NCBI RefSeq assembly: GCF_009811795.1
Contig: NZ_BLJE01000001.1
Location: forward strand, 372,001-436,000
Length of the DNA: 64,000 nucleotides
Direction: 5' to 3'
Origin: Litoreibacter roseus
GTDB taxonomy: Bacteria > Pseudomonadota > Alphaproteobacteria > Rhodobacterales > Rhodobacteraceae
The position numbers were made by a program, and so were the translations under genes. The notes under the pieces were generated by a model, which saw nothing but the letters and a program-made list of their open reading frames with translations, was not told the origin of the DNA and made no database searches. Positions 1-64,000 of this stretch are shown one piece after another. Each line of letters begins with the position of its first letter. Positions within the stretch are counted from its first letter, which is position 1.

Positions 1-636
1 CGCCCGGGCTGCAGCGATCCACACAAGCGCCATCTGCGCGACACCGGCTACGGGCACCGTCCAAGCCAGTGTCAAACCAATGTCCCAGCCGAGACTCCAG
101 GCCGCTGACAAAGCCGTAATCAACAGAATATTCAAAAGTACTGGTGCTGCCGCGGCTGCAACAAATCGACCGGTTGCGTTCAAGACGCCGGACAAAAGGG
201 CGGCCAGTGAAATGAACAGGATGTAGGGAAAAGCGATACGTCCGAACAGAACTGCCAAGTCAAACCGCTGATCTTCGGCAAAGCCCGACGCCATCAAAAG
301 CACGAGCCCCGGCATAAACACCTGAGCGACGAGGGTGAAGGCAATCAAAAGCGTTCCGAGCCCCGTAAATGCGTCGCGGGCAAACCCATGGGCGTCGGTC
401 TCTTTCTCGACCTTTTTCGAGAACATCGGGACGAACGCCATGTTGAATGCCCCTTCTGCAAAGAAGCGGCGGAACATGTTGGGTAGTGAAAAGGCAATCA
501 GAAACGCTTCGGCCACTGGGCCAGAGCCTAAAAACCCGGCGATCAGGATGTCCCTGACAAACCCAAGGATTCGGCTGAGAAGGGTCCACACACCGACAGT
601 TGCAAACCCGCGCAACAGACGGATGGGTTGCGTCAC
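1..636 (-). CDS. murJ: lipid II flippase MurJ (N-terminal part, cut by window edge)
   Basis: Membrane flippase that moves lipid II across the inner membrane for peptidoglycan synthesis. Only the first 212 codons are present; the gene runs off base 1. The GTG start at 636 lies in a GTGA overlap with the glnD stop, so the two are translationally coupled. Visible family features are the N-terminal SRILGFVRD motif, followed by PNMFRRFFAEGAFNMAFVP and several hydrophobic helices (about residues 82-105, 125-150 and 155-180). The N-terminus is complete and typical. glnD-murJ order is common in Rhodobacterales. Function is assigned by family resemblance and is secure. Confidence 0.93.
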   Translation of the reverse strand, partial: MTQPIRLLRGFATVGVWTLLSRILGFVRDILIAGFLGSGPVAEAFLIAFSLPNMFRRFFAEGAFNMAFVPMFSKKVEKETDAHGFARDAFTGLGTLLIAFTLVAQVFMPGLVLLMASGFAEDQRFDLAVLFGRIAFPYILFISLAALLSGVLNATGRFVAAAAAPVLLNILLITALSAAWSLGWDIGLTLAWTVPVAGVAQMALVWIAAARA

Positions 637-3512
637 GTGTGCGCCCTTTCGAAGCCTTCTGCGATAGCCTCGCGCAGTTTCTTCTCGATAGCGTTTTGTT
701 TGGGAGTGGAGTGGAACTTCAGGCCAAACATGTCTTTGACGTAGAACGTATCGACCACCTGTTCGCCGTAGGTGGCGATAACCGCTGACGCAATGTAGAT
801 GTTCGCGTTGGCCAGTGTCCGTGTCAGGTCAAATAGAAGACCGGGGCGATCACGGGTGTCGACTTCGATGATCGTATAGATTTCCGAGCCGTCATTGTCG
901 AAGGTGATCGAAGTTGGCACGCGGAATGCGCTTTCCCGTTTCTTGATCTTGTCTTTCGGGGCCAGTGCCTCGCGCGCGACCACTTCGCCCGCCAGCGTCT
1001 TTTCGATCATGGTCTTCAGGCGCGGCAGCCGTCTGGCCTCATAGGGGCTTTCTTCGATGTCTTGGATCCAGAACGCGGCCGTGACGTAGCCGTCCTTCGT
1101 GGTATAACTGCGTGCGTCGACGATGTTGGCGCCGACCAGAGCAAGTGCGCCGCAAATCCGGCTGAAGATGCCCGGGTGATCCGCCATGGTGAAGCAAGCG
1201 CGCGTAGCGTCGCGATCATCATCAGGGGTCAGTTCGATCTGTATTTCGTCGTCAGAGATGTCCTTCAGAAGGTTCGCAAAATCGACATGTGCCGTGACAT
1301 GCAGACCTTGCCAATAGGCGGGATAATGACGCGCGACCTCCTGGCGAAGATCTTTGGTGGACCAGTCTGGCAACGCTTCCCGCAGCTTGCGTTTCGCTTC
1401 GGTGCCCCGTTCTTCGCGATTGATCGCCTCCATTCCTTCACGCAGAGCGCGTTTGGTCTGGCGATAGAGCGCACGGATCAGCGCGGCCTTCCAGTTGTTC
1501 CAGACATTTGGACCAACGCCCCGAATATCACACACGGTCAGGACGGTCAGCAGGTCCAACCGCTCCACGGTTTTGACCGCTTTGGCAAAGTCGCGCACCG
1601 TGCGCGGGTCTGCAATATCGCGTTTCTGCGCCATATCAGACATGAGCAGGTGGTAGCGCACCAACCACTCGACCGTGTCCCGTTCCTTTTTCGTCAGACC
1701 AAGCCGTGGCGCGATCTTGCGTGCGAGCTTCGCACCGAGGATCGAGTGGTCCTCGTCTCGTCCCTTACCGATATCGTGGAGCAGCAGGGCAACGTACAGA
1801 ACCTTTCGGTTTACACCTTCCTTCAGAATGCCGGAGGCGATGGGCAGCTCCTCGACCAACTCGCCGCGCTCGATCTGCGCCAGATGGGAGATGCACTGAA
1901 TGATGTGCTCATCCACTGTGTAGGCGTGATACATGTTGAACTGCATCATCGCGACAACGGTCTGAAAGTCTGGAATGAACGCCCCAAGCACGCCGATCTC
2001 GTTCATCCGGCGCAGCGCGCGCTCCGGATTGCCGTGTTTCAGCAGGGTGTTCAGAAAAATGCGTGCGGCATCCTTATCGCCCTCAAGCTGGCGCACCAGA
2101 TCGAGGTTGGCCGAAATGAGCCGCATCAGGTTGGGATGCAGCAGGTTGCCTGATCTCAGCGCCTCCTGAAAGGCACGCAGTATGTTGAGCGGATCGTCAA
2201 AAATTGCCGACGGCTCTGGAATATCAAGCCGCCCGTTTTTTAACACAAAACCGTCGCGGATCCGAAAATTGCGCGTGCGACGCAACAACCCGATGAGCGC
2301 GGGTTCGGTTTTGACATGTTGTTCTTCGAGGTCGGTCAGCAGGATGCGCGTCAACTCGCCAACACGGGTGGCGTGCCGAAAATAGGACTGCATGAAATGC
2401 TCGACCGCGCGCCGTCCGCCGCCATCTGAAAAACCCATCCGCTGGGCGACATCCGCCTGCATGTCGAAGGTCAGTTGTTCCATAGCACGGCCTGCAGCCA
2501 GATGCATGTGACCCCGCACGGCCCAAAGAAATGCCTCTGCCGTCGTGAAATTCTCGAACTCGTCCTGCGTAAAGACGCCAAGATCAACAAGCATGCTGAC
2601 GTCTTTGACCCGACGGACGTATTTAGCAATCCAGTAGAGAGACTGCAGGTCCCGCAGACCGCCTTTGCCCTCTTTTACGTTCGGCTCCACGATATAGCGT
2701 TGCCCGCCATGCTTCTTCAGACGGGTCTCACGTTCGCTCAGCTTGGCTTCAACGAACTCAGCTTCGGTCCCCTTGAACAAATCCCGCCAGAGACGCTGGT
2801 CAAGTTCTGCGGCCAACACGGTGTCGCCGTCCAGAAACCGATGTTCAAGCAACGCTGTGCGGATGGTGAAATCCTCTTTCCCCAACCTAAGGCAGTCTTT
2901 CACTGTCCTGCTGGCGTGGCCAACCTTCAGTTTCAAGTCCCACAGAATGTAGAGCATCGACTCGATGACACTCTCGGTCCAGGCGGTGATCTTGTAAGGG
3001 GTTAGAAACAGCAGATCGACGTCAGAAAAGGGCGCCATCTCGCCCCGGCCGTAGCCGCCGACGGCGATCAGCGACATGCGTTCTGCCTCAGTGGGATTGG
3101 GCAGGGGATGCAGAACCTCGCGTGCCACGAAGAACGCCTCGCGCACGAGGCAATCCGTGAGGTAGCTGTAGGACCGCGTCATTTGCCCGGCAGCCCTTGG
3201 GGCTTCTGCAAATGCCTCGGCGATCTTCATGCGGCCCGCCTTGTTGACCTCGTTCAGAACGGCGACCGTCGCTGCACGGCGGCCTTTGTCGGTGTCGGTC
3301 GCCCCAAGCGCCTTCAAGACGGTACTGCGCAGATCACTGCGATCCACAATATCAGTTGCCGGACAAATCAGGTCGTCCGGCACAGTCTCATGTGGAAAGG
3401 CAGTGTCGTCGTCAGGAGCCGCCGCGGCTGAATGATTTTGGAGCGGGGTCAATGATACGAACCTGACTGTTGTTGACCTCAGCGACTGCAAGGGCGCGTT
3501 CGGCTGTGCCAT
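633..3512 (-). CDS. glnD: [protein-PII] uridylyltransferase / uridylyl-removing enzyme
   Basis: Cytosolic nitrogen sensor that uridylylates PII proteins when glutamine is low and removes UMP when it is high. With the longest start (959 residues) the nucleotidyltransferase motif GGYGRG..PFSDVD lies at about 152-167, the HD hydrolase motif (LLHDIGKG) at about 578-584, and two glutamine-sensing ACT domains fill roughly 770-850 and 885-955. The start is uncertain. The first ~34 codons overlap the 3' end of the lipoprotein gene upstream and look unlike the family; a TTG in the overlap or a GTG at 3383 (916 residues) would be closer to the usual length. It is followed directly by murJ in a GTGA overlap. 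Confidence 0.95.
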   Translation of the reverse strand: MAQPNAPLQSLRSTTVRFVSLTPLQNHSAAAAPDDDTAFPHETVPDDLICPATDIVDRSDLRSTVLKALGATDTDKGRRAATVAVLNEVNKAGRMKIAEAFAEAPRAAGQMTRSYSYLTDCLVREAFFVAREVLHPLPNPTEAERMSLIAVGGYGRGEMAPFSDVDLLFLTPYKITAWTESVIESMLYILWDLKLKVGHASRTVKDCLRLGKEDFTIRTALLEHRFLDGDTVLAAELDQRLWRDLFKGTEAEFVEAKLSERETRLKKHGGQRYIVEPNVKEGKGGLRDLQSLYWIAKYVRRVKDVSMLVDLGVFTQDEFENFTTAEAFLWAVRGHMHLAAGRAMEQLTFDMQADVAQRMGFSDGGGRRAVEHFMQSYFRHATRVGELTRILLTDLEEQHVKTEPALIGLLRRTRNFRIRDGFVLKNGRLDIPEPSAIFDDPLNILRAFQEALRSGNLLHPNLMRLISANLDLVRQLEGDKDAARIFLNTLLKHGNPERALRRMNEIGVLGAFIPDFQTVVAMMQFNMYHAYTVDEHIIQCISHLAQIERGELVEELPIASGILKEGVNRKVLYVALLLHDIGKGRDEDHSILGAKLARKIAPRLGLTKKERDTVEWLVRYHLLMSDMAQKRDIADPRTVRDFAKAVKTVERLDLLTVLTVCDIRGVGPNVWNNWKAALIRALYRQTKRALREGMEAINREERGTEAKRKLREALPDWSTKDLRQEVARHYPAYWQGLHVTAHVDFANLLKDISDDEIQIELTPDDDRDATRACFTMADHPGIFSRICGALALVGANIVDARSYTTKDGYVTAAFWIQDIEESPYEARRLPRLKTMIEKTLAGEVVAREALAPKDKIKKRESAFRVPTSITFDNDGSEIYTIIEVDTRDRPGLLFDLTRTLANANIYIASAVIATYGEQVVDTFYVKDMFGLKFHSTPKQNAIEKKLREAIAEGFERAHT

Positions 3513-4596
3513 CTGCTTTCAGCCGGAATACTCCGTTCACGCCGACAAAACCAGACGATTGGCGCAGATTTGCAGCGGTCAATGCACGTTTTTTCGCCGC
3601 AAGGGCGCCTATTGCAGCAATACCATCATAGGCCAGACCGGCCAGTGGATGCGGTGACGTACCATAGGCACTTTGATAGCGCGTGCGGAAGCGCGCTGTC
3701 AGCGTTGGATCGGGAAGGGCGAACCAACCACCTTGCAAACCAGGCAGGCTAAGGGTTTGAGGGGGAACGTCCCAACGGGTCAGACCCATGTACTGGATGT
3801 TGGCCGGGTTGACCCCGCGATCCGGCAAAAGTTCTGCGAGAACGGGCAGGGCGCCCACGCTGTCGGATGTCAGCATAATCGCATTCGCGCCTGTGGTCGT
3901 GACAGTCTGTGCGACCCGCGGGGCAGCTGCAGTGATGCCTTCATTGGTGAAGCGGAAGCTGCTGTTCGACACGATCTGCACGCCGGTTCTGGACGCCGCC
4001 CGTGTGATGGAGTTCCGGGCGATCTGCCCAACGGGCGTTTCCGGGTGCACCACGACAACGCGGTTGCGGCCCTGCCGCCCTGCATAGCCCATCAACCGGG
4101 TTGCGATGTTTTCAAAAGTGTTGCCGAGCACGAAAAGATTGCCGCCCGCGATGGACGCATTGTTAGAAAAGGCTAGCACGTTGATACCGTCGTCAGAGGC
4201 GGCGACCGCCGCCGCGTTGGCCGCGTCCGATCTCAGTGGTCCAACGATAATATCCGCGCCTGCCGCGATCGCCCGATCTGCAAGCTGACCCGCTGTGGCC
4301 GCTTGACCACCGGTGCGGTAGACCGTGATATTGACTGCGCCGTCGGCCAGATCATTCGCCGCCAGACGCGCTGCGTTTTCAAGTGCGCGTGCCAGACCGT
4401 CATCGCCCGGCGTCGGTGATCCGTAAGGCACCAGCAACGCAACATTAACCGCATTGCCAAGCGCTTTGGGCGGACTGGCCGTCTGCTGTCCAACGTCGAC
4501 ATCGCAAGCCGTCAGTGCCATAAGCGCTACGGCTGACAGGCAGACCCGCGTATAGGATTTCGCGCGGGCTTGGATACCCTGCAAAAAGGAAACCAT
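3412..4596 (-). CDS. LpoA-like lipoprotein, penicillin-binding protein activator
   Basis: A 394-residue outer-membrane-type lipoprotein with a type 1 periplasmic-binding fold, the family annotated as penicillin-binding protein activator (LpoA C-terminal domain). The ATG at 4596 is preceded by a strong GGAGGAG ribosome binding site eight bases upstream, which rules out the longer frame. Residues 1-31 form a lipoprotein signal peptide ending in the lipobox LTAC (Cys31). The body has alternating alpha/beta segments with recognisable pieces such as VALLVPYG and ADIIVGPLRSD. It is divergent from rsmI, a frequent pairing in this order. E. coli LpoA stimulates PBP1a; whether this shorter form does so is inferred. 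Confidence 0.85.
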   Translation of the reverse strand: MVSFLQGIQARAKSYTRVCLSAVALMALTACDVDVGQQTASPPKALGNAVNVALLVPYGSPTPGDDGLARALENAARLAANDLADGAVNITVYRTGGQAATAGQLADRAIAAGADIIVGPLRSDAANAAAVAASDDGINVLAFSNNASIAGGNLFVLGNTFENIATRLMGYAGRQGRNRVVVVHPETPVGQIARNSITRAASRTGVQIVSNSSFRFTNEGITAAAPRVAQTVTTTGANAIMLTSDSVGALPVLAELLPDRGVNPANIQYMGLTRWDVPPQTLSLPGLQGGWFALPDPTLTARFRTRYQSAYGTSPHPLAGLAYDGIAAIGALAAKKRALTAANLRQSSGFVGVNGVFRLKADGTAERALAVAEVNNSQVRIIDPAPKSFSRGGS

Positions 4597-4709
4597 CGTG
4601 AAACTCCTCCGTCCCAGTATGCGGCCTGGTATCGACCTGCCGCTTGGTGTTTGGCCGCACGTTAGGCGCTCGGTTGAGGCAAGTAAATGAGCAGAAGGAT
4701 CCTGACGCA

Positions 4710-5573
4710 ATGAAGGCTGCTAATCGCGTGGCTCTGGGGGCGGGGCTTTACTTCATTGCAACCCCCATCGGTACGGCCCGGGACATCACGCTCCGCGCGC
4801 TGGATATTCTGGCATCTGCGGATGTGCTGGCTGCCGAGGACACCAGATCACTTCGAAGATTGATGGATATCCACCAGATCGCGGTGGGGGAAAGACCGCT
4901 GATCGCATACCATGACCACAACGGCACTGCACAGCGTCCCCGTATTCTCGAGGCTATCGCAGCCGGTAAATCGGTGGCCTACGCGTCCGAAGCGGGGACG
5001 CCGCTGATCGCTGATCCCGGTTTCCAGTTGGGCCGCGCGGTGGTGGCGGCCGGTGCTTATGTGACCGCAGCACCGGGCGCCTCGGCAGTTCTGACGGCCC
5101 TTACGGTGGCGGGCCTGCCCACGGACCGTTTCTTCTTTGCCGGATTTGCGCCGAACGCCACCGGACAGCGTAAAACGTATATTCGCACGCTCAAGGACGT
5201 GCCGGGTACGCTGGTCTTTTACGAGTCGCCGAAACGAATTCACAAAATGTTAGATGATTTGGCCTCTGAGTTGGATGGCGCGCGCCCCTGTGCCGTGGCT
5301 CGCGAATTGACCAAGAAGTTTGAGGAGGTCATTCGCGGTACGGTGGATGAGGTTCGGGCACAGCTGGCTGATCGAGCTTTGAAGGGCGAGATTGTGGTCT
5401 TGGTCGGCCGGTCAGAGAATGAAGACATGGACGAGACGGCGATCGAAGAAATGCTGCGGGCTTTGATGAAACAATCAACGTTGAAAGATGCTGTCGCAGA
5501 GGTCGCGAGCGCATCGGGAATGGCGCGCAGGCAGGTCTATCAGATGGCCTTGTCGCTTGATAAGCCGGAGTGA
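4710..5573 (+). CDS. rsmI: 16S rRNA (cytidine(1402)-2'-O)-methyltransferase
   Basis: SAM-dependent tetrapyrrole-methylase-fold enzyme that 2'-O-methylates C1402 of 16S rRNA at the decoding centre. From the ATG at 4710 (AGAAGGAT ribosome binding site, about nine bases upstream) the protein has 287 residues, the normal length. Family motifs are FIATPIGTARDITLRAL near residue 15, AAEDTR near 45, YHDHN near 67 and the PGASA segment near 115. Upstream in-frame codons reach into the divergent promoter region and are unlikely to be used. The stop overlaps the GTG start of yraN, forming an operon with yraN and probably gshB. Confidence 0.95.
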   Translation: MKAANRVALGAGLYFIATPIGTARDITLRALDILASADVLAAEDTRSLRRLMDIHQIAVGERPLIAYHDHNGTAQRPRILEAIAAGKSVAYASEAGTPLIADPGFQLGRAVVAAGAYVTAAPGASAVLTALTVAGLPTDRFFFAGFAPNATGQRKTYIRTLKDVPGTLVFYESPKRIHKMLDDLASELDGARPCAVARELTKKFEEVIRGTVDEVRAQLADRALKGEIVVLVGRSENEDMDETAIEEMLRALMKQSTLKDAVAEVASASGMARRQVYQMALSLDKPE

Positions 5574-5923
5574 GCGGACAGCGATCCTACCACGCGGGCC
5601 TTCAGGCAGAGCGGAGCGTCGCGCGCCAGTATCTGCGTGCCGGCTACACATTTGTGGCGCACAGATATCGCTCGAAGTCTGGTGAAATCGATCTTGTGTT
5701 GCGGCAGGCCGACACGGTGATCTTTGTTGAGATCAAACAAAGCAAGACCCATGCGCGCGCGGCGGATCACCTGTCAGAGCGTCAGATTTCGCGGCTTTAC
5801 GATGCTGCCTCCGAGTTCTTGGGCGGCGAACCGGCAGGACAACTGACGAACACCCGTTTCGATGTCGCGCTGGTCGACGGCGACGGTATGATCGAAATTC
5901 TTGAGAACGCTTTTGCCGGCTGA
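5570..5923 (+). CDS. YraN family protein (UPF0102)
   Basis: Small 117-residue protein of the UPF0102/YraN family, which has a restriction-endonuclease-like fold. The signature GEIDLVLRQ..TVIFVEIK (about residues 37-56) carries the acidic and lysine residues expected of that fold (E38, D40, E54, K56). The start is a GTG inside a GTGA overlap with rsmI. Its role is not settled; rsmI-yraN linkage is very common in bacteria, so a role in DNA or RNA maintenance is often suggested but not proven. Confidence 0.9.
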   Translation: MSGQRSYHAGLQAERSVARQYLRAGYTFVAHRYRSKSGEIDLVLRQADTVIFVEIKQSKTHARAADHLSERQISRLYDAASEFLGGEPAGQLTNTRFDVALVDGDGMIEILENAFAG

Positions 5924-5997
5924 CGTCTGAAAGAGGCGATTGAAAGACCAGCGCGGTCAGGTCACAAAGGCCTGATAAATTGCTGCAAGGATTTCCC

Positions 5998-6942
5998 ATG
6001 GGCCTGACCGTCGCCATCCAAATGGACCCGATCGACGCGATTGATATCGACGCCGACAGTTCCTTTCGTATCGCCGAAGAGGCGCAGGCCCGGGGCCACT
6101 CCCTGTTTTTCTACACGCCTGATCAACTGTCTTATCGCGAAGGCAAGGTGTCCGCCCGGGGGTGCGACCTGACCGTCCGCAGGGAGCTTGGCAACCACGC
6201 TACGCTCGGCGAGATGCGTGAGGTCAATCTGGCGGAGTTCGACGTGGTTTGGCTGCGTCAGGATCCCCCGTTCGACATGGGCTACATCACAACGACCCAT
6301 ATTCTGGATCGCATCCACCCGAAGACGCTTGTGGTGAACGATCCGACTTGGGTGCGCAACTGGCCGGAAAAGCTCAAGGTGCTGGACTATCCCGACCTGA
6401 CACCGCCAACGATGATTGCGCGCGATTTGGATACGCTGAAAGCGTTTCGGGCCGTGCATCGCGATGTGATCCTGAAGCCGCTGTACGGAAACGGTGGCGC
6501 GGGTGTCTTCCGGATCAAGGAAGACGACAGCAATCTCAACTCTCTCCATGAGTTGTTTTCCGGCATCAACCGGGAACCGCTCATCATGCAGAAGTTCCTA
6601 CCAGACGTCTCGAAAGGCGACAAGCGGATCATCCTCGTGGACGGTGTGGCGGTCGGTGCCATCAACCGTGTGCCGGCCAAGGGCGAGACCCGGTCAAACA
6701 TGCATGTGGGCGGTCGCCCCGAAAAGGTTGGTATGACCGAGCGCGATCTGGAAATCTGCGACGGTATTGGTGACGATTTGCGGGATCACGGTCAGATCTT
6801 CGTTGGCATCGATGTGATCAGCGGTTGGTTAACAGAGATCAATGTGACCTCGCCCACGGGTATTCAGGAGCTTGAACGCTTCGATGGCGTGAACGTGGCC
6901 GAGAAAATCTGGCAGGCGATTGAGGCGCGTAAGGCGGGCTGA
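5998..6942 (+). CDS. gshB: glutathione synthase
   Basis: ATP-grasp ligase that joins glycine to gamma-glutamylcysteine, the last step of glutathione synthesis. The protein is 314 residues from the ATG at 5998, which has an AAGGA site six bases upstream; a TTG at 5980 is a less likely start. Typical segments are HSLFFYTPDQLSYREGKV, NDPTWVRNWPEKL, the ATP-binding LKPLYGNGGAGVFRI near residue 160 and VTSPTGIQELERFDG near the C-terminus. It follows yraN by 74 bases. Glutathione made here would feed the nearby GST. It ends two bases before the convergent yifB stop. Confidence 0.96.
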   Translation: MGLTVAIQMDPIDAIDIDADSSFRIAEEAQARGHSLFFYTPDQLSYREGKVSARGCDLTVRRELGNHATLGEMREVNLAEFDVVWLRQDPPFDMGYITTTHILDRIHPKTLVVNDPTWVRNWPEKLKVLDYPDLTPPTMIARDLDTLKAFRAVHRDVILKPLYGNGGAGVFRIKEDDSNLNSLHELFSGINREPLIMQKFLPDVSKGDKRIILVDGVAVGAINRVPAKGETRSNMHVGGRPEKVGMTERDLEICDGIGDDLRDHGQIFVGIDVISGWLTEINVTSPTGIQELERFDGVNVAEKIWQAIEARKAG

Positions 6943-6944
6943 GA

Positions 6945-8447
6945 TCAGCTCGCGACGCGGTAGCTGATCGCTTCGGCCACGTGGGGGCTTCTGACGTTAG
7001 GTGCGCCATCCAGATCCGCGATTGTCCGTGCGACGCGCAACACGCGGTGATAGCTGCGAGCGGACAGCCTGTAGTGGTCTGCAGCTTTTGCCAGAAGGGC
7101 GCGCCCTTCGGTGTCAGGTTCCGCAATCTCTTTCAGAACTTCGCCTTCTGCGTCTGCATTCACGCGCATGTCATCGTTATGCGCAAACCGCGCCGTCTGC
7201 ACATCACGTGCCAGGGCCACCCGTTCCGCGATCTGCTCTGATGGCTCGCCGGTCGCGGGCAGGTCCAGATCCGTGTAGCAAACAGGCGGAACGTCAATTC
7301 TGATATCAAACCGGTCCATCAGCGGGCCGGAGATGCGGCCCATGTAGTCCTCGCCGCAGGAAGGCGCCCGCGCGCAGGCTTGTGTCGCGTCGGTCATGTA
7401 GCCGCATTTGCAAGGGTTTGCCGCCGCGACCAGCATGAATTTACAAGGGTACTTCACATGCGCATTGGCGCGCGCCACGACCACGTCACCTGTTTCGATC
7501 GGCTGGCGCAGAGTTTCGAGTACAGTACGCGGGTATTCGGGGAACTCGTCCATAAAGAGCACGCCGTTGTGGGCCAACGAAATTTCACCGGGCTTCGCGC
7601 CCCGGCCCCCACCGACAATGGCAGCCATAGACGCCGTGTGATGGGGTGTCCGAAACGGGCGTTCGCGCGAGATGCCGCCTTCATCCAGCAATCCCGCGAG
7701 GGAATGGATCATCGAGGTTTCCAGCGCTTCCTCGGGCCGCATCGGCGGCAGGATGCCCGGCAGGCGCGCGGCCAGCATAGACTTCCCGGATCCCGGCGTT
7801 CCGACAAAAAGCAGGTGGTGTCTGCCTGCAGCGGCAATCTCCAAAGCGCGCTTGGCCCTTTCCTGACCCTTCACATCCCGCAAATCCTTTGCGTGCGACC
7901 GCGCATCAATCTCGCCGGGGGTTGCGACGTCCAGCGGGGCTTGGCCCGTGAAGTGCTGTGTCACCGCATGAAGCGAGGGCGCGGCGAGAACGCGCGCTGC
8001 GTCGACCCAAGCCGCCTCTGGCCCGCACCCGGTTGGACAAAGCAACGTGCAATCTTCCGTAGCCGCAGCAACCGCAGAAGGAAGTGCACCAATGACCGGA
8101 ACGAGGGAGCCATCGAGGGACAGCTCCCCCAGAGACATGATACTTTGCATCTCTTCCCGGGGCAGGATGTCCAAAGCGGCCAACAGCGCCAGCGCGATTG
8201 GGAGATCAAAATGTGAGCCTTCCTTGGGCATATCCGCCGGGGAGAGATTCACGGTGATCCGTTTTGACGGCATTGCGATTGACATGGCCGTCAAAGCCGA
8301 CCGAACCCGGTCGCGGGCTTCGCTGACCGCTTTGTCTGCCAGACCGACGATGGAAAAAGACGGCAATCCTGCAGATACCGCGCATTGGACCTCGACGGTC
8401 TTTGCCTCGATCCCCTCGAAAGCCACCGTGTATGTTCGTGAAATCAT
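6945..8447 (-). CDS. YifB/ComM family Mg-chelatase-like AAA ATPase
   Basis: A 500-residue AAA+ ATPase of the YifB/ComM family; ComM is a branch-migration helicase that helps integrate DNA during natural transformation. The N-terminal 180 residues match the Lon/S5-like domain, Walker A GTPGSGKS is at about 216-223 and Walker B (LFMDEFPEY) near 300. A cysteine-rich segment (NPCKCGY..C..C) around 340-365 follows, as in the family. The ATG at 8447 is the natural family start, but its only possible ribosome binding site lies inside a perfect 12-bp inverted repeat (8450-8482), so translation may be controlled by RNA structure. A link to competence is inferred from homologues. Confidence 0.92.
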   Translation of the reverse strand: MISRTYTVAFEGIEAKTVEVQCAVSAGLPSFSIVGLADKAVSEARDRVRSALTAMSIAMPSKRITVNLSPADMPKEGSHFDLPIALALLAALDILPREEMQSIMSLGELSLDGSLVPVIGALPSAVAAATEDCTLLCPTGCGPEAAWVDAARVLAAPSLHAVTQHFTGQAPLDVATPGEIDARSHAKDLRDVKGQERAKRALEIAAAGRHHLLFVGTPGSGKSMLAARLPGILPPMRPEEALETSMIHSLAGLLDEGGISRERPFRTPHHTASMAAIVGGGRGAKPGEISLAHNGVLFMDEFPEYPRTVLETLRQPIETGDVVVARANAHVKYPCKFMLVAAANPCKCGYMTDATQACARAPSCGEDYMGRISGPLMDRFDIRIDVPPVCYTDLDLPATGEPSEQIAERVALARDVQTARFAHNDDMRVNADAEGEVLKEIAEPDTEGRALLAKAADHYRLSARSYHRVLRVARTIADLDGAPNVRSPHVAEAISYRVAS

Positions 8448-8449
8448 GA

Positions 8450-8482
8450 CGCCCTAGCCGTGTTTGGTTAACGGCTAGGGCG
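8450..8482. repeat. perfect inverted repeat covering the yifB ribosome binding site
   Basis: Arms 8450-8461 and 8471-8482 (12 bp, perfectly complementary) flank a 9-base loop. On the minus strand the hairpin ends two bases before the yifB ATG, and the AGGG that would serve as ribosome binding site is in its stem. There is no T-run after it on either strand, so it is not a standard intrinsic terminator for the GST gene upstream, although it could have that role. Confidence 0.75.
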
Positions 8483-8489
8483 GAAATCT

Positions 8490-9356
8490 TTACGAACGGT
8501 AAACGTCCATGAAGGCGGGAAAGGCTTCTGCATCTGCGACTGTCTTATCCCGGCAAAATGCATTGCAGAATCCAAAGATGCGGCCTTCGATCTCCGCCAG
8601 ATGGGTGACAGGCTGACCAGAATAGGGGCAGGCTGTGTTCTCCGGCTCGCCCGTTTCTATCGCTTTTCCACGAAGTGGCTTGGGACCCGGCCAGGTGGTG
8701 GTCCTATAACTTTTCACATACCACGGCAGAGCCGTGTCACCGACCAGCCCCATCGCGCGCCATTGCCGAAATGCCGTATCCGCAAGATGGCGCGCGACGT
8801 AGTCTGCGGCAAATTCGTTCACCTCGAGCCCATATCCCGCAATCCGGGCCGCGACGGGGGCAAAGAATGCGTCAGCAACCGAGTAGTCCCCGAACAGCCA
8901 CGGTCCATATGAAAGCTCACGGGCGTGGGCCCAAATCGTTTCCAACCTACGTAAGTCATCCGAAACGCCCTCGCTGACGGGAGCGTTGACGTAGGCTTGA
9001 CCCAAATGCATCGGACATTCCGACCGCAACGCTCCAAAGCTCGAATGCATCTCGGCGGTGGCTGCACGGGCTGTCGCTCTCAATTTCGGATCACCCGGCC
9101 AGAGCCCTGCCTTCGGATGCCGTGTTGCCAACTCCTCCGCGATTGCGAGCGTGTCAGAGACGATGGCCCCTTCAGGTGTGACCACAGTCGGCACCGTTCG
9201 CGCAGGCGCATACTTGGACAGCTGATCCGCCACATCGCGTGAGCTGAAGTCAACGAATTTGGTGTCTGCGGGGATGCCGAACTTCTCAAACAGAAGCCAT
9301 CCGCGCAAAGACCAACTTGAATAGGTGCGATCACCCAGAATTAATGTATAAGTCAT
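8490..9356 (-). CDS. glutathione S-transferase with C-terminal YHS-like Cys domain
   Basis: Residues 1-80 form a thioredoxin-fold GST N-domain (SSWSLRGWLLFEKFGI, then the cis-proline segment TVPTV and SDTLAIAEEL), and about 90-210 the helical C-domain. The protein then continues for about 75 residues, unlike a standard GST of about 220. This tail contains CPYSGQPV (Cys243), His252 and FCNAFC (Cys264, Cys268) followed by ADAEAFPAF, a layout resembling the YHS/TRASH treble-clef metal-binding domain. The substrate is unknown. A conjugation or stress role is inferred from the GST fold. The gene stands upstream of yifB on the same strand. Confidence 0.85.
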   Translation of the reverse strand: MTYTLILGDRTYSSWSLRGWLLFEKFGIPADTKFVDFSSRDVADQLSKYAPARTVPTVVTPEGAIVSDTLAIAEELATRHPKAGLWPGDPKLRATARAATAEMHSSFGALRSECPMHLGQAYVNAPVSEGVSDDLRRLETIWAHARELSYGPWLFGDYSVADAFFAPVAARIAGYGLEVNEFAADYVARHLADTAFRQWRAMGLVGDTALPWYVKSYRTTTWPGPKPLRGKAIETGEPENTACPYSGQPVTHLAEIEGRIFGFCNAFCRDKTVADAEAFPAFMDVYRS

Positions 9357-9414
9357 GAGCGGATATTATCTTGGAAGATGCTTCACGGAAATCGATGAAT
9401 CGTGACGTATCCCA

Positions 9415-9993
9415 TCACGGAACGTGATTAATCTTCCCGAGATGCCATTGATGTCCGTCCCAACTCATTTCTGTGACAGACAGGTTATCTATCCCGTGTC
9501 CCAAGCAGTCATAGGGCGGCAATCCCCCGGCTCGTCCAACCTGGGTCAGAATCGCACCGAAATGCGCGACCGCAATAATATTCTGTCCGGCGTAACTCTC
9601 GTTCATACGATCGACTTCCGGTTCTATCCGCCTTGCTGCGTCGTACCAGCTTTCGCCATTCGGCGCTTTGATTTCGCCGGGATCTTCCCAATAGGCGCGG
9701 CTGAGTTCCGGATCACGCCGGGACACGTCGTCAAAGGTCAAACCATCCCAGTCGCCGAAGTGAAACTCCCGAAACGCCTGTAAGTGATCAAGGCGCGTTC
9801 TGCCCTTTTCGAGGGCGTCCGCCGTCTGTACCGCGCGTCGCAAATCTGATGAGACAATGACCGCCTGACTTGGCAGATACGCATTCAGGCGCAAGATTGT
9901 ATCTTCGTCTGACAGATCGGCGGGTACGTCACGCCATCCGCAGAACGCCTTTTCATGCGTCGGGCCGTGACGCACCCACCACCAGCGGGTCAA
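9415..9993 (-). CDS. histidine phosphatase family protein, possible alpha-ribazole phosphatase
   Basis: A 192-residue member of the histidine phosphatase (phosphoglycerate-mutase-like) superfamily. The catalytic RHG motif is at residues 8-10, Arg and Glu pocket residues follow (SSDLRRAVQTA, FREFHFGDWDGLT) and the second histidine is in VAHFGAIL. The ATG overlaps the cobU stop by four bases (ATGA), so it is co-translated with a cobalamin gene; this makes a CobC-like alpha-ribazole-5'-phosphate phosphatase the best guess. The family is too broad to fix the substrate from sequence alone. Confidence 0.85.
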   Translation of the reverse strand: MTRWWWVRHGPTHEKAFCGWRDVPADLSDEDTILRLNAYLPSQAVIVSSDLRRAVQTADALEKGRTRLDHLQAFREFHFGDWDGLTFDDVSRRDPELSRAYWEDPGEIKAPNGESWYDAARRIEPEVDRMNESYAGQNIIAVAHFGAILTQVGRAGGLPPYDCLGHGIDNLSVTEMSWDGHQWHLGKINHVP

Positions 9994-10517
9994 AGGGGAC
10001 TGCCTTTTAACACCTGCGGAAGCCCCGCGATCACCTGCACAACTCTATCCGCTTGCGCCGCCAGCTTGATATTGAATCGCCCCTGGATCGCCCTAAATTC
10101 ACGCCCCAGTTTTGAAGATGGAACAATTCCGCCCCCAACTTCGTTGCACACTAAAGTGACAGGGTTTTGGGTTGATGTGAGGGTGGTCAGTAATTCTTCT
10201 ACTGCACCTTCAATATCGGCTCCCGCGAGAAGAAGGTTTGACAGCCACAATGTCGTGCAATCAATCAGGACAACGCCCCCTTCCGCGGCCTTTGAAACTG
10301 CGGCAGCAAGATCAATGTGTGCTTCAACAGTGGTCCAGTCATTGCCGGCGCGGGCAGCGCGATGCGCTTCGATCTTTGACGACATCTCCGGATCAAATGC
10401 TTGCGCCGTCGCTATGTACGTTCGGGGAGTTCCCTGAGCGATCACAATTTGCTCAGCAAAATCTGATTTGCCTGATGACGCCCCACCCAACACCATTGTC
10501 ACAAAACTTTTTTGCAC
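9990..10517 (-). CDS. cobU: bifunctional adenosylcobinamide kinase / adenosylcobinamide-phosphate guanylyltransferase
   Basis: Converts adenosylcobinamide to its GDP derivative in nucleotide-loop assembly of vitamin B12. The protein has 175 residues, the usual length. The P-loop GGASSGKS is at 11-18, and the guanylyl-acceptor region with a conserved His (KIEAHRAAR) and the EVGGGIVPSSKLGREFRA segment near 120-140 are intact. The start is GTG at 10517; a GTG and an ATG six to eight codons in are alternatives. The gene is coupled to the histidine phosphatase and transcribed divergently from rpoH2. No other cobalamin genes are in the window. Confidence 0.93.
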   Translation of the reverse strand: MQKSFVTMVLGGASSGKSDFAEQIVIAQGTPRTYIATAQAFDPEMSSKIEAHRAARAGNDWTTVEAHIDLAAAVSKAAEGGVVLIDCTTLWLSNLLLAGADIEGAVEELLTTLTSTQNPVTLVCNEVGGGIVPSSKLGREFRAIQGRFNIKLAAQADRVVQVIAGLPQVLKGSPL

Positions 10518-10533
10518 CGAGTGATATTTCCTT

Positions 10534-10563
10534 TGATCCGAAAGCGCCTATGGCGCGTAATAA
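10534..10563 (+). promoter_or_regulatory. candidate RpoE (ECF11-type) promoter of rpoH2
   Basis: TGATCC at 10534-10539, an 18-base spacer, then TAATAA at 10558-10563, about 60 bases before the rpoH2 ATG. This matches the known Rhodobacter sphaeroides RpoE promoter pattern (TGATCC, about 18 bases, TAA-type -10 element), and rpoHII is a known RpoE target in that species. The spacer contains a short GCGCC/GGCGC inverted repeat. Confidence 0.6.
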
Positions 10564-10624
10564 ACACAAAATAAGATAATCTGCGACGCAATAATCGATA
10601 ACAGACGACCTGGGAGTAAGACCA

Positions 10625-11503
10625 ATGGCATTAGACGCAAGATCCGACAATTCCCTGTCCCGCACCGCAATGAAGGCGGAGCTACTGGACGCGGAAACGG
10701 AGCTGCGACTTGCATATGCATGGCGTGATGAACGGGATGAAGCTGCCCTTCACCGTTTGATCACAGCTTATATGCGGCTCGCGATTTCAATGGCCGCAAA
10801 GTTCAAACGCTATGGCGCGCCAATGAACGATCTGATTCAGGAAGCTGGTCTGGGTTTGATGAAAGCGGCGGACAAGTTCGATCCGGACCGCGGTGTTCGC
10901 TTCTCAACTTACGCTGTTTGGTGGATCAAGGCATCGATTCAAGACTACGTGATGCGGAATTGGTCTATGGTTCGCACCGGCTCCACCTCTTCGCAAAAAT
11001 CATTGTTCTTCAATATGCGCCGCGTTCAGGCCCGTTTGGAGCGGGAGGCTGCAGCGCGGGGTGAGAGCTTGGACAAGCACCAGTTGCGCCAGATGATTTC
11101 CACAGAGGTCGGTGTTTCGATGCGCGACGTCGAGATGATGGAAGGGCGCCTTGCGGGATCCGACTACTCCCTGAACGCGACCCAGTCGACTGAGGATGAA
11201 GGGCGCGAGTGGATTGATGCGCTCGAGGATGATGGCGAGCAGGCTGCGGAGATCGTGGAAAACAGCCATGATACCGACTGTCTGCGGAACTGGCTGGTCA
11301 AGGCCATGACAGGTCTGAACGAGCGCGAGCAGTTCATCGTTCGCGAACGCAAGCTTTTGGACCAACCTCGCACGCTTGAAAGTCTCGGCAATGAGCTTGG
11401 TCTCAGCAAAGAACGTGTGCGCCAGTTGGAAGCCGCAGCGTTTGCCAAGATGCGCCGTGCCCTCGAAAGCCAATCCAAAGAGGTCCAGCATTTCCTCGCA
11501 TAA
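10625..11503 (+). CDS. rpoH2: alternative sigma factor RpoH2 (RpoHII type)
   Basis: A 292-residue sigma-32 family factor. Region 2 lies at about 45-112 (DLIQEAGLGLMKA, RGVRFSTYAVWWIKA), the RpoH box (SQKSLFFNMRR) at about 123-133, and a region 4 helix-turn-helix (LESLGNELGLSKERVRQLE) near 255-275. The sequence closely resembles the RpoHII proteins of Rhodobacter rather than the main heat-shock RpoH; in R. sphaeroides RpoHII drives the singlet-oxygen and general oxidative response downstream of RpoE. The ATG has a GGGAG site eight bases upstream, and a candidate RpoE promoter precedes it. The hsp20 gene in this window could be a target. Confidence 0.93.
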   Translation: MALDARSDNSLSRTAMKAELLDAETELRLAYAWRDERDEAALHRLITAYMRLAISMAAKFKRYGAPMNDLIQEAGLGLMKAADKFDPDRGVRFSTYAVWWIKASIQDYVMRNWSMVRTGSTSSQKSLFFNMRRVQARLEREAAARGESLDKHQLRQMISTEVGVSMRDVEMMEGRLAGSDYSLNATQSTEDEGREWIDALEDDGEQAAEIVENSHDTDCLRNWLVKAMTGLNEREQFIVRERKLLDQPRTLESLGNELGLSKERVRQLEAAAFAKMRRALESQSKEVQHFLA

Positions 11504-11510
11504 CACGCGT

Positions 11511-12323
11511 GTGATTTTTACTTTTTGCGTGGCCTTTTCCCTCTGCCCGCAAATCCTAAGCGCTGATGTCCTTGAGACGTCGGCGCTTTCTCATTTGCCC
11601 GACGCCGATATCTACCTCTTGGGCGAACTTCATGACAATGAAATCCACCACGAAAACCAAGCGACGGCTGTGGCCGCGATTGAGCCAAAGGCGTTGGTGT
11701 TCGAGATGCTTTCCCCAGATCAGGCAAGTGCTGCTGTTGGGATTGATCGATCTGACGAAGCTGCCTTAGGCGCAGCCTTGAATTGGGCGGACAGCGGCTG
11801 GCCCGAGTTTGGCTATTACTATCCAATTTTTGCGGCAGCTCCGGACGCCCAGATTTACGGCGCCGCGGTCCCACGCGACGATGTCAGACGGGCGTTGGAA
11901 GACGGCGCTGCGGCAGTGTTCGGCGAGGATGCGGGGCGATTTGGGCTCAGCGATCCGCTTGAGCAACCAGAGCAGGAGATGCGGGAAGACATGCAGCAGA
12001 CTGCCCATTGCAACGCTTTGCCGCCCGAGATGCTGCCCGGTATGGTCGAAGCGCAACGTCTGCGCGACGGGGTGTTTTCCAAAACGGCCCTGCAGGCCCT
12101 CGAAGATACAGGCGGGCCTGTCGTCGTGATCACCGGCAACGGCCACGCACGCGCTGATTGGGGTATGCCGCGATACTTCCGTGCCGCCGCACCCGAAGTG
12201 ACACTTTTGTCATTGGGTCAGATCATCGAGGCGGAGGATAACCCGCCCTTCGACTATTGGCTGATCACCGCAGACACGCGCGATCCCGAGTTTGATCCTT
12301 GCGCCGCGTTCAAAAGCAACTGA
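11511..12323 (+). CDS. ChaN family (haem-binding uptake-like) exported protein
   Basis: A 270-residue protein of the ChaN/COG3016 family; the Campylobacter homologue is a lipoprotein that binds haem and is linked to iron uptake. The GTG at 11511, eight bases after rpoH2, opens with a signal peptide (MIFTFCVAFSLCPQ.., cleavage near residue 18); longer reading frames would lie inside rpoH2. The conserved LLGELHDNEIHHENQ segment follows directly, and a late ITGNGHARADWGMP motif is also typical. No lipobox is seen. It is probably co-transcribed with rpoH2. Haem binding is inferred from the family only. Confidence 0.8.
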   Translation: MIFTFCVAFSLCPQILSADVLETSALSHLPDADIYLLGELHDNEIHHENQATAVAAIEPKALVFEMLSPDQASAAVGIDRSDEAALGAALNWADSGWPEFGYYYPIFAAAPDAQIYGAAVPRDDVRRALEDGAAAVFGEDAGRFGLSDPLEQPEQEMREDMQQTAHCNALPPEMLPGMVEAQRLRDGVFSKTALQALEDTGGPVVVITGNGHARADWGMPRYFRAAAPEVTLLSLGQIIEAEDNPPFDYWLITADTRDPEFDPCAAFKSN

Positions 12324-12383
12324 TTGCACGCTGCTGTCCTGCGGCCTAGATATCAAGGGCTTGGAATGCAAAGGGGCGGCGAA

Positions 12384-13580
12384 ATGCTGGCAGGCAAACG
12401 GATATTGTTGATCATCGGCGGCGGCATTGCCGCATTCAAATCCCTTGATCTCATCCGGCGCTTACGCGAGCAGTCTGTCGAGGTCACGCCCGTTTTGACA
12501 AAAGCTGCCGAAGAATTCGTAACTCCACTTAGCGTATCGGCCTTGGCTGCTCGGAAGGTCTATCGTGATCTCTTTGATCTGACGGACGAGGCAGAGATGG
12601 GTCATATCGAGTTGTCCCGCGCCGCGGATCTTGTTGTTGTCGCACCGGCGACAGCGGATTTGATGGCCAAGATGGCGTGCGGCCATGCGAATGATTTGGC
12701 CTCAACTTTGCTGATGGCGACGGATAAGCCAGTCCTAATCGCGCCTGCCATGAACGTGCGCATGTGGGAACATCCGGCGACGCAGCGCAATCTGGATGTT
12801 TTGACCGCTGACGGCGTAACCTGTGTCGGGCCAGACGAGGGCAACATGGCATGCGGCGAGTTTGGTCCGGGGCGGATGTCCGAACCAAGTGCTATTATTG
12901 ATGGGATCCGCGCCATGTTCGCGGACGGTCCACTGAAAGGTCGCCACATCCTCGTAACGTCTGGCCCGACCCATGAACCAATCGATCCGGTCCGCTATAT
13001 CGCCAACAGGTCTTCGGGCGCGCAGGGCACGGCCATCGCGGACGCGCTGGCGCGGTTGGGTGCACGGGTGACATTCGTGACCGGACCGGCCGAAGTCGCC
13101 AATCCGACGGGCGCACAGATCGTGTCTGTTACAACTGCCTCAGAAATGTTGGATGCCGTGCAGGGCGCTTTGCCAGCGGATGCGGCGGTGTTTGCCGCAG
13201 CAGTTGCGGACTGGCATGTGACGTCAGCTTCAGATCAGAAGATCAAGAAGGGCACCGATGGCCTGCCTCACCTGACATTTGCGGAGAACGACGACATCCT
13301 TGCGACCGTCGCACAGATGAAAGCGGGCCGTCCCGATCTGGTCGTGGGCTTTGCCGCCGAAACGCAAAATGTCATCGAAAATGCGAAATCGAAACGGCTT
13401 AGAAAAGGCTGCGATTGGATTGTCGCCAACGACGTCAGTCCGGGGACCGGCATCATGGGCGGTTCGGAAAATGCCGTTACTTTGATTTGCGAGGACGACA
13501 CTGAAGATTGGCCGCGTGCCAGCAAGTCCGACGTCGCAGCAAGACTTGCACAGAAAATTTCCGAGGCTTTGGATAAGTGA
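12384..13580 (+). CDS. coaBC: bifunctional phosphopantothenoylcysteine decarboxylase / phosphopantothenate-cysteine ligase
   Basis: Two consecutive steps of coenzyme A synthesis: CTP-dependent ligation of cysteine to 4'-phosphopantothenate, then FMN-dependent decarboxylation. The ATG at 12384 has an AAGGGG site seven bases upstream and gives 398 residues, the normal length. The N-terminal flavoprotein domain has [16 protein letters not shown], the APAMNVRMW segment and the catalytic-cysteine motif [13 protein letters not shown] near 160. The C-terminal ligase domain begins near 190 ([22 protein letters not shown]) and has AAVADWHV and the lysine motif QKIKKG. The stop overlaps the GTG start of dut. 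Confidence 0.96.
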
Positions 13581-14050
13581 CCTGTGCGCCGCTTTTGAAA
13601 TTTGCGTGGGTCGACGGGGCAGACCGCGCACTTGGGCTGCCGTCCTACGAAACAACGGGGGCCGCCGGAGCGGATTTGAGGGTCAATCTGGATCCAACAG
13701 ATCGTGCCGCCGGGATTACCTTGGCCCCAATGGCGCGCGCTTTGATACCGACGGGATTGAGACTGGCGATACCGGAGGGGTTCGAGGTTCAAATCAGACC
13801 ACGCTCCGGCCTGGCGCTGAAGCACGGGATCTCTCTTCCGAATACGCCCGGCACGATAGACAGCGATTACCGCGGCCCTCTCGGTATCATTGTGATCAAC
13901 CTAGGCGAGGCCGATTTCCTGATCGCCCATGGGGACAGGATTGCTCAGATGATCGTGGCGCCCGTTCTGCAAGCACGGTTTGAGCTTGTTGGCTCCCTGG
14001 ACGAAACGGATCGCGGCGCAGGTGGCTTTGGCTCCACGGGGCGCGGCTGA
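13577..14050 (+). CDS. dut: dUTP diphosphatase
   Basis: Trimeric dUTPase that hydrolyses dUTP to dUMP, keeping uracil out of DNA and feeding dTMP synthesis. It has 157 residues with all five family motifs: [20 protein letters not shown], the catalytic-Asp loop [20 protein letters not shown] and the glycine-rich C-terminal [10 protein letters not shown]. The GTG start lies in a GTGA overlap with coaBC, and its stop overlaps the next ATG (TGATG). coaBC-dut is a widespread pair. Confidence 0.97.
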
Positions 14051-15093
14051 TGCTTCTGATTTTGGCAATCGCGGCGGGGATCTACTTCGGTGGCCGACAG
14101 CTTGGGGTCGCACACCACGTCAGAACGTCATTGCTGATCGTGTTGTTTGTTGCCGTACTGTTCTTTCAACTCACTTTGGCCGACGGCAACCCGTTAAAAG
14201 ATGCAACCGGCGGATCGGTCGCCAACTGGCTGATCGCAGCAGGGGTGGCCGCGATCTTCGTGGCATACCGAACCCTTCTGCAGCGCCTGCGCACGCGACA
14301 TCTGGAAGAGATGCCGGAAGCGGAAAGCGATTCCGACAATTTCAAACCCGCAGAGCTGGACCGCTATGCCCGCCACATCATTTTGCGGGAGGTCGGCGGC
14401 GCCGGACAACGAAAGTTGAAGAACGCCCGCGTTCTGGTCGTCGGCGCAGGGGGGCTTGGTGCGCCTGCGTTGCAATATCTGGCTGCGGCTGGTGTAGGAA
14501 CCATCGGGATCATCGATGACGATATCGTAGAAAGCTCTAATCTGCAGCGTCAGGTCATCCACACAGATGCGCGCATCGGAATGCCAAAGGCATTTTCTGC
14601 GGTAGAGGCACTAAAGGCCCAGAACCCGTTCGTGGCAATCAAACCCTATAACAGGCGGCTCACGGCAGATATCGCGGAGGATCTGATCTCCGAGTACGAT
14701 TTGGTGCTGGATGGAACCGACAATTTTGCTACGCGCTATCTGGTGAACCAAATTTGTGTGGCGCTTTCAAGGCCGTTGATCTCGGCCGCGATCACACAGT
14801 GGGAGGGGCAGATCAGCCTCTATAACGCCGATCCGAACGCGCCTTGCTATGCCTGTGTTTTCCCGGCCGAACCGGCGGATGGCCTTGCGCCGACTTGCGC
14901 GGAAGCAGGCGTTATGGGCGCGTTGCCCGGTGTCATTGGATCCATGATGGCAGTGGAAGCGATCAAATGGATCACCCAGGCAGGCGATCCTTTGAACGGG
15001 CGCATGATGATTTATGACGCGCTCTACAGTGAGACTCGGGTCATTGCGGTCCGCAAGTCATTGACTTGTATGGTTTGCGCAAAATCACAATAG
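14050..15093 (+). CDS. HesA/MoeB/ThiF family adenylyltransferase with N-terminal membrane region
   Basis: An E1-like enzyme that adenylates the C-terminus of a small sulfur carrier (MoaD or ThiS). The catalytic part begins near residue 97 with the nucleotide motif VVGAGGLGAPALQYL, then DDDIVESSNLQRQ, DGTDNFATRYLVNQ, and two zinc CxxC pairs (CYAC and CMVC). Before it sit about 95 residues with three hydrophobic stretches (about 1-15, 27-45 and 60-78), so the enzyme looks membrane-anchored, which is not usual for MoeB/ThiF. The start is fixed by a TGATG overlap with dut. Whether it serves molybdopterin or thiamine synthesis cannot be told here; moeB is the more usual label. Confidence 0.88.
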   Translation: MLLILAIAAGIYFGGRQLGVAHHVRTSLLIVLFVAVLFFQLTLADGNPLKDATGGSVANWLIAAGVAAIFVAYRTLLQRLRTRHLEEMPEAESDSDNFKPAELDRYARHIILREVGGAGQRKLKNARVLVVGAGGLGAPALQYLAAAGVGTIGIIDDDIVESSNLQRQVIHTDARIGMPKAFSAVEALKAQNPFVAIKPYNRRLTADIAEDLISEYDLVLDGTDNFATRYLVNQICVALSRPLISAAITQWEGQISLYNADPNAPCYACVFPAEPADGLAPTCAEAGVMGALPGVIGSMMAVEAIKWITQAGDPLNGRMMIYDALYSETRVIAVRKSLTCMVCAKSQ

Positions 15094-15135
15094 GGGTTAC
15101 CAAATCGTTAACCACAATCTATTGTGTGTAACCCC
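15093..15135. repeat. nested inverted repeat after moeB
   Basis: Outer arms GGGGTTAC (15093-15100) and GTAACCCC (15128-15135) are perfect; an inner pair CACAAT (15113-15118) and ATTGTG (15121-15126) is also perfect. The repeat begins in the moeB stop codon. There is no T-run, so it may be an operator or a non-canonical 3' hairpin. An AT-rich stretch with TATAAG at 15189-15194 follows and may be the -10 of the next gene. Confidence 0.55.
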
Positions 15136-15272
15136 AAATAAACTCTTTACAGAGTCACAGTTCCGTCACAACATCTAGGCATGGTCGATATAAGAATAAC
15201 GACCTATTGATGGGAACCCAGCGTCTAGCGACGGGCAAACCGCCGGGCGCGATTTCAAAAAGGGGACCGGGC

Positions 15273-15776
15273 ATGTCTAACCTGGAGCAGTATCTCGAGA
15301 CCGAGGATTTACACCCGATTGATCTGGTGGAAACGCTCGCAGAACATCATGATTGGGATTTTGATCGCATCGCGGAGGATCAGATTGCGATGGCCATCGA
15401 GGGGCAGTGGCGCACCTATTCCATCACGCTGGCATGGTCCGGCTATGATGAAACACTTCGGATGGTATCCACATTCGAGATGGAGCCGCCTGCAGAGAAG
15501 CTACCGGCCTTGTACGACCTTCTGAACCGAGCAAATGACACCTGCTGGAGCGGCGCGTTCACCTATTGGGAAGCCCAAAAACTGATGGTATTCCGCTACG
15601 GGCTTGTTCTGTCAGGCGGCCTTGGTGCGGGTGCAGAGCAGGTAGACCGCATGTTGACCACAGCGGTTATGGCATCCGAACGCTTTTATCCGGCCTTTCA
15701 GCTGGTATGCTGGGGAGATCGGACCCCGGAAGACGCGATGCAAGTCGCCATTGCCGAAGCCTACGGGCGCGCATAA
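15273..15776 (+). CDS. YbjN domain-containing protein
   Basis: A 167-residue cytosolic protein of the YbjN family, which resembles type III secretion chaperones in fold and is linked in E. coli to stress and motility phenotypes. The ATG at 15273 has an AGGGGA site upstream; a frame 22 codons longer reaches the promoter region and is unlikely. Recognisable pieces are DWDFDRIAEDQIAMAIEGQW and ALYDLLNRANDTCWSGAFTYW. It usually precedes proC in Rhodobacterales, as here (28-base gap). No enzymatic residues are evident; the biochemical role is unknown. Confidence 0.85.
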   Translation: MSNLEQYLETEDLHPIDLVETLAEHHDWDFDRIAEDQIAMAIEGQWRTYSITLAWSGYDETLRMVSTFEMEPPAEKLPALYDLLNRANDTCWSGAFTYWEAQKLMVFRYGLVLSGGLGAGAEQVDRMLTTAVMASERFYPAFQLVCWGDRTPEDAMQVAIAEAYGRA

Positions 15777-15804
15777 CCTCCGTCCCTGAACAAACGGGGG
15801 CATC

Positions 15805-16614
15805 GTGGAATTTTCAGACTTGAACCGTCGCGGGCTGGTCCTGCTGGGCTGCGGCAAGATGGGATCAGCCCTTCTGGCCGGGTGGTTGTCCAAAGGCGTC
15901 AATCCGGACGCTGTGACCGTAATTGATCCGGCGCCGTCCGATTGGGTGAAGGCACAAGGCGTCCGGATCGGGACTTCTGCACCTTCAAACCCGGCGGCGC
16001 TTATACTGGCGGTGAAGCCTCAGATGATGGCGGATGCCTTGGTGCAACTGCCGCCCATTGAAGGCGAAACGCTTGTGCTTTCTATTGCCGCTGGGACCTC
16101 TATTGCGACGCTGGAAGATATCTTGGGCGAGGGCACAGCGATCGTGCGCTCCATGCCCAATACACCGGCTGCCGTCGGAAAAGGAATTTCGGCCATCGTT
16201 GGCAACAACACGGTAACGCCTGAGCAGGTGGATTTGGCCGAGGCGCTCCTTGGTGCAGTGGGTGATACCGTTCGGTTGCAGACAGAAGCCCAGATCGACG
16301 CAGTCACAGGGGTGTCTGGGTCGGGTCCGGCATATGTCTTCCATTTGATCGAGGCTTTGGCCGACGCGGGAACCGCTCAGGGCTTGTCTGCGCCTGTTGC
16401 CATGAAGCTCGCAAAAGCCACGGTGATTGGCGCGGCAGCACTGGCAGACAATACTGACGAGACGCCGACCCAACTGCGCGAAAACGTGTCGAGCCCGGGG
16501 GGCACAACGCTTGCGGCGCTGAAGGTCTTGATGGATCCAGAGCACGGTTTTCCCCAGTTGCTTAAGGACGCGGTAAAAGCCGCCGCGAATCGCGGACGGG
16601 AGCTTGGATCGTGA
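15805..16614 (+). CDS. proC: pyrroline-5-carboxylate reductase
   Basis: NAD(P)H-dependent final step of proline synthesis. The protein has 269 residues from a GTG start with a GGGGG site just upstream. The Rossmann motif [14 protein letters not shown] is at about 15-28, and the C-terminal family signature with [22 protein letters not shown] and the SPGGTT segment is complete. It overlaps csaA by four bases (GTGA), forming a tight run YbjN-proC-csaA-dehydrogenase. Confidence 0.96.
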
Positions 16615-16952
16615 CACCTGATCTTACGTTCGATGACTTTCTGAAGGTGGATGTCAGAGTTGGCCGAATTGTGAAGGCTGAGCCATATCCCGAGGCGCGC
16701 AAGCCAGCGATCAAGCTCTGGGTTGATTTCGGGCCGGAGATTGGCGAGAAGAAGAGTTCGGCCCAGATCACCAAGCATTACACGCCAGAGGACCTGCCGG
16801 GACGGCTGGTGATGGCAGTGGTCAACTTTCCACCCCGCCAAATTGGTAAATTCATGTCTGAGATATTGGTGCTTGGTGTGCCCGATGAAAATGGAGACGT
16901 TGTTTTGCTGACGCCAGACAAGACGGTCCCAATCGGGGGGAGGCTCTATTGA
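16611..16952 (+). CDS. tRNA-binding protein, CsaA/YgjH type
   Basis: A 113-residue stand-alone OB-fold tRNA-binding domain, as in Bacillus CsaA and E. coli YgjH. Visible features are [25 protein letters not shown] near the N-terminus, the KKSSAQIT motif and [20 protein letters not shown]. The start is GTG in an overlap with proC. It may bind tRNA or act as a chaperone; the role in vivo is not settled. The stop overlaps the TTG start of the next gene. Confidence 0.9.
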
Positions 16953-17899
16953 AACCGACGCTTCTGATCTCTCGCGCTCTGCCGGAAAAAAATCTCAGCG
17001 CGGCACGTGCGGCATATAATGTGACGCTTCGTGACACGACCGATGCCATGCGGCCTGACGACGTCACCGACGCCCTGAATAAGTATGACGCGGTTCTTCC
17101 AACGTTGGGGGACCAGTTTACAGGCGATGCGATCCGGGCGGCATCGCCCAAATGCAAGATCATCGCGAATTTTGGCGTCGGCTATAACCATATCGACGCC
17201 GACGCCGCGCGCGAAATGGGTATCGCGGTGACAAATACCCCTGGCGCGGTCACGGACGCAACGGCTGACATCGCGCTTATGCTGATCCTCATGACGGCCC
17301 GCCGTGCAGGCGAGGGGGAGCGGATGGTCCGGGCCCGTAATTGGACCGGCTGGCAGCCCACGCAAATGCTGGGGCTGCACGTTTCCGGCAAAACCATTGG
17401 GATCATCGGGATGGGCCGGATCGGGCAGGCAATCGCGAAGCGGTGTCACGATGGGTTTGGCTGCAAAATTGTCTTTGCGAACAGATCCGAAAAAACCGTC
17501 GACGGGGCCATGCAGCTGAAGGATGCCGCCGCCGTAGCCAGCGCTGCTGACGTTATTGTTGTTGCAACCCCCGGTGGACCTGCAACGCACCACCTGATCG
17601 GGGCGAAGTTTTTCGCCGCGATGCGACCTCATGCGATCTTCGTGAATATTTCGCGTGGCGATGTGGTTGACGAAGCCGCCTTGGTCAGCGCCTTGAAGAA
17701 CGCGCAGATCGGTGGTGCAGGGCTTGATGTCTATGAAAATGAACCTTCGGTTTCGGAGGCTCTGCTTGGCATGGAGAACGTGACGCTCTTGCCCCACCTG
17801 GGGACGGCAGCATTGGATGTGCGGGAGAGTATGGGGCAGATGGCTCTGGACAACCTCGCCGCTCATTTCGCGGGTGAGGCGTTGCCGAACCCGGTCTAG
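16949..17899 (+). CDS. 2-hydroxyacid dehydrogenase (D-isomer specific)
   Basis: A 316-residue NAD(P)-dependent D-2-hydroxyacid dehydrogenase, probably a glyoxylate or hydroxypyruvate reductase. The Rossmann motif [15 protein letters not shown] is near 150, and the catalytic Arg ([10 protein letters not shown]), Glu (DVYENEP) and His (LLPHLGTA) are all present. The start is a TTG in a TTGA overlap with csaA, supported by a long GGGGGGAGG ribosome binding site. A paralogue lies at 54141-55127. Its stop codon shares a CTAG with the convergent tdk stop. Confidence 0.9.
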
Positions 17900-18474
17900 C
17901 GCCCGACCTCCTCGCGCCAATGGCGGCGGCACAAAGAGACATAGGTTTCGTTTCCGCCGACTTGCACCTGATCGCCGTCGAGCAGCGCTTGACCATCTTC
18001 ACCCTTGCGAATGACCATTGTCGCTTTTTTCCCGCAGTGGCAAATCGTGCGCACTTCACGCATTTCGTCGGCAAGTGCCAGCAGTGTTGCTGAACCGGGA
18101 AACAGCTCACCGCGAAAGTCGACGCGAAGGCCGTAGCACATGACGGGAACGCCAAGATCGTCAACTGCGCGGGCCAATTGCCAGACCTGTTCCTTCGACA
18201 TCCACTGCGCTTCATCGACCATGACGCAGGCCACAGGCCCGGCCGAAAGGCGGGTGGCGATCATCTCAAACAGATCGCTGTCCGATCCGTATATATCTGC
18301 ATCGCGCGACAAACCAATGCGGGACCCGATTTGTCCGTTGCCCGCGCGATGATCGAAGTCAGCGGTCATCAGGTAAGTGTCCATTCCCATCTCATGATAG
18401 TTATGCGCCGCCTGAAGGAGCAGGGTCGATTTGCCTGCGTTCATAGTCGAATAGTGAAAATAGAGTTTTGCCAT
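17896..18474 (-). CDS. tdk: thymidine kinase (type II)
   Basis: Salvage enzyme that phosphorylates thymidine. It has 192 residues from the ATG at 18474, the normal size; an open frame 56 codons longer lacks family similarity. The P-loop STMNAGKST is at about 9-17, Walker B VDEAQ near 90, and the zinc ligands are CHC near 150 and C..H near 185. It is convergent with the dehydrogenase, the two TAG stops sharing one CTAG. A 14-bp inverted repeat lies 63 bases upstream of the start. Confidence 0.94.
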   Translation of the reverse strand: MAKLYFHYSTMNAGKSTLLLQAAHNYHEMGMDTYLMTADFDHRAGNGQIGSRIGLSRDADIYGSDSDLFEMIATRLSAGPVACVMVDEAQWMSKEQVWQLARAVDDLGVPVMCYGLRVDFRGELFPGSATLLALADEMREVRTICHCGKKATMVIRKGEDGQALLDGDQVQVGGNETYVSLCRRHWREEVGR

Positions 18475-18536
18475 GGGGCGCGGCGTAGCGCGGTCCGTCA
18501 GGGCGTGCAAGCGGGTGAGGGCATTCCACTCACGGA

Positions 18537-18576
18537 TACCACGTCGCTGGAAAATTGCCCGGCCAGCGACGTGGTA
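18537..18576. repeat. 14-bp perfect inverted repeat in the tdk upstream region
   Basis: Arms 18537-18550 and 18563-18576 are perfect reverse complements separated by 12 bases. They lie in the 280-base divergent region between tdk and the HTH-like gene. No T-run follows on either strand, so this may be an operator or an RNA hairpin in the tdk leader rather than a terminator. The rest of the gap shows no gene. Confidence 0.7.
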
Positions 18577-18675
18577 ATATACCCCCACCCTCGCTGGCCT
18601 GCGCAGCACCGCATCCAGCGTCGCCCCGAGACCACGGGGCATGGTTAATTTATGAAAGTTATTGCAATCGCTGCA

Positions 18676-18700
18676 GGGGAAACGACAATGGAGTTTCCCC
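18676..18700. repeat. 8-bp inverted repeat upstream of the HTH-like gene
   Basis: GGGGAAAC (18676-18683) and GTTTCCCC (18693-18700) are perfect reverse complements with a 9-base spacer, ending 54 bases before the ATG at 18755. The position suits an operator, perhaps for autoregulation; this is inference only. Confidence 0.5.
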
Positions 18701-18754
18701 TAATCGGGACACCACTATTCCGCCTTGGGACCAACAGATCACGGAAGAATTTTG

Positions 18755-19222
18755 ATGAGCGCGTTGCATAAGTATTTGAAAAAACATACGGAAGCGTTGG
18801 TGAAGGACGTCGGCGTGGAAGCGGCTTGTACGCTGACGGGTCGGTCTAAGGCGACGATAGGCCGTTATTATTCGGACGCCGTTGAACATCAGGACAGGTA
18901 CATGCCTGTTGATGCCGTCGTCGCCCTGGAGGCCGCGGCGAGCTATCCACACCTGACATCTGCCATGGCGGAACTAAACGGAAATACGCTGAGCTACGCT
19001 GAAAAGCGCAATGATACGCAAGGCGGAGTGAACAACGATGTCGTCGCTTTGGCCGAACGGTTTGCCAGGCTCATGGGGGAATATCATCAGTCTATCCAAG
19101 ACGGTGTGATCACCGCGAACGAGGCCAAGCGCATGCTTTCTGAAACGCTCGCCCTGCAATCGGTTCTGGTGGATATGAAGCTGCATCTTGAGGATGAAAC
19201 GACACCAGCGCGGTCAGTTTGA
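18755..19222 (+). CDS. putative DNA-binding protein with HTH-like N-terminus
   Basis: A 155-residue cytosolic protein of unknown function. The ATG at 18755 has a GGAAG site upstream. Residues 1-45 (KYLKKHTEALVKDVG..ACTLTGRSKATIGRYYSD) look like a helix-turn-helix of the kind found in phage CII-like regulators, with the recognition helix around SKATIGRYY. A long C-terminal helical segment (residues 95-145) suggests dimerisation. I recognise it as a type that recurs in Rhodobacterales but cannot name a function. The inverted repeats just upstream are possible binding sites. Confidence 0.7.
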   Translation: MSALHKYLKKHTEALVKDVGVEAACTLTGRSKATIGRYYSDAVEHQDRYMPVDAVVALEAAASYPHLTSAMAELNGNTLSYAEKRNDTQGGVNNDVVALAERFARLMGEYHQSIQDGVITANEAKRMLSETLALQSVLVDMKLHLEDETTPARSV

Positions 19223-19263
19223 CGCCATCAAATCGGCATTCATGCGCCAAACTCGGCGAATAA

Positions 19264-19278
19264 TTAACGAATTACTAA
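19264..19278. promoter_or_regulatory. possible CtrA-like site
   Basis: TTAA, seven bases, then CTAA: one mismatch from the CtrA consensus TTAA-N7-TTAA. It lies 74 bases before the lipoprotein ATG at 19352. Such a short AT-rich match can arise by chance in an intergenic region. Confidence 0.3.
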
Positions 19279-19351
19279 AGTTTTGGTTCGATTTTTACTA
19301 CGGGGCACTTAAGGTCGCCGTCCAAACAGGCCTGCGCAAGGACAAACGAGT

Positions 19352-19960
19352 ATGATACCCAAACGTCTTTTTATCCTCTTCACAGTGCTTCTTGCCGTTG
19401 CCGGGTGTTCGAGCACATGGGAAACGAAGTTTGACGAGCAACTCGATCCGGCGGTGACACGCGGCTGGAACGTCCAGGATATTGATATCGTCATTCCAGA
19501 CCAGCTCACCGTTTCTAATACAAATCGGTACTTCGTCGATGCCGATATTGTTTGGCATGATGATGAGTTTGGCGACCGCAGAAAGCAGGTCGCAACCGTT
19601 CTGGAAGACGGTCTGCGTGAAGGTCTGAACGATCTCAACGGCTCACGTCCTGTAAACTTTCGGATCACACTGACACAATTTCACGCCCTTTCGCCCCGCG
19701 CGCGAACCAACGCGCCATCCGCAGTTCACAACATCACGTTCTACGCACAGGTCTTTGACGCCAGAACAGGCAAGCTCATCGTGCCGGCAGATCTTATTCA
19801 GGCAGATATAGAGGCGTTGACTGGGTTTCGGGCGAGAGAAGCCGAAGAACGAGGTGAGACGCAGAAAGTTCGTATCAAGAACCACCTTGCGAATGTCATT
19901 CGTGGATGGGCGGGAATCGGACCTGATCCACGGCGCAGCTTCACGACCGTAGGTAGATAG
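19352..19960 (+). CDS. lipoprotein, DUF6778-like
   Basis: A 202-residue predicted lipoprotein: hydrophobic signal peptide (residues 1-18) and lipobox VAGC with Cys19. The mature part begins SSTWETKFDEQLDP and includes DIDIVIPDQLTVSNTN and a conserved PSAVHNITFYAQVFDARTGK segment. It resembles a Roseobacter-type lipoprotein family annotated as DUF6778; function is unknown. It is followed by a bidirectional terminator shared with carB. Confidence 0.8.
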   Translation: MIPKRLFILFTVLLAVAGCSSTWETKFDEQLDPAVTRGWNVQDIDIVIPDQLTVSNTNRYFVDADIVWHDDEFGDRRKQVATVLEDGLREGLNDLNGSRPVNFRITLTQFHALSPRARTNAPSAVHNITFYAQVFDARTGKLIVPADLIQADIEALTGFRAREAEERGETQKVRIKNHLANVIRGWAGIGPDPRRSFTTVGR

Positions 19961-19977
19961 GCGCACGCAATTCGCAG

Positions 19978-20005
19978 AAAAAGCGGCCTGAGAGCCGCTT
20001 TTTTT
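19978..20005. terminator. bidirectional intrinsic terminator between lipoprotein gene and carB
   Basis: Stem GCGGC (19983-19987) with GCCGC (19994-19998), extended by AAAAA before and a run of seven T after. The A and T tracts serve both strands, fitting two convergent genes (stops at 19960 and 20032). Confidence 0.85.
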
Positions 20006-20031
20006 ATGACAGACAGTTCGTTAGAGAGCAA

Positions 20032-23000
20032 TTAGCCCTGCAATGCCCTCACGCCGATCTCACCTTCGACACGCGCTTTCATGGCGAGTGCCGCTGCATG
20101 GCTCGCCGCCGCGGTCGTGAAATACGGGATCTTGTCATAGAGCGCGACCGCACGAATGGATCGGCTGTCTTCCACGGCTGCAGCGCCTTCTGTCGTGTTA
20201 AATACCAGCGAAATCAGTTTGTCCTTGAGTTGATCGACGACATTCGGGCGACCCTCATAGACTTTGTTGACGGTCTCTACCTCCAGCCCATGTTCGGCCA
20301 ACCAGCTTGCCGTACCGCGCGTCGCGATAATCGAGTGGCCCAGATCTGACACGATTTGCGCGGCCTCGCGCATTGCTTTGGTTTTGTCGGCGTCCCTGAT
20401 CGAGAAAAACACTTTGCCAGACCCGTTTTCCGGCAAATCAGTGCCGGCACCCATTTGCGCTTTCAGAAAAGCACGGGCGAAGGACCTGTCCCAGCCCATG
20501 ACCTCGCCTGTGGACCGCATCTCCGGACCCAAGATCGTATCGACGCCGGGGAACCGGGCGAACGGCAGGACTGCCTCTTTCACCGAAAACCATGGTGTTT
20601 TCGGGTCGGCCAATGTGAACGGATTGCCAAGGGGTAAGACGTCCATCGGGTTGTCGGTTTCGGGATAGGGCGCGCGATGGGGGAACGTGCTCAGCGGCTC
20701 CCCTGCCATAAGACGTGCGGCGATTGAGGCAACCGCGGAGTCTGTCGCCTTGGCAACGAAGGGCACCGTTCGGGAGGCGCGCGGGTTCACTTCGATCAGG
20801 AAGATCTCCCCGTCTTTGATTGCGAACTGCACGTTCATCAGCCCGACCACGTTCAGCCCACGGGCCAGTGCCTCGGTCTGCTTCTTCAACTCGGCGATAA
20901 CCTCATCGCTGAGGGAATGTGGCGGAAGGGAGCAGGCGCTGTCGCCGGAATGAACACCTGCCTCCTCAATGTGTTGCATGATGCCTGCGACGTGGACATC
21001 GCGTCCATCGCTGAGCGCGTCTACGTCGACCTCAACCGCACCCGCCAGATAGCTGTCCAAAAGCACCGGGCTGTCACCCGAAACGACGACGGCCTCGGCG
21101 ATATAGCGTTCCAGCTGGGCTTGATCGCGCACGATCTCCATCGCGCGGCCGCCCAGCACATAAGAGGGTCGGATCACCAGTGGGAAACCGATCTCTGTGG
21201 CCACGTCGAACGCTTCGGCATCCGTGTGCGCCAGCGCATTGTGGGGCTGCTTGAGGCCTAAATCCTGAACAAGCTTCTGAAAACGCTCGCGGTCTTCGGC
21301 CAGATCAATCGCGTCGGGCGAGGTTCCGAGGATCGGAATGCCCGCCGTTTCAAGGGCATTTGCCAGTTTCAACGGGGTCTGGCCGCCGAATTGCACAATC
21401 ACGCCGTGCAGCGTGCCGTTTGCCTGCTCGACCCGTAGGATCTCCATCACATGTTCGAAGGTCAGCGGCTCGAAATAAAGTCGGTCAGACGTATCGTAAT
21501 CGGTTGAGACAGTCTCGGGGTTGCAGTTGACCATGATTGTCTCGTAGCCCTGCTCGGTCAGAGCGAAACAGGCGTGGCAACAGCAGTAATCGAACTCGAT
21601 CCCCTGACCGATCCTGTTAGGACCGCCGCCCAGAATGACAACTTTCTTGGCGTCACTGGGGCGTGCTTCGCATTCGACCTCGCCCATCATAGGCGTCTCG
21701 TAGGTTGAATACATGTAGGGGGTCTGCGCCTCGAACTCCGCGCCGCAGGTGTCGATCCGCTTGAACACGGCAGTCACACCAAGATTGTGCCGCGCTTGCC
21801 TGACATTGTCCTGTGTCCGACCCGTCAAAGTTGCAAGCCGGGCGTCGGTGAACCCCATCATCTTCAACTCGCGCAGACCGGTTTCTGTGAGCGGCAGACC
21901 GTCCTTGCGAATGCGCTCTTCGCGCTCAACGATCTCGCGGATCCGGGCCAGAAACCACGGGTCGAACATTGTGACAGCGTGGATTTCATCATCGCTCAAA
22001 CCATGGCGCATCGCCTGTGCGATCACGCGGATACGGTCGGGCGTCTGCTTGGCCAGAGCTTTGGTCAGCGCGGCAGTCTCCGGGGCGCCTTCGATCTCAA
22101 TCTCATCGAAGCCGGTCAGCCCAGTCTCCATCGAGGCCAATGCCTTCTGCAAGCTTTCGTGGATGGTTCGGCCGACCGCCATCGCCTCACCCACCGATTT
22201 CATCGCAGTGGTCAAATACGGTACAGAGCCCGGGAATTTCTCGAAGGCGAACCGCGGAATTTTCGTGACAACATAATCAATGGTCGGCTCAAAGGAGGCA
22301 GGCGTGACCTTGGTGATGTCGTTGTCCAACTCATCGAGCGTGTACCCCACGGCCAGTTTCGCGGCGATCTTTGCGATCGGGAACCCCGTCGCTTTTGAGG
22401 CCAACGCGGAGGAACGGGACACCCGCGGGTTCATTTCGATCACAACCATACGCCCATCGGCCGGGTTTACTGCCCACTGCACGTTCGACCCGCCCGTTTC
22501 GACGCCGATCTCACGCAGCACGGCGATCGAGCCGTTCCGCATGATCTGATATTCCTTATCCGTCAGTGTGAGGGCAGGGGCCACCGTGATCGAGTCCCCC
22601 GTGTGCACGCCCATGGGATCCACGTTTTCGATGGCGCACACGATGATGGCGTTATCGGCTTTGTCGCGCACGACCTCCATCTCGTATTCTTTCCAGCCCA
22701 GAAGGCTCTCGTCGATCAGGATCTGGTTCACCGGCGACGCATCGAGGCCCGATTTGCAGAAATGTTCGTAATCGTCACGGTTATAGGCGACGCCGCCGCC
22801 TGTGCCGCCAAGGGTAAAGGCCGGACGGATGATCGCAGGCAGGCCGATGCTTTCAAGCGCCGCCATGCATTCTTCCATCGTCTCCGCGATTGTGGCCTTG
22901 GGGTTTTCCAGACCAAGCCGGTCCATCGCTTCGCGGAACAGTTTGCGGTCTTCAGCCATCTCGATGGCCGCGCGTTTGGCACCGATCATTTCGACGCCGA

Positions 23001-23331
23001 ATTTCTCAAGAACACCCATCTCCTCGAGTGCCAGAGACGTGTTGAGGCCAGTTTGCCCACCCATTGTAGGCAGAAGCGCGTCGGGGCGTTCTTTTTCGAT
23101 GATCGTTGCGACCACGTCGGGTGTGATCGGCTCGATATAGGTTGCATCCGCAAGGCCGGGGTCGGTCATGATCGTCGCCGGGTTCGAGTTGACCAGAATG
23201 ACCCGGTACCCTTCCTCTCGCAGCGCTTTACACGCTTGCGCACCCGAATAATCGAACTCGCAGGCTTGGCCAATAATGATGGGTCCCGCGCCAATGATCA
23301 TGATCGACTGAATGTCGGTTCTCTTTGGCAT
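20032..23331 (-). CDS. carB: carbamoyl-phosphate synthase large subunit
   Basis: Makes carbamoyl phosphate from glutamine-derived ammonia, bicarbonate and two ATP, for arginine and pyrimidines. It has 1099 residues with two ATP-grasp halves: the first opens with [21 protein letters not shown], the second with [21 protein letters not shown] near 565. Both [10 protein letters not shown] and [11 protein letters not shown] loops are present, and an MGS-like allosteric domain occupies the last ~140 residues. The ATG has a GGGGGCG site upstream. The small subunit carA is not in this window. Confidence 0.98.
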
Positions 23332-23485
23332 GGCAGCGCCCCCATTTTTTTCCGGCGGACCCCCGTGATCCGCGCAAAATTAGACGGGGTTTAAGTTGTG
23401 CCGGATGCAAGGGCAAGGGGCTTCACTGCAAGAGTTTGAGTTTTGCGCCACACGCATTAGGTGCCTCGAAGGGAAAGGGACCTGG

Positions 23486-24172
23486 ATGAGCGATATTTCG
23501 GAAAACATGCCTGTGTCCCGCACCCTCAGATGGGTTGAATTTCTAACGCTTTTTATCGCGACGCCCGTATTGATCGCAGTCGCCTTGCCACCGGATATGA
23601 TGTTCCCGGCACTGTTTGCAGCGACCGCGATCGGTGTCGCCCTGCTCGGGCTGACCCGCGGCTTCAGATGGTCCAGCCTGTGGGTCGGGATATCCCGCAT
23701 CCGCTGGGGCTTTGTCTTGCTGACTGCAGGGCTGACGGCGCTTGTCGGATTGGCGGTGCTCTGGGCCTTTCGCCCCGGCGCTATTTTCATGCTTTTAGGG
23801 CAGGGGGCGCCTGTGACGTCAAACGGCGTTCCGATCATTGTGATCATCGCGCTGTTCTATCCAATTGTCTCGGCCTTGCCGCAAGAGCTTGTGTTTCGAC
23901 CGCTTTTCTTTCGCCGCTACGGCTCCATCCTGCCATCTGAGACTGGCGCAATCGTGCTGAACGCGGCCACCTTTTCGCTGGCCCATCTGATGTATTGGAG
24001 CTGGATCGTCGCGCTCATGACGTTTGTGGGCGGCCTGCTTTTTGCCCACAGTTATGAACGGCGAGGCAGTTTTCCCGAGGCCGTCGTCCTGCACTCGGTC
24101 ACAGGCGTTGTTTTGTTTGCGGTCGGAATGGGGGCATACTTTTACAGCGGAAATGTCCGGCGCCCGTTCTGA
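23486..24172 (+). CDS. CPBP family intramembrane glutamic endopeptidase-like protein
   Basis: A 228-residue polytopic membrane protein with about six hydrophobic helices. The CPBP/Abi signature is visible as LPQELVFRPLFFRRYG (the usual EExxxR is here PQELVFR, with one acidic residue) and the second motif FSLAHLMYW; late histidine HSVTG is also present. The ATG at 23486 follows an AAGGGACCTGG stretch; the open frame runs 30 codons further up without support. It may process proteins in the membrane or may be catalytically altered because of the first-motif change. It is divergent from carB and convergent with the CFA synthase (two-base gap). Confidence 0.82.
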   Translation: MSDISENMPVSRTLRWVEFLTLFIATPVLIAVALPPDMMFPALFAATAIGVALLGLTRGFRWSSLWVGISRIRWGFVLLTAGLTALVGLAVLWAFRPGAIFMLLGQGAPVTSNGVPIIVIIALFYPIVSALPQELVFRPLFFRRYGSILPSETGAIVLNAATFSLAHLMYWSWIVALMTFVGGLLFAHSYERRGSFPEAVVLHSVTGVVLFAVGMGAYFYSGNVRRPF

Positions 24173-24174
24173 TC

Positions 24175-25428
24175 CTATTTTTCCGGAACGAAGCCTGCCG
24201 GAAAGGCGGAATGTGGCTCTGGCGCTCCGTCAACGTACAGATAGTCACGCGTGATCGGCACCGTCGTTTGGTGTTTTTCCAGCTGCAGATGAAAAAGCAC
24301 ATGCGGCATACGTGACATGCTTAGTTCCGACGCGATGAGATAGTAGCGCCACATGCGAATAAAGCGCTCATCATATCCCATGGCTCGAACCTCATCGAGC
24401 TTTGCCTCGAACCGGATCAGCCATTCGTAAAGCGTGCGATCGTAATGCGTGCGCCAGACTTCGATATCGGCCTGCTCCAGCCCGGTCTTTTCGACCTCGC
24501 GCAAAACTTCTGACAGGGCGGGGGTATAGCCACCGGGAAAGATGTATTTCTGAAACCATGGTGAGAGGTTCCCGGGCGGAGATGTGCGACCGATGAAGTG
24601 GATCAGCGCGATGCCATCCTCGGCCAGATTTCGGTCGATTTGACTGAAATAAGTGGCGTATTGCGGCTGGCCGACATGTTCCAGCATGCCGACGGACACG
24701 ATCCGGTCAAAGGTGTCGGTCACATCCCGATAGTCTTGCAGGCGAAACTTGACCTTATCCGCAACGCCTTGTTCTTTCGCCCGCGCAGTTGCTGCCGTAA
24801 GCTGTTCTTTTGACAGCGTCACGCCGGTGACATGGGCGCCGTACTCCTTGGCGAGCGTAATCGCCAGCCCGCCCCAACCCGAGCCGATATCAAGCACGCG
24901 CATGCCCGGTTGGATCAGCAGCTTCCCGGCGATATGCGCTTTCTTGTTAATCTGCGCCTGCTCCAGAGTGTCGGATGGATCGCGGAAATAGCTACAGGTG
25001 TATTGGCGGTCTTCGTCTAAAAACAAATAGTAGAATTGCGTCGAGATATCATAGTGATGCGCTGCGTTTTTTCGGGCGCGGCCCAGCGGGATCCACTGGT
25101 CGTACTTGCGTTTTGCTATCCGGGCCTGCCGTGCCAGCTTTTGAAAAAACGGCAGATGGCCGGACTGAAAGTTTTCGACAATCAGTGTCAGAAGACCACG
25201 CACATCGTCGTTTTCGATGGTCATGGTCTCATCCATGTAGGCCTCGCCCAAGGCCAGCTCCGGATTGCGGATCAGTTTGCCGGGCAGGGTGGCGTCATGC
25301 AGGTGCAATGTTACGTAATTGGGTGACTGTGTGCCAAAGGATCTGACGTTTCCGTCAGGCATATGAACGGTAAGCCGCCCGGCCTTCACCAGCCGGTCGA
25401 GCATCTTGAAAAGGATCTGATCCCACAT
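24175..25428 (-). CDS. cfa: cyclopropane-fatty-acyl-phospholipid synthase family protein
   Basis: SAM-dependent methyltransferase that converts unsaturated acyl chains of membrane lipids to cyclopropane forms. It has 417 residues, slightly longer than E. coli Cfa. The SAM-binding motif VLDIGSGWGGLAI is near 178-190, preceded by HHYDISTQFYYLFLD and followed by EHVGQPQYATYF and the FIGRTSPP segment. In R. sphaeroides cfa genes belong to the RpoE regulon, but I found no TGATCC-type promoter upstream here. It is divergent from aspS. The 25429-25646 gap holds the aspS promoter only. Confidence 0.92.
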   Translation of the reverse strand: MWDQILFKMLDRLVKAGRLTVHMPDGNVRSFGTQSPNYVTLHLHDATLPGKLIRNPELALGEAYMDETMTIENDDVRGLLTLIVENFQSGHLPFFQKLARQARIAKRKYDQWIPLGRARKNAAHHYDISTQFYYLFLDEDRQYTCSYFRDPSDTLEQAQINKKAHIAGKLLIQPGMRVLDIGSGWGGLAITLAKEYGAHVTGVTLSKEQLTAATARAKEQGVADKVKFRLQDYRDVTDTFDRIVSVGMLEHVGQPQYATYFSQIDRNLAEDGIALIHFIGRTSPPGNLSPWFQKYIFPGGYTPALSEVLREVEKTGLEQADIEVWRTHYDRTLYEWLIRFEAKLDEVRAMGYDERFIRMWRYYLIASELSMSRMPHVLFHLQLEKHQTTVPITRDYLYVDGAPEPHSAFPAGFVPEK

Positions 25429-25582
25429 GCGCGTCGTTTATGTCCCTTTGGCCGCCAAGACGCGCGGCGCCAAGACTTACTTCGTCATCCCCAGAAGCAA
25501 AATTTTTAGCGGCGCGGTCTTGCAATCGAAAGGGCATAAAAAACTTACCTTATGGCGTGACAGGCCGCAACCGCAGCATCCC

Positions 25583-25611
25583 TTGACTTTGGCCCGTTTG
25601 CCATGTGTATC
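25583..25611 (+). promoter_or_regulatory. candidate housekeeping promoter of aspS
   Basis: TTGACT (25583-25588), a 17-base spacer and TGTATC (25606-25611), 35 bases before the aspS ATG. A good -35 and a weak -10, acceptable for a GC-rich alphaproteobacterium. Confidence 0.45.
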
Positions 25612-25646
25612 GGGCCGACATTCAATCTTCCCGAAGGGGCATCCTG

Positions 25647-27422
25647 ATGCACGCATATCGCAGCCACACCTGCGCGGCTCTCACCAAATCCAACGTGGGC
25701 GACACTGTTCGTCTGGCCGGCTGGGTGCATCGGGTCCGAGATCATGGCGGCGTCCTCTTCATCGATCTGCGCGATCATTATGGCATGACCCAAATTCTGG
25801 CCGATCCGGACAGCCCGGTGTTCGCTGAGGTCGAGAAGGTGCGATCCGAGTGGTGCATCCGCATCGACGGCGAGGTAAAGGCCCGTGACGAAAGTCTTGT
25901 AAACGCCAAGATCCCGACCGGCGAGATCGAGGTGTTCATTCGTGACATCGAAGTTCTCGGTGCCGCTGACGAGTTGCCCTTGATGGTCTTTGGTGAGCAG
26001 GAATATCCGGAAGAAACGCGCTTGCGTTACCGCTTCCTCGATCTGCGCCGGGAAAAGCTGCAGGAAAACATGAAGCTGCGCTCAGACGTCGTCGCATCGA
26101 TCCGCAAGCGGATGTGGGATAAGGAGTTCCGCGAGTTCCAGACGCCTATCATCACCGCCTCAAGCCCCGAGGGCGCGCGCGATTTTCTCGTACCGTCGCG
26201 CCTGCATCCGGGCAAATTCTACGCGCTGCCGCAAGCCCCGCAGCAATTCAAGCAGTTGCTGATGGTCTCAGGCTTCGACAAGTATTTTCAGATCGCGCCG
26301 TGTTTCCGCGACGAAGACCCGCGGGCCGACCGCTCCCCAACCGACTTCTATCAATTGGACTTGGAGATGAGCTTCGTCACGCAGCAGGATGTGTTTGACA
26401 CGATCCAGCCGGTGCTGCAGGGCGTCTTTGAGGAGTTCGGCGGGGGGCGCAAGGTCGACGCGGACTGGCCGCAGATCAGCTATCGCGACGCGGCGCTCTG
26501 GTACGGCACAGACAAGCCCGACCTACGCAACCCGATCAAGATGCAAGTCGTCAGCGAGCATTTCAAAGGCTCGGGCTTTGCCATATTCGCCAAAATTCTG
26601 GAGCAAGACGGCACCGAAATTCGCGCGATCCCCGCGCCGGGGGGAGGTTCACGGAAGTTCTGCGACCGGATGAACGCCTTCGCCCAGAAAGAGGGGCTGC
26701 CGGGGATGGGGTACATCTTCTGGCGGGAAGCCGATGGTGGGATGGAGGCCGCTGGCCCGCTTGCGAAAAACATTGGGCCGGAACGTACTGAAGCGATCCG
26801 TCAGCAATTGGATCTTGGTGTCGGCGATGCGGCTTTCTTCCTTGGAGGAAAGCCAGACAGCTTCCAGACTGTCGCGGGTAAGGCGCGGGTCGAGATTGGC
26901 AATGAACTTGGTCTGACCGATACAGATCGCTTCGCTTTCGCATGGATCGTCGACTTTCCGATCTACGAAAAGGACGAGGACACCGGTCGCATCGACTTTG
27001 AACATAACCCGTTCTCCATGCCCCAAGGCGGGATGGATGCGCTAAACGGCGATCCGCTCGATGTGCTGGGCTATCAGTATGATCTGGCGTGCAACGGGTA
27101 TGAGCTGGTCTCGGGCGCGATCCGGAACCACCGGCCAGAGATCATGTTCAAAGCCTTCGAGATCGCAGGCTATGGCGAGGACGAGGTGCGCAAGCGGTTC
27201 GGTGGTTTGGTCAATGCATTCCAATACGGCGCGCCGCCCCACGGCGGGTGCGCCGCCGGTATTGACCGGATTGTCATGCTGCTGGCCGATGAGGCGAACA
27301 TTCGTGAGGTGATCCTCTTCCCGATGAATCAGCGCGCAGAAGACCTGATGATGGCAGCCCCGTCTGAGCCCGCGGCGGATCAGTTGATGGAACTGAGCCT
27401 TCGCGTTTTGCCAAAGGAATAA
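25647..27422 (+). CDS. aspS: aspartate-tRNA ligase
   Basis: Class II aminoacyl-tRNA synthetase, 591 residues, the normal bacterial length including the GAD insertion. The ATG at 25647 has an AAGGGG site eight bases upstream. The N-terminal OB-fold ([25 protein letters not shown]), motif 2 ([24 protein letters not shown]) and motif 3 ([10 protein letters not shown] near the end) are complete. Whether it also charges tRNA-Asn cannot be judged from these motifs. The GNAT gene follows immediately. Confidence 0.97.
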
Positions 27423-27442
27423 TGTTGCAGGGATCAGCTGAA

Positions 27443-28135
27443 ATGTCTGAGCGTTTCGGATTTCCGGTCCCGGATTGGCAGCGATGTCCAGAACCTGATT
27501 TTCGGACGCTGGCGGGCGCGCATGTTCAGCTTGAGCGGTTGTCGGTTGGAGAACATGCGACAGAACTGCACGCGGCCAATATCGTGGATGACGCCATCTG
27601 GGATTACCTGCCTTATGGCCCATTCTTGGATCAGGCCAGCTACGCAGCGTGGGTCGAAGCGGTCGCAGAGAAAAGCGATCCCTATTTCATGGCGATCCGG
27701 CCTTCAGCGACTGGAGGGGCCTGCGGCGTAGCCAGCCTTCTTCGGATTGAACCGGATGTTGGCGTGATCGAAGCGGGACATCTGAATTTTGCCCCGGCGC
27801 TGCAGCGCACGGCTGCGGCAACCGAAGCGCTTTTTTTGTTGATCGACTGGGCCTTTGACGCAGGGTATCGGCGATTTGAATGGAAGTGTGATGCCCTCAA
27901 CATGCCTTCACGCCGCGCGGCCGAGCGTCTAGGGTTTCAGTTTGAAGGGATCTTTCGTCAGGCGACGATCTATAAGGGCCGCAATCGCGATACTGCTTGG
28001 TTTTCAATCATCGACACGGAATGGCCCGCGCTGAGGCGGGCCTATGTGGATTGGTTGGACGCACCCAATTTCGATGCGGAGGGTCGGCAACGTGCGCCAT
28101 TGTCGGCTTGCATCGCGCAACAGACCGGTGGTTAG
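27443..28135 (+). CDS. GNAT family N-acetyltransferase
   Basis: A 230-residue acetyltransferase of the RimJ/RimL-like GNAT group. It has the FRTLAGAHVQLERLSVGEHA opening and the late CoA-site segment FEWKCDALNMPSRRAAERLGFQFEGIFRQATIYKGRNRDT, with typical SRRAAERLGF. Two ATGs are possible: 27422, overlapping the aspS stop, and 27443, which has AGGGATC ten bases upstream and is preferred. The substrate is unknown. Its stop overlaps the convergent response-regulator stop by four bases. Confidence 0.88.
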   Translation: MSERFGFPVPDWQRCPEPDFRTLAGAHVQLERLSVGEHATELHAANIVDDAIWDYLPYGPFLDQASYAAWVEAVAEKSDPYFMAIRPSATGGACGVASLLRIEPDVGVIEAGHLNFAPALQRTAAATEALFLLIDWAFDAGYRRFEWKCDALNMPSRRAAERLGFQFEGIFRQATIYKGRNRDTAWFSIIDTEWPALRRAYVDWLDAPNFDAEGRQRAPLSACIAQQTGG

Positions 28136-28854
28136 ACCAATTCTGCGACCGAAAGACGTTCCTTGATCACTGCACGGGTTTGCTTGATCGCAGCCTGAAT
28201 GCCTTGCCCGCGGCTCGCAGCCTGGGTCAGCGCATCAGACGCTTCTTTCAGCTTTGCATCGCCTGCCAGACGCGCAAGACCCTGCAGGAAGGGCGCGACG
28301 TAGGGCAGTGTCTCGAGCCCACTCGTCAAAAGATCATCCAGATGGGACAGATCTTCGTTCAGCGCCAGCGCATCGGGCGAGATTACCTCGTTGCTGATGG
28401 CACGCGGGCCTGTGGGGCGCATTTCTTCTGGCAGATGCTGCAAAATCGCCTGCTGGAAGGCGCTGACTGTGTCGATCGGTTTGGGCAGGAACTCATCTGC
28501 GCCTGCCGCCAATGCGCGTTCAACCAAGCCCTCGCTGTCGGCGCCGCTGGTCGCAAGGATCACAGGGCGTGCGATTTCGTCCTCTGACGCAAGCTCGGCG
28601 ATCAGATCGATACCCGAGCCGTCTGGAAGGCCCAGATCGACGATGACCACCGAAGGCCGATACACCTGCAGGTGCCGGTGTGCGGCGGTCAGACTATCGG
28701 CCCTGCGAATGCGCGCCCCCGATCTGATACACAAAAGCCGCACGGCCTCCGATGCATAGCGGCTGTCTTCGATCACAAGAACCGTAAGACCGAGAAGCGG
28801 TCGTACAGCGGTCGCTTGTACGTTCATTGTCAGGTATCCAAGGTCTTCGGGCAT
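28132..28854 (-). CDS. response regulator with a receiver domain and helical C-terminal part
   Basis: A 240-residue protein from the ATG at 28854 (GGAG nine bases upstream). The receiver domain spans about 22-140: acidic pair E29/D30 (VLVIED), phosphoacceptor D73 (VVIVDLGLPDGSG) and the conserved lysine in FLPKPID. The remaining ~100 residues are predominantly helical (SHLDDLLTSGLETLPYVAPF..) and match no DNA-binding domain I know, so it may act by protein contact. No sensor kinase is adjacent. A further 27-residue-later ATG is a less likely start. Confidence 0.85.
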   Translation of the reverse strand: MPEDLGYLTMNVQATAVRPLLGLTVLVIEDSRYASEAVRLLCIRSGARIRRADSLTAAHRHLQVYRPSVVIVDLGLPDGSGIDLIAELASEDEIARPVILATSGADSEGLVERALAAGADEFLPKPIDTVSAFQQAILQHLPEEMRPTGPRAISNEVISPDALALNEDLSHLDDLLTSGLETLPYVAPFLQGLARLAGDAKLKEASDALTQAASRGQGIQAAIKQTRAVIKERLSVAELV

Positions 28855-29040
28855 CGAGTTATCTCCGTCAGGACAGATCCGAGTCGCATTGATCGTTCTA
28901 AAATCCGCGAAGTTGCCTAACAGAAGATGAATCGCCCGATGCTTTCGCGTGCGAGGCTTTCCGACTGCGACACGCTGCACCTTGTGGGCGCGCGCAGGCT
29001 GTTCGATAAGCAAGCGGAGACTTCAATTGGGAGACGGAAG

Positions 29041-29445
29041 ATGATTGGCCGCCTGAACCATGTCGCAATTGCCGTGCCGGATCTGGAGGCTGCGGCGAAC
29101 CAGTATCGCAACACCCTTGGCGCCGAGGTTGGGCCACCACAAGATGAACCGGATCACGGTGTGACGGTCATCTTTATCAAATTGCCCAATACCAAGATCG
29201 AACTGCTCTATCCGCTTGGTGAGGGCAGCCCGATCCAAGGGTTTCTCGATAAGAACCCCTCCGGGGGCATCCACCATATCTGCTACGAGGTCGATGATAT
29301 CATAGCAGCGCGTGATCGTCTGAAGGACAGCGGTGCGCGGGTTCTCGGATCTGGAGAACCCAAGATCGGCGCCCACGGAAAGCCGGTGCTATTCTTGCAC
29401 CCGAAGGATTTCACCGGAACGCTGGTCGAGCTGGAGCAGGCCTGA
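29041..29445 (+). CDS. mce: methylmalonyl-CoA epimerase
   Basis: A 134-residue vicinal-oxygen-chelate enzyme interconverting the epimers of methylmalonyl-CoA in propionate catabolism. The ATG at 29041 follows GGGAGACGGAAG. Metal ligands are in RLNHVAIAVPDLEAA (His), IKLPNTKIELLYPL (Glu), GGIHHICYEVDD (His) and LVELEQ (Glu). It is coupled to the DUF1467 gene by a TGATG overlap, a known alphaproteobacterial pair. Mutase genes are not in the window. Confidence 0.94.
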   Translation: MIGRLNHVAIAVPDLEAAANQYRNTLGAEVGPPQDEPDHGVTVIFIKLPNTKIELLYPLGEGSPIQGFLDKNPSGGIHHICYEVDDIIAARDRLKDSGARVLGSGEPKIGAHGKPVLFLHPKDFTGTLVELEQA

Positions 29446-29720
29446 TGCAAATCACATCGGCACTGGTTGTCTTTGCGGTGATCTGGTTTCTCACTCTCTT
29501 TTGCGTCCTGCCCCTTCGGATGAAGTCTCAGGGCGATATGGGACAGGTTGAACCAGGCACACCGGCCTCAGCGCCAGCAGACCCCCAGATGGGCCGTAAG
29601 TTCCGGATCACGACAATCGTTGCGTTTCTGATCTGGGTGCCGGTTTGTCTGGCGATCGTCTATGGCTGGCTGTCCGTGGACACCATCAACCTCTACGATT
29701 GGGCGAACCCGTCAGACTGA
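29445..29720 (+). CDS. DUF1467 family membrane protein
   Basis: A 91-residue membrane protein with two hydrophobic helices (about 5-22 and 57-78) and the conserved N-terminal run WFLTLFCVLPLRMKSQ. The ATG overlaps the mce stop (TGATG). The family is restricted to alphaproteobacteria and regularly follows mce; the function is unknown. Its last nine bases overlap the convergent CysZ-like gene. Confidence 0.9.
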   Translation: MQITSALVVFAVIWFLTLFCVLPLRMKSQGDMGQVEPGTPASAPADPQMGRKFRITTIVAFLIWVPVCLAIVYGWLSVDTINLYDWANPSD

Positions 29721-30401
29721 TCTGTTCAGACGGTGAAACAGATGAGTAAAGGCCGCCACGCCTAAAATCGGAATGGTCAAATTGACAATCGGGATCGTAA
29801 GCGGCACAGCCATGATCGTCCCTGCCAGCCAGATCTCTGTCCGATGCTTTTTCCGAAAGGCCCGGGCACCGGCCATCCCCAAGCGACGCTGCGCAACCAG
29901 CGTCGCATATTCACGACCCAGCAGTAGCCCGTTCACCGCCCAGAAAATGAGCGGCGCAAAAGGCGCGAAGATCAAGTAAAGCACCAGCGCGACCAGATTG
30001 ACCGCGATGATGAGGCCCAGGAACTTAAGCGTATCGACCAAGGCGTCACCAAAGGGCACACCTGACACCGGGGGCAAGCCCTCGTAATGCTGCGCCTCCA
30101 CCGCGTCGGCCACCTGATCCAGAAACAGCCCTGTGAAAGCAGAAGCGACGGGGACCATTAGGAAAACAGACGCGACCAACATAATGGGGATGACCGCAAT
30201 ACTCGCCACATTGTCGATCCAAGTGATCTCACCAATCCATGGCAGAACGAAGCTGTCGGGGATCAGAAACCCAGCCAGCCACGCGAACCCAACGGTAAAG
30301 GCGAAAAGCAACAAGAGCGTCAGCCCGATCCCCATGGCGAGAACCTTTGTGAAACGCGGGTCGCCTATCTGACCGAGTGCTTTGAGCATGTCAGCGAACA
30401 T
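29712..30401 (-). CDS. EI24/CysZ-like membrane protein
   Basis: A polytopic membrane protein of the EI24 domain family (E. coli CysZ, sulfate uptake). It has at least four hydrophobic regions, with GLFLDQVADAVEAQHY and the LLLGREYATLVAQRRLG segment typical of the family. Two starts are possible: 30401, inside a TGATG overlap with the nitroreductase stop (229 residues, preferred because relatives start here), and 30416 (234 residues). A role in sulfate import is only suggested by the family; the sulfate-activating gene is about 10 kb away. Confidence 0.85.
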   Translation of the reverse strand: MFADMLKALGQIGDPRFTKVLAMGIGLTLLLLFAFTVGFAWLAGFLIPDSFVLPWIGEITWIDNVASIAVIPIMLVASVFLMVPVASAFTGLFLDQVADAVEAQHYEGLPPVSGVPFGDALVDTLKFLGLIIAVNLVALVLYLIFAPFAPLIFWAVNGLLLGREYATLVAQRRLGMAGARAFRKKHRTEIWLAGTIMAVPLTIPIVNLTIPILGVAAFTHLFHRLNRSV

Positions 30402-30979
30402 CAGGCGGACATCCATGTCGTAATTTGATCAAGGTTCGGACGAGGCCGCTCGGGCGGTGCACCGGTCTCGGTGCCAAGATGAATGAAACCTGCGACAAAC
30501 TCATGCGCGTCGAGCGAGAGCGCTTCAGTCAGGAAGGGGCGATCCATGGCGACAAATCCGCTGAGCCAATTCGCACCCCAGCCGGAGGCCAAGGCCGCAT
30601 TCAGAAGAGCCAGACACACCGCACCTGCGCTCAGCGTTTGTTCGACCTCAGGTATCTTTTCGGAAGGTTTCGGACTTGCGATGACCGCGACCGACAACAG
30701 GGCATCGCCAAACATACGCGCAGTTTTTTCGACCTTGTCCGGATCAAGATCCAGCGCAGTTCCGCGGCGCCGCGTTGCATCAGCCAATCGCGCAAGGGCC
30801 GTTTGCTGTAGCACGATAAATCGCCAAGGTTCCAGCTTGCCATGATCGGGTGTCCGCGCCGCAGCGGTCAGAAGTTTTTGGATTTCTGTCACATCGGGTA
30901 TGGGCGCTGTCAGTGTCTTGGACGGGCGCGACCGGCGGGTCAGAAGAAATTCCATCGCGGCGGGGTTTGCGTCTGGCAT
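30401..30979 (-). CDS. nitroreductase family protein
   Basis: A 192-residue FMN-dependent oxidoreductase of the YdjA-like nitroreductase group. The ATG at 30979 has a GAGGGA site close upstream. FMN-contact segments RRSRPSKTL, AARTPDHGKLEPWRFIV and ASGWGANWLSGF are visible. The physiological substrate is not known. It is coupled to the CysZ-like gene (TGATG). Confidence 0.9.
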   Translation of the reverse strand: MPDANPAAMEFLLTRRSRPSKTLTAPIPDVTEIQKLLTAAARTPDHGKLEPWRFIVLQQTALARLADATRRRGTALDLDPDKVEKTARMFGDALLSVAVIASPKPSEKIPEVEQTLSAGAVCLALLNAALASGWGANWLSGFVAMDRPFLTEALSLDAHEFVAGFIHLGTETGAPPERPRPNLDQITTWMSA

Positions 30980-31085
30980 TTGGTCCCTCGTTCTATGCCC
31001 CTTCATGTCGGGCATGTTCCGCGGAACTTCAAGGGCGGGCGGCACTGGTGTGAGCCGCTGGCAGACAGCGGCTCACTCGCAATGG

Positions 31086-32303
31086 TCAGTCCAGCCCCAT
31101 GCAGCTTGCGTAGTAGCTGACGGTCGCAGGCCAGTCCGAGAAGATGCCGACGACGCCGACATCCTGCGCCAAGGCGTCAATGTATTCGAACATGATGCCA
31201 TCGCTGTTGGTGATGTCAGCGATGCTCTGGTAATACCAGCCGCCACCTTCGACCAGCGGGCCGGAGCGTTCGATGGTCCACGTAATGATCTCAAGCCCGG
31301 CTGTCTTGGCTTGCTTTGCCAGCTCAGAGGGGACAATTTCGCCGTTCTCGACCGTGACCAGCATCCAGGTTGGGGGCGCGATGAAGTTGATGCCCATCCC
31401 CTTCAACTCTTCCATCGTATTGGGCCATGTGGCGGGATCCATCGGGGAGTAGCCCTCGATGTCGTACTCATCCATCAGATATACGGCTTGGGCACCGAAT
31501 TCCGGCTCGTTCTCAATCCAGTAGAGGACGTGGTCCAGATTGAAGCTCTGTGCCCAGACATCAGACGCGGGAATGCCCGCAGCCTTGTACTCGTCGATCA
31601 GTTTTTGCGCGTAATCCTGTTGGCTGAACCCGTCGAATGGCATATCAACGGAAGCGCTTTTGAGTTCTGGCGTAAACTTGGCCCCCAGCGATTTGAAAAG
31701 TTCGATGGACTCAGCGTGGGTCATCAACTCACCGCCGTCCGCGGCGTAAAGGTCCGTACGCCAGCCGGCGGTCCCGTCCATATAGCCTTCGACCGTCGTT
31801 GCATCCGCGTTGGCCGCATCCATTTTGCCGGTCAGCGTCCTGAATTCCGCCAAAGTCAGATCAGACGCGCGGCATTCTGCGCTGGCCTTTGTCTCGCCCT
31901 CGGCAGGGGTAAAGCCAGCGGTGCATTTCGCAGCCAGATCGGTCGCCAGTATGTTGGTCGTGGTGTGCAAGTCGTTTTGCGCGTGACGGCAGACCAGTTC
32001 TTTGTCCGCCGTGAAGGTAACGTCACATTCCAGAATACCGGCGCCCATCCGAGCTGCGGCCACATTGGACTCCACTGTATGTTCGGGGAACTGCATTGGC
32101 GCGCCGCGGTGCCCGATCGAGAAGTTGGTGGTCCGAACCGGGTCGGCTGCACAGGCCAGCAGTCTGTCCTTCAGGGGGCCGTCGTTCATCTGATCCACAA
32201 GGTAGAGTGGGCGCGGACCGGTCTGAACATTTTCAGCAGCGGAAACCGCGGGAAGGATGAGCGCAAAACACGCGGTCAAAGCCAGAGTTGTCTTCGTCTT
32301 CAT
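31086..32303 (-). CDS. exported glycerophosphodiester phosphodiesterase family protein
   Basis: A 405-residue secreted enzyme that releases alcohol from glycerophosphodiesters, likely for phosphate or glycerol scavenging. Signal peptide residues 1-23 (cleavage after SAA). The catalytic HRGAP..PEHTVES motif is near 63-75, followed by [17 protein letters not shown], typical of periplasmic GlpQ-like enzymes. The ATG at 32303 has AAAGG upstream. It follows topA and the 42-residue peptide gene by 47 bases and may share their transcript. Confidence 0.9.
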
Positions 32304-32350
32304 TCGGCAGCCTTTCAAAGTAATTATCGGACCTCAAAAATGGTCTCACG

Positions 32351-32479
32351 CTACAAACTCGTGACGGTCTCGTAAAACTCTGGTGAAACCATAGCATGAG
32401 CAGGCCGGGTTTTCGCAAGAACCAGCAGAGACATGAGGACGACGAGAATGGCGAAAAGGATCAGAAGACCTTTTGTCAT
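32351..32479 (-). CDS. 42-residue single-pass membrane peptide coupled to topA
   Basis: The ATG at 32479 overlaps the topA stop in ATGA and the frame runs 42 codons to a TAG at 32351-32353. Residues 1-22 (MTKGLLILFAILVVLMSLLV..) form one hydrophobic segment, followed by a short polar tail (KTRPAHAMVSPEFYETV). An AAAAGGA site lies too close to the ATG, so translation probably depends on reinitiation after topA. The start overlap, the clean membrane segment and the snug fit between topA and the GDPD gene argue for a real gene, but I do not recognise a family. Confidence 0.55.
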   Translation of the reverse strand: MTKGLLILFAILVVLMSLLVLAKTRPAHAMVSPEFYETVTSL

Positions 32480-35172
32480 TCCTTTTTGGCGGCAGATTTC
32501 TTAGGGGCAGCCTTCTTTGCAGCCGCCTTTTTCGCCGGGGCCTTCTTGCGGGCAGCGGGCTTTTTCTTACCACCCTTCGCCACTTTCTCCGCAATCCATT
32601 CGACGGCCATTTCCATGGTCACATCAGCGGGTTCCGTGCCCTTCGGGATGGTGGCGTTCACCTTCTCCCATTTCACGTAAGGACCATAGCGACCCTCCAT
32701 GACATTGACGGGACCACCGTCGCCGGGATGCTCGCCCAGTTCACGCAGGGGTTTTGCGGCCTGACCGCGTCTCCCACGGGAGGCCGCCTTTTTGGCAAGT
32801 TCTTCGACGGCCCTGTTCATACCGATCTCGAAGACATCGTCGACGCTGCCGATGTTGGCGTAGATCTTTCCGTGCTTCACGTAGGGACCGTAGCGCCCGA
32901 TTGAGGCTTCGATCATCTCACCGTCTTCCGGGTGCGGTCCGACCTCGCGGGGCAGGGACAGCAGCATCATGGCCTTCTCGAAATCGACCTGATCCAGTTC
33001 CCACCCTTTTGGGATCGACATCCGGGGTGGTTTCGGGGCCTCTTCTGTCGGCTCCCCACGCTGCACATAGGGACCAAACCGGCCCTTCATCAGCTTAATC
33101 GCGTCTTCGCCATCATAGCCTAGAATTTTGCCATCCGGGCCAATTTCGCTGCTGTCATCGGCACCGGGCGGGCCAAAGGGCCGGGTGTAGCGGCACTCAG
33201 GATAGTTCGAACACCCGATGAACGCGCCGCCGGACCGAGCCGTGCGCATGGACAGGCGGCCCTCGCCGCAGTTGGGGCAGAGACGCGGATCGGTGCCTTC
33301 TTCATTGGGGGGGAAGATATGAGGGGCCAGCACCTCGTTGATCTTCTCGAGAACCTCGGTGATCGACAGGTCCATCGCTTCTGCAATGGCGACCGAGAAA
33401 TCTTTCCAGAACCGGGCAAGCACATTCTTGTAGTCCCGCTCGCCGGCGGACACGTCGTCCAGTTCCTCTTCGAGCGCAGCCGTGAAATCATATTCGACGT
33501 AGCGCGAAAAGAAGTTGGACAGGAACACGGTTACAAGCCGCCCCTTATCTTCGGGGATCAGGCGGTTCTTTTCTTTCCGGACATAATCGCGATCCTGAAT
33601 TGTCGTTACGATGGAGGCATAGGTGGACGGGCGCCCAATCCCAAGCTCTTCCATCTTCTTGACCAACGTCGCTTCGGTGTAGCGGGGCGGCGGTTGAGTG
33701 TGGTGCTGGAGGCCCAGCACAGCTTCATTCTCGGACAGAACGGCGGATTTGGTACGCTGAACCCCATCAGACGCCCCGGCATCCTCGATAACGGCATCAT
33801 CTGACGTCTTCGCGAAATCGGCGCTCAATCCCCCGGCGCTCAGCTTTGCAACTTCACCTTCAGTGATTTGCGGCAGTCTGTTCTCGTCATCTTCGGCGAC
33901 ATCATCACGCCCTTCTTCGTATATTTTTATAAAGCCATCGAACAAGACAACCTGACCTGTTGCGCGTAGTTCGACCTGACCGTCATCCGACGCGATATCA
34001 ACGGTGGTTCGTTCCAGGCGCGCGGCGGCCATCTGGCTTGCGATGGTGCGCTTGTAGATCAAATCATACAGCTTGCGCTGATCCCCATCGGAGATCTTCA
34101 GCGTGGCAGCATCTTTCCACATATCCGTAGGCCGGATACATTCGTGCGCTTCCTGCGCGTTTTTTGCCTTGTTCTTATACATGCGCGGCGAGTCTGGCAG
34201 ATAGGTTTCGCCGTATTTGTCTTTGATCGCATCGCGCGCGGACATCACGGCCTCGGGCGCCATGTCGATGCCATCGGTCCGCATGTATGTGATATGTCCG
34301 GCTTCATACAGGCGCTGCGCTGCGCTCATGGTCTGGCGGGCGCCCATACCGAACTTCCGGCTTGCCTCTTGCTGAAGCGTGGATGTCATGAACGGCGCAG
34401 AGGGATTCCGGGTGCCGGGCTTGGCCTCGACCGACTTGACCTTCAGATCGCGCGACGTGACCGCTTGTACGGCCAGTTCGGCGGCCGTTGCGTTGTCGAT
34501 GTCGAACTTATCCAGCTTCTTGCCGCCCAAAACCGTCAGGCGCGCTTCGTAGCTTTGGGACCGCTGCGTTTCCAACATGGCCCGCACGGACCAGTATTCC
34601 TGCGGGTTGAACCGCTCGATCTCCATCTCACGGTCGACGATCAAACGCAGGCAAACGGATTGAACACGGCCCGCAGATTTCGCGCCGGGCAGGCGACGCC
34701 AAAGAACCGGGCTGAGCTTGAAGCCCACCAGATAATCCAGCGCACGGCGCGCGAGGTAGGCGTGGACCAGAGGCTCATCCACCTGACGCGGGTTCTTCAT
34801 CGCGTCCGTGACGGCGGCTTTGGTGATGGCGTTGAACACGACCCGGCTGACCGGGGTATCTTTCTTGATGGCCTTGCGATTGCGAAGCGCTTCTTCCAGA
34901 TGCCACGAGATTGCTTCCCCTTCGCGATCAGGGTCCGTCGCAAGGATCAGTTCGCCGTCCTCTTTCAAGGCATCGGCGATTGCTTTGACGTGTTTTTTGG
35001 AGTCCGTCGCGATTTCCCATTTCATGTCGAAGTCCGCGTCCGGATCGACAGAGCCATCTTTCGGCGGCAGGTCCCGCACGTGACCGTAAGAGGCAAGAAC
35101 CGTGTAGTCGGAGCCCAAATATTTGTTAATTGTCTTGGCTTTAGCCGGGGACTCTACGACGACGACGGGCAT
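32476..35172 (-). CDS. topA: DNA topoisomerase I
   Basis: Type IA topoisomerase relaxing negative supercoils. The ATG at 35172 has a GGAAGGA site six bases upstream and gives 898 residues. The Toprim domain opens with VVVVESPAKAKTI and has TDPDREGEAISWH; the catalytic tyrosine is in HITYMRTDG. One complete zinc motif (CPNCGEG..CSNYPEC) is near 590, followed by further topoisomerase C-terminal repeats (GRFGPYVQRG, GRYGPYVKHG, GRYGPYVKWE). The last 30 residues are a Lys/Ala-rich tail, common in alphaproteobacteria and likely DNA-binding. Confidence 0.97.
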   Translation of the reverse strand: MPVVVVESPAKAKTINKYLGSDYTVLASYGHVRDLPPKDGSVDPDADFDMKWEIATDSKKHVKAIADALKEDGELILATDPDREGEAISWHLEEALRNRKAIKKDTPVSRVVFNAITKAAVTDAMKNPRQVDEPLVHAYLARRALDYLVGFKLSPVLWRRLPGAKSAGRVQSVCLRLIVDREMEIERFNPQEYWSVRAMLETQRSQSYEARLTVLGGKKLDKFDIDNATAAELAVQAVTSRDLKVKSVEAKPGTRNPSAPFMTSTLQQEASRKFGMGARQTMSAAQRLYEAGHITYMRTDGIDMAPEAVMSARDAIKDKYGETYLPDSPRMYKNKAKNAQEAHECIRPTDMWKDAATLKISDGDQRKLYDLIYKRTIASQMAAARLERTTVDIASDDGQVELRATGQVVLFDGFIKIYEEGRDDVAEDDENRLPQITEGEVAKLSAGGLSADFAKTSDDAVIEDAGASDGVQRTKSAVLSENEAVLGLQHHTQPPPRYTEATLVKKMEELGIGRPSTYASIVTTIQDRDYVRKEKNRLIPEDKGRLVTVFLSNFFSRYVEYDFTAALEEELDDVSAGERDYKNVLARFWKDFSVAIAEAMDLSITEVLEKINEVLAPHIFPPNEEGTDPRLCPNCGEGRLSMRTARSGGAFIGCSNYPECRYTRPFGPPGADDSSEIGPDGKILGYDGEDAIKLMKGRFGPYVQRGEPTEEAPKPPRMSIPKGWELDQVDFEKAMMLLSLPREVGPHPEDGEMIEASIGRYGPYVKHGKIYANIGSVDDVFEIGMNRAVEELAKKAASRGRRGQAAKPLRELGEHPGDGGPVNVMEGRYGPYVKWEKVNATIPKGTEPADVTMEMAVEWIAEKVAKGGKKKPAARKKAPAKKAAAKKAAPKKSAAKKE

Positions 35173-35256
35173 GAAGGTCCTTCCAAAATACACATACTAT
35201 TCGCGGCGTACATGTGGCGGCTCCGGGGGGATGTCAACAGGATGAGTGTAAAGAAG

Positions 35257-35706
35257 CTAGAACACAATTGGTTCAAGTGGATCGTAGGTAATGGCCTGCG
35301 CATCCGCGAAAGCGACCCCCGAAAGACTGTCCGGTTTGAAGCGAATTGCAGACATTTCGTTCCGAGAAAAGAACCGGCGCTGTGTGACGATGCCTTCCGG
35401 ATCTTTCCACGTCTGATCAATCGTGCCTGCCACAATCTCGCACCGGAAATAGACATCAATCTGATGAAAATCTCTGGAAGAATCCTCAAACTCATTCACC
35501 AGACAAGGCGCCCCCACGTTGACACGCAACCCGGTTTCTTCATGTACTTCACGCATCAGGTTGTCCGGCAGGGAGCTTCCCAGTTCGACGCCGCCCCCCG
35601 GCGCGCACCAAAGATCGGAAAGTCCGCTGCCAAAGGCGTTGACCAAAAGCAGTCTGTTTTCGTGCAGAATAACGGCGCGAACGGCCAGACGGGGTGAGTT
35701 TGACAT
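35257..35706 (-). CDS. NUDIX hydrolase
   Basis: A 149-residue NUDIX protein. The box is intact: GGGVELGSSLPDNLMREVHEETGL (G-x5-E-x7-REVHEETGL) near 40-63. The ATG at 35706 lacks a clear ribosome binding site; a start 12 codons earlier is possible. The substrate (nucleoside diphosphate derivative) cannot be told from the sequence. Confidence 0.88.
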   Translation of the reverse strand: MSNSPRLAVRAVILHENRLLLVNAFGSGLSDLWCAPGGGVELGSSLPDNLMREVHEETGLRVNVGAPCLVNEFEDSSRDFHQIDVYFRCEIVAGTIDQTWKDPEGIVTQRRFFSRNEMSAIRFKPDSLSGVAFADAQAITYDPLEPIVF

Positions 35707-35785
35707 GGATCGAGCGTTAAGTGTGACGCAAGGTTGATGCAAGCATGGTGGTGAAACATTTACCCAATGCAGTTAGTTGAGTGAT

Positions 35786-36505
35786 ATGAGATTTATTCTG
35801 GCTCTCCTTTTTTTCCTGCCAACGGCCGCTGTCGCGGATTGTGTTGTCCTGCTCCATGGTTTGGCGCGGACCTCTTTTTCGCTCAGTGTTATGGAAGAAA
35901 GCCTGAAGGCGAACGGCTATCAGACGGTCAATCCGGGCTACCCGTCCACGTCTGACACCATCCGCGATCTGGCCGATGGGACAATTCCCGCCGCGATAGA
36001 GGAATGTGATCAGAACGTTCCGATCCATTTCGTCACCCATTCCATGGGCGGGATTCTTGTCCGGGCATGGCTGGCGGAAAACGATCTGGCTGATCTGGGG
36101 CGCGTTGTGATGCTCGCGCCCCCGAATAAAGGGTCGGAGCTTGTCGATACGCTCGGTGATCTCGACCCGTTTGAATGGGTGAATGGCCCCGCAGGTCTTC
36201 AGCTGACAACTGGCCCGGATTCGTTGCCAAACGCACTTGGCCCAGTGGATTTTGTGCTTGGGGTCGTCGCGGGCACTCAGACCCTCAACCCGATCTATTC
36301 AGCTATTATTCCGGGTGAGGATGACGGGAAGGTGTCGGTCGAGTCCACTCGCATCGAAGGTATGACCGATCATCTGATCCTGCCGGTGACCCACACATTC
36401 ATGATGAACTCGCCTTTCGTCGTCGCGCAAACCGTGCGGTTTCTTCAAAACGGCGCTTTCGATGACACGCTTACGTTGTCCGATATTGTGTTGGGCAGCG
36501 ACTAA
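35786..36505 (+). CDS. exported alpha/beta hydrolase (lipase-like)
   Basis: A 239-residue secreted hydrolase. The signal peptide [17 protein letters not shown] leads directly into the oxyanion segment [14 protein letters not shown]. The nucleophile serine is in THSMGG near 96, and a late [11 protein letters not shown] supplies the histidine. It resembles short bacterial esterases/lipases of the class 2 or EstA type. The ATG at 35786 is preferred over a TTG nine bases upstream because it begins the signal peptide. It ends six bases before the convergent purK stop. Confidence 0.85.
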
Positions 36506-36511
36506 ACTGCT

Positions 36512-37585
36512 TTAATCCTTGGGCGTAATGCGGTTGACATGACCCATCTTTCGGCCGGGCTTCGCCTCGGCCTTTCCATAAAGATGTAGCGCGACGCCTG
36601 GATCTGCCGACAGGTCGGCTACCCGATCCATATCCGCGCCGATCAGGTTTTCCATTTTGACATTCGCGTGGCGCGCGCCATCGCCCAGAGGCCAACCTGT
36701 AATGGCCCGGATGTGCTGCTCAAACTGATCGATCACACAGCCATTCTGCGTCCAGTGGCCGGAATTGTGCACGCGCGGCGCGATCTCATTCACGATCAGT
36801 CCCCCCGGCGTCACAAACAACTCCACCCCCAAGACACCCACGTAGTCGAGCGCGTTCAGGATTTTGCCCGTCAAAAGCACGGCATCCGCCTTCTGCGCGC
36901 CGCTCAATCGCGCAGGGACCGTCGTCGTTCTCAAAATGCCGTCGTCATGAAGGTTCTCGCCCGGATCAAAGCAGGCAATCTCGCCGTTTAGACCACGCGC
37001 GCCGATCACGGACACTTCATGACTGAAATTGACGAAGCCTTCTAGGACCGCATCGGATCCTGCCATTTCTTCAATCGCACGCCCGATATCTGCGTCCGAT
37101 CCAAGCCGAACCTGACCCTTGCCGTCATATCCGAACCGCCGGGTTTTCAGGATCGAAGGGACGCCGATACCCTTGACCGCTGCTGTCAGGTCATCTGCAG
37201 TCGAAATCGCGGCAAAAGGTGCCGTCTGCAGGCCGAGCCCGTTCAGAAACTCTTTCTCCGTCAAACGGTCCTGCGAAATGCCAAGCGCTTTGCGGTTGGG
37301 TCGGATCGGGCAGGTCTCTTCCAGAATATCCAACGCAGCTGTGGGAACGTTCTCAAATTCATACGTGATGACGTCCACGGTGGCCGCAAACGCGCGCAAG
37401 GCATCTTCGTCGCCGTAAGGTGCTGTAACCACCCGCGCCGCGACCTGACCGGCAGGTGGGGCACTGCCTGGCTCGTAGATCGCGCATTCAAATCCAAGCC
37501 GAGAGGCCGCAACGGACAACATCCGCCCAAGCTGGCCACCGCCCAGGATCCCTATGGTCGCACCGACCGGTAACCGGTCAATCAT
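36512..37585 (-). CDS. purK: 5-(carboxyamino)imidazole ribonucleotide synthase
   Basis: ATP-grasp enzyme that carboxylates AIR with bicarbonate in purine synthesis. It has 357 residues from the ATG at 37585, which overlaps the purE stop by eight bases. Motifs are [13 protein letters not shown] near the start, [21 protein letters not shown] and [14 protein letters not shown]. Works with PurE next to it. Confidence 0.96.
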
Positions 37586-38066
37586 CGCCTGGTACCTCTG
37601 GAATACTGTCGGTGAGCGCCGCGCGCCACGCCTCCAGCCGTTCAGCCAGATCCGCGTCGCTGAGCGCAAGAATACCGGCAGCCATCAGCCCCGCATTGGC
37701 CGCCCCAGCCGCCCCGATAGCCATAGTCGCAACCGGAAAGCCGCGTGGCATTTGCACAATGGAATACAGGCTGTCTACACCACTCAGAGCCTTCGTCTGG
37801 ACGGGCACACCGATCACCGGAAGGCGCGTTTTAGATGCCATCATGCCGGGCAAATGCGCGGCCCCCCCGGCGCCTGCAATAATCACGTGTAGGCCACGAT
37901 CAACCGCCGTTTTGCCGTAGGTCCATAGTCTGTCAGGTGTCCTGTGGGCCGAAACGATCTGCACGTCACAAGCGATGTTGAGATCGGCAAGGATGTCTGC
38001 GGCTTCTTTCATCGTGGCCCAGTCCGATTGACTGCCCATGATGATGCCGACTTTTGCTGTGGTCAT
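37578..38066 (-). CDS. purE: 5-(carboxyamino)imidazole ribonucleotide mutase
   Basis: Isomerises N5-CAIR to CAIR, the step after PurK. It has 162 residues, class I type, with [16 protein letters not shown] near the N-terminus, the SAHRTPDRL motif with the catalytic His and the [10 protein letters not shown] loop. First gene of the purEK operon; purK overlaps its 3' end. Confidence 0.97.
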
Positions 38067-38112
38067 GACCCCTCCCGCCTCAAGGAAGCGGTGTTATAGC
38101 GGGCGAGACACG

Positions 38113-38331
38113 TTATGCAATGATATCCGGCGTCAGACGGTCTTCCAGCGCGATGATCTGGTCTTTCAAAACAAGTTTCTGTTTTTTCAGCCGTTTCAAG
38201 GTCAGTTGGTTGAAACTGGGTGCGTGCTGAAGCGCTTCGATTGCCTCATCCAGATCCCGGTGATTTTGTTTCAGGACGTCGAGTTTGACGCGCAAGACCT
38301 CCTCGGTCGACATTTTCGGCGAGGGAGTCAT
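38113..38331 (-). CDS. YdcH family protein (DUF465)
   Basis: A 72-residue coiled-coil protein with EEVLRVKLDVLKQNHRDLDEAIEAL and LKRLKKQKLVLKDQIIALEDRL, the DUF465 pattern. Starts at 38331 and 38313 are both possible; neither has a strong ribosome binding site. Function unknown. It is 46 bases upstream of purE on the same strand, and divergent from hsp20. Confidence 0.85.
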   Translation of the reverse strand: MTPSPKMSTEEVLRVKLDVLKQNHRDLDEAIEALQHAPSFNQLTLKRLKKQKLVLKDQIIALEDRLTPDIIA

Positions 38332-38415
38332 TGTGGATAACGTCCTTTTCAATGTGCGGTTTTCCACAATCTAGCGATTTTCTGCAGCGCTCAAAAGCGT
38401 TTTGCACGCGAAACC

Positions 38416-38446
38416 CTTGCGATTTTCCTGATGCACACCCAAATTT
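38416..38446 (+). promoter_or_regulatory. possible sigma-32 (RpoH-type) promoter before hsp20
   Basis: CCCTTGCG with CTTGCG at 38416-38421, 16 bases, then CCCAAATTT at 38438-38446, resembling the heat-shock pattern CTTGAA / CCCCATnT. It is 60-90 bases before the hsp20 ATG. The spacing is at the long end and the -10 is imperfect. Confidence 0.35.
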
Positions 38447-38508
38447 AGACCAAGGTCGCCGAACCGGGGCCTCTCTTATGCAAAGTCGCTGAACCTAAGG
38501 ACTGTGCC

Positions 38509-38922
38509 ATGACCAAACTTGCACTGGGCGCCCACCCCTTTCTACTGGGCTTCGACCAGTTGGAGCGCCTCGTCGAACGGACCGCGAAGTCCGGGAATGA
38601 CAGCTATCCCCCGTTTAACATCGAACAGGCCTCTGACCATGCGTTTCGGATCACACTGGCTGTGGCGGGTTTTGCCGAAGAAGATCTTTCGATCACCGTG
38701 GAAGATCGCCAATTGATCGTGCGCGGGCGTCAGTCCGATGATCAGTCAGACCGCATTTTTCTGCATCGTGGGATCGCCTCACGGCAATTTCAAAAGGCGT
38801 TTGTGCTTGCTGATGGCGTGGATGTGGCAGGTGCGAAGACGGAAAACGGTTTGCTGCATATCGATCTGAAACGCTCTGTACCGGACACCATCGTTCAGAC
38901 AATCGAAATCAACAAAAGCTAA
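38509..38922 (+). CDS. Hsp20 small heat-shock protein
   Basis: A 137-residue ATP-independent holdase of the IbpA type. The alpha-crystallin domain spans about 35-125: YPPFNIEQ..FRITLAVAGFAEEDLSITVEDRQLIVRGRQ and the GLLHIDLKR motif. The ATG follows a CTAAGGACTG stretch. It is followed by a DUF1150 gene, as is usual in Rhodobacterales and Rhizobiales. A heat-shock type promoter match lies upstream. Confidence 0.94.
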   Translation: MTKLALGAHPFLLGFDQLERLVERTAKSGNDSYPPFNIEQASDHAFRITLAVAGFAEEDLSITVEDRQLIVRGRQSDDQSDRIFLHRGIASRQFQKAFVLADGVDVAGAKTENGLLHIDLKRSVPDTIVQTIEINKS

Positions 38923-38930
38923 GGAGCAGT

Positions 38931-39161
38931 ATGATGAACACACCATTTGACATGAAGTCGGGGCGCGAGGATCGTATTGTTTATGTGCGCCCTGTCGATG
39001 CTGCGGAGCTTCCCGAGAAATTGCGCGCTGATATCGATCAGATTAAAAATCTCTACGCAGTGCACGCGCCCGATGGCGAACGGTTAGCCCTTGTCGAGGG
39101 CCGCTCCCTTGCCTTTGCGCTGGCCCGTCAAAATGACTTTGCGCCCGTCACCGTGCATTGA
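38931..39161 (+). CDS. DUF1150 family protein
   Basis: A 76-residue protein of the DUF1150 family, found with small heat-shock genes in alphaproteobacteria. Typical segment: VRPVDAAELPEKLRAD..LYAVHAPDGERLALVEGRSLAFALAR. Two adjacent ATGs (38931 and 38934) follow an AGGAG site; the second has the better spacing. Function unknown, with a link to the chaperone suggested by context. Its stop overlaps the TTG start of the PhzF gene. Confidence 0.9.
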   Translation: MMNTPFDMKSGREDRIVYVRPVDAAELPEKLRADIDQIKNLYAVHAPDGERLALVEGRSLAFALARQNDFAPVTVH

Positions 39162-40042
39162 CCACCTATCCGTTCGATTGGGTCGACGCGTTTACCACCA
39201 AGCCTTTCGGTGGAAACGGATGCGCGGTCGTCTATGATGACGGCGCATTACCCGTTGAGACCTGCCTTGCCTATACGCGCGAAACTGGTCTGGTCGAGTG
39301 CACGTTTGTCGGGCCCTCAGAGATTGCCGATTTAAAGGTGCGATACTTCTTGGCCGAGCGCGAGATTCCGTTTGCCGGTCATCCAACAATCGCAACCGTT
39401 GTATCAGCATTGTCGCGCAAGGTGGTCAGTGGTCCCAAGCTAAGCCTGGAAACCGGGGCAGGGGTGCTGGAGATCGACGTCAGCGACGATTTAATACCTC
39501 AAGTGGCGATGACCCAGAACGCGCCAGAGTTTGGAGTGGTCCTTTCTGCGGATACCGTCGCTGCCGCTGTCGGGCTCTCTGCCGATGATATCGCGGCCCC
39601 GCCACAGGTGGTGTCCACAGGGCTGCCCTTTGTTATTACTATTCTGAAAGACCACAATGCGCTGAAGCGCGCCAAGCTAGACGCGAAAGCGCTCATCAAG
39701 GTACGTGAGCAGGCGAAGCACGACGATGCAGACATGATGGAGCCTTATCTTGTGACGCTAGAGGGGGCCGACGATGACGGCGATACATTCGCTCGCCTGC
39801 TGCTTGCACCCCCGAACCCCGCTGAAGATCCGTTCACGGGGTCAGCGACCGGATGTGCCGCAGCGTATCTGTGGCATCATGGTTTAATAGATGCACCTGA
39901 CTACGTAGCCCAGCAGGGCCATTGGATGGGACGGCCCGGTCAGGCCGCCGTATCCGTGCTGGGTTCCCGTGACGCAATAGCTGGCGTGAAAGTCACAGGG
40001 CAGGGGCGCATTGTGATGCGCGGCGACGTTCTGCCCGTTTAG
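39158..40042 (+). CDS. PhzF family phenazine biosynthesis-like isomerase
   Basis: A 294-residue PhzF-fold protein (diaminopimelate-epimerase-like). The opening FDWVDAFTTKPFGGNGCAVV, the GHPTIATVV loop and DPFTGSATGCAAAYLW near 230 are characteristic, with a conserved glutamate (GLVECTFV) as in catalytic PhzF members. The start is a TTG in a TTGA overlap with DUF1150. No phenazine genes are nearby, so it is probably a generic isomerase of unknown substrate. Confidence 0.9.
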   Translation: MTTYPFDWVDAFTTKPFGGNGCAVVYDDGALPVETCLAYTRETGLVECTFVGPSEIADLKVRYFLAEREIPFAGHPTIATVVSALSRKVVSGPKLSLETGAGVLEIDVSDDLIPQVAMTQNAPEFGVVLSADTVAAAVGLSADDIAAPPQVVSTGLPFVITILKDHNALKRAKLDAKALIKVREQAKHDDADMMEPYLVTLEGADDDGDTFARLLLAPPNPAEDPFTGSATGCAAAYLWHHGLIDAPDYVAQQGHWMGRPGQAAVSVLGSRDAIAGVKVTGQGRIVMRGDVLPV

Positions 40043-40054
40043 GGGATCCGGTCC

Positions 40055-41767
40055 TTAGGACCGGATCAAGCCCATGCTTTCCAGCTTCAGGATCACCTGA
40101 TGGGCGCAGTTGTCGACATCGACATTCTCTGTCTCCACGCTCAATTCAGGATTGGCAGGAACGTCATAGGGATCAGAGATGCCGGTGAACTCCTTGATTT
40201 TGCCTTCCCGTGCCAACTTGTAGAGGCCCTTGCGGTCGCGCCGCTCACATTCCTCAATTGACGTGGCAACATGCACTTCGATGAACGCCCCGAACTGCTC
40301 GATGTCTTCGCGCACCGCACGCCGCGTAGTCGCATAAGGCGCGATGGGCGCGCAGATCGCGATACCGCCGTTCTTTGTGATCTCGGACGCGACGTAGCCG
40401 ATCCTGCGGATGTTCAGGTCCCGGTGCTCTTTCGAAAAACCGAGCTCAGATGAAAGGTTCTTCCGCACGATATCACCGTCCAGAAGCGTGACAGGGCGAC
40501 CACCCATTTCCATCAGCTTGACCATCAGCGCGTTTGCAATTGTCGATTTGCCGGAGCCCGAGAACCCCGTGAAAAAGACCGTGAAGCCTTGCTTGGCGCG
40601 GGCCGGACGGGACTTGCGCAGCTCTTCGACGACGGCGGGGAAGCTGAACCATTCGGGGATTTCCAGACCTTCTGCCAGACGGCGGCGCAGTTCGGTGCCC
40701 GAAATATTCAGGATCGTGACGTCGTCCTTATCCTTGATCTCGTCGGCAGGCTCATATTGCGCGCGGTCCTGAACATAGACCATGTGCTTAAAGTCGACCA
40801 TCTCGATGCCGATCTCTTCCTGGTGCGCGCGGAACAGGTCCTGCGCATCGTACGGCCCATAGAAATCTTCGCCTTGGCTGTTCTTGCCGGGGCCTGCATG
40901 ATCGCGCCCGACGATGAAATGCGTACAACCGTGGTTTTTGCGGATGATCCCGTGCCAGACAGCCTCGCGCGGGCCAGCCATCCGCATCGCCAGATTGAGA
41001 AGGCTCATGGACGTGGTCGCGGATGGGTACTGGTCCAACACAGCCTCGTAGCACCGAACCCGCGTGAAGTGGTCGATATCACCGGGCTTCGTCATCCCAA
41101 CGACAGGGTGGATCAGCAGGTTCGCTTCTGCTTCTTTCGCAGCCCGAAAGGTCAGTTCTTGGTGGGCGCGGTGAAGGGGGTTCCGGGTCTGGAACGCCAC
41201 GACCCTACGCCACCCCATTTTGCGGAAATAGGCGCGCAATTCGTTGGGTGTGTTGCGCAGACCGCGGAAATCGTAATGTACGGGCGCCTGAATGCCGGTG
41301 ATCGGTCCGCCCAGATACACGGCCCCCGCCTGATTGTGCAGGTAGTTCACCGCCGGATGTGCTTCGTCGTCCGCGCCAAAGACCTTTTCGGCCTCGCGGG
41401 ACTTGTTCGGGGTCCAGCGATCCGTGACCGACAGGATCGCGAGGATCACGCCTTCTTGGTCGCGCAGTGCAATATCCTGACCAACGTCCAGTTTCCCGGC
41501 AAATTCTTCGCTGACATCCAGCGTGATCGGAATGGGCCAAAGTGTACCGTCGGCGGTCCGCATATTTTCAACGACGCCGTCATAATCTTCTTCGGTCAGA
41601 AAGCCTTTCAACGGGGCAAAGCCGCCATTCATCAACAGATCGAGGTCACAGATCTGGCGCGGCGTCAGGTCCCAAGAGACAAGATCGCTTGCTTCCGCCT
41701 TCAGCTTCTGGGCGGAATCGTAAGACACATAGAGTTCGGGGACAGGGGCGCGGTTGGCGAGTTGCAT
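40055..41767 (-). CDS. bifunctional sulfate adenylyltransferase / adenylylsulfate kinase
   Basis: A single 570-residue protein that turns sulfate into APS and then PAPS. Residues 1-385 are the ATP sulfurylase, with QTRNPLHRAHQEL (the HxxH loop) near 195 and the GRDHAGPGKNSQG segment. Residues about 390-570 are the APS kinase, with P-loop GFSGSGKST near 396 and LDGDIVRKNLSSELGFS. The kinase being C-terminal and both active sites intact predicts PAPS production. A PAPS-type sulfotransferase is 3 kb away. The 5' leader region (41768-41960) has a GC-rich imperfect hairpin at 41795-41820. Confidence 0.95.
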   Translation of the reverse strand: MQLANRAPVPELYVSYDSAQKLKAEASDLVSWDLTPRQICDLDLLMNGGFAPLKGFLTEEDYDGVVENMRTADGTLWPIPITLDVSEEFAGKLDVGQDIALRDQEGVILAILSVTDRWTPNKSREAEKVFGADDEAHPAVNYLHNQAGAVYLGGPITGIQAPVHYDFRGLRNTPNELRAYFRKMGWRRVVAFQTRNPLHRAHQELTFRAAKEAEANLLIHPVVGMTKPGDIDHFTRVRCYEAVLDQYPSATTSMSLLNLAMRMAGPREAVWHGIIRKNHGCTHFIVGRDHAGPGKNSQGEDFYGPYDAQDLFRAHQEEIGIEMVDFKHMVYVQDRAQYEPADEIKDKDDVTILNISGTELRRRLAEGLEIPEWFSFPAVVEELRKSRPARAKQGFTVFFTGFSGSGKSTIANALMVKLMEMGGRPVTLLDGDIVRKNLSSELGFSKEHRDLNIRRIGYVASEITKNGGIAICAPIAPYATTRRAVREDIEQFGAFIEVHVATSIEECERRDRKGLYKLAREGKIKEFTGISDPYDVPANPELSVETENVDVDNCAHQVILKLESMGLIRS

Positions 41768-41960
41768 AATGGCTCTCTAAACTATTGAACATTCGGCGCC
41801 CCCCACGCCGTCGGGGTGCCTTTAACGCGGGATTCGCACTGGGATCAAGCCGTCATGCGTGCGCCCGACCGTTTGCCGCCGATAGAAATGCATCGACAGG
41901 CAAAGGTGGCGCTGTTTGGTCGCGAGACTGGCTTCAATAGGATCAGGTAGCCAAGACTGT

Positions 41961-42950
41961 TCAGGCGTCGACCTTTGCACCGTAGCCCATGGGCAGGCTG
42001 GCCTCTTCGCCATCCTGTTCCGCGAGGAACCGTTCTGCTTCCAACGCGGCCATACATCCCATGCCCGCGCTTGTGACGGCCTGCCGGTACTTGTGGTCCG
42101 TCAGATCGCCGGCAGCAAAAACGCCAGGGATCGACGTCTCGGTGCTGTCGGGCTTCGTTACCACGTAGCCGCCCATATGCGTGTCCAACACATCTTTCAC
42201 CAACTCGTTGGCGGGCGCATGGCCGATTGCAACGAACACGCCCTTGCACGGGATTTCTTTGACCTCGCCGGTTTTGACGTTTTTCACACGAACGCCTGTG
42301 ACCCCCATGGGATTGCTGTCCCCCACAACCTCTTCCAGTTGGTGGAACCAGAGCGGCTCGATCTTCGGGTTCTTCATCAGCCGGTCCTGCAGAATTTTCT
42401 CAGCGCGCAATTCGTCCCGCCTGTGGATCAGCGTGACTTTCGACGCGAAGTTCGTGAGGAACAAAGCTTCCTCCACCGCAGTGTTGCCACCACCGATCAC
42501 CACGATCTCCTGACCGCGATAGAAAAAGCCGTCGCAGGTCGCGCACGCGCTGACGCCGAAGCCTTTGAATTTTTCCTCGGAAGGCAAACCAAGCCACTTT
42601 GCCCGCGCGCCCGTGGCCAAAATCACGGCGTCGCAGGTATAGATTGTGCCACTGTCACTCTTTGCCGTGAAGGGCCGCTTGGACAGGTCAATATCTGAGA
42701 TGATATCGGAGATCACTTCGCAACCCATCGCCTTGGCATGGGCTTCCATGCGCACCATCAGGTCGGGACCTTGCACTTCCGTGTCGCCCGGCCAGTTCTC
42801 GACCTCGGTCGTCGTCGTCAGCTGACCGCCCGGCTCAATCCCTTGCACCAGAATCGGCTCGAGCATCGCCCGCGACGCATAGACGGCTGCGGTGTATCCG
42901 GCCGGACCAGATCCGATGATCAGAACTTTGGTATGACGCGTGGCGGACAT
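41961..42950 (-). CDS. trxB: thioredoxin-disulfide reductase
   Basis: FAD- and NADPH-dependent reductase that keeps thioredoxin reduced. It has 329 residues from the ATG at 42950 (AAGGAA seven bases upstream). Rossmann motif [13 protein letters not shown] at 8-20, redox-active CATC at 136-139, NADPH motif [13 protein letters not shown], and C-terminal FAD motif [13 protein letters not shown]. Divergent from lrp, as in many proteobacteria. Confidence 0.96.
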
Positions 42951-42996
42951 GGACGTGTTCCTTGGCAAGCTGAGGGTTCGGGACATATAGACATTG

Positions 42997-43028
42997 CGCG
43001 CGACAAGCTAAAGTCTGTTTGTCGCGCG
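42997..43028. repeat. 10-bp perfect inverted repeat between trxB and lrp
   Basis: CGCGCGACAA (42997-43006) and TTGTCGCGCG (43019-43028) with a 12-base spacer, 46 bases upstream of trxB and about 130 upstream of lrp. The divergent region makes an operator role possible; no T-run follows. Confidence 0.6.
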
Positions 43029-43156
43029 TAGCTCAACATCTATCGTGCATCGCTGCGCTTTGAGTAAAGTACAAAATCAGCGTTAAACTAGGAAAGAATG
43101 TTGCGCAAAAACCGCCTCGCAGGTAAGATATTTCAAAAGGGGAGCGCTGAAAGCCT

Positions 43157-43651
43157 ATGTCCAAGCTTGACGAGATCGACCGCAGAATACTTGCTGAATT
43201 GCAAGCCGACGGTCGGATGACCAATGTCGAGCTGGCCAAACGCGTCGGAATATCTGCACCACCCTGCCTGAGACGCGTGCGGACACTGGAGGAAAGCGGG
43301 TTCATCCGGGGATATCATGCCGACGTCGAGGCCCGTGCCCTTGGGTTCGAGGTGCAGGTCTTTGCGATGGTGGGGCTGCAAAGTCAGGCCGAGATGGATT
43401 TGAGTGCGTTCGAGAGGCGCTGCCAAGGCTGGCCGCTGGTCCGGGAGTGTCACATGCTGAACGGCGAGGTTGATTTCGTGCTGAAATGTGTGGCGCCGGA
43501 TCTCAGCAGCTTTCAGCGGTTTCTGACGGAACAACTGACATCAGCCGAGAACGTGGCCAGTGTGAAGACATCGCTTGTGATCCGTTGTGCGAAAGACGAG
43601 CCCGGCGTGCCGTTCGAAATTGTAGAGGAACGTCTCGCCCAGATCGCCTGA
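43157..43651 (+). CDS. Lrp/AsnC family transcriptional regulator
   Basis: A 164-residue leucine-responsive-type regulator. The N-terminal HTH (LDEIDRRILAELQADGRMTNVELAKRVGISAPPCLRRVRTLEESG) is textbook, and the C-terminal RAM ligand domain has GEVDFVLKCVAPDLSSFQRFL. The ATG has an AGGGGAG-type site upstream. Its location opposite trxB matches the lrp locus of E. coli, supporting a global amino-acid-responsive role, though the target set is unknown. Confidence 0.93.
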   Translation: MSKLDEIDRRILAELQADGRMTNVELAKRVGISAPPCLRRVRTLEESGFIRGYHADVEARALGFEVQVFAMVGLQSQAEMDLSAFERRCQGWPLVRECHMLNGEVDFVLKCVAPDLSSFQRFLTEQLTSAENVASVKTSLVIRCAKDEPGVPFEIVEERLAQIA

Positions 43652-43654
43652 CGC

Positions 43655-44446
43655 TCAGCCGCCGCTTCGCAGGCGCAGAACCTCTTGCGCCGTAAGACGC
43701 TCGATCGTGCGCTGACCGAAATCGCCGGTGCCGCGCACATTCGGGAACAGCCGCAGCAGCATATGCCGCAACTCGTCGTCCCGCAGCGCTTCGGAATGGG
43801 TGCCGGGATGATAGCTTTCCAACTCCATACCGTTCGCGAGATAAGTCGCCTGCCGCTCGAAGGCGATGTTGAAGACCGTGACGCGCGCGACGGGTTTGAT
43901 CGCGATCACACCCAGCCCGTCTTCGAAACAACGCACGGGCGCAAACGCATGGCGCAGACCAAACAAGGTTGTACAAGCCGCGTGCCGCAGCCGCATATGT
44001 GCCCGACCCGTGACCATCAGATCCTGACTGGGCTTGGCAAGGCCGAACGCATCGGTCATCACGCGGATGAGAGGATCGGAGTCTTCGACGTCGTTGGGAT
44101 CAATTGTGTAAGAGCCAATCCATTGGACTGGTAGCAAGCCATGATCGGATGTGTCGACCAGCGTCCCAGGCACGATGTCTTCGATCGCGACGGGGCCATC
44201 ATAGGTGTTGATCAGAGCACCGCGAACCAGGCTGGAGCATGCATTTTCAAGAAGTGTTGAGCCGGGGGCGACCACCGTGTCCCATGCGGGACATCCGGGG
44301 CGATTGAGCCACGCAACATCGTAGGATCGCGCACGCGGCTGGGCGCGGGGCAGAGGTCCCCGGCCAGACGCCGCTCGCGTGGAATAGTCTGTGGTATAAT
44401 CGTCGAAATGCTCATGCACCATTCTGGCGCCAACGGGTTCGGTCAC
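43655..44446 (-). CDS. Hint domain-containing protein
   Basis: A 263-residue protein with a Hint (hedgehog/intein) domain, common in Roseobacter genomes, usually at the C-terminal part of secreted or cell-surface proteins. The domain begins near 70 (ACSSLVRGALINTYDGPVAIEDIVPGTLV) and has QWIGSYTI and a late HMRLRHAACTT segment. The GTG at 44446 has a GAGGGAGAT site close upstream. No signal peptide is evident. Self-processing capability is not clear: the expected catalytic Cys-1 would be in NACSS. Target unknown. Confidence 0.8.
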   Translation of the reverse strand: MTEPVGARMVHEHFDDYTTDYSTRAASGRGPLPRAQPRARSYDVAWLNRPGCPAWDTVVAPGSTLLENACSSLVRGALINTYDGPVAIEDIVPGTLVDTSDHGLLPVQWIGSYTIDPNDVEDSDPLIRVMTDAFGLAKPSQDLMVTGRAHMRLRHAACTTLFGLRHAFAPVRCFEDGLGVIAIKPVARVTVFNIAFERQATYLANGMELESYHPGTHSEALRDDELRHMLLRLFPNVRGTGDFGQRTIERLTAQEVLRLRSGG

Positions 44447-44687
44447 ACTATCTCCCTCTCAGGTATTTGCGTGACCGTATCGGTCCCCACCGACACGCAT
44501 TTCTTCCGTTCACGTACACAGTCGCCCAGTTTCGGCCTTAAAGTCAAACGAAACCGACACATTTCCATGCGGAAAGTAACAATAGCTCGCCAAAAATGGT
44601 TACTGTTTTCACTGCTCGCGGCAATCTCGCCACATTTGTTAGACGTCTCGCGTGGACACTCCCGAATCGCTCTGACAGAGTGCGCCA

Positions 44688-46361
44688 ATGACACCGGATC
44701 AGATCAAAAAAGCATTCGAAAAAGCGCGCGCGCAGCAGGCTGCAGGTAAGCTGGATGACGCGGCCAAAGCGTACGCTCGTATCCTGAAGGCCGCGCCCAA
44801 TGTCGCGGCGGCTCAGTTCAGCCTCGGACAGATACTCGCGCGGCAAGGGAAAGCTGCAGAGGCAGAGCGGCACTACCAAGCCGCCGTGAAGTTGCGCCCG
44901 TCCGAGGCGGCAATCTGGTTTGGGTATCTTGAGCTCATCTCGCGCCATCCTGATCCCGCCCGATTGCATCAGGTGTTGTCACAGGCTGGCAAAGCAATTG
45001 TCGGAACGCCTGCCGCGATCCTCTACCCGGCGCTACTGGCCGCCAGAACCGGGCAGGCCGGCGCGGAAGATGCCCTGAAAAAGGCGCGGGCTGCGGGCAT
45101 TGACGATCCAAGGCTCGGTGTGGCCCTGGCGCAAATCAAGGATCGCGCCGGGGCGCCGGACGAGGCGCTTGCGCTTCTTGACGATGTGCTGAGCGCCCAC
45201 CCCAAGAATGACGTTGCGCTCGCCAGAAAGGCCGAGATCCTGCGCGATACAAGCCGGTTGGACGAGGCGCTTGCAACAGCTCGCAGCGCAATTGACGCGG
45301 TTCCGGCCTCTGGGGGACTCTACCATCTCTATGCGGGGATCCGAAAAATTCAGTCCGATGATCCCGTGGTCGGACAAATGCAGAAACTTCTGAAGAAGAA
45401 ACCGAAGGGGCATCCAGACATCCCGTCATTGGCCCATGGGCTTGCCAAGGCGATGGAAGACACTGGCGCAAAGGGCAAGGTGTTTGGATATCTCAAGATC
45501 GCGAATGCCGAGAGCAACAAGCGCTTCCCCTACGATCTCGATGCAGACCTGGCCGAAATAGACGCTCGCCAGACGCTCTACCTGGCTCTCAAACATGATG
45601 GGGAAACGCCCAAACAACAGACAGCGGACGGACCGGTCTTTGTGACCGGCATGCCACGCTCGGGGACGACGTTGATCGAGCAGATCATCGCCGCCCACTC
45701 GCAGGTCACTGGCGGGGGGGAGCTTGGGCTCCTGGCGGGTGGTGTGTCGAAAGCGCTGGCTGAAAAAGGCCCCGATCTGGAAGACCGGTTGAAAAAAGCA
45801 GGGGCTGTCTATCAGGACCGGCTTGCGGTTCGCTTTCCCGATGCGACGCGCGTGACGGACAAAAGTATCAGCACCTACAGCATGATCGGGTTTGTCCCCT
45901 ACATCCTGCCTGCTGCGCGTGTGGTTGTTGTGCGCCGGGACCCACGAGACAATGCCCTGTCGCTCTACAAAAATCTGTTCGTTGGTGGGCGTCACCGCTA
46001 CGCCAACGACCTGCGCAATATCGCGCGTTTTATGCGGGCGTTCGAGGACCAGCTCGCGTTCTGGCGCAAGCACTGCCCCGATCAGTTCTTCGAAATTGCT
46101 TACGAGGATGTCGTGAACGCGCCGGAGGATGCGACCAAGGCACTGATCTCTGCGGTGGGGTTGACATGGGAAGACGCGTGCCTGTCCTTCCACGACAGTG
46201 ACGCACAGGTTCGAACGCTGTCATCGGCACAGGTCCGGCAGCCGCTTTACGCAAGTTCGATCGGGAAATGGCAGAGCTTCGAGGAAGAGCTTGCGCCCTT
46301 CATCGAAGAATACGACCGGCTTTCGGGGGAAGGTAAGCCTAGTTTGCGCCAGCGCGCTTAA
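44688..46361 (+). CDS. TPR-repeat sulfotransferase family protein
   Basis: A 557-residue protein: about 300 residues of TPR-like helical repeats (KLDDAAKAYARILKAAP, AEAERHYQAAVKLRP, DEALATARSAIDAVP) and a C-terminal sulfotransferase domain starting with the PAPS 5'-phosphosulfate loop GMPRSGTTLIEQI near 319. The 3'-phosphate loop VVVVRRDPRDNALSLYKN follows, and the DKSIS and IGKWQSFEEEL elements are present. It transfers sulfate from PAPS to an unknown acceptor, perhaps a polysaccharide or peptide. The gap before it (44447-44687) holds no obvious feature. Confidence 0.88.
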   Translation: MTPDQIKKAFEKARAQQAAGKLDDAAKAYARILKAAPNVAAAQFSLGQILARQGKAAEAERHYQAAVKLRPSEAAIWFGYLELISRHPDPARLHQVLSQAGKAIVGTPAAILYPALLAARTGQAGAEDALKKARAAGIDDPRLGVALAQIKDRAGAPDEALALLDDVLSAHPKNDVALARKAEILRDTSRLDEALATARSAIDAVPASGGLYHLYAGIRKIQSDDPVVGQMQKLLKKKPKGHPDIPSLAHGLAKAMEDTGAKGKVFGYLKIANAESNKRFPYDLDADLAEIDARQTLYLALKHDGETPKQQTADGPVFVTGMPRSGTTLIEQIIAAHSQVTGGGELGLLAGGVSKALAEKGPDLEDRLKKAGAVYQDRLAVRFPDATRVTDKSISTYSMIGFVPYILPAARVVVVRRDPRDNALSLYKNLFVGGRHRYANDLRNIARFMRAFEDQLAFWRKHCPDQFFEIAYEDVVNAPEDATKALISAVGLTWEDACLSFHDSDAQVRTLSSAQVRQPLYASSIGKWQSFEEELAPFIEEYDRLSGEGKPSLRQRA

Positions 46362-46476
46362 GCGGAACGACGGATTCAGACGTGGTAAGTTTGCTTTGGC
46401 GCGTCCATGGCAAAGCGACGTCCGTCTTTGCGCTTTCCTCGAGCACCCATTTCAGCCAACGCGATTTAGCAGCCAT
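46339..46476 (-). CDS. 45-residue basic small protein
   Basis: The ATG at 46476 follows a strong GAAGGA site six bases upstream. The product starts MAAKSRWLKWVLEESAKTD.. and includes LPWTRQ; it is Lys/Arg-rich in its C-terminal half. Short proteins opening with a WLKSV..A..PW..R pattern occur in Rhodobacterales as I recall, so it is likely a real conserved small gene, though the C-terminal half looks divergent. The last 23 bases overlap the convergent sulfotransferase 3' end. Function unknown. Confidence 0.6.
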   Translation of the reverse strand: MAAKSRWLKWVLEESAKTDVALPWTRQSKLTTSESVVPLKRAGAN

Positions 46477-46628
46477 GTTTGATCCTTCGTTTGTAGCGGG
46501 CGGCGGCGTTAAGTGCTGCGTTGTTACCCACGGTATTCGAACGCCCCATCTTGGGGCCTGTTTACGATCTATTAAGGGTTTTGGGCCGAACCATGACCCG
46601 GATAGGGCCATACCACGATCTGATGTGG

Positions 46629-47381
46629 CTAAAGTCGGATGGTGGCGATCAATCGACCGTAATCCGCTTCGCCCGTATGGACCGAGCGGCGGTAGGAATA
46701 GAATTTTTCAGGCATGCTATAGGTGCAATGACGTGTCCACTCGGCGGTCACACCAGCACTGCGCAGCCTGTGCAGTCCGTAGGCGGGGAGGTCAAATTGA
46801 AGCCGGTCGCCCTCGCCTTGGGCGAAAAACCGAGTGTTTTCCGGATCCTCATCGACGAAGCGATCAAAGAACTCAGGCCCCACCTCGTAAGCAGCCTGAC
46901 TGATGGACGGACCGATCACCGCCGTGATCCGGCTGCGCGATGCGCCAATCTCAACCATCGCATCAACCGTCGCCTCCAACACGCCCCGAAGGGCGCCACC
47001 CCACCCCGCATGGGCTGCCCCAACCACCTGAGCGTCGGCGTCGGCAAATAGAACAGGCTGGCAATCGGCAGACAACACGCCAAGCGCGATGCCAGGTGTT
47101 GCCGTCACCATACCGTCCGCTTTGGGTTTTTCTGACAAAGGCTCGGTCACATTGATCACATCTGCCGAATGGATCTGATGAACCGAGACAAGTGTCTCAG
47201 GTGTCACATCCATTGCACCCGCGACCCGCGCCCGGTTTGTGGCCACCGCATCGCGCTGATCCGAAGACCCGAAACCGCAATTCAACCCCTCAAAGATGCC
47301 CGACGATGCGCCACCGCGACGGGTAAAGAACCCGTGCCGCAGCGGGGCCAGACTGTCGGATGTCAGGATCTCTAGGGTCAT
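46629..47381 (-). CDS. pgeF: peptidoglycan editing factor PgeF
   Basis: A 250-residue protein of the former multicopper-laccase/DUF152 family, now known as PgeF, which prevents misincorporation of L-serine into peptidoglycan in E. coli. The zinc-site residues are in VHQIHSADV, LSADCQPVLF and AAHAGWGG. It is the last gene of an lgt-midA-pgeF run, three bases after the methyltransferase. Confidence 0.93.
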   Translation of the reverse strand: MTLEILTSDSLAPLRHGFFTRRGGASSGIFEGLNCGFGSSDQRDAVATNRARVAGAMDVTPETLVSVHQIHSADVINVTEPLSEKPKADGMVTATPGIALGVLSADCQPVLFADADAQVVGAAHAGWGGALRGVLEATVDAMVEIGASRSRITAVIGPSISQAAYEVGPEFFDRFVDEDPENTRFFAQGEGDRLQFDLPAYGLHRLRSAGVTAEWTRHCTYSMPEKFYSYRRSVHTGEADYGRLIATIRL

Positions 47382-47384
47382 GGA

Positions 47385-48446
47385 TCAAACCTTAGCGCTG
47401 AACCCCGGGGGCAGGGGTGCGCCTGCGGGATAAAGGGCAAGTGCTTTAAACAAGGTTCCCATTTCTTCGGGGTGGGTCAAGCGCCGATGCGCCAAGGTAT
47501 GGCTTTCCAGCAGTTCGCCGGAAAGCCCCCTGGCCAGCGCTTGCGCCCGTGCCGTGATGCCCAATCGTTCCAGCAAGACGCCTTGAGGGACCATCTGTGA
47601 GGCTTGGCATTCGGTGATCGCGTTCGACAGGGCTTCGAAATCGACATGGGCCGTCAGATCGGCCATACCGGGGGCGTCCAACGGATTGACGGGCTGGTGG
47701 TTCTGGACCGCCTGAAACGTGTCACCCTTCGAGCGCCAATCGCCGTAATCAATGAGCAGCGCAGCGCCGCCGTTCTGCGCTATCCGCTGGTCCAGTGTCG
47801 TTATGATCTGCGGCGCAGCGGGGCAAACCTCCACGATATCCCCGTCCCGTGTGTCGACCAGTCGATGGGCCAGCATGTCGGGCAGCGCGACAGGCGCCCG
47901 TCCCCAGACCAGCGTATCACTGTCCGACCCGATCCGACGTTCCGCCCATCCCGTGCGCGTGCGTTCATATTGGCGGATCGGAAGCGCGTCGAAAAACTCG
48001 TTGGCCAAAAGAAGCGTCGGAGCGTCCGGCAGCGTCGTCACATCGTCGTGCCATGTGATATCAACATCCCCAAGCGTCGCGCGCTGTTTGTCGCGCAGGG
48101 CGGGGCTGGCTTCGACCAGATGAATAGGTGGCGGTTGCATGACCTTGCAGATGACCCGCAACACGTCTTTCATCAGCGTGCCCCGGCCCGGTCCGATCTC
48201 TGCCAGCACGGTTTTCGCGGGCTTGCCCTGATCCACCCATGTCTGCGCCAGACAGAGCCCGAGCACCTCGCCAAACATCTGACTGATCTCCGGCGCGGTG
48301 GTGAAGTCGCCTTGCCGTCCGAACGGTGTCTTTGTGGTGTAATAGCCATGTTCAGGATGCAACAGGCAAAGCGCCATATAGTCAGCCACAGACAGGGGGC
48401 CATCCAGCGCGATTTGCTGAAGGATCAACTGCTTGAGCGGAGTCAT
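47385..48446 (-). CDS. MidA/NDUFAF7-like SAM-dependent methyltransferase
   Basis: A 353-residue class I methyltransferase of the DUF185 family; the mitochondrial homologue NDUFAF7 dimethylates an arginine of a complex I subunit. The SAM motif is [16 protein letters not shown] near 85-100; [22 protein letters not shown]-like and [13 protein letters not shown] segments follow. The ATG at 48446 overlaps the lgt stop (ATGA); an upstream extension of 137 codons inside lgt is not coding. A complex I role here is inferred. Confidence 0.9.
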
Positions 48447-49342
48447 GCGTGTTGTGCGATCCGGCGACGGGCGACGGCAATCAAGGCAAATCCAGCAAGG
48501 ATCATCGGCAGCGACAAAAGCTGCCCCATCGTCAGACCATATCCTCCAACATGCAGCGCCAGACCCAACGGGTTTCCGTCCGACACGAACTGAGCGTCGG
48601 GCTGACGCACGAACTCCACAAGGAACCGCGCAACACCATAACCTGCCACAAAGACACCGATCATCGCGCCGGGTTTCTTCAACCAACCGCGCCGCACCCC
48701 CAGCCAGAGCAGGAGGGCAAAGAGCAAAGCACCCTCCATCAGGGCTTCGTAAAGTTGTGAGGGATGTCGCGCGCAAAGTCCGGCGACGTCCGGGCAGAAC
48801 TGCGCGGCGTCGCCCGGAAAAATCACACCCCAGGGCAGATCCGTCGGGCGCCCCCAAAGCTCAGCATTGATGAAGTTAGCAACGCGTCCCAGAAACAGCC
48901 CCGGCGCTGCCGATATGGCAACGGCATCTCCCACCGACAACACCGGTAGCTTATACTTCCAGCTATACAAACAGATCGCCAGCACAACGCCCAGAAAGCC
49001 GCCATGAAATGCCATCCCGCCGCGCCAGATTTGCAGGATCTGAGCGGGGTTTTCGACGTAGTATGCGGGTTGATAGAACAGCACAAATCCAAGCCTGCCG
49101 CCTAGCACCACGCCAATGATAATCCATGTCAGCAAATCTTCCGGCTGTTTGGGGGTCATTGGCGCCGTTTCATTGGGCCAAAGGGCAGGGCGTTTCACCA
49201 ACTGCACAACAATCCACCATGCAATGATCATCCCGACGATATAGGCCAGCGCGTACCAGCGCAGCGCGAACTCGAACCCGCCAAGAGACAAGACAAAGAT
49301 CTCGGGGCTGAGATCGGGAAAATGTATCGCTGCCGCTATCAT
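48443..49342 (-). CDS. lgt: prolipoprotein diacylglyceryl transferase
   Basis: Inner-membrane enzyme that attaches diacylglycerol to lipobox cysteines; it would act on the lipoproteins encoded at 3412-4596 and 19352-19960. It has 299 residues with about seven hydrophobic segments and the signature [22 protein letters not shown], plus [12 protein letters not shown] near the middle. First gene of the lgt-midA-pgeF operon, with an ATGA overlap at its 3' end. Confidence 0.96.
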
Positions 49343-49435
49343 GGTCCCGAAGTGCGATGAGCCTGCGGCGAAGTCAACCTTGAGAAAGACGCCAAGTCAG
49401 CCCATATACAGACCAAGCAAAGCGATGAGGATGCC

Positions 49436-49699
49436 ATGCAGACGCGCAACAAGTTTTTCGACGACATGTCCCAACTGATGACAAACGCCATGGGTGTGGC
49501 CCAAGGGGCCAAGTCGGAAGCCGAAGGGGCAATGAAAGGCATGCTCGACCGTTGGCTTGCAGATCGCGATTTTGTGACCCGTGAAGAGTTCGACGCCGTG
49601 CGTGCGATGGCTCAGAAAGCCCGGGAAGAGAACGAAGCGCTGAAAGCCCGCCTCGATGAGTTGGCTGGGGGCGGAAAATCCAAAACCAAGAAAAGCTAG
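49436..49699 (+). CDS. UbiK family accessory factor (BMFP/YqiC-like)
   Basis: An 87-residue coiled-coil protein like E. coli UbiK (YqiC), an accessory factor for ubiquinone biosynthesis. N-terminal amphipathic part FFDDMSQLMTNAMGVAQG, then a coiled coil from about 40 to 75 (TREEFDAVRAMAQKAREENEALKARLDEL) and a lysine tail. AGGATG precedes the ATG at 49436. Divergent from lgt. Confidence 0.85.
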   Translation: MQTRNKFFDDMSQLMTNAMGVAQGAKSEAEGAMKGMLDRWLADRDFVTREEFDAVRAMAQKAREENEALKARLDELAGGGKSKTKKS

Positions 49700-49842
49700 G
49701 GTCTGCCACCTACGCGCCGAGCGCTTGGCATGTCCAAAAATGAGGCGCGGGGTTAAGGTCAAACGCGCTTTTCATTCCCTGACTTGCAGAATCCGACTGA
49801 GTGCGCCCTACTTCGGCAGTGTCACCTGAACGGAGTTCCCGC

Positions 49843-50637
49843 ATGAAAATTCTGTCCGCATTTGTTGCGTTTGGTCTCGCCGCCCTGACAATGCCAGTAC
49901 TGGCCGATGGTCATCTGCCCAATCTGGACGGTCGCGAGATTGTCGTCGTGACGGAAAACGCCTACCCGCCGCTGCAATTTGTAGAGCCAGGGACAGGTGA
50001 TGCGATTGGCTGGGAATATGACGCGATGGCCGAGATCGCCGAACGCATCAACGCCGAGATCACTTATGAGAACACAAGCTGGGACGCGATGATCCCTGCG
50101 ATCAGCGAAGGCCAATACGATATTGGTATGACGGGCATCACTATCCGGGACGACCGGAAGGAAAAGGTCGACTTCTCTGAACCCTACATGCGGTCTGAAA
50201 TGGTGATGCTGGTGCGCGGGGATGAAGAGCGGTTCAGTGATGCGGCCGCGTTCGCCGAAAACGAGGATCTCCTGATGGCGGCTCAACCCGGCACGACGCC
50301 CTTTTACGTCGGTGTCTACGACGTACTCGACGGGGATGAGCAAAATCCACGGATCAAGCTCTTTGAAACCTTCGGGGCCGGGGTTCAGGCGCTGCGGACC
50401 GGCGATGTGGATCTCGTGCTAACCGATGGAACCGCGGGCAATGGCTACGTCGCCGCTTCAGATGGCGCGCTCAAGATTGTTGGCGAAAAGCTGGGGACAG
50501 AGGATTTCGGGTTCATCTTCCCAAAAGGGTCGGACCTTGTTGAGCCGGTCAATGCGGCCATCGCCGATATGCGCGCTGATGGCACACTCGATGCTCTGAA
50601 CCAGAAGTGGTTTCTCGATTACAAGCTGGGCGGATGA
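49843..50637 (+). CDS. amino-acid ABC transporter substrate-binding protein
   Basis: A 264-residue periplasmic binding protein of the family 3 type, with a signal peptide (residues 1-21, ending PVLADG). The segment [32 protein letters not shown] and the binding-site run [23 protein letters not shown] are typical of polar amino-acid binders. The ATG at 49843 has GGAG eight bases upstream. The partner permease follows by 30 bases. Confidence 0.93.
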
Positions 50638-50667
50638 GGTCACGCTGACAGAAGCGCGCGGGTCGCG

Positions 50668-51462
50668 ATGCTCGGGCCATCCCCAAACGAAAAAGACTTT
50701 CCCTACTGGCTCGTGCTTCTTGCGCTGATCGGCCTTTGGCTGGGCTACCGCGTGGTGGCCGATGATCTCTACGCTCAGGTATTGGGTACGCTCACGAAGG
50801 GCATTCGGATCACGATATTCGTAACGCTCGTTGGGTTTACGACGGCCTCGCTGGCCGGGCTTCTGCTGGCTGTCATGAGCCTGTCGGGCAACATCGTTCT
50901 CAGGCAGATCGCCCGCTTCTACATCGAGGTCATCCGCGGCATTCCCATCATCGTGCTGCTGCTCTACGTGGCTTTTGCACTGGCACCAGGACTTGTGGCT
51001 TTGGCCAACTGGGGACTGGATCTCGTCGGCGGCGAGCCGGTATCGACCCGGCAGTTCCCACTTCTGTGGCGGGCCATCCTTGCACTGGCGATCGGCTATT
51101 CCGCTTTTATCGCAGAGGTCTTCCGCGCGGGCCTTCAGTCAGTCGATGCGGGCCAGATCGAGGCGGCAGAGGCGCTTGGACTTAACCGCTGGCACCGGTT
51201 TCGCCACATCGTCTTTCCTCAGGCCATTCGGGTCATCCTCCCGCCTCTGGGTAATGATTTCATCGCAATGGTGAAAGATTCCAGTCTTGTGTCCGTGCTG
51301 GGCGTCAGCGACATTACCCAATTAGGCAAGGTGACGGCAGCGGGGAACTTTCGCTATTTTGAAACCTATAATATTGTTGCGCTTCTGTATTTAACATTGA
51401 CGATCACACTTTCGCTCATGCTCCGGTACCTCGAAAGGCGGTTACGCGCCCAGCCAAAGTGA
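50668..51462 (+). CDS. amino-acid ABC transporter permease (HisM/GlnP type)
   Basis: A 264-residue inner-membrane permease with five to six hydrophobic segments. The EAA loop is visible as GQIEAAEALGLNRWHRFRHIVFPQAIRVILPPLGNDF near 175. It pairs with the binding protein upstream. The ATP-binding subunit and any second permease are not adjacent (an M3 peptidase follows), so the ATPase must be encoded elsewhere or shared. Confidence 0.92.
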   Translation: MLGPSPNEKDFPYWLVLLALIGLWLGYRVVADDLYAQVLGTLTKGIRITIFVTLVGFTTASLAGLLLAVMSLSGNIVLRQIARFYIEVIRGIPIIVLLLYVAFALAPGLVALANWGLDLVGGEPVSTRQFPLLWRAILALAIGYSAFIAEVFRAGLQSVDAGQIEAAEALGLNRWHRFRHIVFPQAIRVILPPLGNDFIAMVKDSSLVSVLGVSDITQLGKVTAAGNFRYFETYNIVALLYLTLTITLSLMLRYLERRLRAQPK

Positions 51463-51518
51463 GGCACTTGGAACGCCAAGCCGCGGGGGCTATTCTATTG
51501 TGACGAGGAGACTTTTTA

Positions 51519-53540
51519 ATGACGAACCCGCTTTTGTCCGATTGGACGACACGCTTTAATCTTCCCCCCTTTTCAGACATCAAAGACAGCCATTTCGAAG
51601 AAGGACTTGATGCTGCGTTGACCACGGCGCGGGCTGAACTGACCGCCATCGCGAACAATCCGGAGCCCGCGACCTTCGACAACACCATCAACGCTTTGGC
51701 CTTGATGGGCGAAGATCTCGATAAGGTTCTGGTGCCGTTCTACACGCTCGCCTCGACCGACAGCACGCCTGAGCGGGAAGCCCTACAGCGGGATTTTTCG
51801 CCGCTGCTGTCAGCCTGGAGTTCCGAGGTCATGATGAACCGCGCGCTGTTCGAGCGGGTGGACACTCTTTGGAACTGTATAGACGATCTGAACCTCAGCG
51901 ATGAGGAACGGCGCGTGCTGGATCTAAGCCACCGCAACTTCGTGCGTGCCGGCGCGAAGCTGGAAGGGGACGCATATGATCGTCTGAAAGAGGTGCAGAA
52001 GCGCCTGGCGGTCTTGGGTACTGAGTTCACACAGAATATTCTGGCAGATGAACGCAGTTGGTCCATGGCGCTGACAGATGATGATCTGGAAGGCCTGCCC
52101 GACTTCGTGAAAGCCTCTGCCATTGCGGCCGGAAAGGAGCGGGATGCGGACGGTCCCGTCGTGACCCTGTCCCGCTCGCTGATCGTACCGTTTCTTCAGT
52201 TCTCCAGCAGGCGGGATTTGCGCGAACGCGCTTACCGCGCGTGGACCTCACGCGGTGCGAACGGGGGCGAGACCGACAATCGAGAGATCGCTGCGGAAAT
52301 TTTGCAACTGCGGGCCGAGCGCGCGCAGCTCTTGGGCTACTCCAGCTTTGCCGACTACAAGCTGGAAATTCAGATGGCCAAGACACCGGATGCAGTGCGC
52401 GGCCTTCTGATGGATGTCTGGCACCCGGCAAAGGCGCAAGCCGAACGGGACGCCGAGGTCCTGACCCGGATGATGCACGAGGACCGTGTGAACGGCGATC
52501 TGGAACCGTGGGACTGGCGGTATTACTCGCGCCAACGACGCGCGGTTGAACACGACCTCGATGAAGCTGAGCTCAAGTCCTATCTGCAGCTCGACAACAT
52601 GATCGAAGCGGCCTTCGACTGCGCCACACGGCTGTTCGACCTGGAGTTTTCCCCCATCGACGTGTCCCTTCATCACCCCGATGCCCGCGCGTGGGAGGTC
52701 ACGCGCGGCGGCAAACACATCGCCGTTTTCGTCGGTGACTATTTCGCCCGGGCGGGCAAGCGGTCTGGTGCGTGGTGTTCGGCCATGCGGTCCCAGCAAA
52801 AGCTGAAAGGCGACATTCGCCCTCACGTCTTGAATGTGTGCAACTTTGCGAAACCGTCCGGCGATGCGCCCGCACTCCTGTCTTATGGCGACGCCCGCAC
52901 ATTGTTCCATGAGTTCGGCCACGCATTGCACCAGATGCTGAGCGACGTGACCTATGAAATGATCTCGGGCACTTCCGTTGCCCGCGATTTTGTTGAGTTG
53001 CCCAGCCAGTTGTATGAGCATTGGCTCGAGGTACCGGAGGTGTTGCAGAAGCACGCACTCCACGCAGAGACAGGCGCGCCCATGCCCGACGAGTTGCTAA
53101 AGCGTCTTCTGGATGCGGCGACCTACGATCAGGGCTTCGCGACCGTGGAATATGTCGCGTCCGCGCTGGTTGATCTGGACTTCCACACAGGCACCCCGCC
53201 CGCTGATCCCATGGCCCGTCAGACTGATCTGCTCGAAGAACTTGGCATGCCGCATGCCATCGGTATGCGCCACGCCACGCCGCATTTCGCCCATGTGTTC
53301 TCAGGCGACGGGTATTCGGCGGGCTATTACAGCTATATGTGGTCCGAGGTCATGGACGCGGACGCGTTCGAGGCCTTCGAGGAAGCGGGCGGTGCCTTCG
53401 ACGAGGAAACCGCTGACAAGTTGGAAAAGTTCATCCTGTCCACCGGCGGCTCGCAAGAGGCCGAAGACCTCTATCTGGCGTTCCGCGGGCGGATGCCCGG
53501 CGTCGAGGCGTTGCTGAAGGGGCGGGGCCTTGCGGCCTAG
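51519..53540 (+). CDS. M3 family metallopeptidase (Dcp/oligopeptidase type)
   Basis: A 673-residue zinc peptidase of the thimet/Dcp family. The zinc motif FHEFGHALHQM is near 462, with a third ligand about 25 residues on (GTSVARDFVELPSQLYEHW). The N-terminal helical domain is complete. It degrades peptides of moderate length; neither a signal peptide nor membrane segments are seen, so it is cytosolic. SD GAGGAG precedes the ATG. Its stop shares CTAG with the convergent SH3 gene. Confidence 0.93.
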   Translation: MTNPLLSDWTTRFNLPPFSDIKDSHFEEGLDAALTTARAELTAIANNPEPATFDNTINALALMGEDLDKVLVPFYTLASTDSTPEREALQRDFSPLLSAWSSEVMMNRALFERVDTLWNCIDDLNLSDEERRVLDLSHRNFVRAGAKLEGDAYDRLKEVQKRLAVLGTEFTQNILADERSWSMALTDDDLEGLPDFVKASAIAAGKERDADGPVVTLSRSLIVPFLQFSSRRDLRERAYRAWTSRGANGGETDNREIAAEILQLRAERAQLLGYSSFADYKLEIQMAKTPDAVRGLLMDVWHPAKAQAERDAEVLTRMMHEDRVNGDLEPWDWRYYSRQRRAVEHDLDEAELKSYLQLDNMIEAAFDCATRLFDLEFSPIDVSLHHPDARAWEVTRGGKHIAVFVGDYFARAGKRSGAWCSAMRSQQKLKGDIRPHVLNVCNFAKPSGDAPALLSYGDARTLFHEFGHALHQMLSDVTYEMISGTSVARDFVELPSQLYEHWLEVPEVLQKHALHAETGAPMPDELLKRLLDAATYDQGFATVEYVASALVDLDFHTGTPPADPMARQTDLLEELGMPHAIGMRHATPHFAHVFSGDGYSAGYYSYMWSEVMDADAFEAFEEAGGAFDEETADKLEKFILSTGGSQEAEDLYLAFRGRMPGVEALLKGRGLAA

Positions 53541-54031
53541 TCGCGTACTTCGTCCGGCAAAATACCCCAGACCTGATCGCGGGCGACCCAGCCCCGCGTG
53601 CCGTTCACGGTGATCTTGCACAGGGATGTCTCGCAGGATCCAAGCCGTGCGATCACGCCAGCCTCGGCATACGCAACAGGGTCAGAGCTTGGATCAGCCT
53701 TCCGATACAGCGGTGCCAGGTCCTCTTCGACACGCACAAAGCGTGACCCGCTGAGCAGCGAGTAATGCACCCAGCCACCGGCCCCCTCGCTGTCGACCAC
53801 CCGCCGCCAATGACCGTGCTCCGCCACGATCTGCAGCGGCATGTTGCGATGTTTGAAAACCCAGTCGATCCGGTGGCTCAGGCTCGGTCCGCGCCGCACA
53901 TTCCCCTCGGCAGCTTTCAGCGACACGTAGCGCGGCATCGGCAGATTCGTCACCGGCCCTCTGTCCGCGGCCCAGGCGGGCGCACAAAACGCAAAACTGG
54001 CGGCAATCGCGAAAACAGCGTGTCGTATCAT
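53537..54031 (-). CDS. exported SH3-like domain protein
   Basis: A 164-residue periplasmic protein: signal peptide residues 1-22 (cleaved after AWA), then two SH3-like repeats. The first has SLKAAEGNVRRGPSLSHRIDWVFKHRNMPLQI, the second VARLGSCETSLCKITVNGTRGWVARDQVWG, the usual bacterial SH3_4 pattern. Cys residues in the second repeat may form a disulfide. A cell-wall role is likely but unproven. The ATG at 54031 has AGGA seven bases upstream. Confidence 0.88.
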   Translation of the reverse strand: MIRHAVFAIAASFAFCAPAWAADRGPVTNLPMPRYVSLKAAEGNVRRGPSLSHRIDWVFKHRNMPLQIVAEHGHWRRVVDSEGAGGWVHYSLLSGSRFVRVEEDLAPLYRKADPSSDPVAYAEAGVIARLGSCETSLCKITVNGTRGWVARDQVWGILPDEVRD

Positions 54032-54140
54032 GGGTATGTCCTGCTCAATCTTCTTCTGCGGCATGGCATTTCTTGCCTTGCTCCTTTGGCGCTTATCTTT
54101 GCATCATGGTTCACGAAATTCCACAAAAGGATGGTCTGAC

Positions 54141-55127
54141 ATGCCGCGTGAGAAACTCAGTGTTGTCGTGACGCGACGCTTGCCGGAAGTGGTCGAGACC
54201 CGCATGAGCGAATTGTTCGAGGTAAACCTCAGAACCGCCGATGCGCCTATGACCCGTGCGCAACTCGTTGAGGCAGTGAAGTCCGCCGATGTTCTGGTGC
54301 CCACCCTGACGGATGAGATTGACGCGGGCTTGATCGGGCAGGCGGGCGATCGCTTGAAGCTGATCGCCAATTATGGGGCTGGCGTGGACCATATCGACGT
54401 GGCGACCGCCCGCCAGCGGGGCATTTTGGTGTCGAACACCCCCGGCACGGTGACCGATGACACTGCCGACATGACCCTTGCCCTGATCCTTGCCGTGACC
54501 CGGCGTATTCCCGAAGGGTTAAACCTGATGCAATCGGGGGACTGGGATGGGTTTTCCCCCACGGCCCTGATGGGGGGCCGCATCTCTGGCCGCCGTCTGG
54601 GCATTCTGGGGATGGGACGGATCGGGCAGGCCGTCGCCCACCGCGCCCGTGCCTTTGGAATGCAGATTCACTACCACAACCGGACCCGCGTGCATGAGGC
54701 GACGTCGGAAGAACTTGAGGCGACCTATTGGGAGAGCCTTGACCAAATGCTGGCCCGGATGGATGTGGTCTCGGTCAACTGTCCGTCGACGCCCTCGACC
54801 TATCACCTTTTGAACGCCCGTCGCCTCAAGCTGATGAAGCCGACCGCGGTGGTTGTGAACACATCCCGCGGCGATGTGGTCGATGAGAATGCCCTGACCC
54901 GGATGCTGCGCGCGGGCGAGTTGGCGGGGGCGGGTCTCGACGTGTTCGAACATGGCCCCCAGATCAATCCGCGCCTGCGGGAACTGCAGAACGTTGTCCT
55001 CCTGCCTCATATGGGGTCAGCAACGGAAGAAGGGCGCGTCGAAATGGGCGAAAAGGTCCTGTTGAACATCAAAACCTTTGCGGACGGTCATCGCCCACCG
55101 GATCAGGTTGTGCCGGGCATGCTCTGA
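54141..55127 (+). CDS. 2-hydroxyacid dehydrogenase (glyoxylate/hydroxypyruvate reductase-like)
   Basis: A 328-residue NAD(P)-dependent enzyme. Rossmann motif [16 protein letters not shown] near 155; catalytic Arg ([10 protein letters not shown]), Glu (DVFEHGP) and His (LLPHMGSA) are intact. The ATG at 54141 has AAAGGA nine bases upstream. A paralogue is at 16949-17899. It is divergent from the SH3 gene, a pairing I have seen in other Rhodobacterales. Role in one-carbon or glycine metabolism is inferred. Confidence 0.9.
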   Translation: MPREKLSVVVTRRLPEVVETRMSELFEVNLRTADAPMTRAQLVEAVKSADVLVPTLTDEIDAGLIGQAGDRLKLIANYGAGVDHIDVATARQRGILVSNTPGTVTDDTADMTLALILAVTRRIPEGLNLMQSGDWDGFSPTALMGGRISGRRLGILGMGRIGQAVAHRARAFGMQIHYHNRTRVHEATSEELEATYWESLDQMLARMDVVSVNCPSTPSTYHLLNARRLKLMKPTAVVVNTSRGDVVDENALTRMLRAGELAGAGLDVFEHGPQINPRLRELQNVVLLPHMGSATEEGRVEMGEKVLLNIKTFADGHRPPDQVVPGML

Positions 55128-55135
55128 CTTTTCGT

Positions 55136-55160
55136 GGAACATTGATTGCCGGGGCACGTT
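55136..55160 (+). promoter_or_regulatory. EcfG-type general stress promoter match before csbD
   Basis: GGAAC (55136-55140), exactly 16 bases, then CGTT (55157-55160), matching the alphaproteobacterial EcfG consensus GGAAC-N16/17-CGTT. It is 37 bases upstream of csbD, with the GAGGAG site between. CsbD proteins are classic stress-regulon members, which strengthens the call. Whether this organism encodes EcfG cannot be seen here. Confidence 0.6.
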
Positions 55161-55196
55161 GTTTGTCCAGACAGTCATTAACCGAGGAGCGATGCG

Positions 55197-55394
55197 ATGA
55201 ATTGGGATCAAGTCCAAGGAAACTGGAAAGAATGGAAAGGCAAAGCCCAGTCGAAATGGGGTGAGCTGACGAATGATGAGCTGGATCAGGCCGAAGGTGA
55301 CCGTGAGCAGTTGGAAGGTCTCATTCAGCAGAAATACGGCAAGACGAAAGAACAGGCTCGCGCGGAAGTCGACAGTTGGATGTCGGGGAGCTGA
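55197..55394 (+). CDS. CsbD family general stress protein
   Basis: A 65-residue soluble protein with the CsbD signature MNWDQVQGNWKEWKGKAQSKWG and DQAEGDREQLEGLIQQKYG. Highly charged and helical, expected to be abundant in stress; biochemical role unknown. The ATG has GAGGAG seven bases upstream. Followed after three bases by the PNPOx-like gene. Confidence 0.95.
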   Translation: MNWDQVQGNWKEWKGKAQSKWGELTNDELDQAEGDREQLEGLIQQKYGKTKEQARAEVDSWMSGS

Positions 55395-55397
55395 GCG

Positions 55398-55907
55398 ATG
55401 GCAGACACTGATCTCACCAAGGAAGACGCAACCAAGCAACTGTTCGATCAACTCGATGATCTGCGCGCAGGCATGCTTGGCATCGAAGGGTCGGGCCAGC
55501 ATATGCAGCCAATGACCCACTACTTTGATCGCGAAACCCAGGAGCTTTGGTTCATCACCTCACGCGACACCGATTTGGTGCGTGCCGTGGGGCAAGGCAA
55601 CACGGCTCACTTCACGATCCAAAGTACCGATCAGGACTACTATTCCTGTATGAGCGGTCCGATTACGCAAAGCAGTGACGAGGCCAAACTGGACGAAATC
55701 TGGTCCGCCGTTGCCGCCGCGTGGTTTGAGAACGGTCGCGAGGATGCAGACGTCACTTTGCTGCATATGCCGCTGCGTGAAGCCGCGGTCTGGGCGTCGT
55801 CCGGTAATCCGCTGGTTTTCGGTCTGGAGATTTTGCGCGCAAATATGTCGAGTGATACCGCCGACGTGGGTGAGCATCGCGTGATCAATTTCGCGACAGC
55901 CGCCTGA
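55398..55907 (+). CDS. pyridoxamine 5'-phosphate oxidase-like (general stress protein 26 type) flavoprotein
   Basis: A 169-residue split-barrel FMN-binding protein of the general stress 26 group. Typical parts: QLDDLRAGMLGIEG, MTHYFDRETQELWFITSRDTDLVRAVGQG, and EDADVTLLHMPLREAAVW. It likely binds FMN or F420-like cofactor and scavenges reactive species; substrate unknown. Operon with csbD and shared stress promoter. Followed by a bidirectional terminator. Confidence 0.9.
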   Translation: MADTDLTKEDATKQLFDQLDDLRAGMLGIEGSGQHMQPMTHYFDRETQELWFITSRDTDLVRAVGQGNTAHFTIQSTDQDYYSCMSGPITQSSDEAKLDEIWSAVAAAWFENGREDADVTLLHMPLREAAVWASSGNPLVFGLEILRANMSSDTADVGEHRVINFATAA

Positions 55908-55925
55908 GCCACATCAAATACAGAG

Positions 55926-55954
55926 AAAGCCCCGGATGGTCCGGGGCTTTTTTT
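55926..55954. terminator. bidirectional intrinsic terminator
   Basis: AAAGCCCCGGA (55926-55936), loop TGG, then TCCGGGGCTTTTTTT. The 8-bp GC stem flanked by A and T tracts serves both the stress operon and the convergent lytic transglycosylase, whose stop codon lies at its edge. Confidence 0.9.
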
Positions 55955-56759
55955 ATCCGTCGATCTGCTTGGCCATGATCGCGATGGCCTTTTGATAAAC
56001 CCCTGCCGCGTTCCACTGCTGGATCACTGCGAAATTCGGCTGCCCTTCCTGATAACCGACGCCCGGACGCCAGCCCTTCTGGCTGAGAAAGTTCGCCGTC
56101 GACGCCAACGCGTCGCCCATACTGTTCAGATCGAGACGCCCGTCGCCATTCCCATCAATCCCGTATTTCAATACGTTGCCGGGCAGAAATTGCGTGTGAC
56201 CCAGTTCCCCGTGCTTGGCCCCGATTGAATTGGGTGAGATCACACCTTGATCCACCAGCTTCAAGGCAGCCAGAGTGTGTCCCGTGAAAAAGTCCGAGCG
56301 TCTGCAATCATAAGCCAGTGTCGAGATCGCGGACAGCACGTTGCTGTCCCCCATGAAATTTCCAAAGCCCGTTTCCATCCCGTGGATCGCGATGATCACC
56401 CCCGCGGGAACCCCGAATTTCCGCTCCAGCGAGTCGAAGAACGCGGCATTGCGGGCTTTGCGTTTGCGACCTTGGGCCACAATGGTCTGCGCGCCGCGCA
56501 CCTGCATGAATTTCTCGAGGGAATACTTGAAGCTTTTCTGGTTACGGTCAGCAGCGATCGTTCGCTTGGCATATTGCGTTCCTGCCAGCGCCTGCAGCCC
56601 CCGCTTGCCGACACCAGCCTGCGCAGCTTCATTGGCAAACGCCGCTTTCCATGCGTTGAACCCCCCCGCAGAATTGCCACACGCTGCAGCCAACGCGGCA
56701 CCAGGAAGAACCAAAGCCACGGCAGCCGCCGCAAGCGCACGTCTTGAAAACAATCGCAT
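55953..56759 (-). CDS. lytic murein transglycosylase (MltB/SLT_2 family)
   Basis: A 268-residue exported peptidoglycan-cleaving enzyme. Signal peptide residues 1-24 (ending ALA); no lipobox, unlike E. coli MltB. The catalytic glutamate is in HGMETGFGNFMG near 127, and GHTQFLPGNVLKYGIDGNGDGRLDL is the family's substrate-groove segment. The ATG at 56759 has GGAG upstream. Confidence 0.93.
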   Translation of the reverse strand: MRLFSRRALAAAAVALVLPGAALAAACGNSAGGFNAWKAAFANEAAQAGVGKRGLQALAGTQYAKRTIAADRNQKSFKYSLEKFMQVRGAQTIVAQGRKRKARNAAFFDSLERKFGVPAGVIIAIHGMETGFGNFMGDSNVLSAISTLAYDCRRSDFFTGHTLAALKLVDQGVISPNSIGAKHGELGHTQFLPGNVLKYGIDGNGDGRLDLNSMGDALASTANFLSQKGWRPGVGYQEGQPNFAVIQQWNAAGVYQKAIAIMAKQIDG

Positions 56760-56861
56760 AGGGTCAGAACTCCGCTTCAAACAATCCGAGGCACTTTACG
56801 CAAAAGCCCTTTGATTCCAAAACGCTTTGTCACCGTGACAGCGGCGCGCATGAAAACTCGC

Positions 56862-57674
56862 TCAGGTATAGGTCTGGTCCGGACCGGGGAAGTCGCGCGT
56901 TTTGACCTCTTCCGCATAGCTTTTGACGGCGTCTTCGATCATCGGTCCAAGCTGACCGTAGACTTTCACGAATTTCGGCGTCCACGGGTTCAGGCCCAGC
57001 ATATCCTCCAGCACAAGGATTTGACCGTCGCAGTCCGCCGAGGCGCCGATCCCGATGGTGGGGATATCGATCTGTTTGGTGATCCTCGCGGCCAGCGGCT
57101 CCACCATGCCTTCCAGAACGACGGCAAACGCACCGGCGTCCGACACCGCCTTCGCGTCCGCCTCGTGGGCGGGCCAAGTGTCCTCATCACGACCTTGGGT
57201 CTTGAAGCCGCCCATCACGTGGGAGCTTTGGGGTGTCAGTCCCGTGTGCGCCATAACAGGCACACCCCGTTCCGTCAGGAAGTGAATGGTCTCGGCCATC
57301 CGCGCGCCGCCTTCCAGTTTCACCGCGCCGCATCCGGTTTCCTTCATGATCTTCGCGGCATTGCGAAACGCTACATTGGGGCTTTCCTCATAAGTGCCGA
57401 ACGGCATATCCACCACGATCAGCGCCCGCTTGGTGCCGCGCACCACGGCCTTGCCATGCATGATCATCAGATCCAGCGGTACGCCTACGGTCGTTTCCAT
57501 CCCGTGCATCACCATTCCGAGGCTGTCGCCCACCAGAATGAAATCCGCGTATTTGTCGACAATCCCTGCCGTATGCGCGTGGTAGGACGTGAGCGAGACA
57601 ATCGGTTCGCCCCCTTTACGGTTTGCAATCTGCGGAACAGTCATCCGGCGGACGGTTTCGGTTTGCGTGCTCAT
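56862..57674 (-). CDS. panB: 3-methyl-2-oxobutanoate hydroxymethyltransferase
   Basis: First committed enzyme of pantothenate synthesis, transferring a hydroxymethyl group from methylene-tetrahydrofolate; its product feeds, via CoaBC, into coenzyme A. It has 270 residues from the ATG at 57674 (GAGGGGG site). Signature segments: [20 protein letters not shown] and [21 protein letters not shown], and [21 protein letters not shown]. panC, usually adjacent in relatives, is absent from this side. Confidence 0.96.
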
Positions 57675-57886
57675 GGGACAGCCCCCTCGGTCAATTGAAT
57701 GACCCCTGCATATCCCCGCGCGCACCCGATTTACAGCAAGAACCGGGCAAGCATTGCCTGCCAGCCATCAAGCGAATCCAGCCATTGGCTACAACGTAAA
57801 CACAGCAACGAGATCCGAGAGACGAAACAGCGGTCCTTACGAGTTATTGCAAATGGCGGCTTTGAGCCCAGAACAGACCTAGTTTG

Positions 57887-58360
57887 TTAGAGCGAGTCTA
57901 GGCAATCCAATGGAGTTGGCAGATCGAGGATTGCAAATAGCTGCACCGTGTCATTTGCGTTCATGATTGACGTTTTAGATGTTGAGGGGGGCAATGTAGC
58001 GAATGTCCAAACCTCATCATCATCTGCTTGAGAGCGATAATTTTCCAGCCCAACGACCAACATCTCCTTAAGCTCGGAGATCTCAATGTTCTGCCGCTCC
58101 AGCTTAACCTCAATGCCATAGGGAATATTGAGCAAACGCATTGTCTTGGCGGCTAAGTTGTTGTGATGCGGATAAATTCCGGCAATCTTGAATACTTCGC
58201 CTTCTGCGTTCAGAAACAGGTTATCAGATGATCGAGCAACTACTGACCTCAGCGAACCCTGAGCAAATTCGAAACCATGGGAAGAGAAGGGATATAATTC
58301 TTCACCACTGATTAGAAGCCATACTTCGTAATTGTCTAGCTCTCGCACCACTTGCACCAC
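57887..58360 (-). CDS. hypothetical protein with atypical composition
   Basis: An open frame of 157 codons starting with GTG (58360) and ending at 57887. The DNA is visibly poorer in G+C (about half) than the neighbours, with more Asn, Ile and Leu codons ending in A/T. I do not recognise a domain; the N-terminal part looks beta-rich (YEVWLLISGEELYPFSSHGF), and the C-terminus contains an acidic run. No ribosome binding site is evident, and a stop codon lies just upstream of the GTG, so a truncated or recently acquired gene is possible. No mobile-element genes or repeats flank it. The gaps on both sides (57675-57886, 58361-58591) hold no clear genes. Confidence 0.55.
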   Translation of the reverse strand: MVQVVRELDNYEVWLLISGEELYPFSSHGFEFAQGSLRSVVARSSDNLFLNAEGEVFKIAGIYPHHNNLAAKTMRLLNIPYGIEVKLERQNIEISELKEMLVVGLENYRSQADDDEVWTFATLPPSTSKTSIMNANDTVQLFAILDLPTPLDCLDSL

Positions 58361-58591
58361 TATTGTGTTTCAACTACCGCTCATCCAAACGGATTTGGTA
58401 GCTAATCACCAGAATATTTCAGTGCACGATGGATGATCCCAACGGCAACTAAGTCCACAAACCATCCGTTCAGTCAGACATGGTCTACGGTTCCGCGTGT
58501 CGGAAACGGCGGCTGTTGCGTCGAATGGCGGATTTGGTGGTTTCGCATTTTTGCTAGAACCGATGTCAGTCAACGTAGAAGGGGACATCCC

Positions 58592-61096
58592 ATGAAAACG
58601 CATGTCAAAGCACTGGTCGTCGGCGGCGGGGCGGTGGGCACTTCGATCGCCTATCATCTGGCCCGGGCCGGATGGGACGATGTCATGCTGCTGGAACGGG
58701 ACGAGTTGACCTCGGGCTCCACATGGCACGCGGCGGGCCTGCTGCCGTATTTCAACATGAGCTACGCGACCACCCATATCCACGACCACTCCATCAAGTT
58801 CTATAAGACGCTGGAAGAAGAAACCGGCCTCAACGCTGGATTTTCTGTCGTCGGCAATCTGCGGATGGCCCAGAGCGACGCGCGGATGGATGAATACATG
58901 CTCTACGCCACAACCGCCGAGACCTGCGGCGTGCCCTATGAGTTCCTGACGCCCGCGCAAGTGAAAGATCGCTACCCGCTGGTGCGCACCGAGGATCTGA
59001 AAGGCGCGATTTACCATCCGACCGACGGCTACATAAATCCTGCCGACGTCACGATGGCCATGGCCAAGGGCGCGCGCCAGCGTGGTGTTGTGATCGAGCG
59101 CAAATGGCAGGTGGATGCGTATCAATGGACGGGCGATCACTGGGACGTGACGCTGACCAAGATGGTGGAGAAGGGCGGGAACCTTGTGCCATCTGACGAA
59201 CAGCAGATCATTCATGCCGAACATGTCGTGACGGCGACGGGCAATCATGCTCAGCGCACCGCGCAGCTTCTGGGTATCAAGATCCCGGCTATCCCGGTCG
59301 AGCACCAGTATATCGTGACCGAACCTGATCCTGCACTGGTGGAGTGGCGGAAATCCAACCCGGAACATCCCGTCCTGCGCGATGCCGACGCAAAGTGGTA
59401 CGTGCGGGAGGAACGCGGCGGCTGGATCCTCGGCCCCTATGAAAAGAACGCCCCGGCGCGTTTTGAATACGGTGTGCCCGACAGTTTCCGCGCCGATCTC
59501 TTCCCGCTGGATTTGGAGCGGATCGAAGAAGAATACATGTCGATGATCCATCGTATCCCTTCCTCGGAAGAGGTCGGGCTAAAGGACGACTTCAACGGTC
59601 CGATCTGCTACACACCCGATGGCAACCCGCTGCTGGGTCCCGCGCCCGGTCTGCAGAACATGTGGCTTGCGGAAGGGTTCAGTTTCGGGATCACCGCTGC
59701 TGGCGGCACCGGTCACTACCTGGCTCAGCTCATGGTTGAGGGGGAGGCAGAGATCGACATGGCCTCACTTGATCCCAAGCGTTACGGCACCTGGATGACG
59801 ACGGAATACGCCGCCCGCAAGAACGAGGAGGCCTATGACCATGTCTACGTCCTCCACCACCCGGATGAAGAACGTCCAGCCTGCAGACCGCTTCGCACCT
59901 CACCTGCCTATGACCGGCAAAAAGCACGGGGCGCGCAGTTCGGTCAGGTCAACGGGTGGGAGCGTCCGAATTACTTCGCGCCCGATGGGTTCAACGATCA
60001 CGACAGCCGGTCCTTCCGGCGGGGTGGCTGGTGGCAACACGCGGTGGATGAGGCCAAGGCGATCCGCGAGGGCGTAGGCCTGATCGATGCGACCGCCTTC
60101 ACCAAGCATCGGATCAACGGACCGGGGGCAACGGCGTTTCTGGACTGGTTCACCACGAACAAGTTGCCGCGCGTGGGCCGGATCAATCTGACCTATGCGC
60201 TGACCGGCGCCGGAACCACGCGGACGGAATACACTATCGTGCGAATTGCCGAAGATGACTATTATCTCGTCTCTGCGGGCGCATGGCATGCCTACGATCA
60301 GGACTATCTGTTCAAAGCCATCGCCGAAAAGGAGCCAGAATTAGGCCGCATCAATGCACAGGACGTCACGACCCAATGGGGCGTCTTTGCCATCGCTGGC
60401 CCCAAATCGCGCGATGTATTGAAGGCGGTTATCAAGGACGCCAACCCGGACACCGCCCTGTCAAACAAGCGCTTCCCGTGGTTGTCCTATCGCGAGATTG
60501 AGCTTGGTATGTGCCCCGTGCGCGCCATTCGCGTGGCCTATACGGGCGAGCTGGGATGGGAGCTTCACCACCCGATCGAGATGCAGACCTATCTGTTCGA
60601 CCTCTTGGAAAAGGCAGGCGCGGATCACGGCATGAAACTGGTCGGTGCCCGGGCGCAAAACTGGTTGCGGCAGGAAAAGAGCTACCGTGCCTTTGGGACC
60701 GAGCTTGGTCGTGACGCCACCCCACTGGAAGCTGATCTGCCGCGCTTCGTCGATCTATCGAAAGAGTTTCACGGCAAGGCGTCGATGGAGGCGCTGGGCA
60801 TCCGCTCCAAATGTGTGACGCTCCTGATTGACGGACCTGCGGATGCGGATCCGTGGGGGCGCGAGGCGATTTACAATGGGGACGAAAAGATTGGTCGCCT
60901 GACCTCGGGCGGATACTCCGTCGCGTTCGGCAAAAGCATCGGCATGGGCTACGTCCCGCCCGATCTGGCGAGCGCTGGCACAAAGCTCAAGGTGCGGATG
61001 TTCCGCGAGCTTTGGGATGCGGAAGTGGTCGAGGACAGCCCCTACGATCCCTCTAACGCCACGATCCGCGTCGATGATATCCCGATGGACGGCTAG
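58592..61096 (+). CDS. FAD-dependent dimethylglycine/sarcosine dehydrogenase-like protein fused to GcvT domains
   Basis: An 834-residue flavoenzyme. Dinucleotide motif VVGGGAVGTSIAYHLA at about 8-23 and the covalent-FAD histidine motif GSTWHAAGL at about 46-54, as in DMGDH and sarcosine dehydrogenase. The C-terminal ~400 residues match the aminomethyltransferase (GcvT) folate-binding fold (ELGWELHHPIEM, SYRAFGTELGRD). Likely demethylates N-methylated glycines from osmolytes such as betaine, giving methylene-THF. The ATG at 58592 has an AGAAGGGGA site; the longer frame is not supported. Shares CTAG with the convergent aldo/keto reductase. Confidence 0.9.
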   Translation: MKTHVKALVVGGGAVGTSIAYHLARAGWDDVMLLERDELTSGSTWHAAGLLPYFNMSYATTHIHDHSIKFYKTLEEETGLNAGFSVVGNLRMAQSDARMDEYMLYATTAETCGVPYEFLTPAQVKDRYPLVRTEDLKGAIYHPTDGYINPADVTMAMAKGARQRGVVIERKWQVDAYQWTGDHWDVTLTKMVEKGGNLVPSDEQQIIHAEHVVTATGNHAQRTAQLLGIKIPAIPVEHQYIVTEPDPALVEWRKSNPEHPVLRDADAKWYVREERGGWILGPYEKNAPARFEYGVPDSFRADLFPLDLERIEEEYMSMIHRIPSSEEVGLKDDFNGPICYTPDGNPLLGPAPGLQNMWLAEGFSFGITAAGGTGHYLAQLMVEGEAEIDMASLDPKRYGTWMTTEYAARKNEEAYDHVYVLHHPDEERPACRPLRTSPAYDRQKARGAQFGQVNGWERPNYFAPDGFNDHDSRSFRRGGWWQHAVDEAKAIREGVGLIDATAFTKHRINGPGATAFLDWFTTNKLPRVGRINLTYALTGAGTTRTEYTIVRIAEDDYYLVSAGAWHAYDQDYLFKAIAEKEPELGRINAQDVTTQWGVFAIAGPKSRDVLKAVIKDANPDTALSNKRFPWLSYREIELGMCPVRAIRVAYTGELGWELHHPIEMQTYLFDLLEKAGADHGMKLVGARAQNWLRQEKSYRAFGTELGRDATPLEADLPRFVDLSKEFHGKASMEALGIRSKCVTLLIDGPADADPWGREAIYNGDEKIGRLTSGGYSVAFGKSIGMGYVPPDLASAGTKLKVRMFRELWDAEVVEDSPYDPSNATIRVDDIPMDG

Positions 61097-62025
61097 GCTT
61101 CTTCCAATCGATCCGTCGCCGGGGCAGGGGCCTGGGACAGCGCCGTGATCTCGGCGTAAAGCGCGTCGGTCATGTTGAAGTCCAGCGCCGCCAGCGACGG
61201 GGCCAGTTGTTCAACAGATCTGGCGCTGATGATCGGTGCGGTAACGGCTGGATGATGGCCCGCCCACGCCACAGCCAGCGTCGCGGCAGTCGTTCCATGG
61301 GCCTTGGCGATTTTCGGCAGTTCAGCAGCCACGTTGTGCATCCACTCGACATCATAGCGCGCCGCATAGCGGTGATCATCGATCAGACGGCCACCGCCAC
61401 CTGCGGCGTACTTCCCGGTCAAAAGCCCGCCGCCCAACGGCGAGTACGGGCAGACCGCCACGCCCTGATCGGCACACATTGGCAGAATTTCCACCTCGGC
61501 CTGCCGTTTCACAAGGCTATACATCGGCTGCAGCACATCAATCGACAGATCAAAGGATGCGGCGACACGGATCGCTTTCATCACCTGCCAAGCGGCGTAG
61601 TTGCTGACCCCCACATAGCGGATCAGCCCTTGCGCCTTGAGGCTGGCCAGCGTCTCCAGCGTTTCCTCAAGGGGCGTGTCCGCATCCCATCGGTGCATAT
61701 AGAACAGATCGACGCGATCCATTTTTAGCCGTTTGCAGCTTTCGTCGAAAGTCTTGAGAATATTGGCCCTGGAGGCACCCCCCTCATAGCCCGCCTTGGT
61801 GGCGATGATCACGTCATCGACCTCGCCCGCGCAGAACGTGCCAAGCAGTGTTTCGGAGCGCCCTTCGGTATAGACATGCGCGGTGTCGAAGAAGTTCACG
61901 CCCACGCTGCGGCAGGCATCATACATCCCACGGCTTGCGGTCTCATCGGCGGTTCCACCGAACTGCATGGTGCCGAAACAAAGAGGCGAGGCGGGGGCGC
62001 CGGTGCGCGTTGTCATCTGTGTCAT
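61093..62025 (-). CDS. aldo/keto reductase
   Basis: A 310-residue NADPH-dependent oxidoreductase. Catalytic tetrad visible: Asp in FFDTA, Tyr in HVYTEG, Lys in IATKAGYEG, and His in YMHRWDAD. The C-terminal NADP site includes SARSVEQLAPSL. Closest to the YajO/Tas-like group; substrate unknown. Follows the BMP transporter gene on the same strand by about 95 bases. Confidence 0.92.
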   Translation of the reverse strand: MTQMTTRTGAPASPLCFGTMQFGGTADETASRGMYDACRSVGVNFFDTAHVYTEGRSETLLGTFCAGEVDDVIIATKAGYEGGASRANILKTFDESCKRLKMDRVDLFYMHRWDADTPLEETLETLASLKAQGLIRYVGVSNYAAWQVMKAIRVAASFDLSIDVLQPMYSLVKRQAEVEILPMCADQGVAVCPYSPLGGGLLTGKYAAGGGGRLIDDHRYAARYDVEWMHNVAAELPKIAKAHGTTAATLAVAWAGHHPAVTAPIISARSVEQLAPSLAALDFNMTDALYAEITALSQAPAPATDRLEEA

Positions 62026-62072
62026 GGGACAAGGCTGGCAGATCGCAGCGGCAGAGAAAAGGCCCCCAAAGC

Positions 62073-62101
62073 AAAAAGGCCCACCACAAGGGCAGGCCTT
62101 T
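62073..62101 (-). terminator. intrinsic terminator after the BMP-family gene
   Basis: On the minus strand AAAGGCC, a 13-base loop and GGCCTTT followed by TT then GC; arms 62075-62081 and 62095-62101. Lies 20 bases downstream of the BMP-family stop. Confidence 0.65.
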
Positions 62102-62121
62102 CCGCAAACCAGACGCGTGTC

Positions 62122-63204
62122 TTAGTTCGGGATGTCGCCGGTCAGACCTTCGACGTAGAAATTCATGCCAGCGAGCGTGCCGTCATCGGCCACTTCGCCG
62201 TCCGCCAGCCAATCGCTGCCATCCTGCTTTTTCAGGGGGCCGGTGAACGGATGATACTCGCCCGCTGCCATGGCGTCCCGCAGGGCTTCGGCCTCGGCCT
62301 TCACGTCGGCGGGAACCGCGTCCGTGATCTCGCCGATCTCAACCATGCCGGGCGCGATACCGTCCCACGTGTCTGTGCTTTCCCACGTGCCGTCCATCAC
62401 CGCGCGAACGCGGTCGATGTAGTAAGGTGCCCAATTGTCGATGATTGAGGACACACGCGGGCTCGGCTTGAACTCGGCCATATCAGAGGCTTGACCGAAC
62501 CCGATCACACCCTCGACCTTCTCGGCCGCCGCCAGCGGCGCGGTGGAATCGGTGTGTTGCAGGATTACGTCCGCACCCTGTTCGATCAGCGCTGTGGCCG
62601 CATCCGCTTCCTTGGCAGGATCAAACCATGTGTAGGCCCAGACGATGTTGAATTCGACATCCGGGTTCACGCGCTTGGCGTGGATATAGGCCGCGTTGAT
62701 GCCCCGGATCACTTCGGGGATCGGGAAGGACGCGATGTAGCCGATCTTGTTCGACTTCGTCATCTTGCCCGCGATGTGGCCTTGCACGGCGCGTCCTTCG
62801 TAGAACCGGGCGGAATAGGTCGAGACGTTTTCGGCGCGCTTGTAGCCCGTCGCGTGCTCAAACTTCACTTCGGGGAATTTCTTCGCCACGTTGATCGTCG
62901 GATCCATGTAGCCAAAGGATGTGGTGAAGATGATATCCGCACCGCCCAGGGCCATCTGCGTCATTACGCGTTCGGCATCGGCACCTTCGGGCACGCTTTC
63001 CTGAAAGACTGTTTCGACCTTGTCACCGAACTCCGCCTCGACGGCGAGACGGCCCTGATCGTGCTCATAGGTCCAGCCGCCATCGCCCACGGGGCCGACA
63101 TAGACAAAGCCGACTTTCGTGGGCTCATGGCCGTCGGCAAATACAGCGCCCGCACTCAGCACAAATGCGGCAGCGGCGCCTTTCAGAAGCGTTCTCTTGT
63201 TCAT
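62122..63204 (-). CDS. BMP family ABC transporter substrate-binding protein
   Basis: A 360-residue periplasmic binding protein of the BMP (basic membrane protein/PnrA) family, usually nucleoside or purine binders. Signal peptide residues 1-23 (ending VFADG). Family segments: VGFVYVGPVGDGGWTYEHDQG, ADIIFTTSFGYMDPTINVAKKFP and GHIAGKMTKSNKIGYIASFPIPEVIRGINA. The ATG at 63204 follows GGGGAG. Operon with the permease upstream. Confidence 0.94.
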   Translation of the reverse strand: MNKRTLLKGAAAAFVLSAGAVFADGHEPTKVGFVYVGPVGDGGWTYEHDQGRLAVEAEFGDKVETVFQESVPEGADAERVMTQMALGGADIIFTTSFGYMDPTINVAKKFPEVKFEHATGYKRAENVSTYSARFYEGRAVQGHIAGKMTKSNKIGYIASFPIPEVIRGINAAYIHAKRVNPDVEFNIVWAYTWFDPAKEADAATALIEQGADVILQHTDSTAPLAAAEKVEGVIGFGQASDMAEFKPSPRVSSIIDNWAPYYIDRVRAVMDGTWESTDTWDGIAPGMVEIGEITDAVPADVKAEAEALRDAMAAGEYHPFTGPLKKQDGSDWLADGEVADDGTLAGMNFYVEGLTGDIPN

Positions 63205-63234
63205 TCTTGGTTTCTCCCCAGTGTTAGACATGCC

Positions 63235-64000
63235 TCACGTCGAGGCGTGGAAAATACGGCCCAGACAGGCGGGCGCAGCAGCGCGCACACGACCCTTTGA
63301 GGCTGACATGACCACAAGCACCGCGATGGTTATCAGATATGGGCTCATGGACAAGTACTCGACCGGGATCGCAAGCCCCGCCGCTTGCAGATTTAGCTGC
63401 AAAACTGTGACGCCGCCAAAAAGATAGGCACCCAGTAGCACCCGCGGGGCGCGCCAGCTGCCGAAAACGACAATGGCCAGTGCGATCCAGCCCGCACCCG
63501 CCGTCATGCCTTCGGTCCATTGAGGCACGCGGATCAGGCTCAGATACGCACCACCCAGCCCCGCGCAGGCCCCGCCGAACATGATGGCACAAAGCCGGAC
63601 GCGCACGACCTTGTAGCCAAGGGCATGGGCTGCATCATGGTTTTCACCAACCGCCCGCAGGATCAGACCGACCCGTGTGAACTTCAACACGGCCCAAACC
63701 GCAATCACCAGCGCAAGGGAGACATAGACCATGATGTCATGGTTGAAGAACATGCCCCCCACGACGGGCAGATCGCTAAGGACCGGAATGTCGAGCCGGG
63801 CTGTGGCAGGCGGGCGGATCCCCACATAGCTCTGGCCGACAAGGGCCGAGAACCCAAGCCCGAACAGCGTCAAGGCAAGCCCGGTGGCCACCTGATTGGA
63901 CAAAAGCGATTGGGTCAGGATTCCGAAGATCAGCGACAGGATTGCCCCGCCAACCGCTGCGGCGACAAACCCCAAGAAGGGCGAGCCGGTGTTGACGGCA
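63235..64000 (-). CDS. BMP-type ABC transporter permease (C-terminal part, cut by window edge)
   Basis: Inner-membrane permease of the branched-chain/ribose type (BPD_transp_2), partner of the BMP binding protein. At least 255 residues are present; the frame stays open to base 64000, so the start lies beyond. Hydrophobic helices and the loop RAVGENHDAAHALGYKVVRVRL (EAA-like) are typical, as is GQSYVGIRPPATARL. The ATPase and second permease are expected further out of the window. Confidence 0.92.
   Translation of the reverse strand, partial: AVNTGSPFLGFVAAAVGGAILSLIFGILTQSLLSNQVATGLALTLFGLGFSALVGQSYVGIRPPATARLDIPVLSDLPVVGGMFFNHDIMVYVSLALVIAVWAVLKFTRVGLILRAVGENHDAAHALGYKVVRVRLCAIMFGGACAGLGGAYLSLIRVPQWTEGMTAGAGWIALAIVVFGSWRAPRVLLGAYLFGGVTVLQLNLQAAGLAIPVEYLSMSPYLITIAVLVVMSASKGRVRAAAPACLGRIFHAST

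Follow-up and report, generated by a model that had tools for sequence, protein, structure and literature searches.

A predicted promoter of the EcfG type, GGAAC-N16-CGTT, lies at positions 55136-55160 on the plus strand of the window, the 64,000-nt stretch of DNA of the marine bacterium Litoreibacter roseus analysed here. We conclude with high confidence that this element is the promoter of the csbD–PNPOx operon and that it is read by EcfG, the sigma factor of the general stress response. As predicted from sequence, it is an ordinary EcfG promoter, and the assignment is well supported. The exact match that the original prediction had placed before csbD and PNPOx is present, and profile searches bear out the names given there to the two genes behind it.

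The operon and its predicted promoter

The features around the element, in window coordinates, are:

54129..55127, plus strand, 2-hydroxyacid dehydrogenase gene, upstream neighbour outside the operon (PF02826 and PF00389; ORF)
55136-55160, plus strand, predicted EcfG-type promoter, GGAAC-N16-CGTT (sequence and conservation)
55136-55140, plus strand, −35 box GGAAC (sequence)
55141-55156, plus strand, promoter spacer of 16 nt (sequence)
55157-55160, plus strand, −10 box CGTT (sequence)
55197..55394, plus strand, csbD, first gene of the operon, 65 aa (CsbD PF05532, 2.9e-20; ORF)
55398..55907, plus strand, gene for a PNPOx-like protein of the general stress protein 26 type, 169 aa (Pyrid_ox_like PF16242, 4e-39; ORF)
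55922..55954, no strand assigned, terminator-like hairpin with A/T-rich flanks (fold −24.1 kcal/mol, z −4.68)

The −35 box begins 9 bp past the last base of the dehydrogenase ORF (55127), and the csbD ATG (55197) stands 36 bp downstream of the −10 box. From the usual geometry of ECF promoters, transcription of csbD would be expected to start at roughly 55166-55169, upstream of a purine-rich, ribosome-binding-like stretch at ~55184-55189. Because only 3 bp separate csbD from the PNPOx gene, cotranscription is very probable, and the two genes very probably share one transcript. The hairpin sits between this operon and a convergent transglycosylase gene, and a consensus terminator scan reports it on the minus strand only. 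The dehydrogenase gene, whose start codon is uncertain (the longest ORF runs from 54030), is on the same strand as csbD and ends 69 bp before it.

Conservation of the predicted promoter in relatives

A search with the PNPOx protein against the genomes of 84,980 species yielded 31 loci, the nearest relative coming from Litoreibacter (79% identity). One locus with 8 bp of upstream DNA (L053) was left out of the footprint, giving 30 testable loci. GGAAC precedes the first gene of the operon at all 30, and at each of them the −10 box, at N16 or N17, is CGTT, GGTT, TGTT or CATT, the exact CGTT being present at 21. Dinucleotide shuffles gave a mean of 0.047 loci with a site and a maximum of 1 over 300 rounds. 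At other spacings CGTT was found at no locus with spacers of 8-15, 18-21, 23, 24 or 26, and at one locus each with 22 and 25. The spacers themselves diverge widely among the 30 loci, and the element heads the operon irrespective of its first gene, which is csbD in 16 relatives and PNPOx in 14. Conservation in 30/30 testable relatives, against 0.047 in shuffles, thus argues that the csbD site is a real promoter rather than a chance match.

A second set, drawn from genomes of the family, has the site at 27 of 30 loci and the exact form at 24 of 30; it partly overlaps the first set and is not independent of it, since at least three genomes recur (the sites of L235, L236 and L237 are identical to those of L029, L037 and L033). 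The three second-set loci at which no site was found are L243 and L264, where upstream DNA is available, and L260, which has little of it.

The EcfG regulators in the same genome

The original prediction had left two options, that a PhyR–NepR–EcfG system exists here or that another ECF factor uses the same element. The evidence agrees with the former, as the genome that carries csbD has phyR, nepR, ecfG and a HisKA_2 kinase gene side by side (G000:C3 ~396.6-399.9 kb). In coordinates of this locus (L002), the genes are:

L002:8556-9368, minus strand, phyR (NF006623, 368 bits against a cut-off of 240)
L002:9490-9666, plus strand, nepR (NepR profile match, 1.1e-12, at G000:C3:397534-397629)
L002:9663-10220, plus strand, ecfG (NF009198, 329.6 bits, cut-off 270; NF009199, 231 bits, cut-off 219)
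L002:10220-11947, plus strand, HisKA_2/HWE kinase gene (HisKA_2 2.8e-22, HWE_HK 3.1e-8)

phyR is thus divergent from the nepR–ecfG unit. Its product carries the PhyR_sigma2, PhyR_sigma-like and Response_reg domains, all above cut-off, and gives full-length alignments to PhyR-type chains of known structure, with 9by5 scoring highest (374.7 bits); EcfG aligns with the solved structure 5uxx (183.6 bits). NepR, at 18.9 of 100 bits, falls below the NCBIfam NepR equivalog cut-off, as does the kinase below that for PhyK (214.6 of 750 bits). Five sigma factors in the genome match the ecfG-class model NF009199, and the EcfG of this locus is the only one above cut-off. Further EcfG-type sites surround the cluster, as do genes for a ferritin-like protein of the Dps type, a DUF883 protein and an MscS channel.

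The partner switch in which phosphorylated PhyR takes NepR and frees EcfG is established in other species (PMC8103513, available text). Carried over from other Alphaproteobacteria, as is the reading of the csbD site by the EcfG of L. roseus, the switch would run as follows. In unstressed cells NepR would sequester EcfG; under stress the HisKA_2 kinase would phosphorylate PhyR, which would then capture NepR and release EcfG. Free EcfG would recruit RNA polymerase to the GGAAC and CGTT boxes, leading to production of CsbD and the PNPOx-like protein.

Motif counts and genomic placement

The presence of the motif alone is not significant, as its counts in the window and in the genome are at control level. 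The window holds 2 exact GGAAC-N16/17-CGTT matches against 1.20 expected from shuffles; the genome holds 77, whereas the reversed pattern occurs 120 times and the two boxes set N12/13 apart, an incorrect spacing, occur 79 times. We therefore dropped the motif count as evidence. The second exact match in the window looks like chance:

10120-10145, exact match, antisense within the minus-strand ORF 9990-10517, which we take from its translation to be cobU-like

About 480 bp past this match begins a plus-strand ORF (10625-11503) that we presume to encode an RpoH-like sigma factor.

Placement does distinguish the correctly spaced sites. Outside called genes and at most 250 bp before a start lie 21/77 of them, against 3/79 of those at the wrong spacing (Fisher p 3.8e-5), with genes called by a simple, crude codon-based caller that overlooked the window's cobU-like ORF; the count of 21 leaves out L093 and L123, which were called intragenic yet lie less than 120 bp from a start. 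Regardless of distance, 29/77 correctly spaced and 12/79 wrongly spaced sites fall outside called genes, figures that are approximate with this caller. A Pfam scan covered 14 of the 21 downstream proteins. The families found behind the sites include CsbD, PhyR, MscS and DUF883, and the ten further genes encode PLDc_N, PRC barrel, Fe/Mn SOD, formate/nitrite transporter, DUF4112, FMN reductase, OsmC, Hva1_TUDOR and DUF1206 proteins and one protein without a family. From these families it is plausible that the other genomic sites form a stress regulon, in line with the further promoters that the original prediction had proposed scanning for.

Other sources of csbD transcription

Another sigma factor, whether a further ECF factor or RpoH, might read the csbD site and leave EcfG little or no role. 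Many ECF factors favour −35 boxes that contain AAC, four more sigma factors hit the ecfG-class model with scores under its cut-off, the Sigma70_r4_2 profile has 20 matches in the genome, and the presumed RpoH-like ORF lies in the window itself. We nonetheless regard this explanation as unlikely, given that both boxes and their 16/17 spacing agree with the published EcfG type, as far as the available text of those reports goes, that phyR is preceded by the same element and nepR–ecfG by a form of it with a TGTT −10 box, that a single factor exceeds the ecfG-class cut-off, and that NepR was found in all 31 genomes of the first footprint set.

That the match is coincidental, with csbD transcripts arising at some other promoter or running in from the dehydrogenase gene, would agree with the chance-level motif counts and with the same-strand gene ending so close upstream. 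Set against the site in every testable relative and the scarcity of sites in shuffles, and with no sigma-70-like promoter found within 55000-56000, this explanation is extremely improbable, although read-through may make a minor addition to csbD transcription. Initiation by EcfG at 55136-55160 is the reading that we retain.

Presence and absence of the module in the family

The system had been described in the original prediction as not uniformly present in the group, and the family genomes agree: NepR has a match in 144/296 and is above cut-off in 143/296. We profiled 80 of the 152 NepR-less genomes and 80 of the 143 others that have a NepR match. A PNPOx relative was found in 0/80 NepR-less against 40/80 NepR-bearing genomes (Fisher 2.5e-15, phylogeny ignored); an empty search would be uninformative alone, but the identical query did match in the NepR-bearing set. 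The query drew a blank in the other half of the 80 NepR-bearing genomes, among them G182, which belongs to the same genus. The 0/80 against 40/80 contrast offers a ready natural comparison for asking which genes the pathway governs.

The link with NepR seen for PNPOx does not extend to csbD, since CsbD matches persist in 9/80 NepR-less genomes (8 above cut-off). GGAAC-N16/17-CGTT is absent from all 9 of these csbD loci; one of them (L265) has a single GGAAC-CATT variant, within a predicted coding region. Another NepR-less locus, L266, retains the dehydrogenase (80% identity), csbD (56%) and panB (81%), with no PNPOx match and no EcfG-type site in L266:1-3156. The small gene inserted in its csbD neighbourhood is presumably DUF1328-like.

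Full-length PhyR was likewise missing from NepR-less genomes, with NF006623 above cut-off in 0/79 (positive control G032, 352.6); weak matches (E <= 0.001) in 78/80 genomes are other receivers and sigma factors. We rejected PF22233 as a PhyR marker in NepR-less genomes, where it matches in 62/80 and exceeds its cut-off in 35/80. These counts speak against PhyR being cleanly absent, but the matching frames are mostly ~200 aa long, which, read by length, suits ordinary ECF sigma factors. One NepR-less genome, G058, gives a partial NF006623 match of 197 bits, to the receiver part only; the frame (L285, G058:C20:32593-32952, 149 aa) is perhaps a PhyR remnant or a single-domain regulator.

The phyR–nepR–ecfG locus is on a plasmid in Dinoroseobacter shibae, Roseobacter litoralis, Gemmobacter, Ketogulonicigenium and Roseicitreum (L290, L291, L292, L293 and L298). 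Plasmid location is a possible route for its patchy spread.

Predicted overlapping promoters between phyR and nepR

The intergenic region between phyR and nepR holds two EcfG-type sites on opposite strands, overlapping by 19 bp and together spanning L002:9417-9449 (C3 ~397416-397448 in the L. roseus genome):

L002:9417-9442, plus strand, site toward nepR–ecfG, GGAAC-N17-TGTT (sequence)
L002:9424-9449, minus strand, site toward phyR, GGAAC-N17-CGTT (sequence)

Among 30 relatives with divergent phyR and nepR–ecfG (L054-L083), sites on both strands occur in 26 and an overlapping pair (18-19 bp) in 25, the exceptions to overlap being L056, L070, L071, L075 and L083. The pairs in L. roseus and in these 25 relatives form near-palindromes of 32-33 bp. 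As controls, an overlapping opposite site accompanies 0/30 csbD/PNPOx promoters and 2/77 exact sites of the L. roseus genome, these 2 including the phyR site.

From 34 matching records we took 10, five from Rhodobacterales and five from others. The intergenic pair is present in 4/5 Rhodobacterales plasmid loci (Dinoroseobacter, Gemmobacter, Ketogulonicigenium and Roseicitreum); Roseobacter litoralis has a pair only within nepR, which was left uncounted. Outside the order, the sites stand apart without overlap in Sinorhizobium meliloti and Methylobacterium bullatum, S. meliloti having an additional loose overlapping match; the Sphingomonas locus has sites on one strand, and Shinella and Azospirillum have none.

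EcfG promoters before both phyR and nepR–ecfG are already known (PMC8103513 and PMC4814048, available portions); we found no description of their overlap in a literature search largely confined to material outside subscription journals. Because the two sites overlap, polymerase binding in the phyR and nepR–ecfG directions should, judging from their arrangement, be exclusive. If active, the overlapping promoters provide a testable point on self-amplification of the switch.

We tentatively put forward, at somewhat under even confidence, a two-part proposal for Rhodobacterales: that the stress module is kept or lost together with its clients, PNPOx not being kept without NepR, and that one 32-33 bp near-palindrome (GGAACCAAACG-N-CGTTTGGTTCC) comprises two opposed, exclusive EcfG promoters. 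If true, the csbD–PNPOx operon would be fully EcfG-dependent, and the wiring would be specific to the order, each firing yielding either the releaser (PhyR) or the sigma/anti-sigma pair (nepR–ecfG).

Comparison with known EcfG systems

The EcfG pathway is little studied in Rhodobacterales, and the phenotype reported for Rhodobacter sphaeroides is narrow. The phyR loci of R. sphaeroides and Rubellimicrobium thermophilum, from the same order, have the same regulator set as the one found here (PMC5830050, PMC12148442), and the csbD–PNPOx operon is not mentioned in the available portions of these two papers. According to the accessible text of PMC5830050, R. sphaeroides without PhyR has unchanged resistance to oxidative, heat and osmotic stress and is affected under membrane stress; PhyR is thus reported there chiefly for membrane stress. 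Since loss of PhyR left the first three resistances unchanged, the role of the pathway in Rhodobacterales may be narrower than a broad response to stress.

The closest parallels for the operon itself come from other Alphaproteobacteria. In Sphingopyxis granuli TFA, csbD (SGRAN_3063) is a direct EcfG target, and in the ecfG1 ecfG2 mutant its expression stands at 0.00 of wild type, nearly silent (available portion of PMC7083833). Both SGRAN_3063 and the gene here belong to the CsbD family, EcfG control being drawn from expression data in Sphingopyxis and from sequence in L. roseus; a point of contrast with the SGRAN_3063 entry is that csbD here is followed by a PNPOx gene in one predicted operon. 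For that second gene, the EcfG-type promoter table of Sphingomonas melonis Fr1 lists a 'general stress protein 26' gene (PMC6599016, in the part available), likened to PNPOx by annotation and preceded there by a GCAAC −35 box.

The −10 variants given for Sphingopyxis EcfG in the same portion of PMC7083833, CGTT, TGTT, CATT and GGTT, are those in the footprint here. As far as the available text of the published work goes, the csbD site resembles EcfG (ECF15) promoters of Alphaproteobacteria in its boxes, its N16/17 spacing, its −10 variants and its position upstream of a stress gene, with no difference in the site itself. The csbD–PNPOx operon can be placed, as a predicted member, among the EcfG-controlled genes of a lineage within Rhodobacterales.
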